Assembly: GCA_024641505.1 (NCBI GenBank)
Contig: JAHECY010000021.1
Location: 1 to 40,504, forward strand
Source: Gammaproteobacteria bacterium
GTDB lineage: Bacteria; Pseudomonadota; Gammaproteobacteria; SG8-11
Length of the DNA stretch: 40,504 bases
Direction of reading: 5' to 3'
In this document: piece by piece, positions 1 to 40,504 of the stretch
How positions within the stretch are numbered: position 1 is the stretch's first letter
How the letters are laid out: every line of letters starts with the position of its first letter
Notes under the pieces: model-generated
What the model was told of the DNA's origin: nothing
What the model saw: the letters and a program-made list of their open reading frames with translations, nothing else
Databases searched by the model: none
Position numbers and translations under genes: made by a program

Positions 1-328
1 CAAACATGTCGCCGTACTGCTGCGTCGCGACTTTTTCGCCATCAAACTCTATGATCAGTATCGGTGCCCAGGATGGAAACGCATAAGTCATGAAGCGATC
101 AGGTGCATCGGGATCCGGTTCCAATATAATGCCCTGCTCCCAATACAAGCGGCGCAGGATCTCATGAAACTGCTGCGGAGACACTGTGGCGAAAGTTGAC
201 GGCTCAGAAGGTGGGCGCAGCGGATTCGGTGCGCAAGCGGCAATGCAGGTGATCACCAATGCGATACCAAGAATGCAGGGTAAACGCTTGAACCTGATAA
301 GCGGTTTCGTGAATGTTTCCCAGTACAA
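1..328 (-). CDS. Putative lipoprotein, C-terminus cut by the window edge
   Basis: The frame is open on the minus strand from position 328 to the window edge. It begins with a short basic stretch and a hydrophobic core (ILGIALVITCIAAC) ending in a lipobox-like IAAC, followed by a Pro/Ser-rich linker (PNPLRPPSEPS). This suggests an outer-membrane or periplasmic lipoprotein. The visible mature part reads YWEQGIILEPDPDAPDRF and then FPSWAPILIIEFDGEKVATQQ, which I do not recognise. No ATG lies upstream of the signal, so the TTG at 328-326 is my best guess for the start, and no clear ribosome binding site supports it. It follows infA in the same orientation. The function is unknown. Confidence 0.55.
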   Translation of the reverse strand, partial: MYWETFTKPLIRFKRLPCILGIALVITCIAACAPNPLRPPSEPSTFATVSPQQFHEILRRLYWEQGIILEPDPDAPDRFMTYAFPSWAPILIIEFDGEKVATQQYGDMF

Positions 329-447
329 AATTAAGGGTAGCTGGAATTGTGCGCGACCACGGTATTTCCGCAAGGCGCGGGCAACCCGATCGAAGCATCG
401 AAATTTAGGACAAAGAGCGGATGGTGGGACGGAATGCGAAGATCGGG

Positions 448-666
448 TTATTTTGCCCGGTACACGATGCGTCCCTTGGTCAGATCATAGGGAGTCATTT
501 CCACCACCACCTTGTCACCGGTGAGAATGCGTATGTAGTTCTTGCGCATTTTTCCGGATATATGCGCGGTAACGACATGTCCATTGTCGAGTTCAACGCG
601 AAACATAGTATTGGGCAGGGTGTCAACGACGGTCCCTTCCATTTCGATTTGGTCTTCTTTTGCCAT
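448..666 (-). CDS. infA: Translation initiation factor IF-1
   Basis: The product has 72 residues, the standard IF-1 length, and one S1-like OB fold. It begins [19 protein letters not shown] and ends in the family signature around [23 protein letters not shown]-1 occupies the ribosomal A site on the 30S subunit and works with IF-2 and IF-3 during initiation. The start is set by family length; a weak AAGGTG lies just upstream. It stands alone, with 361 bases before it on its own strand, so it probably has its own promoter. The nearby bpt and aat genes match the common gammaproteobacterial neighbourhood of infA. The identification is essentially certain. Confidence 0.97.
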
Positions 667-1027
667 AACACCTTAAGTTGATTGCAATACCAGGGCGCAC
701 ATATTGCCCTAAATTTCATGAATTTTCAAAGCTTGCCGTACAATTCTTGGATAATAACTGGGGGCTATTGACCAGGCCCTGCAGGGAAACGGTGAGATAT
801 CGCCTACCTCGGCGCTTAACTACCCGTTAACAGCAGTTACAGGAGGTCCTCAGGGTTATTCCTCACGCCCAACGGATCTCGGGTGACGACATCTTGTGCT
901 GCCCAATTGACCGCTGTTGAGGGTAGATTTAACTGCGGCACATGTCGCGTGCGGGCGCGAGAAATTGTTCTCGGAAGCAGTGTATCAGGGGCGGGGAGCA
1001 GGGATAGATTTTACGGACGTTTCCTTG
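667..1027. other. 361-base intergenic region, no gene seen
   Basis: This stretch lies between infA and the small gene 1028-1264, both on the minus strand. I see no convincing coding frame, no tRNA arms, and none of the conserved cores of SRP RNA, tmRNA or RNase P RNA. It contains short dyads, for example GGTGAGATATCGCC near 792 and an AGGAGGTCCT run near 841, but nothing I can assign. It presumably holds the infA promoter on its left side and the 3' end of the small gene's transcript on its right. Confidence 0.3.
700..735 (-). promoter_or_regulatory. Possible promoter of infA
   Basis: Reading the minus strand toward infA there is a TTGAAA (five of six matches to the -35 consensus), then 17 bases, then CAATAT, which is a poor -10. 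The spacing is right and infA needs a promoter here, but the -10 match is weak. Boundaries are approximate. Confidence 0.25.
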
Positions 1028-1264
1028 TCAGACACTGAGCGCATGTTTCCAGGGGGCATTTGCCCAGGAAACCATCGGGTGGACCACATCCTGGTGCACG
1101 ATGATCTCCATGCCTAACAATTGCACGATACCATCCAGGTCCCGGGGATCGGCCATTTCCTGTTTCAGGCACTCAAGGTGGGTGTAATTCATGTAGATCA
1201 CGTTAGGGCTGTAACCGTGTTCCGCTTCGAACTGGCCTACTACCTGGTACACGTAGCTTAACAT
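1028..1264 (-). CDS. Small conserved-looking protein of unknown function (78 aa)
   Basis: The start is well supported: AGGAGT (complement of 1271-1276) sits six bases before the ATG at 1264. The product is soluble and slightly acidic, with no signal peptide or membrane segment. It begins MLSYVYQVVGQFEAEHGYSP, and the middle has DPRDLDGIVQLLGMEIIVHQDVVHP. I think I have seen similar short proteins in gammaproteobacteria, particularly sulfur oxidisers, but I cannot name a family or role. It lies 161 bases after bpt on the same strand, with a hairpin-forming leader between them (1299-1347), so it may be transcribed separately. Confidence 0.7.
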   Translation of the reverse strand: MLSYVYQVVGQFEAEHGYSPNVIYMNYTHLECLKQEMADPRDLDGIVQLLGMEIIVHQDVVHPMVSWANAPWKHALSV

Positions 1265-1298
1265 GAAGATACTCCTGCAGTGATCGCGAGGATCCCGT

Positions 1299-1351
1299 AA
1301 CCGCCGGAATCGTGAAATGTAGTCGTGCTACAGGCTTATCGGCGGTTTTTT
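1299..1351. other. Long hairpin in the leader of the 78-aa gene
   Basis: AACCGCCG (1299-1306) is exactly complementary to CGGCGGTT (1340-1347). An inner perfect hairpin, TGTAG/CTACA at 1319-1333, lies in the loop. Six T residues follow on the plus strand (1346-1351), which would look like a terminator, but no plus-strand gene precedes it. On the minus strand the structure falls in the leader between bpt and the 78-aa gene, about 22 bases before that gene's ribosome binding site. Its role is undetermined. Confidence 0.35.
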
Positions 1352-1425
1352 CCGGCTTCTTAATGCATCAATCGAAAAAAATATTAAATTTTTTCCTAGA
1401 ATTACTTGCGTTGCAGATCAATAAG

Positions 1426-2148
1426 TTACAGGGGCGCTAACGATTGCCAGTAACCATTGCGAAAGGCTTGCAGCGGGGTGAAATCCGTTTTGTACTGCAT
1501 CTTGGCGCAGTGCCGGATCCAGTAACCGAGATATAGGTAGTCCTTGTTTTGCTTGAGTGTTTCTTGTATCTGCCAAAGGACGGCAAGCTTGCCGGGGCTG
1601 AACCGTGCATATTCCGGGTCAAAATAGGTGTAGACCGCCGATAATCCGTCATCCAGGTAATCGACGATGGCCACCGCCACCAAGCGCTGCCGATCCCGAA
1701 ATTCGACAAAGGCGGTGTCGGCCCAGTCCGCGGTAAGGAATGAAACATATTGTTCGGGCGTGGGATTGTCCATGCCGCCACCGGGATGGCGGCTGGTGAG
1801 GTAATGTTGATACAAACGAAAATGTTCGTCGGAGAAGCAAGGTGCCCGTTCCGTGACGGTGAAACTATGTCCCCGCTTCCAGATGCGGCGTTGCGCGGTG
1901 CTGTGTTGAAAGTCCAGAACGGGAATACGCACGGGAATGCACTCCTGGCATTGGCTGCATTTTGGCGTATAGACAAAGCCGCCGCTGCGCCGAAAGCCAT
2001 TGCGGATCAAGCGTCCGTAAAGCGCCATATTCATTTCCGCGTCCGGATCAATGAAAATCATGCTGGAGGACTGGTCAGGCAAATAGCTGCATGCTGTGGG
2101 CGCGCTGATATAAAGCAGGGGTTTTTTAAAATGGGCTTCGGTGGTCAT
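1426..2148 (-). CDS. bpt: Aspartate/glutamate leucyltransferase (arginyltransferase family)
   Basis: This enzyme transfers leucine from Leu-tRNA to N-terminal Asp or Glu of target proteins, marking them for ClpS/ClpAP degradation by the bacterial N-end rule. The 240-residue length fits the family. Visible signatures are the N-terminal Cys region (ACSYLPDQ), the cluster CSQCQECIPVRIPV near residue 64, and the C-terminal GYWIRHCAKMQYKTDF block of the GNAT-like catalytic fold. Its ATG overlaps the aat stop codon by four bases (ATGA at 2148-2145), so the two transferases are translationally coupled. The same pair sits next to infA in many gammaproteobacteria. Leucyl rather than arginyl specificity is inferred from family knowledge. 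Confidence 0.93.
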   Translation of the reverse strand: MTTEAHFKKPLLYISAPTACSYLPDQSSSMIFIDPDAEMNMALYGRLIRNGFRRSGGFVYTPKCSQCQECIPVRIPVLDFQHSTAQRRIWKRGHSFTVTERAPCFSDEHFRLYQHYLTSRHPGGGMDNPTPEQYVSFLTADWADTAFVEFRDRQRLVAVAIVDYLDDGLSAVYTYFDPEYARFSPGKLAVLWQIQETLKQNKDYLYLGYWIRHCAKMQYKTDFTPLQAFRNGYWQSLAPL

Positions 2149-2861
2149 GGGTTATTGAATACCGTTTTCCAGGATCCGGGAGCTTGGCCCTGATTGCAAT
2201 GTTGATGCAATATCTGCACAAATTGTTCCCGATCCAGGGGTTCCGCGCCCAAGGAATCCAGGTGTCGCGATTGTACCTGGCAATCGATCAGCACATAGCC
2301 CCATGCGCGTAATTGTTCCGTGAGTTTGACAAAAGCTATCTTCGACGCGTTGGGCATGACGCAAAACATGGATTCACCAAAAAAGACTTCACCGAGAGCA
2401 ACGCCGTAGAGCCCTCCGACCAATTGTCCCTGGTACCAGGTTTCCACGGAATGCGCATGCCCCTGCTGGTGGAGTTGATGGTAGGCGCGCCGGATGTCAT
2501 GGGTGATCCAGGTACCATTGCTGTCACGACGTGGTTGGGCGCAGGCGCGCATGACGGCATCGAAATCATGGTCCAGGGTCACGGTATACAAAGCTTTTCG
2601 CAGGTCTTTGCGTAAACTGCGGCTGACAATGAGCTTATCGGGAACTAACACCGAACGCGGATCCGGGGACCACCAGAGAATGGGTTGACCTTCGCTGTAC
2701 CAGGGGAAAATTCCGCTGCGGTAGGCGACCAGTAACCGGTTTACCGACAGATTGCCGCCGACCGCCAATAAGCCATCCGGTTCGCGTAATGCGAGGGACA
2801 CATCCGGGAATGGCGCCATATCGTCGTTGGGGTCGAGCCAAAAGGGTCCTAAGCCGGTCAT
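2145..2861 (-). CDS. aat: Leucyl/phenylalanyl-tRNA--protein transferase
   Basis: Aat attaches Leu or Phe from charged tRNA to proteins with N-terminal Lys or Arg, creating N-end-rule degradation signals in the cytoplasm. The 238-residue product carries the family landmarks: FPDVSLALREPDGLLAVGG at the N-terminus, FPWYSEGQPILWWSPDPR, GEVFFGESMF and LIDCQVQ. Length and motif spacing are normal and nothing appears missing. It lies 44 bases downstream of the acetyltransferase gene and overlaps bpt by four bases, which suggests one transcript running from trxB through bpt. The ATG at 2861 has only a weak ribosome binding site. Confidence 0.96.
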   Translation of the reverse strand: MTGLGPFWLDPNDDMAPFPDVSLALREPDGLLAVGGNLSVNRLLVAYRSGIFPWYSEGQPILWWSPDPRSVLVPDKLIVSRSLRKDLRKALYTVTLDHDFDAVMRACAQPRRDSNGTWITHDIRRAYHQLHQQGHAHSVETWYQGQLVGGLYGVALGEVFFGESMFCVMPNASKIAFVKLTEQLRAWGYVLIDCQVQSRHLDSLGAEPLDREQFVQILHQHCNQGQAPGSWKTVFNNP

Positions 2862-2905
2862 AGAGATTCTTTATGCCCCCGGAAACCAAATAGATTCCTA
2901 GGTTT

Positions 2906-4078
2906 TTATACTCCCGTTTCCGAGTTCGGGCCAGTCCCGGCGGGAGTTTTTTTATAGGGTGAGTGCGTGGTTAATTCCTGCATGTAGTGTGAAATGCCTT
3001 GGCGCTCTTGCTGCAAATAGCGCGACATGATGTTTTCAAAGATGGGGTCGGCAAACCAGTGGGCGGAATAGGTGGTGGTCGGGCTAAACCCCCGGCTGAT
3101 CTTGTGCTCTCCCTGCGCGCCTGGCTCGAATGTAGACAAATTCTCTTGAATGCAAAATTCTATCCCCTGGTAATAACACAGCTCAAAATGCAGGCTGTGA
3201 AAGTCTGCTTTGCAGCCCCAATGGCGCCCATAAAGCGCTTGGTCACTGCGGAAGCTCAGGGCGCCCGCCACCAGGTCGGTATCATGGGAGGCCAGCATCA
3301 ATAGCACTTGCTCGCCCATGGTACGGCCAATTTCCTGGAAAAATCCCAAGCTGAGGGTCGGATACCCCCCGCGGCGGTCGAAGGTATCGCAGTAAAACTG
3401 GTGAAAGCCTTGCCACTGTTCGGCGCTGACGTCGTGACCGGCGAGAACTTGCAGACTGATATTGGCTTCTTGTACGCGCCGTCGTTCGCGCTTTATTTTC
3501 TTCCGTTTCTCAGCGGTCAGAGTGGTGAGAAAGTCGTCGAAGCTACGGTAATCGGCATTGTGCCAGTGAAACTGGCAGTCCGTACGTCGGTAATACCCAT
3601 GCTGTTCCCAGGTCGCCAGTTCTGTCTGGGGCGGAAACAAGCAGTGCACGGTGCTGTAATTTTGGGTGCGCGCATATTGCCCGAGCCAATCCAGGAGGGC
3701 TTTCTGAATACGTTCACGGTCGCCGTCAGGGGCCACGAGCAGGCGCTGGCCGGTAATTGGAGTATAAGGTATGGCGGAGACCAGTTTCGGGTAGTATGGC
3801 CGGCCCATGCGCTGATAGGCGTCAGCCCAGGCCCAGTCGAAAACAAACTCGCCGTAGGAGTTGGTTTTCAGGTACAAAGGCAGGGCGGCCATGAGCTGTC
3901 CGTTTTCGGTCACTGTCAGGTGTTGTGGATACCAGCCCCAATGCGCGCCGACACAACCCTGTGTTTCCAGTCCGTGGAGAAACTCATAGCGCAGGAATGG
4001 ATTGCGGTCGGGGTTGAGTCGGTTCCAGTCCGCGGCCGCAATTGCATCCAGGCTGGTGTGCAATCGGATGTCCACCAT
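2906..4078 (-). CDS. COG3146-type FemAB-like N-acetyltransferase
   Basis: The 390-residue product belongs to the GNAT-superfamily group COG3146 (FemAB-like, PF04339). Recognisable elements are RNPFLRYEFLHGLE near the start, AVPYTP-like AIPYTPITGQRLL, the RKKIKRERRRV basic helix near residue 190, and the C-terminal CYYQGIEFCIQ and QGEHKISRGFSP blocks. No signal peptide or membrane helix is present, so it is cytoplasmic. The substrate is unknown for this family. It starts 21 bases after the trxB stop and ends 44 bases before aat, so it is probably co-transcribed with both. A GGGAAG precedes the chosen ATG. Confidence 0.85.
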   Translation of the reverse strand: MVDIRLHTSLDAIAAADWNRLNPDRNPFLRYEFLHGLETQGCVGAHWGWYPQHLTVTENGQLMAALPLYLKTNSYGEFVFDWAWADAYQRMGRPYYPKLVSAIPYTPITGQRLLVAPDGDRERIQKALLDWLGQYARTQNYSTVHCLFPPQTELATWEQHGYYRRTDCQFHWHNADYRSFDDFLTTLTAEKRKKIKRERRRVQEANISLQVLAGHDVSAEQWQGFHQFYCDTFDRRGGYPTLSLGFFQEIGRTMGEQVLLMLASHDTDLVAGALSFRSDQALYGRHWGCKADFHSLHFELCYYQGIEFCIQENLSTFEPGAQGEHKISRGFSPTTTYSAHWFADPIFENIMSRYLQQERQGISHYMQELTTHSPYKKTPAGTGPNSETGV

Positions 4079-4099
4079 CAGGCTTCCCGTGTCAGTGGT

Positions 4100-6307
<2,208 letters not shown>

Positions 6308-6377
6308 GCGCGTGACTTTCATTAATCTCTTACCCCTTAACTAACGGGTTTAAGCCACAGAATATTATGGGGAAGTG

Positions 6378-8657
6378 ATGGGGACTACAGAGAAAGCCAT
6401 ACCTACGGTCAGTGTTGTGAGTCGCGGCTTGAAAGAAGGCGCGTTGATCGTTTGCGGCGCGTTGTCTATTTATTTCCTGGTGGCGCTGGCCACCTATCAT
6501 CAGGCGGATCCCGGCTGGTCCCACAGCGGCGCCACCGGTAAAGTCGCCAACCTCGGAGGGATTGCCGGCGCCTGGTTCGCAGACATATTTCTTTATTTGT
6601 TTGGTTACCTGGCCTATCTGTTTCCGGTCATGATCGCCTTTGCCGGCTATGGCATTTTTCAGGACCGCTATGCGGCGGGGTTGGTCAAGCCGCATATCGC
6701 GTTCGTCCGCACCGGCGGTTTTCTGCTGACGGTAACCGCGGGGTGTGGTCTGGCGACCCTGCATTTTCTAGGTGTGCAACGGTTACCATCCAATTCAGGT
6801 GGAATATTGGGCGATCTTGTTGGCAGCGGTTTGATGGGTTTCTTCCATCCCCTGGGCGCGACGTTATTTCTGCTGGCCTTGTTTCTTACCGGCGTCACCC
6901 TGTTTACCGGCCTCTCCTGGATCAGTCTCATGGATTCCATCGGTCGAGGGGTGCTCACGGGATTGACCGCGATCCGGGTACTGGCGCAACGTCTGCACGA
7001 TTATTTTGAAGGCCGACGCGCCCGCTACCAGCGGGATGAACGCGTGGTGGAAACACGGGCCATCATCAAGGAGAAACGCCCGCCGCGCATCGAACCCCGG
7101 TTGCCGGCGCCACCCAGTCCACGGGTCGAGAAGGAACGGCAAATCGAACTTTTTGATGCCCCCGCGAACACGGAACTGCCGCACCTGAGCCTGCTCGATG
7201 TCGCGGATCCACCGAAAAATACCATCTCCAAAGCGGCTTTGGAGGCGATGTCGCGGCAAGTGGAAATCAAACTGCGGGAATTCAACGTCGAGGCGGAAGT
7301 GGTGGAGGTGCACCCCGGTCCCGTGGTGACCCGTTACGAATTGATGTTGGCCCCGGGCGTCAAGGTCAGTCAGGTGAGCAATCTGGCGAAAGATATGGCC
7401 CGTTCCCTGGCGGTGATTTCCGTACGTGTGGTCGAGGTCATTCCGGGCAAGGCCACGATCGGCATCGAGATCCCCAACGAGTTCCGCGAAGTGGTGCGGC
7501 TGAGTGAAATCATCTCGTCCGAACCTTACGAGGCGGCGAAATCGCCGTTAACCCTGGCGCTGGGGAAAGATATCAGCGGTCATCCGATTGTCGCGGACTT
7601 GACCCGCATGCCGCACCTGTTGGTGGCGGGTACCACCGGTTCCGGTAAATCCGTGGCGCTCAATGCCATGGTGTTGAGTCTGCTGTACAAGACCACGCCT
7701 CGGGAAGTGCGTCTGATCATGATCGATCCCAAAATGCTGGAGTTGAGCGTCTACCAGGATATTCCCCATTTGCTGGCGCCGGTGGTGACCGACATGAAGG
7801 AAGCGGCCAACGCCTTGCGCTGGTGCGTGGTGGAAATGGATAAGCGTTATGCCCTGATGTCCAGTCTTGGCGTGCGCAATATCATCGGCTACAACCGCAA
7901 AGTCAAGGAAGCCCGGGAAGCCGGCAAGCCTCTGCTGGACCCGACCTACAAACCAGTGGACGCCAACGATACCCCGCGGGAGTTGGAGTTCCTGCCCTAT
8001 ATCGTGGTCATCGTCGACGAACTCGCCGACATGATGATGCTGGTGGGCAAGAAGGTGGAAGAGCTGATTGCGCGTCTGGCCCAGAAGGCGCGAGCGTCGG
8101 GCCTGCACTTGTTGTTAGCCACGCAGCGGCCATCGGTGGATGTGCTGACGGGATTGATCAAGGCGAATATTCCTACGCGCATCGCGTTCCAGGTATCGTC
8201 GAAAATCGATTCCCGGACGATTCTCGACCAGATGGGGGCCGAGCAGTTACTGGGTCATGGCGATATGTTGTACCTGCCACCGGGGACCGCGCTGCCGGTG
8301 CGTGTGCATGGTGCCTTTGTGGACGACCATGAAGTGCACAAAGTGGTGGACCAGTTGAAGAAACAGGGCAAACCGAATTACATCGAGACCATTCTGGAAG
8401 GGCCGGCGGACGGCGAAGGTTTGTTCCCCGGCGAGCGTGGTGACAGTGATGCCGAGCAAGATCCCTTGTATGACGATGCCGTGCGTTTTGTCACGGAATC
8501 CCGCAAGGCGTCCATCTCCTCGGTGCAACGTAAACTCAAAGTCGGCTACAATCGCGCCGCGCGCATGGTCGAGGAAATGGAGCGCGTCGGCATCGTCGGG
8601 CCGTTGGAATCCAACGGCGTGCGCGAAGTCCTGGTAGCGCCGCCACCGTCGTTGTAG
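6378..8657 (+). CDS. ftsK: DNA translocase FtsK
   Basis: FtsK couples septum formation to chromosome dimer resolution by pumping DNA toward the XerCD/dif site. The product has about 759 residues, the short form with a small linker. Four membrane helices fall in residues about 18-182. A short charged linker is followed by the RecA-like motor, with Walker A TTGSGKSV near 418-425 and a Walker B region at [14 protein letters not shown]. The C-terminal gamma winged helix ([19 protein letters not shown]) reads KOPS sites. Either GTG 6375 or ATG 6378 could start it; ATG fits the GGGGAAG spacing better. The TAG stop at 8655-8657 lies inside an inverted repeat. Confidence 0.97.
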
Positions 8658-8724
8658 GGTGCGTGTTACGCACCGTGTTGTTTGACCGAAATGAAAAACA
8701 AACGGCGCGTAACACGCACCCTAC
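8654..8724. repeat. Perfect 18-bp inverted repeat spanning the ftsK stop codon
   Basis: GTAGGGTGCGTGTTACGC at 8654-8671 is exactly complementary to 8707-8724, with a 35-base loop. The left arm supplies the ftsK TAG stop at 8655-8657. Each arm is itself partly self-complementary through GGTGCG/CGCACC. The motif belongs to a class of short GTAGGGTGCG-type palindromic repeats that I know to be scattered in many proteobacterial genomes. It may also terminate ftsK transcription, although no T run follows. Confidence 0.85.
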
Positions 8725-8785
8725 GGCCGGTTGCAACATCGGAGACGGAATATGTTTGCGTTAGGAACAAAAAGCGGGTTCACGC

Positions 8786-8833
8786 CGGGTGCGTGAGCGC
8801 ACCGTATTTTGCGTAGGGTGCGAATTACGCACC
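8786..8833. repeat. Two further GTAGGGTGCG-type palindromic units before lolA
   Basis: One diverged unit has GGTGCG (8788-8793), TGAG, then CGCACC (8798-8803). A second unit at 8813-8833 matches the copy at 8654-8674 except at two central bases, keeping GTAGGGTGCG and TTACGCACC. Together with the inverted repeat at 8654-8724 this makes four related units in 180 bases between ftsK and lolA. The last ends 29 bases before the lolA start. Confidence 0.8.
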
Positions 8834-8862
8834 ATCTTTCATCAAGAGAAAATCTAAATCCC

Positions 8863-9492
8863 ATGTCTATGTTCAAATGTTGTCTGGCGCCGCTGCTGTT
8901 GAATCTACTGCTGGCTCATGTCGTCTTTGCCGCCACCGGCAGCGAGCAGTTACGGGCTTTCGTCAGTCAGACCAAGAGTCTGGAAGTGCCATTCACCCAG
9001 CGGGTACACGATCCCAAAGGCAAGCTTACCCAGGAAGCGTCGGGCATGTTTCGAATGCAGCGTCCCGGTAAGTTCCAGTGGCGTTATGAGAAACCCTACG
9101 ACCAGTTGATTGTCGGCGACGGGGCGCGTCTCTGGATTTATGATAAAGACCTGGAGCAGGTAACGGTAAAGGACATGCAGAGCGCCATTGGTAATACGCC
9201 GGCGCTGTTGCTCAGCGGCGCCGTGGACCTGAATGCCAACTTTAGCGTCACCGATTTACCGGCCCGGGATGCGCTGGTCTGGGCGGAATTGCGGCCTCGG
9301 GATACGGAAGCCGGCTTCGCCAAGCTGCGCCTGGGATTCGACGGCGCTACGGTGAAGACCATGGAACTGTATGACAACTTCGATCAGACCACGATTCTTA
9401 ACTTTGGTGATGGTCGCAGCAACATGCCCGTGGATGCGGCGTATTTTCGCTTTACTCCGCCCGCGGGCGTGGATGTAATCGAGGATCAGTGA
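8863..9492 (+). CDS. lolA: Outer-membrane lipoprotein carrier protein LolA
   Basis: LolA is the periplasmic shuttle that accepts lipoproteins from LolCDE and delivers them to LolB at the outer membrane. From the ATG at 8863 the product has 209 residues with a signal peptide (CCLAPLLLNLLLAHVVFA, likely cleaved after FAA or nearby). The mature part has the family blocks SLEVPFTQRVHDPKGK, SGMFRMQRPGKFQWRYEKPYDQLIVGDG and LWIYDKDLEQVTV. A second ATG at 8869 is possible. The ribosome binding site is weak (AAGAGAAAA). It sits between ftsK and rarA, the usual gammaproteobacterial order, and its leader consists largely of palindromic repeats. Confidence 0.93.
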   Translation: MSMFKCCLAPLLLNLLLAHVVFAATGSEQLRAFVSQTKSLEVPFTQRVHDPKGKLTQEASGMFRMQRPGKFQWRYEKPYDQLIVGDGARLWIYDKDLEQVTVKDMQSAIGNTPALLLSGAVDLNANFSVTDLPARDALVWAELRPRDTEAGFAKLRLGFDGATVKTMELYDNFDQTTILNFGDGRSNMPVDAAYFRFTPPAGVDVIEDQ

Positions 9493-9555
9493 TTTGTCTT
9501 GCAAGGCGCTTGCTGCCAAAATGACCTGTATGCATCACACGGCCCAGCCCTAAGT

Positions 9556-10899
9556 ATGACCGGTGACACCTCCCAGGCATTATTCCGGCCCCTGGCGGAT
9601 CGTATGCGGCCGCGCACGCTCGAGGAATTTGTCGGACAAGGTCACATTCTGGCGCCCGGTCGGGCATTGCGTATGGCGATCGAAAATGGCGCCGTGCACT
9701 CATTGGTTTTGTGGGGTCCCCCGGGTACCGGCAAGACCACCCTGGCCCTGTTGATTGCCAATTATATCGAGGCCCGGTTTCTCAGTTTGTCCGCGGTGCT
9801 GTCGGGCGTTAAAGAGATCCGGGCGGCCATTGAAGCGGCACAGCAGACCCGTAGCCTGGAAGCCAAGATCACGGTGCTGTTCGTGGACGAAGTCCACCGG
9901 TTCAATAAAAATCAGCAGGACGCTTTCCTGCCGCATATTGAAAACGGCACCATCATATTCATCGGTGCTACGACGGAAAATCCATCGTTCGAATTGAACA
10001 ACGCTTTACTGTCACGCGCTCGGGTCTATGTGCTCAAGCCATTGGAAACGCAGGATATTCGTGTCATTATCGACCAGGCGCTGGAAGATCTCCCACGGGG
10101 GCTGGGGCGCCAGTCCCTGACCATGGCACCGGCGCAACGGGATACCCTGGCGCAGGTTGCGGATGGCGATGCGCGGCGTGCCCTTAATCTGCTGGAAGTG
10201 GCGGCGGATTTGGCGCTGGAGCATGAGGGACGTCGGGAGATAACCGCCACGGTACTGCAGGATGTCATGGGTAGCGGATTACGGCGGTTCGACAAGGGAG
10301 GAGAAGTCTTTTATGACCAGATATCTGCCTTGCATAAGTCGGTGCGTGGCAGCGCGCCCGACGCAGCGCTCTATTGGCTGTGCCGGATGCTTGATGGTGG
10401 CTGCGATCCTTTGTATGTCGCGCGGCGAGTGGTACGCATGGCATCGGAAGATATTGGCAACGCGGATCCTCGTGGTTTGCAATTGGCGTTGGCGGCTTGG
10501 GAGGCGCAAGAGCGTCTGGGAAGTCCGGAAGGCGAGTTGGCACTGGCGCAGGCGGTGCTCTATCTGGCGTGCGCCCCAAAGAGCAACGCGGTTTATCTGG
10601 CTTACAATGCGGTACGTGCGGATATCCAGCGCACCGGTTCTTTGGAGGTACCTTTACACTTGCGCAATGCACCCACCGGTCTGATGAAAAACCTGGGGTA
10701 CGGGAAGGCCTACCGCTATGCCCACGATGAGCCGGATGCCTATGCCGCCGGGGAGCGTTATTTGCCTGAAGATCTGGGAGAGAAACGCTACTATCGTCCC
10801 GTCGCCAGGGGGCTGGAACAAAAAATTGCCGACAAGTTAACCTATCTTCGCTCGCTGGATGCTGCGCCGTCGGCCAGGAACAAGGAGCAGACACCGTGA
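9556..10899 (+). CDS. rarA: Replication-associated recombination protein A (AAA+ ATPase)
   Basis: RarA (MgsA) is a clamp-loader-like AAA+ ATPase that acts at stalled replication forks and binds SSB. From ATG 9556 it has 447 residues, the same length as the E. coli protein. Motifs include DRMRPRTLEEFVGQGHIL, Walker A LWGPPGTGKTT (about 54-64), SGVKEIRAAIEAA, Walker B FVDEVHRFNKNQQDAFLPHI, sensor 1 GATTENPSFELN and the arginine finger ALLSRARVY. The C-terminal tetramerisation part (RMASEDIGNADPRGLQLA) is intact. The frame extends to a TTG at 9499 but that adds unlikely sequence. Its last bases overlap the crcB start. Confidence 0.96.
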   Translation: MTGDTSQALFRPLADRMRPRTLEEFVGQGHILAPGRALRMAIENGAVHSLVLWGPPGTGKTTLALLIANYIEARFLSLSAVLSGVKEIRAAIEAAQQTRSLEAKITVLFVDEVHRFNKNQQDAFLPHIENGTIIFIGATTENPSFELNNALLSRARVYVLKPLETQDIRVIIDQALEDLPRGLGRQSLTMAPAQRDTLAQVADGDARRALNLLEVAADLALEHEGRREITATVLQDVMGSGLRRFDKGGEVFYDQISALHKSVRGSAPDAALYWLCRMLDGGCDPLYVARRVVRMASEDIGNADPRGLQLALAAWEAQERLGSPEGELALAQAVLYLACAPKSNAVYLAYNAVRADIQRTGSLEVPLHLRNAPTGLMKNLGYGKAYRYAHDEPDAYAAGERYLPEDLGEKRYYRPVARGLEQKIADKLTYLRSLDAAPSARNKEQTP

Positions 10900-11270
10900 A
10901 GATGGTGATGGCCGTAGCGACCGGCGGTGCGCTTGGCGCGCTGGGCCGGTTTTGGTTAGCCGGTTGGGTCTACGGCAAGTTGGGGAGCGCTTTTCCTTAC
11001 GGAACGTTGGCCGTTAATGTAGTAGGTTCCTTGATAATGGGATTTCTATACATCGTATTATTGGAACGGTTGGACTTGGATCCCGTCTGGCGTGGTGTAT
11101 TGCTGGTGGGATTTCTGGGCGCATTCACCACATTTTCCACATTTTCAGTAGAGACATTGAGTTTGCTGGAGCTGCGAGAGTTCGATAAAGCACTGCTGAA
11201 TATCACGTTAAGTGTTGGTTTGTGTTTGTCGGCGACCTGGTTGGGCATGAATATCGGGAGGCAATTGTGA
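10896..11270 (+). CDS. crcB: Fluoride channel CrcB (Fluc)
   Basis: CrcB/Fluc forms dual-topology dimers in the inner membrane that export fluoride. The 124-residue protein has four hydrophobic segments and the family signatures GGALGALGRFW, the conserved Asn in GTLAVNVVGSLIMG, and the Phe-rich GFLGAFTTFSTFSVET. It starts with GTG at 10896, overlapping the rarA TGA by four bases, and its own TGA overlaps the GTG of the next gene. Translation of rarA, crcB and DUF190 is therefore probably coupled. No fluoride riboswitch can precede it in this arrangement, so expression would follow the housekeeping operon. Confidence 0.95.
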   Translation: MKMVMAVATGGALGALGRFWLAGWVYGKLGSAFPYGTLAVNVVGSLIMGFLYIVLLERLDLDPVWRGVLLVGFLGAFTTFSTFSVETLSLLELREFDKALLNITLSVGLCLSATWLGMNIGRQL

Positions 11271-11575
11271 ATCAATTAGAAGTGACGATGGTACGCATCT
11301 ATTCGACGGAAGGCGAGGGTATCCTGGCAAGCTTGCTAAAACGCCTCCATGACTGGGAGAAAGTGCAAGGAGTCACCGTGTTCCGAGGGATCTCGGGCTT
11401 CGGCCATTCCGGGGTGGTACATACCTCCGTGGCTGTGGACCTGATGCTTGATTTGCCGGTGGTGGTAGAGTTTTTTGATGAGCCGGCAAAAGTCGCCTCG
11501 ATCCTGGAGCATCTATCATCCAGCATAAAACCCGGGCATATGGTATTCTGGAACGCCTTTGTCAACACGGAATGA
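11267..11575 (+). CDS. DUF190 (PII-like) protein
   Basis: The 102-residue product matches the DUF190/COG1993 family, which adopts a PII-like ferredoxin fold. Landmarks are VTMVRIYSTEGEG near the start, LLKRLHDWEKVQGVTVFRGISGFG, and DLPVVVEFFDEPAKV. GTG at 11267 is preferred because GGGAGG at 11256-11261 precedes it and it overlaps the crcB stop (GTGA). DUF190 genes are often adjacent to crcB, so a modulatory role at the fluoride channel is a reasonable inference, but the molecular function is not established. The longer frame from 11222 overlaps crcB and is unlikely. Confidence 0.88.
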   Translation: MNQLEVTMVRIYSTEGEGILASLLKRLHDWEKVQGVTVFRGISGFGHSGVVHTSVAVDLMLDLPVVVEFFDEPAKVASILEHLSSSIKPGHMVFWNAFVNTE

Positions 11576-11629
11576 GCCGTTGGCGCCGGGAAGCCGGGAG
11601 GGCTGATTTAATTTGTATCTGCAAGGTGA

Positions 11630-12904
<1,275 letters not shown>

Positions 12905-12976
12905 CAGTTTACCGGCCACAGGGAGTGATGCCTCCCGGAATAACCGATCGGAACAGGCGTCATTTATATATTTTGC

Positions 12977-15373
12977 ATGCAAGCGGCGGCTCGAATGGCT
13001 AAAGACGTGACGCGCTCCATCCGTATGCTAACTTACCGGTTGAGTCTGGGGTTTGCCGGTATTCTTTTCCTGATGCTGCTGCTTTCGGTGCTGGCCCTCA
13101 ACAGCATCGATGCCACCCAGCGCCAGCTCACCGGTATCGTCCAGGAACTCAACGTCAAGACCGAAATGGTCACGGCAATGCGCAACGCCGCTCGCGAACG
13201 TACCATCAGCCTGTATCGTATGATCACCCTGCGCGATCCGTTTGAGCAAGATGAAGAATTTATGCGTTTTAACAGGCATGGCGCCCAGTTCGCGGAGGCG
13301 CGCATCGCCCTGTTGGACATGGATCTCACCGCGAAGGAGCGCAGCGTGCTGGACCGGCAGGCGGAAATCACCGGTGTCGCCGTTGCCCTACAGGCGCAGG
13401 TGGTGGACCTCGTGCAGCTGGGAGAGATTGCCCAAGCGAAAAAATTACTGCTGGAACAATCGGTGCCGATGCAGGACAAGGTTTTCGAGCAGTTGGTGAT
13501 CTTGTTGAATATTCAGAAGCTCGCCGCCGCTCAGGCCAACGGTGAAACCGCAGTCGCCAACAGTCAGGCGCGCACCTCAATGCTGGTGCTGGGTACCACT
13601 GCCCTGGTACTGGGCGTGCTCATCGCGGTGGTCGTGGTACGTCACACTCGCAAAAATGAACTGGGGTTGTACCAGGAGAAAGAACGCGCGCAAACCACGT
13701 TGACGTCCATTGGCGAAGCGGTGGTCACCATCAATGCCAACGGCAATATCGAGTTGATCAATCCCGTCGCCGAGCATATGACCGGTTGCGCGGCCCTCAG
13801 CGCGCAGGGTAAGCCGGTGTCGGACGTGTTGGTGCTGTACGAGGAAAAGACGGATCTGCGCTGCAGCGATCCGGCACTTATGGCATTGGCGGAGAATCGT
13901 GTCATTGCCTCGACCGAACCGCGTACCTTGCATTCCCAGACCGGCGAAACCTTTATCATCGAGTATACGGCGGCACCGGTGCATGATGCCCAGGGTCACA
14001 CGGCGGGTGCCGTTCTGGTGTTCCGAAATATTACCGAAGTGCACGATATGGCAAAGAAAATCGCCTATCAGGCGAGCCATGACTTCTTGACGGACCTGAT
14101 CAATCGCCATGAATTCGAGCTGCGTTTGGATCGCGCATTGCACGGTGTGCGGGCCAAGGATCAGAACCATGTACTGTGTTATCTCGACCTTGATCAGTTC
14201 AAGGTGGTCAACGACACCTGTGGTCATGTGGCCGGCGATGAATTGCTGAAGCAATTGACGGCGCTGTTCAAAACCCGGGTGCGTAAAACCGATACGTTGG
14301 CGCGTTTGGGCGGCGATGAATTCGCTCTGTTGATCAGTGATTGCGATTTACCTCATGCCATGGAAATCGCCGAGGACCTGCGGCGTCTGGTGCACAGTTT
14401 CCGGTTTGTCTGGCAGGACACAACTTTTGAGATCAGCGCCAGCATTGGCATGGTGCCCCTGACTTCGACCAGCGGCACCATGACCGATGTGTTGGCGGCC
14501 GCGGATTCCGCTTGTTATGCCGCCAAGGGATTGGGTCGCAATAAAATTTACCTGTATAAGCATGACGATAAAATTCTCGAGCGCTGGCATGGCGAAATGC
14601 AGTGGATCGGCCGTATCCGTGAGACCTTGGAAGCCAGCGAATTTCAATTGTTTGTCCAATACGTTTACCCCCTGACTCCGGGCAACACGCAAATTTGCGC
14701 CGAAATTCTCCTGCGTATGCAGGATCGCAGCGGGACTTTGGTGCCACCCGGCGCATTTCTGCCCGCCGCGGAACGTTACAACCTGATGCCGGAAGTGGAT
14801 CGTTGGGTCGTGCACAATGCGTTTGAGGCCATTGAACGCCTGGTGCGTACGGGCAATGCCCGGGATATCCGCATGTGGTCGATTAATCTGTCCGGTCAGA
14901 CGCTGGGTGATGAAGGCTTCGTGGACTTCATGATTCAATCGGTGATGAATCGCAAGTTGGACCCGACATCCATCTGCCTGGAAATTACCGAGACCGCTGC
15001 CGTATCCAACCTCAGCCGAGTGCGTGAGATGATGTTGAAGTTGCAGCGTTTAGGCTGCCGGTTCGCTTTGGACGATTTTGGCAGTGGCCTGAGTTCGTTT
15101 ACCTATCTGAAAAATCTGCCGGTGAGTTACGTGAAAATCGACGGCAGTTTTGTCCGGGATATGTTGAACAATCCCATGGACATCGCCATTGTCGATGCGA
15201 TCAATCAGATCGGACGGGTTATGGGGCTGGAGACCATTGCGGAGTATGTGGAAAACCAAGGTACCCTTGAGCGCCTGAAATTAATGGGGGTTACCTATGC
15301 CCAGGGTAATTTCCTGCATGAGCCTGTCGCCCTGGAGCAAATTACCAGCGATTCCCTGCGCATGCGTTCCTGA
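12977..15373 (+). CDS. Membrane PAS-GGDEF-EAL cyclic-di-GMP protein
   Basis: This 798-residue protein should make or degrade cyclic di-GMP at the inner membrane. It has a membrane helix (about 19-45), a periplasmic helical sensor resembling a four-helix bundle (about 46-195), a second helix (about 197-220), and a PAS domain (about 232-350). The GGDEF domain has intact RLGGDEFALL near 445 and an upstream RKTD that fits the product-inhibition I-site (RxxD). In the EAL domain the signature is AEILLR instead of EALLR near 575, while DDFGSG (about 699) and YVKIDGSFVRD are kept. No HAMP domain is visible. Which activity dominates cannot be read from sequence. The exact start is uncertain. Confidence 0.92.
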   Translation: MQAAARMAKDVTRSIRMLTYRLSLGFAGILFLMLLLSVLALNSIDATQRQLTGIVQELNVKTEMVTAMRNAARERTISLYRMITLRDPFEQDEEFMRFNRHGAQFAEARIALLDMDLTAKERSVLDRQAEITGVAVALQAQVVDLVQLGEIAQAKKLLLEQSVPMQDKVFEQLVILLNIQKLAAAQANGETAVANSQARTSMLVLGTTALVLGVLIAVVVVRHTRKNELGLYQEKERAQTTLTSIGEAVVTINANGNIELINPVAEHMTGCAALSAQGKPVSDVLVLYEEKTDLRCSDPALMALAENRVIASTEPRTLHSQTGETFIIEYTAAPVHDAQGHTAGAVLVFRNITEVHDMAKKIAYQASHDFLTDLINRHEFELRLDRALHGVRAKDQNHVLCYLDLDQFKVVNDTCGHVAGDELLKQLTALFKTRVRKTDTLARLGGDEFALLISDCDLPHAMEIAEDLRRLVHSFRFVWQDTTFEISASIGMVPLTSTSGTMTDVLAAADSACYAAKGLGRNKIYLYKHDDKILERWHGEMQWIGRIRETLEASEFQLFVQYVYPLTPGNTQICAEILLRMQDRSGTLVPPGAFLPAAERYNLMPEVDRWVVHNAFEAIERLVRTGNARDIRMWSINLSGQTLGDEGFVDFMIQSVMNRKLDPTSICLEITETAAVSNLSRVREMMLKLQRLGCRFALDDFGSGLSSFTYLKNLPVSYVKIDGSFVRDMLNNPMDIAIVDAINQIGRVMGLETIAEYVENQGTLERLKLMGVTYAQGNFLHEPVALEQITSDSLRMRS

Positions 15374-15456
15374 CCACAGCTCTGGGACAGACAGGCTTTT
15401 CTACTCAAGAAATCCACATATGGCACGATAGATTATGTATACACGGAGGCATAATC

Positions 15457-15852
15457 ATGGATCTTATCGTTGCCAATATCCCCCAAAACACGCGTATCGT
15501 TGAACTGAAGGAATTCTTTAAAGATTTTCTCAAGGATGCCACCTTTGAACTGGTGCGCCTGAAAGGCAAGTACGACGCGGTGCTATTTGCCCATATCCAT
15601 ATCCCCAAGGACCGGATAGGTATCAAGGCGATTCGAAAATTAAACCTGAAATTGCTGTTAGGGCGGCGGGTTCAAGTGCGGGAATTTCAAGTACGGTCGG
15701 CCAGCCATGATCGCAGGACGGTCGGTTGGCGTAACAAGCCTTGGTCGAACGCGGAGCGCCGGGTGGCGGAGCGCCGGGTGGTGCGCGTCAATAGCCATTC
15801 TGAGGACCCCGTGATCGAAGCCTATATGAACATGGCACGCAAATCTCCCTGA
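15457..15852 (+). CDS. Putative RRM-like RNA-binding protein
   Basis: The 131-residue product begins MDLIVANIPQNTRIVELKEF, which resembles the RNP2 strand and first helix of an RNA recognition motif. YDAVLFAHIHIPKD could be the matching RNP1 region and LLLGRRVQVREFQV the last strand. The tail is basic (RRTVGWRNKPW, ERRVAERRV) and would suit nucleic-acid binding. CGGAGG at 15444-15449 precedes the ATG with good spacing. The fold assignment is by pattern only and the RNA target is unknown. The gene stands alone between the c-di-GMP protein and the HEXXH protein. Confidence 0.65.
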   Translation: MDLIVANIPQNTRIVELKEFFKDFLKDATFELVRLKGKYDAVLFAHIHIPKDRIGIKAIRKLNLKLLLGRRVQVREFQVRSASHDRRTVGWRNKPWSNAERRVAERRVVRVNSHSEDPVIEAYMNMARKSP

Positions 15853-15941
15853 AAACATATTGAGCTTGACTATATTCTGTTTTTCAATAATCTGGCTTTT
15901 GGGTACCATAAGGTAGACAATTCTCCGGATTCAGATGTGCC

Positions 15942-16424
15942 ATGCTTTTTTGCGGTCAACTCCCAACAACCACTCTAGCCCTGCTCTTGCGACCCTATGA
16001 CCTGCATGTCGTCGTGACGCCAATATGCGAGTCAATCCCCGGCAGTTACTGGGGTGATTCCGAAGCGGGACTCATCGGCAATACCCTCTATGTGCGCGAC
16101 GACACTCCGGTACATTCCGCGCTCCACGAAGCCTGTCATTACATTTGCATGGATGCCGCGCGTCGCAGGCAGCTACATACGGATGCGGGGGGTGATTATC
16201 TGGAGGAGAACGGCGTGTGCTATTTGCAAATGCTGCTCGCCGACCATGTCCTGGACTATGGCCGTCACGGCATGCAGCGGGATATGGATGCCTGGGGTTA
16301 CAGTTTTCGGCTGGGCAGTAGTCGCCGCTGGTTTGAAGAAGATGCGGAGGACGCCAAGCATTGGCTGGTTCGCAGCGGGCTCATTACCGCAAACGGGCAG
16401 GTCAGTTGGGCGTTACGTCAATAA
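15942..16424 (+). CDS. Conserved-type protein with HEXXH metal-binding motif, function unknown
   Basis: The 160-residue protein has HEACH at residues 62-66 within VHSALHEACHYICM, and a downstream acidic pair in DYLEENGVCYLQ (Glu88/Glu89) that could give the third ligand of a zinc site. A conserved-looking DMDAWGYSFRLGS block follows. There is no clear signal peptide. I recall similar uncharacterised proteins in gamma- and betaproteobacteria, without a function. Peptidase activity is possible but unproven, and the protein is small for a secreted protease. It ends four bases before the DUF6122 gene, so the two are probably co-expressed. Confidence 0.7.
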   Translation: MLFCGQLPTTTLALLLRPYDLHVVVTPICESIPGSYWGDSEAGLIGNTLYVRDDTPVHSALHEACHYICMDAARRRQLHTDAGGDYLEENGVCYLQMLLADHVLDYGRHGMQRDMDAWGYSFRLGSSRRWFEEDAEDAKHWLVRSGLITANGQVSWALRQ

Positions 16425-16428
16425 TTTC

Positions 16429-16743
16429 ATGAGCTTTAGCATCGGTACCATGATCCATCTGGCAAGTCACTTCCTGGCGCCGTTGGCCGTGGCCCCAGTG
16501 GTCTTCCGCTCCCGGTGGCGCCTGGCGGCGCTGGTGATGATGGCCACCATCGTCGTTGATCTGGATCACCTGGCGGCATCGCCGATGTTTGATCCCGCGC
16601 GCTGCAGTATTGGGTTTCATCCCTTGCATACATGGCCGGCCATCATTGTTTACAGTGTGCTGATATTGGTGCCTCATGTGCGTGTACCCGCATTAGGTCT
16701 TTTGATTCACATGGCGCTGGATGGCCTGGATTGTGCGATCTAG
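16429..16743 (+). CDS. DUF6122 family small membrane protein
   Basis: From ATG 16429 the product has 104 residues and three hydrophobic segments. The His/Asp pattern is typical of DUF6122: MIHLASHFLAPLAVAP, VVDLDHLAASPMFDPARCSIGFHPLH, and GLLIHMALDGLDC. The regularly spaced His and Asp residues next to membrane helices resemble metal-dependent membrane hydrolases of the YdjM/LexA-regulated type, but this is inference and no function is known to me. The start follows the previous stop by four bases. An internal ATG at 16450 is an alternative start. Confidence 0.75.
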   Translation: MSFSIGTMIHLASHFLAPLAVAPVVFRSRWRLAALVMMATIVVDLDHLAASPMFDPARCSIGFHPLHTWPAIIVYSVLILVPHVRVPALGLLIHMALDGLDCAI

Positions 16744-16916
16744 CGTGTTCTCGCACGGGTGAATCACGCAATGTTTGAATTGTTAAAAACCGATAAATAC
16801 CAAGTGTTTTGGACGGATATAGCTGATTTAAATGGAGGAAATTAAATTTTGGCCGCTAATAATTGTTAATGATTTCTAGGGCAACTGTTATCACGCCGGA
16901 TGCTGAGGGCAAGTTT

Positions 16917-17738
16917 ATGAAGCTACTAAAGTTATTGTCATTATTAGTGGGATTTATCGCATTAATCCCACCATCTTTCGCTTCTGAAGAAGATAAGCTG
17001 GATATGAGCAAGGAGTTTCCAGGACGCGAAAAATATCCTGATGTGCAGATCATCGAACTGAATGATCTCTACGCGAAACGTAATGATGTCATTATCATTG
17101 ACGCCCGTTCCTCTTACGAGTTCGATACCCTGCGTATCAAGGGAGCGCTGAATATCGCGCTATCCAGCAAGACTTATGGCGAGGAATTGCAGAAATTGCG
17201 GACAGAACACCCGGGAAAGACGTTTGTGTTTTACTGCAATGGCAAGACCTGCCTGAAATCTTATAAAGCGGTTCGCCAGGCCGTATTCTATAAGATCGAC
17301 AATGTGGTGGCCTTTGATGCCGGCATTTTCGATTGGGCCAAGTCTTACCCGGGAGATGCCGAGTTGCTGGGTGAAAGTCCTATCAATCCCAAGCATCTGA
17401 TCAGCAAGGCGGATTTTACCAAGCGTCTGCTGGCGCCGGCGGAATTCGGTACCCGTGTCGGTGCCGGTACCATGGTGCTGGACGTGCGCGACCTGCAGCA
17501 ACGTGAAGCGATCGGCTTTTTCCCCGGTTACGAGCGTCGCGTGGGTCTGGACGACAAGAAGACACTGCTGAAATATATCAATCGCGCCAAAGAGCAGGGC
17601 AAAACCTTGTTGATCTATGACGAAGTGGGCCACCAGGTGCGTTGGCTGCAGTACACGCTGGAACAGGCCGGTTTGCAGAACTACTATTTCATGGACGGCG
17701 GTGCCAAGGGTTACTACGAAATGCTCGCCAAGCAATAA
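16917..17738 (+). CDS. Periplasmic double-rhodanese protein
   Basis: The 273-residue product has a signal peptide (KLLSLLVGFIALIPPSFA) and two rhodanese domains. The first (about residues 45-150) has an active-site loop FYCNGKTCLKS, with the probable catalytic Cys107 and an extra Cys112. The second (about 175-270) has YDEVGHQVRW where the catalytic Cys should be, so it is likely inactive. Rhodaneses move sulfane sulfur between donors and acceptors; the partner here is unknown. ATG 16917 is preferred over the upstream TTG because GAGGG at 16905-16909 lies seven bases before it and the signal peptide then begins correctly. A strong terminator follows. Confidence 0.85.
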   Translation: MKLLKLLSLLVGFIALIPPSFASEEDKLDMSKEFPGREKYPDVQIIELNDLYAKRNDVIIIDARSSYEFDTLRIKGALNIALSSKTYGEELQKLRTEHPGKTFVFYCNGKTCLKSYKAVRQAVFYKIDNVVAFDAGIFDWAKSYPGDAELLGESPINPKHLISKADFTKRLLAPAEFGTRVGAGTMVLDVRDLQQREAIGFFPGYERRVGLDDKKTLLKYINRAKEQGKTLLIYDEVGHQVRWLQYTLEQAGLQNYYFMDGGAKGYYEMLAKQ

Positions 17739-17786
17739 GGCTACAAAGAGAAAATCATACCAAGAAGCAAGATACTTGCCGCCGTG

Positions 17787-17815
17787 AAAACTCCCCTTAT
17801 GGGGAGTTTTCTTTT
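17787..17815. terminator. Bidirectional rho-independent terminator
   Basis: AAAACTCCCC (17787-17796) pairs perfectly with GGGGAGTTTT (17801-17810) around a TTAT loop. TTTTCTTTTT follows on the plus strand and an A-rich flank gives U residues on the minus strand. It lies between the convergent rhodanese gene and TonB-dependent receptor gene and should stop both. Confidence 0.92.
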
Positions 17816-17822
17816 TCTGAAT

Positions 17823-20081
17823 TCAGAATTCCGCCTGCACGCCAAACGATGGGATCATGGGGAGTTGGTATACCGGCTCCCGCGTGGTGTAGTCCGCGTT
17901 GTAGTCGTAGCCTGCCACATTCTTGCGGTTATAGGCGTTGATGAGTTCGAAGTAAGTATTCAACTTCCAGGTGTTATACGGATGATCGTAGTCCAGACGC
18001 AAGTCCAAACGATGGTAATTGGGCAGGCGCTCGGCATTAAGCCTGCCATGATTGGGCCGCGGGCGACCATCGTCATAGTTGCCATTGCTGCCATAGATCG
18101 CGGTGTAGGGCGTGCCGGTATGGTAGTTCCATTTCAGGCTCAGACTGAACTTGGGAGTAAACCGGTAGGTCATGGCGGTGACCGCGATCCAGGGCTGGTC
18201 ATAGTCAAAAGGAAAGGTTTGATTGGTCTGCTCGACTTTGCGCAGGGAGCGTGAATAGGTGAGTGCCAGCCAACCGGACAAGGCGCCGGTCTGCGCTTTC
18301 TTGATCAGCAGTTCGGTGCCATAAGACCAGCCGGAGGCGCCGTTGGTGTAATTGACCACGGGGTCGGCGGTTACATAGTCCTGATAATCCTTGTAATACG
18401 TTTCCAGCGTCCAGGTCCAGCCTGGTTCCAGCTTCTGGGAAATGCCAGCGACGATATGCTCGGATTTCAGTTGTTCCAGTTCCGGATTGCCGAATTCCTT
18501 GATGATAGTGCCGCCGTCAGGATATTGATGATGCTTGCCCCAGCCCAGGGTCAGCAGCGTGCTCGGAGAAAAATCCCATTCCAGGCCCAAGCGCGGTTCC
18601 AGGTAGTCATCATCGAGATAGTTGTCGGTATCTTCACGTATTCCGGGTACTAAGGTCCAATTATCGGCGAAATGCCAGCGGTCTTTGATATAGATATTGG
18701 CACCGCTGATCCATAATTTTTCCCGCAATCGGGCGCGTTCGGCGGAAGACAGATCACACTCCGGAGCAAACTCTGTGCAATGTGCGTTGCGAAATGCCAG
18801 ATCGATGTCCACACTGATCCGGTATAGATCCGTCCCCAGCAATACATCATGGTCGACTCCCAGAGGAAACCAGTATTTGTCACGAAGATAATAGTTGTTC
18901 TGGGTAACATCGGCCTGGCCGGCGCTGCCTAATTTAAAATCGCTGCCGGTTTCCAGATGCGCGGCGATCAGCTTGTTTTTAACACCGTCGCCAAGCGTGC
19001 TGTCCAGAGTGATGGCTTGTTGGTGGTATTGGGAGCTGAAATTGGAGTTGCCTACCAGGTCTGGTTCATCTTCGGCGATTTCGGAATTGTCCGCGATGGA
19101 AAATGCAATAGTGTCGCGAGCGCCGCTTATATGTCCGCGCAGCGTGTGATTGGGCGCCAGTTGCCACACGTACTTGCCTTGATAATCCCAGTAGCGGGGA
19201 ATCTGAATGGTATAGCCTTCTTTCTTGTCCGAAACTTCCTTGATTACCAGATCGAAATAACTGCGGCGTCCCGCCAGATAGAACGACTGGTTTTCCGTGA
19301 CCGGACCTTCAATCAGCACGTCGGAGCCGATTAGACCGATATTCATTTTGCCGCCGAAGCGATCCGTGCGCGGATCGCGCAATGAAATGTCCAATGCCGC
19401 GCCGATTGTGTCCAGATGCTCGGGACCGAAGGCGGCACCGTAGATATTGAAATCACTAACCAAATCCGCGTGGAATACACTGGCGAAACCGCCGGAGTGG
19501 TACAAATAGCCGACCAGCAAATCATCCGCCACGTAGCTGTTATCACCGGGCCGGCTGCCGCGAATGGCCGGAGCAGCGCTGCCGTCGTTGGCCACGGTAA
19601 CGCCGGGCAGGGCTTGTATGGCACGCAGTGGATCGCCGTTACTGCCGGCCACTTGTTCCAGTTCTTTACCGGTGATCACTGTTTTACTGACGCGGTCGGG
19701 GTTGCGATGACCAACAATGGTGACATCGGGAAGTACCAGGCTTGGCGACAGGTACAAATCAATCATGCCGCTGGGCGTGTCCTCATCCGGATTGATGGTC
19801 ACTGGCTGTGCCTGGTTGAAACCGTAGGCGGTACCGGTGAGGTGATAAATGCCCGATTGCGGAATCCGAATTTCAAAATGCCCCTGGCTGTCTGACTGGG
19901 TGTTAATTTCGCTGTCTTCGATCACGAATATATCCGCGCCTTCTAGCGCCGCGCGCGAGCCTTTCTCCCAGATCGTGCCCTGGATCAATACGGTGTCTTG
20001 GGCGTAAACGGCAGTATGCAGGGACAACGACACGACGATGGGGATAACCATGCATTGAACCGATTTATCACAGACTCTCAC
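17823..20081 (-). CDS. TonB-dependent outer-membrane receptor
   Basis: This 752-residue protein should import a scarce ligand across the outer membrane using TonB energy. It has a signal peptide (VIPIVVSLSLHTAVYA), a carboxypeptidase-regulatory-like beta domain (about 35-115, VLIQGTIWEKGSRAALEGAD), a plug (about 125-240, with RAIQALPGVTVAN and PAIRGSRPGDNSYVADD), and a beta barrel ending in the typical aromatic FGVQAEF. I chose the GTG at 20081 because AGGGAG (complement of 20089-20094) lies seven bases before it; GTG 20114 and ATG 20051 are alternatives. The ligand is unknown. Its tonB lies immediately upstream on the same strand. Confidence 0.88.
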   Translation of the reverse strand: MRVCDKSVQCMVIPIVVSLSLHTAVYAQDTVLIQGTIWEKGSRAALEGADIFVIEDSEINTQSDSQGHFEIRIPQSGIYHLTGTAYGFNQAQPVTINPDEDTPSGMIDLYLSPSLVLPDVTIVGHRNPDRVSKTVITGKELEQVAGSNGDPLRAIQALPGVTVANDGSAAPAIRGSRPGDNSYVADDLLVGYLYHSGGFASVFHADLVSDFNIYGAAFGPEHLDTIGAALDISLRDPRTDRFGGKMNIGLIGSDVLIEGPVTENQSFYLAGRRSYFDLVIKEVSDKKEGYTIQIPRYWDYQGKYVWQLAPNHTLRGHISGARDTIAFSIADNSEIAEDEPDLVGNSNFSSQYHQQAITLDSTLGDGVKNKLIAAHLETGSDFKLGSAGQADVTQNNYYLRDKYWFPLGVDHDVLLGTDLYRISVDIDLAFRNAHCTEFAPECDLSSAERARLREKLWISGANIYIKDRWHFADNWTLVPGIREDTDNYLDDDYLEPRLGLEWDFSPSTLLTLGWGKHHQYPDGGTIIKEFGNPELEQLKSEHIVAGISQKLEPGWTWTLETYYKDYQDYVTADPVVNYTNGASGWSYGTELLIKKAQTGALSGWLALTYSRSLRKVEQTNQTFPFDYDQPWIAVTAMTYRFTPKFSLSLKWNYHTGTPYTAIYGSNGNYDDGRPRPNHGRLNAERLPNYHRLDLRLDYDHPYNTWKLNTYFELINAYNRKNVAGYDYNADYTTREPVYQLPMIPSFGVQAEF

Positions 20082-20113
20082 TGTTTTTCTCCCTGGCGTA
20101 AAAGTTACTTCCA

Positions 20114-20863
20114 CTATTGCAAATCAAATTTGAATTTTTGCCTGATCCAGACCGATACCGCTTGATTGCCCATGTAGCCGGGTTTGAACTTCATGTCGCG
20201 AGCCCAGGCGGTGGCGGCGGCGTCAAAGGCTTCGCCGCCGCTTGTTATGATTCTAATGTCGTCAACGGTGCCCGCGGGGCCCACGAGGTATTCGATTTCC
20301 ACGAAGCCTTCCAGTCCGTTTTTTTGCGATGTTTTCGGATAGTAGGAATGAAGGTCCGGTTGATATATCAGCACGGGACGCTGCGTCAGACTGAACATGC
20401 GTACCACGGTAGGCGCTGGCGGCGTCGTGGGCTCCGGCGGTGTCATCGGCGGCGTTGCCGACGGTGGCGTCAGCTCAGGTTCCGGATCTTGCGTGTGCTC
20501 CGGGATCGGCTCTGGCTCGGCCGGTAGACTTTCAACAGGTTTTGGTATGGGGGTCGGTACCGGTTTCGGTGCGGGCCTTGGTTTTGGCTTAGGTTTGGGA
20601 GGCGGCGCCGGTTGTTGCGGTGCACTCGGCGGTGCGGGTACGAGATTAACCACCAGCGACGATTCGAATGGTGCCTCGTAGGCGCTGAGAATTAGACCCA
20701 ATCCGTATAACCACGCGACGGTGATGACGATGCCGCTGGTCAGGGAAGAAGGCCACACCGCCGCTGGCGTCCGCAAAGGCGGAACATCGAAATGTTCGTA
20801 GCGCGGGATAGGTATTTCCAGTGGTGTCTGTAACAAACTGCCGCTTCCAAACCAGAATGACAA
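20114..20863 (-). CDS. TonB family energy-transducing protein
   Basis: The protein of up to 249 residues has one N-terminal membrane anchor (SLTSGIVITVAWLYGLGLIL). A long Pro-rich periplasmic spacer follows with PKPKPKPRPAPKPVP and Glu-Pro repeats. The C-terminal TonB domain reads YYPKTSQKNGLEGFVEIEYLV, then FDAAATAWARDMKFKPGYM. It transmits proton-motive force to outer-membrane receptors, most likely the adjacent one. The start is uncertain: TTG 20863 is the first possible codon after an in-frame stop, and TTG 20836 with GGAAG upstream is a good alternative. No exbB or exbD is nearby, so it must borrow these from elsewhere. Confidence 0.87.
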   Translation of the reverse strand: MSFWFGSGSLLQTPLEIPIPRYEHFDVPPLRTPAAVWPSSLTSGIVITVAWLYGLGLILSAYEAPFESSLVVNLVPAPPSAPQQPAPPPKPKPKPRPAPKPVPTPIPKPVESLPAEPEPIPEHTQDPEPELTPPSATPPMTPPEPTTPPAPTVVRMFSLTQRPVLIYQPDLHSYYPKTSQKNGLEGFVEIEYLVGPAGTVDDIRIITSGGEAFDAAATAWARDMKFKPGYMGNQAVSVWIRQKFKFDLQ

Positions 20864-20930
20864 CGAGATTCATACGCTTGGGAAGAATTCCCAAGGCCAT
20901 AGTAGTTTAACAAGTGACGCACACTGAGGG

Positions 20931-20952
20931 GAGTATTTGAAACAAAATACTC
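20931..20952. promoter_or_regulatory. 8-bp inverted repeat upstream of tonB
   Basis: GAGTATTT (20931-20938) and AAATACTC (20945-20952) form a perfect dyad around six bases. It lies about 70 bases upstream of the tonB start on the minus strand. It could be an operator or simply a hairpin. It does not look like a Fur box. Confidence 0.3.
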
Positions 20953-21018
20953 GGAGGTGGCAGGAAGTTTGGTGTGTGAATAGTACGCTGGACGAATTGT
21001 CCCTGACGTGGTAGAGCG

Positions 21019-21044
21019 ACAGGCGAAAAATGCTGCCTGTTTTT
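21019..21044 (+). terminator. Terminator-like hairpin
   Basis: ACAGGC (21019-21024) pairs with GCCTGT (21035-21040) and a run of T follows to 21044 on the plus strand. It lies between tonB and the PilZ-like gene, both on the minus strand, so its orientation matches no plus-strand gene. On the minus strand it lacks a U tract. It may limit antisense transcription or be chance. Confidence 0.3.
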
Positions 21045-21149
21045 GGTAAAGGCGCAGTGCAAGGGCTTGCGCTGTCACGGGTTCCGTTTTTCGATGATAT
21101 TGGGTGTTACGCGCCGTGGCGGGAGATAGTGGCAGTGGATGGTAACAAT

Positions 21150-22883
21150 TCAATCCTTGGTGTCGGCAGCCGCTTGCAAGTGGTAACAGATGAACTCACG
21201 CTGGGTGATAACCGGGTTCCCGACAATGACTTTCTGGTAACGATTGCCCCTTTCCATGAGTAAGGTCTTGCCCTTGGATATTTTAAACTTGGCATGGACG
21301 ATCAGCATCCAGCGCTTGGTATCCTCGTGTGCCAGATATCCGATGATCACCGGCGCGTCCATGCCTAAGGCGGGATCCCGTAGAAAAACGCCTTCGCCGT
21401 AAGTGGATAGCTTGGTAATGGCGAGATCCAGATCATTGTCTTCCTGACGCTGAATACGGCAGATATACCCAAGCATGGGTTTGCTGTTGTCATCATCCTG
21501 CAGTTTCTGAAACGCTACCATCTGCCCCATGAAAATATTGGAAGTAAACCGGGTTTCCCGCGTGCGAATACGCAGACCGCCCGGACTTTCGTCCATCAGG
21601 TACCAGCGGCCCGCATCAATGGAAGCTTCGTCCTCGCCGATGCCCGCGGAATTTTCCGCCAACATGTGACTCAGCATATTTTTCTTCATGTACTGGGTAT
21701 AGCGCTCCTCGCTCAGGCTCGACAGCGGGTGGTGGCAGTCGCGGAAACCGTGAAACAGTCGCAGATAGCATTTATCGCCCACGGGCAGGCGATTTTCCAT
21801 GCGAATCTGCGGATGCAGGCGTTTGCGTGCCAGTTGCAGAAACGGTAATCTGTCGGTCTCGACCAGAGTCCCCAGCGCCGGGGAAATCAGGGAGTTGCCC
21901 TGAGGTTGCAGTGCATTAAGATCGGAAGTTATGAGTTTATGCACGGGAATCAGATCGATGATCACCGCCGGCACGGTACGTTTGCTGTTTAATAACAAGC
22001 TGGGTGAGCGATTCTGGTCCGAGAACACGATAAGCTGGCCATCCTCGAGATTATCCCCCTGGTATTCTGTAATCAATTGATCGATACGCATCAGCGAGGT
22101 ATAAGCATCGAACATGTGCAAGTACTGCGGCGGCCACGCAAAGGCATCGCATAAGCCGAAGAATTGCGCCCCAAGAAACAAATGCCGTGCACTTTTGGGT
22201 TGATCGCCGCTGTAAATGATCAGGTCAGCATCGCGTTTTCGGCTGAGCTTCAGAAATCCTGTGATCTCGTATAGCGTGGACGCGTCGTGCAAGTGGCTGC
22301 TTACCATGAAAACCTGATTCAGTTCTCCCCAGAAGTGACGCGGTAGTTGTCTGTTCGACAGGGCATGCAAACGTTGCAGCGTTACGATGTTCTCCAGCAG
22401 GCAAAAACTACACTCGCGGGTTAAGTTAATGCCCGAAGTACTGTATTCGCGCGCCTGTTTCAGCGCGTCCCGGAACAGGTGCTTGTAGCTGACAGCGATC
22501 TGTTCCAGCATTTGAATGCTTGCGCTTAAAAGTCTGCGGCGAGTTTCAGGTACCGGGAATTCTTCTTCGGAAAGGTACTTGATGTAGTTATTATTGATGG
22601 TATGGCAGACCAGTTTGCGAATACCATGGGTCATCTCCAGCCGTTTAGCCGGCGCCAGCACTTCACGATTCAAGGGCGCCAGAAAGGCGATGACCGAAGA
22701 CAACAGTTCGAACGGGTGACCGGCATAACCTTGCCAATGTTCCCGTGGCAAATCAGTGATTATTTTCTTCCGGGATTTATCCTTGTGGTAAGTGGGCGTT
22801 GCCAATGTGATCGGGGGAATTTTATCAATAGAGGCCTTTAAAGCCTGATCTTTATTGAAAAGTGAAGTTAAGGATTTTTTCAT
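21150..22883 (-). CDS. Large protein with C-terminal PilZ-like region
   Basis: I do not recognise the family of this 577-residue protein with certainty. The N-terminal two thirds is mostly helical and soluble with no signal peptide (for example GIRKLVCHTINNNYIKYLSEEEFP). From about residue 410 it becomes beta-rich, and WYLMDESPGGLRIRTRET fits the DxSxxG motif of PilZ domains, which bind cyclic di-GMP. The RxxxR motif expected before it is not obvious. If it is a PilZ receptor, the GGDEF-EAL protein at 12977 is a possible partner. ATG 22883 gives a sensible start; a TTG 15 bases upstream is the alternative. Confidence 0.65.
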   Translation of the reverse strand: MKKSLTSLFNKDQALKASIDKIPPITLATPTYHKDKSRKKIITDLPREHWQGYAGHPFELLSSVIAFLAPLNREVLAPAKRLEMTHGIRKLVCHTINNNYIKYLSEEEFPVPETRRRLLSASIQMLEQIAVSYKHLFRDALKQAREYSTSGINLTRECSFCLLENIVTLQRLHALSNRQLPRHFWGELNQVFMVSSHLHDASTLYEITGFLKLSRKRDADLIIYSGDQPKSARHLFLGAQFFGLCDAFAWPPQYLHMFDAYTSLMRIDQLITEYQGDNLEDGQLIVFSDQNRSPSLLLNSKRTVPAVIIDLIPVHKLITSDLNALQPQGNSLISPALGTLVETDRLPFLQLARKRLHPQIRMENRLPVGDKCYLRLFHGFRDCHHPLSSLSEERYTQYMKKNMLSHMLAENSAGIGEDEASIDAGRWYLMDESPGGLRIRTRETRFTSNIFMGQMVAFQKLQDDDNSKPMLGYICRIQRQEDNDLDLAITKLSTYGEGVFLRDPALGMDAPVIIGYLAHEDTKRWMLIVHAKFKISKGKTLLMERGNRYQKVIVGNPVITQREFICYHLQAAADTKD

Positions 22884-23255
22884 ACACGCCCAACCCAACC
22901 GTAATTATCTTGACCTACCGCGACGTTTGTTTTGACTTTGTGATTTATCGGGTAGATATAGCATTAACAATATAGTGGAATACGATAAATCGGTGCTGCT
23001 GGTTTAACAGTTATTAATTCGACCGAATATGCTGGTTTCTTTAACGTGAAATTGTTGTGGTTATTTTACCGGTTGTAGATGCGCCGCTATTGCAGGTGAC
23101 CCGCGGGTGTCGGCTTGGAGAGCGTGAACCTGCAGTAAATGGTGCTTGCAATCCGACATCCAGCCCGTAAACTCCCAGGAATTTCCGCCCCCGGACCTGA
23201 AGAAGTTCTCGACGGGATATGTTTTTTTACGTGGTGTCAGTGATGGGGATGTTCT
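22884..23255. other. 372-base divergent intergenic region
   Basis: This region separates the PilZ-like gene (minus) from the GT39 gene (plus) and must hold promoters for both. On the plus strand TTGACT near 22932 followed after 17-19 bases by GATATAGC is a weak sigma-70 candidate, but it lies about 300 bases from the GT39 start. I see no coding frame and no RNA gene. Confidence 0.3.
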
Positions 23256-24800
23256 GTGTCTAAAATATTTTTGCATCCGGGAATCCTGCTCGGTGCCGCG
23301 TTACTGATCAGCCTGTTTTATGGCACTTGGGCGGTGCCGCTGTTTGATCTGGATGAGGGCGCATTCACTGAAGCCTCTCGTGAAATGCTTGAACGCCACG
23401 ATTTTATTTCCACTTATTTGAACGGCGCACCCCGGTATGACAAGCCGATATTGATTTATTGGCTGCAGGCTGCCAGCGTTACTCTGTTCGGGCTCAACGA
23501 ATTTGCGTTACGGCTGCCGTCGTCGCTGGCCGCCAGCATCTGGGTGTTGGCGTTGTTTTTCTTCATGCGCCGGGTCACCGACGAGGTGACAGCCCTGTAT
23601 GCCGGATTGGTTGCCGCGCTTAGCGTGGCGGTGACCGTCATCGGTAAAGCGGCAACTGCTGATGCATTGCTGAACATGTTGCTGGCGATGAGCATGTTCA
23701 GCCTTTATTTGTATATCATCGAGCGTAAGCTGCGCTGGTTGCTGGGTGTCTATGCTTTGACCGCGCTCGGTTTTCTCGCCAAGGGTCCGGTGGCTATTCT
23801 GGTGCCTGGGGCGGTCAGCCTGTTGTTTTTTGCTTGGAAACGGGAATGGCGTATCTGGTTACGCATGGTGTTACATCCGATTGGAATTCCATTGTTCTTG
23901 TTGATCGCGCTGCCCTGGTATGTGTTGCAGTATTTGCATGAAGGGCAGGCATTTATCGACGGGTTTTTCTTCAAACATAATCTAGACCGTTTTCAAGGCC
24001 CCATGGAGCAGCATGGTGGCAGTGTTTTCTATTATGTGCCCGTGGTGCTGATCGGAGTGCTGCCGTTTACCAGTGCCGGGTTGCGCGCGCTTTCCCTGCT
24101 GCGCACGTTTCGTGAAGATGATCTGAAATTGTTTGCTGCGCTGTGGTTCATGTTCGTGCTGGTGTTTTTTTCATTTTCCGGGACCAAGTTACCGCATTAC
24201 GTGAATTATGGGTTGAGCGGATTGTTTATTCTGAGCGCCTTGTATTTGGATGCGGTGCGGAATCGATTCTGGGCTTTGCTGCCGGCGTTATTACTGACGG
24301 GGTTATTGATATTTATCCCGGAATTGATCGCCGCGCAGCTGCATTCGGTGAAGGATCCGTTTATTCGTGATGCGCTGATCGCCTATCCGCAAGTGTTCGG
24401 CGCGGGCTATCGGGGCTATTTCATTGTGGTGCTGGCAGTGCTGATGGCGTTACTCATTGACCGCCGGTTGCGCATTGAAACAAAACTGGTGGCCAGTGGT
24501 TTTCTGCTGGTGATAGGTATCAATACACTATTGCTGCCGGCAGTGGGTGAACTATTGCAGGCGCCGGTGAAGCATGCGGCCCTGTTGGCACGGGAACAAA
24601 AATTGCCGGTAAAGATGTGGCGCATTAATACACCCAGTTTCTCCGTGTATCGGCAGGCCGTGACCCCGAAAACCGATACCGTGGCGCCGGGTGATGTCAT
24701 TTTTACCAAGAAGGATCAATTGCCTGAATTGCCGGCCCATGAGTTGTTGTACGTGGGTGGTGGTGCGGCCCTGGTACGGATTCTGGAGCGCCATCCCTGA
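23256..24800 (+). CDS. ArnT-like glycosyltransferase family 39 membrane protein
   Basis: The 514-residue integral membrane protein has about a dozen hydrophobic segments and the GT-C fold signature of ArnT/PMT enzymes. The catalytic-loop acidic residues fall in VPLFDLDEGAFTEASREML, followed by YDKPILIYWLQAAS and the PSSLAASIWV block. The GFLAKGPVAILVPG and SFSGTKLPHYV motifs also match. Such enzymes transfer a sugar from an undecaprenyl carrier to a periplasmic acceptor such as lipid A or protein; the acceptor is unknown here. It starts with GTG at 23256. The gene stands alone, so substrate cannot be inferred from neighbours. Confidence 0.88.
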   Translation: MSKIFLHPGILLGAALLISLFYGTWAVPLFDLDEGAFTEASREMLERHDFISTYLNGAPRYDKPILIYWLQAASVTLFGLNEFALRLPSSLAASIWVLALFFFMRRVTDEVTALYAGLVAALSVAVTVIGKAATADALLNMLLAMSMFSLYLYIIERKLRWLLGVYALTALGFLAKGPVAILVPGAVSLLFFAWKREWRIWLRMVLHPIGIPLFLLIALPWYVLQYLHEGQAFIDGFFFKHNLDRFQGPMEQHGGSVFYYVPVVLIGVLPFTSAGLRALSLLRTFREDDLKLFAALWFMFVLVFFSFSGTKLPHYVNYGLSGLFILSALYLDAVRNRFWALLPALLLTGLLIFIPELIAAQLHSVKDPFIRDALIAYPQVFGAGYRGYFIVVLAVLMALLIDRRLRIETKLVASGFLLVIGINTLLLPAVGELLQAPVKHAALLAREQKLPVKMWRINTPSFSVYRQAVTPKTDTVAPGDVIFTKKDQLPELPAHELLYVGGGAALVRILERHP

Positions 24801-24878
24801 GCTGTTGCTGGTTTTGCGGCGAGGTCATGGTAACGGCATAATAGGGTGGCGCGGGTATTGCCGCGGGCGCGGCCAATG

Positions 24879-25418
24879 TTATTTCTCCGCTGAAATCATG
24901 CGAGAAAATGCCGCCATGCTGGCCTGCAGCGCGTGTTGTGCGTCAACGTCGAGGAGCATGCCACTGGGGTCGAATTTACGCTTGGCATGCGCGATATTCA
25001 AGGAACACTCCACCACTACCCGGGCGTTCATGGCGTGCAACACCATCACCAGCGCATGGTGTGCTCTGGCGCCGCCAAGTTCCGTGGTGGATACGCTCAT
25101 GACCGCGACCGGTTTTAGCACCAGTTCCCCGGAAGCCACTACCCAGTCCAGGGCGTTTTTCAAGGCGCCGGGAATGCCATGGGCATACTCCGGCGTGCTG
25201 ATCAGTAACCCGTCAGCCTGCTGGAGTGCAGTGCGAAAAGCGTCGACGGTATTGGGTGTCGGTGTATCCACGTGGTCGGCATTAAAAGCGGGTATCGCTT
25301 CCAAACCGCTAAACAAATCAATGTGCTGTTGATTACTCGCGTGCCGTGCGGCATGGCGCAACAGCGCGGTGTTATAGGAATGGCGCCTGAGGCTGCCCGA
25401 CAAAGCCATGATATGCAT
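24879..25418 (-). CDS. NADPH-dependent FMN reductase family protein
   Basis: From ATG 25418 the protein has 179 residues with a flavodoxin-like fold. The FMN-phosphate loop is ALSGSLRRHSYNTALLR near the N-terminus. The TPEYAHGIPGALKNALDWV block at mid-protein is diagnostic of the family. Members reduce flavins, quinones, azo dyes or chromate using NAD(P)H; the substrate cannot be predicted. AGGATT precedes the chosen ATG. The frame extends upstream to 25655 but that part has no family similarity. It is convergent with the GT39 gene and lies downstream of the PAP2 gene. Confidence 0.88.
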   Translation of the reverse strand: MHIMALSGSLRRHSYNTALLRHAARHASNQQHIDLFSGLEAIPAFNADHVDTPTPNTVDAFRTALQQADGLLISTPEYAHGIPGALKNALDWVVASGELVLKPVAVMSVSTTELGGARAHHALVMVLHAMNARVVVECSLNIAHAKRKFDPSGMLLDVDAQHALQASMAAFSRMISAEK

Positions 25419-25602
25419 GGTAATCCTGTCCGTGCATGTGAGACGTCGATTGTAATGCCATTGAAGTATGAAGACACGCGTAAATGTGGACAGGCACCGG
25501 TAATTTCCGGGCCGTGGTTTATCCATGGGCGCGAACACCGGGGGGGCGATGTTTGGACCGGATTGGTAATTGCGCCTGTCACCCGTGTTCGGTTCACGGT
25601 TG

Positions 25603-26421
25603 TTACCGCAGATCTCTGTCGATTCCGGAAAGCACTCGTTCACCTGCTGCGCCATAACGCCGTCGTGCGTTGTTCAGCGCCAGCGCCAGGGCGGTGCCGG
25701 CGATAAGGTAACGCAAATGATCCGATGCCGGATAGCCGGTATCCGCGTGAAAAAACAAGGCGACCGGGGCCAACATGAACACTGCTGCCAGCGCATGCTC
25801 CCGCCAGCCCAGACATGCATGGCGCCATTTTTGCCCTAGCCACAAGCCGGCCACGGCACACAACCAGCCCACCAGGAAACCGCCCAGCACATCCACGGGC
25901 CAATGGGCACCCACGATGATGCGGGACCAACCCGTGCCCATTGCGCCAAGGATCACCAGGCTGCGCCAGGGGACGGATCTGAACGTGAAATACAGCAGAC
26001 CGGCGAGACACATCGCCGTGGCGCTATGTCCTGACGGGAAGGACTTCTGGCGCAAGGTGACGCCAATGATCGTGAAGCTGTCCGCGGGCAACACCGCCGC
26101 CGGCCGATCCAGGTGCAAGCCGAATTTCAGCGCATATACCCCCGCCGCGCACAACAATGCGGCAATCAAGGCAGCCCATAAAACATCCGGGCGGCGGTAG
26201 ACCAGTGGGGCGAGGAGGCACAGGGCGACCAACGAATTCCCAAGCAGCGTTAGATTCGCCCAAATACCACCACCGGTGTATGCCGCCATCCGATTCAGCA
26301 CGATAAATAGGGCTTGATTGGTGCCGCTGCCGAGAACAATGGCGCCCACGGCCAAGCATGCCAAGGGCAGTAGCCAAAAATGCAGCACAGGATCTTGCGC
26401 CGGTTTATCCTCTGTGTTCAT
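25603..26421 (-). CDS. PAP2 family membrane phosphatase
   Basis: The 272-residue protein has six or so membrane segments and the three PAP2 phosphatase motifs: KFGLHLDRP, SFPSGHSATA and SRIIVGAHWPVDVLGG. The catalytic His residues and Arg are all present. Such enzymes dephosphorylate lipid phosphates such as undecaprenyl pyrophosphate or phosphatidic acid on the periplasmic face. ATG 26421 is the best start although its ribosome binding site is weak; a longer frame reaches into the cysB promoter region. It is divergent from cysB. Recycling of the undecaprenyl carrier would fit the GT39 enzyme nearby but is only inference. Confidence 0.88.
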   Translation of the reverse strand: MNTEDKPAQDPVLHFWLLPLACLAVGAIVLGSGTNQALFIVLNRMAAYTGGGIWANLTLLGNSLVALCLLAPLVYRRPDVLWAALIAALLCAAGVYALKFGLHLDRPAAVLPADSFTIIGVTLRQKSFPSGHSATAMCLAGLLYFTFRSVPWRSLVILGAMGTGWSRIIVGAHWPVDVLGGFLVGWLCAVAGLWLGQKWRHACLGWREHALAAVFMLAPVALFFHADTGYPASDHLRYLIAGTALALALNNARRRYGAAGERVLSGIDRDLR

Positions 26422-26520
26422 AAGGTATGGTGTACGTTGCCAGAAAGAAAAGGATGTTTTTCCGTTGCATTCTTCATTTCTCCATTTAGAATTAGCAGGA
26501 ATATTGGTATACATAATCAT

Positions 26521-26530
26521 AATAATTATT
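26521..26530. promoter_or_regulatory. AT-rich palindrome in the cysB promoter region
   Basis: AATAATTATT is a perfect 10-bp palindrome within a very AT-rich stretch (about 26480-26535) just upstream of the cysB ribosome binding site. LysR-type regulators such as CysB often repress their own gene through sites in this position, so it may be an autoregulatory or promoter element. Confidence 0.3.
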
Positions 26531-26545
26531 CATATAGGTGACACC

Positions 26546-27484
26546 ATGAAACTTCACCAGTTGCGTTATATTCGGGAGGTTGCACGCTGTAATTTGAACG
26601 TAACTGATGCCGCTGAAATTCTGCATACCTCACAGCCGGGAGTCAGCAAGCAAATCCGCTTGTTGGAAGATGAGCTGGGGGTACCTATTTTTACGCGCAC
26701 CGGCAAACGCCTGGTCGACATTACCGAGCCGGGACATGCAGTCATTCACGTTGCCGAACGGATCCTGCAAGAAGTCGAAAACCTTAAGAAAATTGGCACT
26801 GAATATACCAACGAAGTGGTGGGCACACTCTCGATCGCCACCACGCATACCCAGGCACGTTATGTATTGCCGGAAACGATTAAGGAATTCACCGAACGTT
26901 ATCCCGATGTTAACCTGCATATTCATCAAGGTAATAATGCGCAAATCATTGAGATGGCGGAAAACGGCGAAGTGGACTTTGCTTTGGCCAGTGAAGGACT
27001 GGTCGGGCAGCGCGACAGCTTGGCGGCGTTGCCGTGTTATGACTGGAATCGCTGTCTGATTGTGCTTTCCGATCACCCCTTGCTCAGGATCAAGCGCCCG
27101 CTGACCTTAAGAGATATCGCGGATTTTCCCATCGTCACCTATGATTTCGTCACGGCGCAGGATTCTCCGGAACAGCGTGCCTTCCGCATGGCCAATGTCA
27201 TGCCCAACGTGGTACTCACCGCGCTGGACGCGGACGTCATCAAGACCTATGTGGAACTGGCGCTGGGGGTGGGATTACTCGCCAAGATTGCGTTTGAACC
27301 GCATCGGGATATTTATCTACGCATGATCGACGTGGGGCATCTTTTCGAGAAGAGCACCTCGTACCTGGCGATACGCAAAGGCGCGTATCTGCGTGGCTTC
27401 ATGTTTGAATTTATTGAACTGTTCGCGCCGCATCTGACCCGTGAAGTCGTCACCAAAGCGATCAGCGCCACCGATGTGCGTTAG
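26546..27484 (+). CDS. cysB: LysR-type regulator CysB
   Basis: CysB activates sulfate assimilation genes, responding to N-acetylserine. From ATG 26546, preceded by AGGTGA, the protein has 312 residues. The N-terminus MKLHQLRYIREVARCNLNVT is characteristic of CysB/Cbl, with a helix-turn-helix at AAEILHTSQPGVSKQIRLLE. The effector domain contains LSIATTHTQARYVLP, including the Thr residues that bind effector and sulfate in CysB, and HIHQGNNAQI. It is followed by cysG, which makes the sirohaem that sulfite reductase needs, a functionally sensible pairing. Distinguishing CysB from its paralogue Cbl by sequence alone is not fully certain. Confidence 0.9.
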   Translation: MKLHQLRYIREVARCNLNVTDAAEILHTSQPGVSKQIRLLEDELGVPIFTRTGKRLVDITEPGHAVIHVAERILQEVENLKKIGTEYTNEVVGTLSIATTHTQARYVLPETIKEFTERYPDVNLHIHQGNNAQIIEMAENGEVDFALASEGLVGQRDSLAALPCYDWNRCLIVLSDHPLLRIKRPLTLRDIADFPIVTYDFVTAQDSPEQRAFRMANVMPNVVLTALDADVIKTYVELALGVGLLAKIAFEPHRDIYLRMIDVGHLFEKSTSYLAIRKGAYLRGFMFEFIELFAPHLTREVVTKAISATDVR

Positions 27485-27519
27485 ACGGTGTTAAACCTGC
27501 AATACGGATAAACGATCGA

Positions 27520-28917
27520 ATGAATTTGCTGCCAATATTCATGAATTTGCAAGGCCGCCCCTGTCTTGTGGCAGGCGGTGGCGATGTCGCATGTCGCAAG
27601 GTCAACCTGCTGCGTCAGGCCGGAGCCACCATTACCGTGGTTGCCCCAAGCTTTGATCCGCGCCTGGAACAGCTTGCCGCGAATGGCGACATTCATAAGG
27701 TGGTGCAGGAGTTTTCGGCACACCATCTGGTGAACCAATGCCTGGTGGTGGCGGCAACCGACGATGAGGCGGTGAACCGTAAAGTCGCCGCCGCGGCGAA
27801 CCAGGCATTCATTCCCGTTAACGTGGTGGATCGACCGGAGCTGTGCACATTCGTCATGCCCTCGATCATCGATCGGTCGCCGATAATTATTGCGGTTTCC
27901 AGTGCCGGCACTTCACCAGTGCTGGCGCGTTTGCTGCGCGCGCGCTTGGAAACGCTGATTCCAGCTTCCTATGGGAAACTGGCGACATTGGTCGGAGGTT
28001 TTCGCGACCAGGTAAAAAAACGATTTACTACGATCGACGCCCGGCGACGTTTTTGGGAAGCGGTATTGCAGGGGCCGATCGCGGAAATGATGTTGACCGG
28101 CCGCGAACAACCCGCCACCGTCGCTTTGCAGCAAGCGATAACGGACGGATTGGGAGCCGATCAAGATCTGGGGGAAGTTGCTTTGGTGGGCGCGGGTCCC
28201 GGGGATCCTGATTTGTTGACGTTTCGTGCATTGCGGCTGTTGCAACGGGCGGATGTCATTGTTTACGATCGCCTGGTGTCCAAAGAAATTCTAGAGCTTG
28301 CCAGGCGCGACGCGGATCATATTTACGTCGGTAAAGAGCGTGACAAGCATACCGTGCCACAGGAAGGTATCAACGAGCTGTTGGTGCGCCTGGCTCAGGA
28401 AGGTAAACGGGTGGTGCGTCTCAAAGGCGGCGATCCCTTTATCTTTGGGCGTGGTGGCGAAGAAATCGATACCTTGGCGCAGCATAAAGTGCCGTTCCAG
28501 GTGGTGCCGGGAATTACCGCCGCTGCGGGTTGCGCGAGTTATTCCGGCATCCCGCTCACGCATCGAGACTACGCGCAATCCGTGGTCTTTGTCACTGGCC
28601 ACCTGAAAGACGGAACCCTGGATCTCAATTGGCCGGCACTGGCACAACCGCAGCAGACCGTGGTTTTCTATATGGGACTGAAAGGATTGTCGGAAATTTG
28701 CCGACAGTTGCAGGTTCATGGCATGGCCGAAGACACACCGGTGGCGCTGGTGGAACAGGGTACAACGGTACGCCAGAAAATTCACATCGGTACCTTGGGT
28801 ACGATGCCCGCGCAAACACGGGGGATGGATATTCAGCCGCCGACGTTGATTATCGTGGGCGATGTCGTGACTCTTCATGAAAAGCTTTCGTGGTTCGCGC
28901 CAACGCCATCCCTGTGA
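27520..28917 (+). CDS. cysG: Sirohaem synthase (multifunctional)
   Basis: CysG converts uroporphyrinogen III to sirohaem in three activities. The 465-residue protein has the N-terminal dehydrogenase/ferrochelatase module with NAD-binding LVAGGGDVACRKVNLLRQAG (about 17-36) and the dimer region containing VSSAGTSPVLARLLRARLE. The C-terminal SUMT methyltransferase module starts near 215 with VALVGAGPGDPDLLT, then VRLKGGDPFIFGRGGEE and VVPGITAAAGCASYSGIPLT. Both halves look complete. Sirohaem serves sulfite and nitrite reductases. It follows cysB by 35 bases and may be read from the same transcript. Confidence 0.96.
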   Translation: MNLLPIFMNLQGRPCLVAGGGDVACRKVNLLRQAGATITVVAPSFDPRLEQLAANGDIHKVVQEFSAHHLVNQCLVVAATDDEAVNRKVAAAANQAFIPVNVVDRPELCTFVMPSIIDRSPIIIAVSSAGTSPVLARLLRARLETLIPASYGKLATLVGGFRDQVKKRFTTIDARRRFWEAVLQGPIAEMMLTGREQPATVALQQAITDGLGADQDLGEVALVGAGPGDPDLLTFRALRLLQRADVIVYDRLVSKEILELARRDADHIYVGKERDKHTVPQEGINELLVRLAQEGKRVVRLKGGDPFIFGRGGEEIDTLAQHKVPFQVVPGITAAAGCASYSGIPLTHRDYAQSVVFVTGHLKDGTLDLNWPALAQPQQTVVFYMGLKGLSEICRQLQVHGMAEDTPVALVEQGTTVRQKIHIGTLGTMPAQTRGMDIQPPTLIIVGDVVTLHEKLSWFAPTPSL

Positions 28918-29219
28918 GCAACGCATGAGCACAGGCGTCGCCCTCAATCTCAAAATTACGAAATTTGCGGTTTTGCATCAGGCATCACGTTAGCACACGG
29001 TGAAACTCACGCCGTTGTTAGTGTCTAGCGCAGTATTTCTGTAAATCATTATTTACTCATACACCATTTTATCAAGCGCACATATCCTTGGCGCGGCAAC
29101 GTGTTTATTTATCAGCACTTTATGCTACCATTGGTCGCTGATGGCATATCGACAGAATTGTTCAGAAATAGTAATCAGGCCATGATAATAAATATGCAGG
29201 ATTTCCACGGGGCAATGAG
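28918..29219. other. 302-base intergenic region upstream of the di-haem peroxidase
   Basis: No gene is visible. GTAAAT (29041-29046) and ATTTAC (29051-29056) form a perfect dyad around CATT, which could be an operator. The region becomes AT-rich toward the peroxidase gene, as expected of a promoter, but I cannot place a convincing -35/-10 pair or an FNR-type box. Confidence 0.3.
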
Positions 29220-30320
29220 ATGTGGGGCATGGAAATGAAAACACGTCGATCATTAAATCACGTCATTTATAAAAAGACTTTTTCTATCGTCGGCAGATAT
29301 GCCCTTGGGTCCGCCCTTGCGGTAATGACGCCCTACGTGGCGTCAAATGCTGCGGAGGAGTACAAGATTCCCGGACACATTCCCGCGGCCAGTTGGCGCC
29401 TGCCGGATATCGCGCCTTCTCCAGCCTCGAATCCCTTTGATAAAAAACGCGTCGAGTTGGGGAAAAAGTTATTTTTCGATCCGTCGTTAAGCGGCAATGG
29501 CAATATGTCGTGCGCCACCTGCCATGATCCGACTCGAGGTTGGGCGGACGGGCTGCCCACTGCCAAGGGACATAAAGGCAAAGTGCTCGGGCGCGCCACA
29601 CCCACGGTTATCAATGCCGGATTCTATGAAATACTCATGTGGGATGGTCGGGCGCAATCTTTGGAAGTCCAGGCCCTTGGCCCCATCAATAATCCCGATG
29701 AAATGGCGAACAACACCCGCAATGTGCTGGGAACATTGCGTGCTAATGCGGAATATGTCAGGGCCTTTGAAAATGCCTATCCGGGTATCGGCATATCCAA
29801 GAGCACGTTGGAGCGCAGCATCGCCATGTTTGAGCGCGCGGTAGTCATCAATAAGTCACCGTTCGATTATTGGGTGGAAGGCAACAGAAAAGCGATGACG
29901 TCGCAGCAAGTCCATGGTTACGAATTGTTTGTGCGCCCGGATAAAGGTAACTGTGCCGTGTGTCATCAGCCACCGAATTTTTCCGACAATGGTTTTCATA
30001 ATATCGGTTTGAAATCCTTCGATGAAAAAAATCCAGATTTGGGCCGGTATTACCACAGTAAGGTTCCCATGGCCAAGGGAGCTTTCAAAACTCCACAGCT
30101 GCGCAACGTCGCCGAAACCGCACCTTACTTTCATGATGGATCGGCGCAGACTTTGGAAGAGGTGGTGCGTCACTACGCGAAAGGGGGAGATAGTAAAGTT
30201 AATCTCTCACCCAATATGATGATCGGGAAATTATCGGATCAGGATGTCTGGGATATCGTCGCCTTCCTGCGCGCGCTTTCCGGGAAAACCGATCCGAATT
30301 TGAGTATGGTTGCCCCTTAG
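29220..30320 (+). CDS. Di-haem cytochrome c peroxidase / MauG family protein
   Basis: The 366-residue protein carries an N-terminal signal region (GRYALGSALAVMTPYVASNA) and two c-type haem sites, CATCH near residue 98 and CAVCH near 245, so it is periplasmic. RVELGKKLFFDPSLSGNGNMS and GAFKTPQLRNVAETAPYFHDGS are typical of the CcpA/MauG family. Classical members reduce hydrogen peroxide with electrons from cytochrome c or cupredoxins, while MauG-like members modify protein cofactors. The following gene encodes a cupredoxin and is a likely electron partner. Start candidates are ATG 29220, 29229 and 29235; I kept the first. Confidence 0.92.
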   Translation: MWGMEMKTRRSLNHVIYKKTFSIVGRYALGSALAVMTPYVASNAAEEYKIPGHIPAASWRLPDIAPSPASNPFDKKRVELGKKLFFDPSLSGNGNMSCATCHDPTRGWADGLPTAKGHKGKVLGRATPTVINAGFYEILMWDGRAQSLEVQALGPINNPDEMANNTRNVLGTLRANAEYVRAFENAYPGIGISKSTLERSIAMFERAVVINKSPFDYWVEGNRKAMTSQQVHGYELFVRPDKGNCAVCHQPPNFSDNGFHNIGLKSFDEKNPDLGRYYHSKVPMAKGAFKTPQLRNVAETAPYFHDGSAQTLEEVVRHYAKGGDSKVNLSPNMMIGKLSDQDVWDIVAFLRALSGKTDPNLSMVAP

Positions 30321-30366
30321 TGGCGGAACCGTTGGTATGTGTCATGAAGGGCAGGGTGGTAAAGAT

Positions 30367-30738
30367 ATGAAAATTTGTTATGCAGCATTGGTGCTTGCGT
30401 TGTTTTGGACGTCCGGTGCATATGCCGATAGATATGTTGTCAGCCAGCAGGATCGTCAGTTCAGTGTGCCTTATATCGCCATCAATCCCGGAGACACCGT
30501 GGATTTCGTCAACCAGGACAACGTTACTCATAATGTGTTCAGCAACACGGAGGGCGCCGAATTCAATCTGGGCAAGTTTGCGCCCAGTAGCAAAGAGACC
30601 GTGACATTCAATGACAAAACCCCCGTGGTCGATGTGCAATGCTCGATCCATCCCAATATGAAGATGACCATCTTTGTGAATGTGGATTGGCGGCGGACCC
30701 TGAACGAGGCAATGCTGTCCGGTACTAAAAAGAAGTAA
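30367..30738 (+). CDS. Periplasmic cupredoxin (plastocyanin/pseudoazurin-like)
   Basis: The 123-residue protein has a signal peptide (ICYAALVLALFWTSGAYA) and one type-1 copper domain. The expected ligands are His55 (NVTHNVFS), Cys92, His95 and Met100 in CSIHPNMKM, giving the C-x2-H-x4-M spacing of plastocyanin and pseudoazurin. It should carry one electron in the periplasm. It begins 46 bases after the di-haem peroxidase gene, so the two probably form an operon, with the cupredoxin delivering electrons to the peroxidase. ATG 30367 with AGGGTGG upstream gives the correct signal peptide; the frame further upstream to 30310 is not needed. Confidence 0.88.
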   Translation: MKICYAALVLALFWTSGAYADRYVVSQQDRQFSVPYIAINPGDTVDFVNQDNVTHNVFSNTEGAEFNLGKFAPSSKETVTFNDKTPVVDVQCSIHPNMKMTIFVNVDWRRTLNEAMLSGTKKK

Positions 30739-30824
30739 TTGAGCCTGGTATTTCCATGCCCGGTGCAGGGCCGGATTTCAGTGTTGGGACCAAAATAGTA
30801 CATGCATTAGCCACTAAAAACCGT

Positions 30825-30830
30825 TATAAT
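30825..30830 (+). promoter_or_regulatory. Consensus -10 box upstream of the DEAD-box helicase
   Basis: TATAAT matches the sigma-70 -10 consensus exactly. The -35 region at 17 bases is poor (TGCATT). Transcription from here would give a leader of about 78 bases ending in a long T tract (about 30892-30902) and the AGGAG ribosome binding site at 30904-30908. Confidence 0.45.
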
Positions 30831-30914
30831 CCTCAGCGTTTTAGGTCCGCGGCTCTTCGTTTTCCGCTTATTCGATTATCTGCTATTTGTCCTTTTTTTT
30901 TCCAGGAGCCTTTC

Positions 30915-33215
30915 ATGTCTCTGCCAGCGCCCGCGTCCCTCGGATTTCGCGATTTATCCCTTATTGAACCGGTACTTACCGCGTTGGATGGAGTCGGTTA
31001 CGAAACGCCATCGCCGATTCAGGCGTTGATAATACCATACATGATGCAAGGAAGAGATGTGCTCGGGCAGGCGCAAACGGGCACGGGTAAAACCGCTGCG
31101 TTCGCATTGCCTATTTTGTCGCGCATCGACTTGCAGCGTGCCGAGCCCCAGGTGCTGGTGTTGGCACCCACCCGGGAATTGGCGATTCAAGTGGCCGAGG
31201 CGTTTCAGCGTTATGCCGCGCATATGCCCGGTTTCCATGTATTACCGATATACGGCGGTGCGGAGTACGGTAGTCAGATTCGGCAATTAAAGCGTGGTGT
31301 GCATGTGGTGGTGGGCACGCCGGGGCGGGTCATGGACCATATGCGCCGTGGCACCCTGAAATTGGACAGGCTGTCCTGCCTGGTTCTGGACGAGGCCGAC
31401 GAAATGCTGCGCATGGGGTTTATTGACGACGTGGAGTGGGTGTTGGAGCAGACTCCACCACAACGCCAGATCGCTTTGTTCTCGGCCACCATGCCTAATG
31501 AAATTAAACGTATCGCCAAGAAATATCTGCATGACCCCGAAGAAGTCACCATCAAGCTCAGAACCACGACTGCGGAAACCATTCGTCAGCGTTACTGGCT
31601 GGTCAGTGGGTTGCATAAACTCGATGCTTTGACCCGTATTCTGGAGGTTGAACCTTTCGACGGCATGCTGATCTTCGTGCGTACCAAAACTGAGACCGTG
31701 GATCTGGCGGAAAAACTGCAGGCCCGTGGTTATGCCGCGGCGGCGCTCAATGGCGATATTGCCCAGAAGCTGCGTGAACGCACGGTAGACAGTATCAAAT
31801 CAGGAAAACTCGATATTCTCGTCGCCACGGATGTCGCGGCTCGTGGTCTGGATGTGGAGCGCATCAGCCATGTGATCAATTATGATATACCTTACGACAC
31901 CGAATCCTATGTGCACCGTATCGGCCGTACCGGTCGCGCCGGACGCAGTGGTGACGCTATATTATTCGTGGCGCCACGCGAAAGAAATATGCTGCGTAAC
32001 ATTGAGCGTGCGACCCGGCAACAGATCGAATTGATGGAGTTGCCTACCAACGAAGTGGTTAACGATAAACGCGTGGCCGATTTTTTTCAACGCATCAGCG
32101 ATACTTTGGCCACTGAAGAGTGGCGGGAATATCATGGATTGCTGGAACAATATCAGACGGAGCACAACATTCCCGCATTGGATATGGCCGCGGCGCTGGC
32201 GAAATTACTGCATACCGATAGTCCCTTGCTGTTGAAGCATGAAGTAAAACGTAAAGACGCCACGGGTGACCGGGGTGACCGGGGTGACCGGGGTGACCGG
32301 GGTGACCGGGGTGACCGAGGTGACCGAGGTGACCGAGGTGACCGAGGTGACCGCAGCCGGGGGGAACGTACGCGTTCGGAACGTCCGGAGCGCCCGGATC
32401 AAAAACGTAAAACTCGGGGAAAGTCGGAATTCGATGCGGATATGGAGAGCTATCGAATCGAAGTTGGTGCCCGTAATAATGTCAATCCCGGAAATATTGT
32501 CGGTGCTATCGCCAATGAAGTGGGTATGGACAGTGAGTATATCGGACGAATCCGCATTTTTGACGACTACAGTACCGTTGATTTGCCTGCGGGCATGCCT
32601 AAGGAAGTATTAGCAGTTCTTAAACGGGTGCGGGTCGCCAATTGTGTATTGAATATTTCCCGCGTCAAAGACCAGGGGCATGGCTGGTCGGAACAGCATA
32701 GTTCACACGCGGAAGGAGCGCGGCGCCGCCCGGAGGGACAACGTCCGCGACCGGATGGTGAGCGTTATCGTGCAGAAGGCCAGCGTCAGCAGCGACCAGA
32801 TGGTGAACGTTACCGTTCGGAAGGCCAGCGCCAACGACCGGATGGAGAACGGTATCGTTCGGAGAGTCAGGGTCAGCGACCGGAAGGTCAGCGGCATCGG
32901 CCGGACGGTGAGCGCTATCGTCCCGAAGGACATCGTCAACGACCGGAAGGGCAACATCAGCGTACCGGGGGGCAACACCAACGTTCCGAAGGACGCTCCG
33001 AAGGACGCTCCGAGGGGCGTTCCGAAAGCCAGGGGGCACATGCCGCTCGCAAATCCGCCGGTGGCTCGGAAAAATTAGGTATTCCCGCGGCACGAAAGGA
33101 CAAAGCAGCTGCACCCAACGAGAAGAAGTTTTCCAAGGAGAAGAAATTTTCCAAAGATAAAAAAGCGCCTAAAGAGAAAAAATTCTTGAAAGCGAAAAAG
33201 AAAACCAAAGGCTGA
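30915..33215 (+). CDS. deaD: DEAD-box RNA helicase of the DeaD/CsdA type
   Basis: This ATP-dependent RNA helicase probably helps ribosome assembly and mRNA turnover, especially in the cold. The 766-residue protein has the Q motif (YETPSPIQ), motif I AQTGTGKT (about 52-59), DEAD (near 159), SAT (near 190) and motif VI HRIGRTGRAGR (near 333). After the core come ten perfect GDR repeats (451-480), then a DbpA-type RNA-binding domain (about 513-585, YRIEVGARNNVNPGNIVGAI). Next are imperfect RPDGERYR/EGQRQ repeats (about 610-710) and a Lys-rich tail. AGGAG lies six bases before ATG 30915. The frame upstream to 30756 is not coding. The long repetitive tail is unusual in composition. Confidence 0.94.
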   Translation: MSLPAPASLGFRDLSLIEPVLTALDGVGYETPSPIQALIIPYMMQGRDVLGQAQTGTGKTAAFALPILSRIDLQRAEPQVLVLAPTRELAIQVAEAFQRYAAHMPGFHVLPIYGGAEYGSQIRQLKRGVHVVVGTPGRVMDHMRRGTLKLDRLSCLVLDEADEMLRMGFIDDVEWVLEQTPPQRQIALFSATMPNEIKRIAKKYLHDPEEVTIKLRTTTAETIRQRYWLVSGLHKLDALTRILEVEPFDGMLIFVRTKTETVDLAEKLQARGYAAAALNGDIAQKLRERTVDSIKSGKLDILVATDVAARGLDVERISHVINYDIPYDTESYVHRIGRTGRAGRSGDAILFVAPRERNMLRNIERATRQQIELMELPTNEVVNDKRVADFFQRISDTLATEEWREYHGLLEQYQTEHNIPALDMAAALAKLLHTDSPLLLKHEVKRKDATGDRGDRGDRGDRGDRGDRGDRGDRGDRGDRSRGERTRSERPERPDQKRKTRGKSEFDADMESYRIEVGARNNVNPGNIVGAIANEVGMDSEYIGRIRIFDDYSTVDLPAGMPKEVLAVLKRVRVANCVLNISRVKDQGHGWSEQHSSHAEGARRRPEGQRPRPDGERYRAEGQRQQRPDGERYRSEGQRQRPDGERYRSESQGQRPEGQRHRPDGERYRPEGHRQRPEGQHQRTGGQHQRSEGRSEGRSEGRSESQGAHAARKSAGGSEKLGIPAARKDKAAAPNEKKFSKEKKFSKDKKAPKEKKFLKAKKKTKG
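32265..32354 (+). repeat. Ten tandem 9-bp units inside the helicase gene
   Basis: Ten copies of GGTGACCGN encode ten successive Gly-Asp-Arg triplets. The first five units end in CGG, the next four in CGA and the last in CGC, so the array has two homogeneous blocks. That suggests recent unit duplication. The reading frame is kept, and any change in copy number would also keep it. Confidence 0.95.
32710..33020 (+). repeat. Degenerate repeats in the helicase C-terminal tail
   Basis: This stretch encodes repeated Arg-rich motifs such as RPDGERYRSEGQRQ (three to four copies of RPDGERYR), followed by PEGQHQR and SEGR units near 32988-33022. The DNA is imperfectly repeated at about 40-60 bases. The boundaries are approximate. 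Confidence 0.75.
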
Positions 33216-33685
33216 AGGCTCTCCGGGGTGAATTTGCCGCCGCTTCGGACCCAGTGGGATCGCTCTCGTCGCGTCCAGAATTGCTCGCGACGCGGCGTCA
33301 CCAAAGCCACGCATGGGCTGTAAGTGAAAACTCAGTAACCACCCGCTTCAAATCCATATGCGGTGAGGCACCGCATTGATCCAACGAAACTGCATGGGGT
33401 ATTTCTGTCCGAAGTACCATGCCAGTCCGTCCTCGACGCACTGGAGTCACCGGCTTCCGGCACGGATGAGTGGGAGCTTGTCGGGCGGGAGTTTTTCCGT
33501 ACCGCCCGAATGGGTACGATAAAACAAAATTATCCAATAACTTTTTCGAGAAAAAACGGGGTGTCGTTGCCACTACCCGTAATTGGAAAACCGTCAACAC
33601 CCCTCTTCCGGATGGCGATTGAAGTTGGTGCTTAGGTGTCGATCGGGTCGGGCCGCGGCAATGCCGTCTAGCCCGGTAAATTAGG
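33216..33685. other. 470-base region without a convincing gene
   Basis: Frames up to 90 codons on the plus strand and longer ones on the minus strand exist here, but none has a recognisable family, a good start or a ribosome binding site. Two hairpins are clear: CGTCGCG/CGCGACG (33267-33273 and 33286-33292), and ATGCGGTG/CACCGCAT (33358-33365 and 33369-33376). Neither is followed by a T tract. One may mark the 3' end of the helicase transcript. I see no RNA gene. Confidence 0.35.
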
Positions 33686-34213
33686 TTATTTTGGTCGGAC
33701 GAAGTGAGGGTGCCGGCGATGGTCATGCGCGAGGTCGTGTGTCGGGTGCAGCGATTTATTGAAAGGATAACCTGTCGTGCCGTGGAATGCGCAGGGCGCG
33801 CCGCAGGCCGTGAAGCCATGATATTCGTAAAAGGTTTTGGCGGTGCCGGTGCTGGTCAGAAAAACTCTGTCAATACCGTGGTTTGCGGCGATTTCCATCA
33901 AGGCTTCCAGCAGTATAGTGCCGATACCCCGGTTCAATGCTTCGCGTAACACACAGCAGAGGATAATTTCGCCGGTCAATCTGATAAATCCCGCGCCAAC
34001 CGGTTGCTCATCAATCATGGCGAGCAAGCCGATGGTGTCGTCTGCGGTAAGCCACGATTGAATCTGCATCAGATCATGGTGTTGCAGCAACGTGTCAAGT
34101 TTCTTGGGATCGTTCTCATGGTCAGATTCACATACTTCGATAATGGATCTGCGTATGATAGCGCAAATTCTTTCCGCTTCATGGGTCGCCGTCCGGCGTA
34201 CGTGTATTTTCAT
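33686..34213 (-). CDS. GNAT family N-acetyltransferase
   Basis: The 175-residue protein has the GNAT fold: an N-terminal IHVRRTATHEAERICAIIRRSI, the acetyl-CoA region CCVLREALNRGIGTILLEAL (motif A with the RGIG turn) and the C-terminal FYEYHGF that matches the Y..GF motif of the family. It should transfer an acetyl group from acetyl-CoA to a small molecule or protein; the substrate is unknown. AAGGAG lies about eleven bases before the ATG at 34213, a slightly long spacing. The His-rich C-terminal tail (HDLAHDHRRHPH) is unusual. It is a single gene with no obvious operon partner. Confidence 0.85.
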   Translation of the reverse strand: MKIHVRRTATHEAERICAIIRRSIIEVCESDHENDPKKLDTLLQHHDLMQIQSWLTADDTIGLLAMIDEQPVGAGFIRLTGEIILCCVLREALNRGIGTILLEALMEIAANHGIDRVFLTSTGTAKTFYEYHGFTACGAPCAFHGTTGYPFNKSLHPTHDLAHDHRRHPHFVRPK

Positions 34214-34330
34214 GGCGCTCTGTTCTCCTTGGGTTGCTCGCCGTAATGGGTGCCAAGTAAATTAATCGATGCTATTTCCCGCCCTTGAAAACTTCAGTCA
34301 CGTTTGCGTACCGGTATTCAGCGTGCGGCC

Positions 34331-34729
34331 TTATGCCCGCGCTACCACGGTTTCCTTGACCACCTTCCAGTTACGGTTGGTCTTTGCCAAGCTGATACTG
34401 TATACGGACTTTTCCGGAGAGCCAAACAACTTCATTTCCCGAGTTACCAGCACCTTCGCCTCTTCACCATTGACTTCGATATGATGGAAATCGGCATGTG
34501 CGCGTGCGGGCTTGGTATTGGCGGCACGCTTGTCCATGAAGAATTGAAGTACTTCATTTTTGCCGAGAACCACAGTGCTACCGTCTCGAGCCACGCGAAT
34601 CACCTGCATGCTGTCGGAATAAAGACGGTCAAGCTTCTCGACATTATATACACTGCCATATTCGATAATGTCCATAACAACTTGCCGCACCGCTTTCTGA
34701 TCCGCGGATAGTTGAGTTTGCTGTTTCAT
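34331..34729 (-). CDS. NTF2-like / SnoaL-like domain protein
   Basis: The 132-residue protein looks like a single NTF2-fold domain, as in DUF4440 and SnoaL-like families. An N-terminal helix pair (ADQKAVRQVVMDIIEYGSVYNVEKL) packs on a curved sheet, with VVLGKNEVLQFFMDKR and a final WKVVKETVV strand. There is no signal peptide. Members act as small enzymes, immunity proteins or ligand-binding domains, so no function can be given. It lies 67 bases downstream of the YaiI gene on the same strand and could share its transcript. Confidence 0.75.
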   Translation of the reverse strand: MKQQTQLSADQKAVRQVVMDIIEYGSVYNVEKLDRLYSDSMQVIRVARDGSTVVLGKNEVLQFFMDKRAANTKPARAHADFHHIEVNGEEAKVLVTREMKLFGSPEKSVYSISLAKTNRNWKVVKETVVARA

Positions 34730-34796
34730 ATGTGTTCCTCAGGGCTAGAAAACTTATGGGAAATCGCGTCTGACTAACTACAAAAAGTGATGTTAC

Positions 34797-35255
34797 TTAT
34801 TGTTTTTGTTTCTGACTCCTGGTTATAAAACTATCCAGGTGATTAGCAAAGGACTGTTTGTCTCTTTGGTTGAGTGGCGGTGGTCCACCGGTATGGATGC
34901 CACTGCTTCTCATGGTATCCATGAAGTCGCGCATATTTAATCTGGCCTTAATATTCTCTTTGGTGTGAAAATCGCCACGCGGACTCAAGGCGAACCCGCC
35001 TTTATCAATCACTTCAGATGCCAAAGGAATATCGCTGGTGATAACAAGATCCCCCGGATCGACCTTCTTCACAATTTCGTTATCCGCGATATCGAATCCT
35101 GAAGCCACTTGTATTGCCTTAATATATCGCGATGGCGGAATCTGCAATGGCCTGTTGGCCACCAATGTCACATCGATGGCAGTACGCTCCGCGGCACGGT
35201 AGAGGATATCCTTGATCACGGTAGGGCAGGCATCCGCATCAACCCAGATTTTCAT
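34797..35255 (-). CDS. YaiI/YqxD family (DUF188) protein
   Basis: The 152-residue protein matches UPF0178/DUF188 (YaiI in E. coli) over its full length. It has a PIN-like fold with [20 protein letters not shown] at the N-terminus, [44 protein letters not shown] and the terminal [20 protein letters not shown]. Family members resemble nucleases, but the activity and target are not established to my knowledge. The start ATG at 35255 fits the family N-terminus exactly. The gene ends 67 bases before the NTF2-like gene. Confidence 0.93.
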
Positions 35256-35401
35256 ATGCTACTCACATGCTAATGCACCCACCGGGGGTGAATATTTACT
35301 GCAAAAATACGGCCAAGTTATAACAGGGAATGGCCGATTAATTTGCTATTTTATAAATGGGAAATTTTGAATGCATCACCACAGTCCCTCGTGGTTGAGT
35401 G

Positions 35402-35881
35402 TTACGTTCGGTATTTATCCAGCATGGAATTTATAAAACCTGTCCACGCGGAATCCGGTTCCCAAAGCGAGCGCATCAGGGCAAATGCAGTGTCGGTCTC
35501 CTGGCCGGTAACAATGCGGTTATACAAGCCAAGTAAGGCGCTTACCCGCATATTGGCGGCACAATGAACATGAATTATTTTTTCCGCATGGTCGTCCATA
35601 GCCTCGAAGAAATCGAGTAGATGCGACTCGGCAGGTTGGTCAAAGGGAATCGGGATGTGCACGTATTCCATGCCTAGGGATTGTACCAGACCGGCTTCAT
35701 CAGGCAGCGAATAGCGTGGATCATCATGCACAGCGAGATTAATGATGGTTTGGTAACCGTTGTGCGCCAGCGCGCGCAATTGAACTGCAGTGGGTTGCCC
35801 GGAAGTGGAAAGATGCGCGCAGACCGGCCGGAAATTGTAGATTTCCGCAATCAACGAATCATCCCTGGACGTTCCGTTCAT
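35402..35881 (-). CDS. Tyrosine phosphatase-like protein with CX4R loop
   Basis: The 159-residue protein resembles the dual-specificity or DUF442-type phosphatases. It has NFRPVCAHLSTSGQPTAVQL at the start, INLAVHDDPRYSLPDE, YVHIPIPFDQP, and the P-loop region IIHVHCAANMRVSALL. Cys107 and Arg112 are separated by four residues, whereas active tyrosine phosphatases have CX5R. I recall similar HCAxNxRVS sequences in other proteobacterial proteins, so this seems a lineage feature rather than a sequencing error. Whether it is catalytic is open. It starts 12 bases downstream of the YccT/CsgI-like gene and is probably in its operon. Confidence 0.78.
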   Translation of the reverse strand: MNGTSRDDSLIAEIYNFRPVCAHLSTSGQPTAVQLRALAHNGYQTIINLAVHDDPRYSLPDEAGLVQSLGMEYVHIPIPFDQPAESHLLDFFEAMDDHAEKIIHVHCAANMRVSALLGLYNRIVTGQETDTAFALMRSLWEPDSAWTGFINSMLDKYRT

Positions 35882-35892
35882 TTATCCCCCCA

Positions 35893-36573
35893 TTAGTGAT
35901 TGATCCATCGGCGGAATTCTTCCTGTTGTTGAGAATCGGCGTGTGGCCACCAATATTTCAACATGTCCAGAGCACTTACGCCGCCGGCAGGTAACAATCC
36001 GGGCGTTGGTGCCGACAACGCAGAGTTGTCCGTTGCGCTCTCGGTAAAGCTCGCCATCAATCTGGCGTCGCTCAATTGATACCGCAATTCCGCCGACGGT
36101 ACGGGATTGCCCGTATCATCGAGCAACTGTATGTCGGGCTTTTTTGCGAAGAGTCTGGCGTCTTCCAGAGATTCGGGCTGTTTGAAGCTAACACGGTAGC
36201 TGGCACCCGCCACGGCGTTAAAATGCAGTAGAAACGGTTGCGACACGATTTTCTCATGATCATCGCTGGAAATATCCCAGAAAATCAGATATTCCAGAAC
36301 AATATCGTTATTTCCCGGTAATACGTCAATGCGCGTCTCTTTGACGAACATCGCTTTTCCATACTGCAGACCGTTGATGTAAGTAATTTCCAATTCCTGG
36401 GGAACGATGACACGGGCAATTTCATTATCGGGTTTTCCGGGGCCCTCGTAACCCTGACGGACCAGGTGATTTTGACAGGCGCTTATACTGAGCACGATGA
36501 ATATGCCGGTCACATGGAGAAGACGCCGCGACCTGGCGGCGTAGCCGGGGGGAATGGTGCGTGATGTGGTCAT
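35893..36573 (-). CDS. DUF2057 (YccT/CsgI-like) lipoprotein
   Basis: The 226-residue protein has a basic N-terminus, a hydrophobic core and a lipobox SISAC (Cys33), so it is probably a lipoprotein. The remainder resembles E. coli YccT, now called CsgI, of family DUF2057: DVLPGNNDIVLEYLIFWD, then SQPFLLHFNAVAGASYRVSF, PDIQLLDDTGNPVPSAEL and the C-terminal LKYWWPHADSQQQEEFRRW. In E. coli CsgI affects curli assembly, but the role here cannot be assumed and no curli genes are nearby. E. coli YccT is not a lipoprotein as far as I recall, so the lipobox is a difference. Confidence 0.78.
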   Translation of the reverse strand: MTTSRTIPPGYAARSRRLLHVTGIFIVLSISACQNHLVRQGYEGPGKPDNEIARVIVPQELEITYINGLQYGKAMFVKETRIDVLPGNNDIVLEYLIFWDISSDDHEKIVSQPFLLHFNAVAGASYRVSFKQPESLEDARLFAKKPDIQLLDDTGNPVPSAELRYQLSDARLMASFTESATDNSALSAPTPGLLPAGGVSALDMLKYWWPHADSQQQEEFRRWINH

Positions 36574-36757
36574 GGTTTGCTGCTGCTTTTACGTCAATAA
36601 CTTTGAGAACGTGTGAACACGCGATTAAATGGATCGCCATGATAGGTCAATTGTTGCCCGGAAGCAAAGTATGCGCTATCCGGTTACGTGTACCGCCCCA
36701 ATCGGCGGGCCGACTCGGGCTGATTTCAGTTGCGAGCCCTTGTGCGTGGATTGATTA

Positions 36758-37033
36758 TCAACCATCAGCACCATCACGCAGGACGAACGGATGCGTGAAA
36801 TATCTGAACCAGAGCGCGGCGCAGGTTATGCTCAGCACAATATATATCCACTGGCCATGGATGATGGCAATCAATCCCAGTAGCACCGCCAGAGGAATGA
36901 TCAACGGCGCCAGCATGAATATGCTGATGGTGCCGAAGGCGCGAAGCGCACTCTTGACCGCGGAGTGCGCCAGCCATGTCGTGGCATACGGTGTATCGGT
37001 TGCGGACGAAGCGCCCATCAGGTAGTGTTTCAT
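36758..37033 (-). CDS. Small membrane protein of unknown function (91 aa)
   Basis: From ATG 37033, with a GGGGG run nine bases upstream, the product has 91 residues. Two adjacent hydrophobic segments (AFGTISIFMLAPLIIPLAVLLGLIAII and WIYIVLSITCAALWF) are preceded by a polar N-terminus and followed by a short basic tail. I do not recognise a family. It lies 184 bases upstream of the DUF2057 gene in the same orientation. A longer frame to 37060 is possible but lacks a better ribosome binding site. Confidence 0.55.
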   Translation of the reverse strand: MKHYLMGASSATDTPYATTWLAHSAVKSALRAFGTISIFMLAPLIIPLAVLLGLIAIIHGQWIYIVLSITCAALWFRYFTHPFVLRDGADG

Positions 37034-37413
37034 GTCAATATACCCCCTTGAATTACGCACCCATTGATATCTTCTCTCTGTATGCGGTAGGTGCCCAGCG
37101 TGCCAGTTGCGACCGAATCGATGCGCGCGATCGCCCGTGTCCCCATTATGCTTGAAGCTCCTGCAAAAATTCTAATCGAAATTAAAGTCTTGTCACCTAA
37201 TATTTCTTACCCGCACCGTCTCGAGTACCCTGGGCGTGATTTGAGTATCCTCGGGCTATTTACCATAACGATGGTTTTGATCAATAGTCTGGATAATAGT
37301 ATTGAATATAATAGCAATGACCCGGATGATGGCCTGCGTGGCTTAACCTGTCATTGGCGTCTCCAGGCAGATGGCTGTTCAGCCTGTCGCGCCAGTTGCC
37401 CCTTCACTTAGAA
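37034..37413. other. 380-base region without a convincing gene
   Basis: The only long frame is a plus-strand one of about 106 codons (37091-37411). It has no ribosome binding site, no family resemblance and odd composition, so I do not call it. A small hairpin GGCTG-TT-CAGCC lies at 37373-37384, just beyond the 3' end of the SRPBCC gene on the minus strand, without a U tract. Confidence 0.35.
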
Positions 37414-37974
37414 TCAGGAGTTGTCGTCTTGGACGGGGGACTCAAGCAAGACTTTCAGATTCGACAACCCTCGCGCCAGATCGCTACCGATTTCTTTGTC
37501 CATATCCACCCTTAGGAGAAGGATATTCATGGGGTAGGGGATTCTGCCTGAAAACCCCCACGTAACTTTTGTGGAGTTGTCGGAAACGGTTTGCGTCGTC
37601 ATATAGGCGGAATCCGTCGCTGCGAAAGGTTCGTGAAAACGCAGCTCCGTGTCGATGCGCTCATTCGGCACGATTCGCGTGATTTCCTGCTCACCTTTAC
37701 CTACCTTTTCATGCTCGCTGTTCCAGGCGGAAATAAAACCTACGGTACCGTCGGTGCCGTGAAAATTCTTCTTCATCTTGGGATCCATCGTAGCCCAAAC
37801 GCTGTAGGTGCTCTGGTTCCGCAGCTGTTTGATATAGCTGAATACCTCGGCACGGTCTTTGCTTATGACGATTTCCTTCTCGATTGAATACTCGTTTGGT
37901 GTCAGCGCCGCGACCGACAATAACGCAACCGCCAATGCAAACGCTATGGATAGCAAAGTTTTTAGAATTTTCAT
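37414..37974 (-). CDS. SRPBCC family protein, membrane-anchored or secreted
   Basis: The 186-residue protein starts with a hydrophobic segment (LLSIAFALAVALLSVAALT) that is a signal peptide or anchor. It then has one SRPBCC (START/Bet v1-like) domain: YSIEKEIVISKDRAEVFSYIKQL, YSVWATMDPKMKKNF, and TTQTVSDNSTKVTWGFSG. Such domains bind hydrophobic ligands or act as cyclases; no substrate can be proposed. AAGGAGG lies directly upstream of ATG 37974 with good spacing, so the start is firm. It has no clear operon partner. Confidence 0.87.
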   Translation of the reverse strand: MKILKTLLSIAFALAVALLSVAALTPNEYSIEKEIVISKDRAEVFSYIKQLRNQSTYSVWATMDPKMKKNFHGTDGTVGFISAWNSEHEKVGKGEQEITRIVPNERIDTELRFHEPFAATDSAYMTTQTVSDNSTKVTWGFSGRIPYPMNILLLRVDMDKEIGSDLARGLSNLKVLLESPVQDDNS

Positions 37975-38247
37975 GGCATCCTCCTTATGGACCAGTAGTA
38001 ACCGGTGTAGTCCTTGACTTTATGAGCGAAATCGATTCGCCATATTACCAATACCCTGCATAAAGTTTCTTAGTTATGGATTAAAGCGTGCAGCGTCGAG
38101 ACTGGAAGCTAAATGCGGTTGCATCGAGGGGGTTGGAAAATTTTTCCGATGACTCGCCAGAATACCCAATGCGACGACTGCGACTCCGGTTCGGTGTTTA
38201 TTCCAAAGACAAGATGACCGGCCGATGCTGGCGAGGTTTCGGGTTTG

Positions 38248-39819
38248 TTAAGAAAGTTTACCTTTAATGTGATCGGCGATCCGAAGTGCTAACGCCACAA
38301 TCGTGAGCGTCGGCGTGACATAGCCACTGACAGGAAACACCGAACTGCTTGCGATATACAGGTTGTGGACGCTATGCATACGGCAATTTCGATCGACCAC
38401 TCCTTGCTGGGGATTGTCGGACATGCGCGTTGTCCCCATGTGGTGACAACCGTTCCAGATTGGCTGTGGCCATTCATTATTTTCATCAAGTAGAAATTGC
38501 GGAATGTTTACTCTGCCAATTCCCAGTCGGCCGAGTTCTTCGCCTACGAGTTGCAGGCTGGTGCGGATTGTCCTTTTTTCAAATTCCGTTATGCGCCAGT
38601 CAATAACGACTTGTCTAAGTCCAAGCCGGTCGGTCTTTGGTCCTAAATATATGCGGCTGTCAGGATTGGGCCATTGTTCGCAACGCACGTGTAGTGGAAT
38701 ACTAATGGCATTTCCCAGATAATTATCGCCGCGTGCGCGCGTGTATACACCCTCCAGAACGGAATCGAAATCCTTCATGATTTCCCAGAGTTTTGCCGCC
38801 GTATCGTCGGGCCAGGAACCCTCCCTTATTTCATGCCACATGTTTCGCAGGTCGTGATAACCGGAACCCCAGACATTGTCGGCGGTAAACGCGCAGTTGA
38901 GTATTTCGTGTCGGGCTTGCGCATGATCGGATACATTCATTTCCGCTCTGGCGACGTAATTATTCTTCTGGAATCGGTTGAACGTATGAGCGAATGCATT
39001 GGGGTCATTGGCCAGTACCCGGGTCAATTCATGATATTCCAGATGCTGTTGAAAAAACCGACCGACCAATTTAGACCCATTGCCAAGCCCATTAGGTTCT
39101 ACCTTGTCGGATAGTAAAAGCATGCGCGTATTTTCAATCCCGCCACAGGCGAGTACAAAATACTTTGCGCGTGCATAACCCGTTTTCCCTTCCAGCGTTT
39201 GAATTTTGAGCCGTTGAAGAGCGGTCGCGGTTGAGTTGGCTTCAAGCTCAACGACATTGGCAAACAAGTAAACTTTTACATTATGGGAGGATTCCAGCTC
39301 TTTTCTGTAAACTTTACCAAATCGCGTGGGGGGGCTGTACTGCCAGAAGCGAAGGGTGAGCTTGGATTCGAGTACCGGAGGATATTTACGCTCTCCATCG
39401 CGATAAGCGTCCATATCATATTGGTAGGGGCCGAGCTGGCAGACTTCTTGTGCACCTTCGTAATAGGGCAGGAGATCCTTCGGCCCGATTGGCCAGCCAC
39501 TGTATGGTATCCAAGGCCGGTATTGGTAGTCGATCTCGCGCAGTGGCGCACAATGTCCCGCCCAATGATTTGTCGTCCCGCCAAAGTAGCGCAGGCGACA
39601 AGTAACCGGGCCGGTTTGTTCAAATCCTATGCTGTCCCCAGTGTAGAGAGATTGAATATCGGTGTCGGGCTCGAATCCGCCACTTTCTAACAGACATACC
39701 TCCATTCCGGTGTTGATAAACGATCGAGCGATGGCAATGCCTGCGGCGCCCGCGCCAATGATGCACACATCTGCCGATATGTCATGGCTGGTATCCAGAG
39801 AGCGGAAATCTACAAACAT
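38248..39819 (-). CDS. GMC family FAD-dependent oxidoreductase
   Basis: The 523-residue flavoprotein has the FAD-binding CIIGAGAAGIAIARSF (about 19-34) followed by VCLLESGG. GGTTNHWAGHC is the GMC covalent or active-site neighbourhood, and the C-terminal CHHMGTTRMSDNPQQGVVD contains the expected catalytic His. The closing block VTPTLTIVALALRIADHI is typical. GMC enzymes oxidise alcohols, sugars or choline; the layout resembles bacterial membrane sugar and alcohol dehydrogenases. It has no signal peptide. It begins 12 bases after a small Tat-signal gene, so the two probably travel together as one complex. The substrate is unknown. Confidence 0.93.
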   Translation of the reverse strand: MFVDFRSLDTSHDISADVCIIGAGAAGIAIARSFINTGMEVCLLESGGFEPDTDIQSLYTGDSIGFEQTGPVTCRLRYFGGTTNHWAGHCAPLREIDYQYRPWIPYSGWPIGPKDLLPYYEGAQEVCQLGPYQYDMDAYRDGERKYPPVLESKLTLRFWQYSPPTRFGKVYRKELESSHNVKVYLFANVVELEANSTATALQRLKIQTLEGKTGYARAKYFVLACGGIENTRMLLLSDKVEPNGLGNGSKLVGRFFQQHLEYHELTRVLANDPNAFAHTFNRFQKNNYVARAEMNVSDHAQARHEILNCAFTADNVWGSGYHDLRNMWHEIREGSWPDDTAAKLWEIMKDFDSVLEGVYTRARGDNYLGNAISIPLHVRCEQWPNPDSRIYLGPKTDRLGLRQVVIDWRITEFEKRTIRTSLQLVGEELGRLGIGRVNIPQFLLDENNEWPQPIWNGCHHMGTTRMSDNPQQGVVDRNCRMHSVHNLYIASSSVFPVSGYVTPTLTIVALALRIADHIKGKLS

Positions 39820-39831
39820 ACGTCGGGATAA

Positions 39832-40218
39832 TTATTCACATTTTCCGGTAGCTGCCAGTGCGCATAGCAATACTTCGGTTCTTGCTAAAATCCAACCGTT
39901 CAGCAAAATAGTATCACCATGAAGAAAATCTTCCCTGATCCTGGATTGCGCAAAATTAAGCGATAGCGTGTTACCGCCTGTCAGGCCAAGACCAATGCTT
40001 ATGGCGTTACGGCCCGCGTCGGATAGTCCACCGTGCCGTTCAAGATATTTTTGCCCCAAATATATAGCGCTGTCCGGGTTCGTGAACAAATATAAAATAT
40101 TGTCAGATGGTGTTGGTTCGTCGACTTGGGGGGCTGTCGATAAACTTCCCGTAAGTCGCAAAGCGAGCAATCCCAATGTTTGCCGAAACAGCGCACGAAA
40201 GAAATTTCTGCGATCCAT
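39832..40218 (-). CDS. Tat-signal small protein, probable partner of the GMC oxidoreductase
   Basis: From ATG 40218 the 128-residue protein has a twin-arginine signal (MDRRNFFRALFRQTLGLLAL). The mature part has NPDSAIYLGQKYLERHGGLSD-type sequence and a conserved-looking close, REDFLHGDTILLNGWILARTE followed by LLCALAA. Small Tat subunits of this kind escort and anchor GMC dehydrogenases, as the gamma subunits of fructose and gluconate dehydrogenases do, carrying the flavoprotein through the Tat pore. The gene ends 12 bases before the GMC gene. I cannot tell whether a cytochrome subunit lies beyond the window. A longer frame to 40260 is less likely. Confidence 0.8.
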   Translation of the reverse strand: MDRRNFFRALFRQTLGLLALRLTGSLSTAPQVDEPTPSDNILYLFTNPDSAIYLGQKYLERHGGLSDAGRNAISIGLGLTGGNTLSLNFAQSRIREDFLHGDTILLNGWILARTEVLLCALAATGKCE

Positions 40219-40469
40219 AAATATCCCATTAAGGAATTGTTGAAGGATTATAGCAAACAAGCTAACTGAGCCCTATTGGTTTATCCGTATCGCCCATATT
40301 TGCGTCGGTTCGGTCAGTGCCGTGTGAAGCGCATAAAAAATTATTGCAGCAATATAAATACGGTATTGGAGTAAGGTTCGGAATTATTTCACGCACAGAG
40401 AATTCCTGTCGATCATACTTAACATAGTTGAAAAGCAAGCTAGTATTAACGTTAGCGGAGCATTCAATA

Positions 40470-40504
40470 GGAATTGGGAATTGGGAATTGGGAATTGGGA
40501 ATTG
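40470..40504. repeat. 7-bp tandem repeat running off the window edge
   Basis: Five perfect copies of GGAATTG fill 40470-40504 up to the last base, so the array probably continues beyond the window. It lies in noncoding DNA upstream of the Tat-signal gene. Arrays like this vary in copy number by replication slippage. Confidence 0.95.

Follow-up and report, generated by a model that had tools for sequence, protein, structure and literature searches.

A GMC-family oxidoreductase and its small twin-arginine partner protein: a probable exported sugar-oxidising enzyme without the iron-sulphur loop

The two-gene locus

We analysed a stretch of 40,504 nucleotides of a gammaproteobacterial contig (hereafter, the window), which carries at one end a gene for a GMC-family FAD oxidoreductase and, directly upstream of it, a gene for a small twin-arginine protein (Table 1). 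This layout, i.e. a GMC enzyme without a signal peptide following a small twin-arginine protein by 12 bases, had been proposed in an earlier note on the same DNA, and both reading frames were confirmed. The ATG of the GMC gene is the first start codon in its open frame, and about 20 residues separate it from the FAD motif GAGAAG, which leaves no space for a signal peptide. The open frame of the small gene contains a further TTG 14 codons upstream of its ATG. The contig runs to position 47511, 7 kb past the window, beyond a 100-base assembly gap. This gap of 100 N at the window end is flanked on either side by five copies of the perfect 7-base tandem repeat GGAATTG (contig 40470-40504 and 40605-40639, corresponding to 4471-4505 and 4606-4640 of locus L003).

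Table 1. Coordinates of the genes and other features discussed in the text (window positions, unless a contig or another locus is named)
Feature	Position	Strand	Remarks
Di-haem cytochrome c peroxidase / MauG-type ORF	29220-30320	plus	PF03150, E 3e-57
GMC-family FAD oxidoreductase gene	38248-39819	minus	523 aa, ATG start, no signal peptide
Intergenic spacer	39820-39831	minus	12 bases, in frame with both genes
Small twin-arginine protein gene	39832-40218	minus	128 aa from ATG, begins MDRRNFF
Start of the intergenic region facing the divergent PF03407 glycosyltransferase gene	40219-40504	.	ends in the 7-base tandem repeat at the assembly gap
PF03407 glycosyltransferase gene, divergent	contig 40773-41651	plus	beyond the window
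Wzc-type tyrosine kinase gene	contig 42274-44550		beyond the window
Pectate-lyase-type ORF			beyond the window, with the glycosyltransferase and Wzc-type kinase genes
Ten-haem ORF directly beside the pair, convergent	L021 10607-12622	minus	
One-haem ORF directly beside the pair, convergent	L028 9181-9759	plus	

The GMC protein

The C-terminal domain PF05199 (GMC_oxred_C) matched the window GMC protein with E 1.8e-20 and 74.3 bits against the Pfam cut-off of 24.6, which assigns it to the GMC superfamily; the N-terminal GMC domain PF00732 was absent among the 16 Pfam families listed. According to sequence profiles, the nearest relative was glucose dehydrogenase (E 1.2e-59), followed by fructose dehydrogenase (E 1.2e-47) and, in the third place, by pyranose oxidase (E 7.5e-27 at best). 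The specific pyranose oxidase model TIGR02462 gave only 50.2 bits against a cut-off of 544.9. The AlphaFold model of the protein (pLDDT 93.8) has the fold of sugar oxidoreductases: the best solved structure after re-alignment was the large subunit of fructose dehydrogenase (Z 37.9, rmsd 3.9, 444 aligned, 23% identity), while glucose dehydrogenase (Z 34.5, rmsd 3.5, 420 aligned), a C-glucosyl oxidoreductase (Z 34.0) and pyranose oxidases (Z up to 33.6) came out structurally level. The closest relatives in sequence and structure all act on sugars or glycosides.

The conserved catalytic histidine of GMC enzymes corresponds to His459, and this column holds a histidine in 80 of 81 rows of the family alignment and a gap in the remaining one. 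At the second catalytic position, where His or Asn is expected, the window protein has Thr502 and 66 of the 81 rows have Asn. Since this residue varies within the family, we did not take Thr502 to exclude the window protein from the GMC superfamily; in view of the threonine in place of the common Asn, however, its activity is not assured, and its chemistry may not be that of the related enzymes. In the profile alignment, His85 of the window protein falls on the flavin-binding His105 of the Burkholderia cepacia enzyme, to which FAD is covalently attached according to PMC6719666, and a histidine occupies this column in 65 of the 81 family members.

The small twin-arginine protein

The window small protein consists of an N-terminal RR motif, a helical body, and a C-terminal beta hairpin and helix bearing GW-x-L-A/S-x-T-E. 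In its AlphaFold model (mean pLDDT 81.8) a signal helix and further helices are followed by a beta hairpin at Trp109 and by a final helix predicted to start at Arg113; residues 41-70 and 91-120 were modelled with pLDDT of 90-96 and residues 11-40 with 54-66, the confidence being lower in the signal and linker. The segment REDF...LNGWILARTE, which had been singled out earlier as conserved-looking, turned out to be conserved in fact, as the pattern W-x-[LIVM]-[SA]-x-[TCAS]-E was present in 55 of 59 relatives and W109 was invariant in their 59-row alignment (A3). R3 was likewise invariant and R4 was present in 90% or more of the rows; the RR pair occurred in 57 of the 59 proteins, whose starts were chosen partly by this very motif. 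Tat-signal models of Pfam matched six of the 59 (PF10518, at E up to 0.1), and PF10518 did not score the window protein at the same threshold.

We found no Pfam family for the window small protein. Beyond the Tat-signal models, the 59 members gave only scattered weak Pfam matches, and the result with NCBIfam was similar. PF12318, which we take to be the family of fructose dehydrogenase small subunits, and PF13618 did not match the window small protein at E up to 1, and neither family had any match in the window genome. Among the 59 small proteins, PF12318 weakly matched one (E 0.012) and PF13618 was absent among the families listed. When the small family was compared by hhalign with three PF12318 proteins, the result was 6% over 9 columns; against 12 PF13618 proteins it was 58% and E 9.8e-5, over 26 columns. 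Neither amounts to a convincing link, but a distant relationship to PF13618 may exist. For the model of the small protein, Foldseek found nothing at E 0.001 or better, and Z 2 was not reached by any of 63 re-aligned chains, an absence that is no proof of a new fold; searches of its sequence against solved structures returned chance-level matches only. As far as these tools reach, the small protein constitutes a family of its own, and we recognised no description of it in the open-licence (CC0, CC BY, CC BY-SA) full-text literature. Longer versions of the small protein occur in three genomes (L029 9863-10975, L148 1483-2583, and L150 1498-2595), where about 200 residues are added at the C-terminus; by eye these seem to include two repeats of one domain (WGP...G..xNxQ.DG), and they match no Pfam family.

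Pairing of the two genes across genomes

We examined the association of the two genes from both sides. From the side of the small protein, whole genomes were searched with the window protein and then with a nine-row alignment (A1), which yielded 16 places; 15 of them were opened (L003 and L021-L034) and one weak place (G215, E 0.0069) was left out. A GMC gene adjoins the small gene at 13 of the 15. The two exceptions are G175, where the small gene and a GMC gene lie on different contigs, and G562, which was dropped as weak (E 2.3e-4, profile positions 5-87 only). A second search, in which the A3 profile was run against the same set of 369 genomes from the class, found 15 places in 13 genomes, of which 13 (the window included) adjoin a GMC gene, a count that overlaps with the first one and is not independent of it. 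The two others are that of G175 and that of G015. In this search the small gene of G015, broken by stops into two pieces, was counted as one place; it is located at about 1231-1894 of L149, beside a glycosyltransferase-like ORF and with no GMC gene in the 3.3 kb covered. On plasmids, tblastn with the small protein gave no match at E 0.1, and a later profile search found the small gene beside a GMC gene in two of six opened loci (L035 and L037).

From the side of the GMC protein, one genome per species was scanned with an alignment (A2) of nine GMC proteins, all adjoining a small gene (the partner in L037 was confirmed afterwards), and the best 80 of at least 580 relatives were analysed. The small gene was found beside the GMC gene, on the same strand, in 59 of these 80, a fraction that leans towards paired clades because the alignment was built from paired proteins and only the best 80 relatives were kept. 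The small gene is located upstream in 37 of the paired loci and downstream in 22, the gaps between the genes fall between -53 and 47 bases in 58 loci and amount to 132 in one (some starts were chosen by hand), and a 4-base overlap is frequent. The 80 GMC relatives, like the window protein, appear to have no signal peptide, with starts chosen near the first position of the profile and several frames extending upstream. The paired loci are distributed over at least seven phyla, with 29 in Pseudomonadota, 23 in Bacteroidota, one each in Myxococcota, Gemmatimonadota, Cyanobacteriota, Verrucomicrobiota and Deinococcota, and two unassigned; many of them come from metagenome-assembled genomes, and the 59 include loci of Mucilaginibacter aquariorum and Maribacter arcticus. 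The pairing of the two genes is thus tight and widespread, and the outcome that the earlier note had named as a refutation of its reading, namely small proteins found mostly without GMC partners, did not occur on either side.

Beside the other 21 of the 80 GMC relatives no small gene was found, and a relaxed search there returned nothing convincing (the best match, with E 0.049, lay inside the GMC gene of L111). Some of these loci are near contig edges (106 bases upstream in L056, 198 and 323 bases downstream in L113 and L111, respectively), but others are complete, which indicates that some GMC proteins of the family do without the small gene. On a quick tree of the 81 GMC proteins, the label "paired" requires 11 changes, compared to 18.7 for shuffled labels; the small partner has therefore been lost or gained several times. 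In L060 and L117 two GMC genes lie side by side without a small gene.

The GMC relatives that stand alone, the separate contigs of G175 and the small number of proteins scored by the Tat-signal models are what would be expected if the small protein were exported alone or served as a maturation factor, with the GMC enzyme working in the cytoplasm. We consider this unlikely. The adjacency of the genes in both orders, often with the 4-base overlap, indicates a joint function, and an RR signal on only one of two partners encoded side by side corresponds to the pattern of Tat hitchhikers, as described in PMC6719666.

The missing iron-sulphur loop and the search for cytochromes

In glucose dehydrogenase, the [3Fe-4S] cluster is held by Cys212, Cys218 and Cys222 in the loop Glu197-Asn229 (PMC6719666). 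In comparison to the catalytic subunits of glucose and fructose dehydrogenases, the window GMC protein is short of about 40 residues that include these cysteines, and does not have the cysteine loop of such subunits. To judge the whole family, we used as controls 12 hand-picked GMC proteins that adjoin PF13618 or PF12318 small subunits. The cysteine motif was present in the loop region of all 12 controls and of none of the 81 family members. The region corresponding to residues 141-190 comprises 49-62 residues (median 51) in the family versus 87-95 in the controls, and contains no or one cysteine versus three to five. The [3Fe-4S] loop is therefore missing from the window protein and from the members of its family that were compared. 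The GMC protein of L047 has a chance match to the cysteine motif outside the loop region.

The earlier note had seen no cytochrome in the window and proposed to look for one beyond its end. Neither was borne out: a di-haem peroxidase-type ORF is present in the window, on the other strand and 8 kb from the pair (Table 1), whereas past position 40504 there is no ORF of at least 80 aa with a CxxCH motif up to contig position 47511. In other genomes, a multihaem ORF (at least two CxxCH) was found near the pair in one of the 59 GMC-selected paired loci (L057) and in one of 13 further paired loci (L021), compared to four of 12 loci around the control GMC genes. Within the stretch analysed around each pair, an ORF with any CxxCH was found in three of the 59. 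Upstream of the pair in L057 (147-4964, Opitutae) lie genes for a DUF1552 protein and, two genes away, for a planctomycete-cytochrome/DUF1592 protein. L024 and L034 have single CxxCH matches that seem incidental. Two of the 13 further loci, L021 and L028, have a haem ORF immediately next to the pair. Both ORFs face the pair and so are not in an operon with it, and in these two genomes they disfavour a strictly cytochrome-free reading.

These haem proteins bring into consideration a dehydrogenase like glucose or fructose dehydrogenase whose electrons would go to a c-type cytochrome with its gene at another place in the genome. The nearest sequence relatives of the window protein are indeed the catalytic subunits of these enzymes, haem ORFs stand beside the pair in L021 and L028, a planctomycete-type cytochrome domain protein stands near it in L057, and at least one gene of the cytochrome type, that of the di-haem peroxidase, is present in the window genome. 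On the other hand, the iron-sulphur cysteine motif is absent in all 81 proteins, the small protein is recognised by neither PF12318 nor PF13618, multihaem ORFs are rarer near the pair than near the control genes, and the haem ORFs of L021 and L028 lie outside its operon. On balance we regard such a cytochrome-linked dehydrogenase as quite improbable. Of the interpretation given earlier, the escort idea and the pairing were well supported (59 of 80 and 13 of 15 loci), and the cytochrome sought past the window was absent there.

Genomic neighbourhood

Beyond the assembly gap comes a glycosyltransferase gene divergent from the pair, followed by the other genes listed in Table 1. The arrangement of divergent glycosyltransferase, small gene and GMC gene recurs in G003 (L034), which belongs to the same genus. 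As a general partner, however, the PF03407 glycosyltransferase had to be rejected, as besides the window genome it was found only there and was absent from the other 19 loci of the L021-L040 set and from the 80 GMC-selected loci. A larger conserved operon was rejected as well: besides the GMC and small genes, no cluster of neighbours occurred in more than eight of the 80 loci, and the largest cluster, present in eight, consists in seven of them of antisense frames over the GMC gene.

An annotated polysaccharide cluster surrounds the pair in Rhodobacteraceae S2214, and relatives without the small gene also lie within polysaccharide clusters in Rhizobium. We counted Pfam families in 203 ORFs that neighbour the pair in the 59 loci (E up to 1e-5; members rather than loci were counted, and some of the ORFs are spurious). 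The first 25 of 128 and 143 families include YdjC (4), NAD epimerase (5), GH17 (3) and glycosyltransferases of group 1 (3 and 2) and family 2 (5), but also non-glycan families such as MFS transporters (4). In several of ten small-side loci that were read by eye, the pair is surrounded mostly by housekeeping genes. Given the glycosyltransferase and Wzc-type kinase genes past the window and the glycan genes that recur, a glycan substrate is plausible.

Some neighbours recur in particular lineages. Mucilaginibacter loci have a YdjC-type gene upstream of the pair and closely spaced with it (L073 239-4237, and similarly L064, L071 and L074). A membrane-protein-like ORF recurs upstream of the pair in seven Bacteroidota loci; by eye it was considered as an acyltransferase, an assignment that was rejected when three of these ORFs were scanned and gave no Pfam match at 1e-5. 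In a set of 100 neighbouring proteins, one was identified as a 3-keto-disaccharide hydrolase (PF06439, E 2.5e-84), which would fit a 3-keto sugar as the product.

Two rhizobial GMC genes without the small gene overlap a gene for an NAD-dependent epimerase/oxidoreductase in polysaccharide clusters (L038 9950-12599 and L039 9941-12608), possibly as a pair that oxidises and reduces in two steps. That the window GMC protein is itself the redox partner in such an epimerase-like sugar change, rather than a net oxidase or dehydrogenase, is suggested by this overlap but appears most improbable, as the two rhizobial relatives have no adjoining small gene and no reductase gene adjoins the window pair.

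Proposed function

In sum, the two genes probably encode an enzyme that oxidises sugars and the small escort by which it leaves the cell interior. In the form that we favour, and consider reasonably likely, the pair is a Tat co-exported periplasmic oxidoreductase of sugars or glycans, with an escort of a new family and without an iron-sulphur wire. Within this proposal, complex formation, Tat export, the sugar substrate and the electron acceptor are the parts that we infer. The GMC protein would fold and bind FAD in the cytoplasm, where the small protein would bind the folded enzyme and supply the Tat signal. The complex would then cross the inner membrane in the folded state, hitchhiker-style, as in the Burkholderia glucose dehydrogenase; TatC is present in the window genome. 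In the periplasm it would oxidise a sugar hydroxyl, most likely in a glycan, and the electrons of FAD could pass to oxygen or to a diffusible acceptor such as quinone. We propose this type of acceptor because the [3Fe-4S] loop, which wires the relatives to a multihaem cytochrome, is missing.

A broader reading, according to which such pairs form a separate class of Tat-exported GMC enzymes, with an escort family of their own and without a wire, that oxidise sugars of the envelope or of exopolysaccharides in the periplasm of many bacteria, is tentative, and we would not yet bet on it. If true, it would imply a redox modification of surface glycans following their export. We could not find a description of a class of Tat-exported GMC enzymes without the iron-sulphur wire in the open-licence literature.

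The small protein defines, through its partner, a protein family without a Pfam or NCBIfam name that extends over at least seven phyla. Its association with a loop-less enzyme suggests that the hitchhiker export of GMC proteins is not tied to the design with an iron-sulphur cluster and a cytochrome. Two questions follow: how the flavin of an exported GMC enzyme is reoxidised when there is no wire, and whether surface glycans are oxidised by bacteria once they have been exported. A sugar oxidoreductase that is exported and encoded by two small genes could also serve as a biocatalyst.

Comparison with known systems

Fructose dehydrogenase is wired by an iron-sulphur cluster and haem, and pyranose oxidases and C-glycoside oxidases work without an iron-sulphur cluster or cytochrome. 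The large subunit of the Gluconobacter fructose dehydrogenase (PDB 7w2j, 9jqa) is the best structural match of the window GMC model, but the window small protein has no match to the small-subunit model PF12318. The fold of the window GMC protein is also that of bacterial pyranose oxidases and C-glycoside oxidases (PDB 7qfd, 8qve, 7dve), with Z of 31.4-34.0, although their kinship in profile searches is weaker.

The FAD glucose dehydrogenase of Burkholderia cepacia, with its gamma-alpha(-beta) composition (PDB 6a2u, 8grj; PMC6719666), likewise combines a GMC subunit with a small Tat protein, and its catalytic subunit has the same fold as the window protein, with His105 aligned with His85. It differs in having the [3Fe-4S] loop and a three-haem cytochrome, whereas the window enzyme is without the loop and without an adjoining cytochrome gene, and no kinship of the two small proteins was detected. 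The three-subunit GMC system of Collimonas (PMC12542777) also has a GMC large subunit and a Tat small subunit, but, unlike the window pair, includes a cytochrome subunit. GmcA/GmcB of Methylacidiphilum (PMC8630023) are likewise a GMC large subunit and a Tat small subunit, and GmcB may be a relative of the window small protein.
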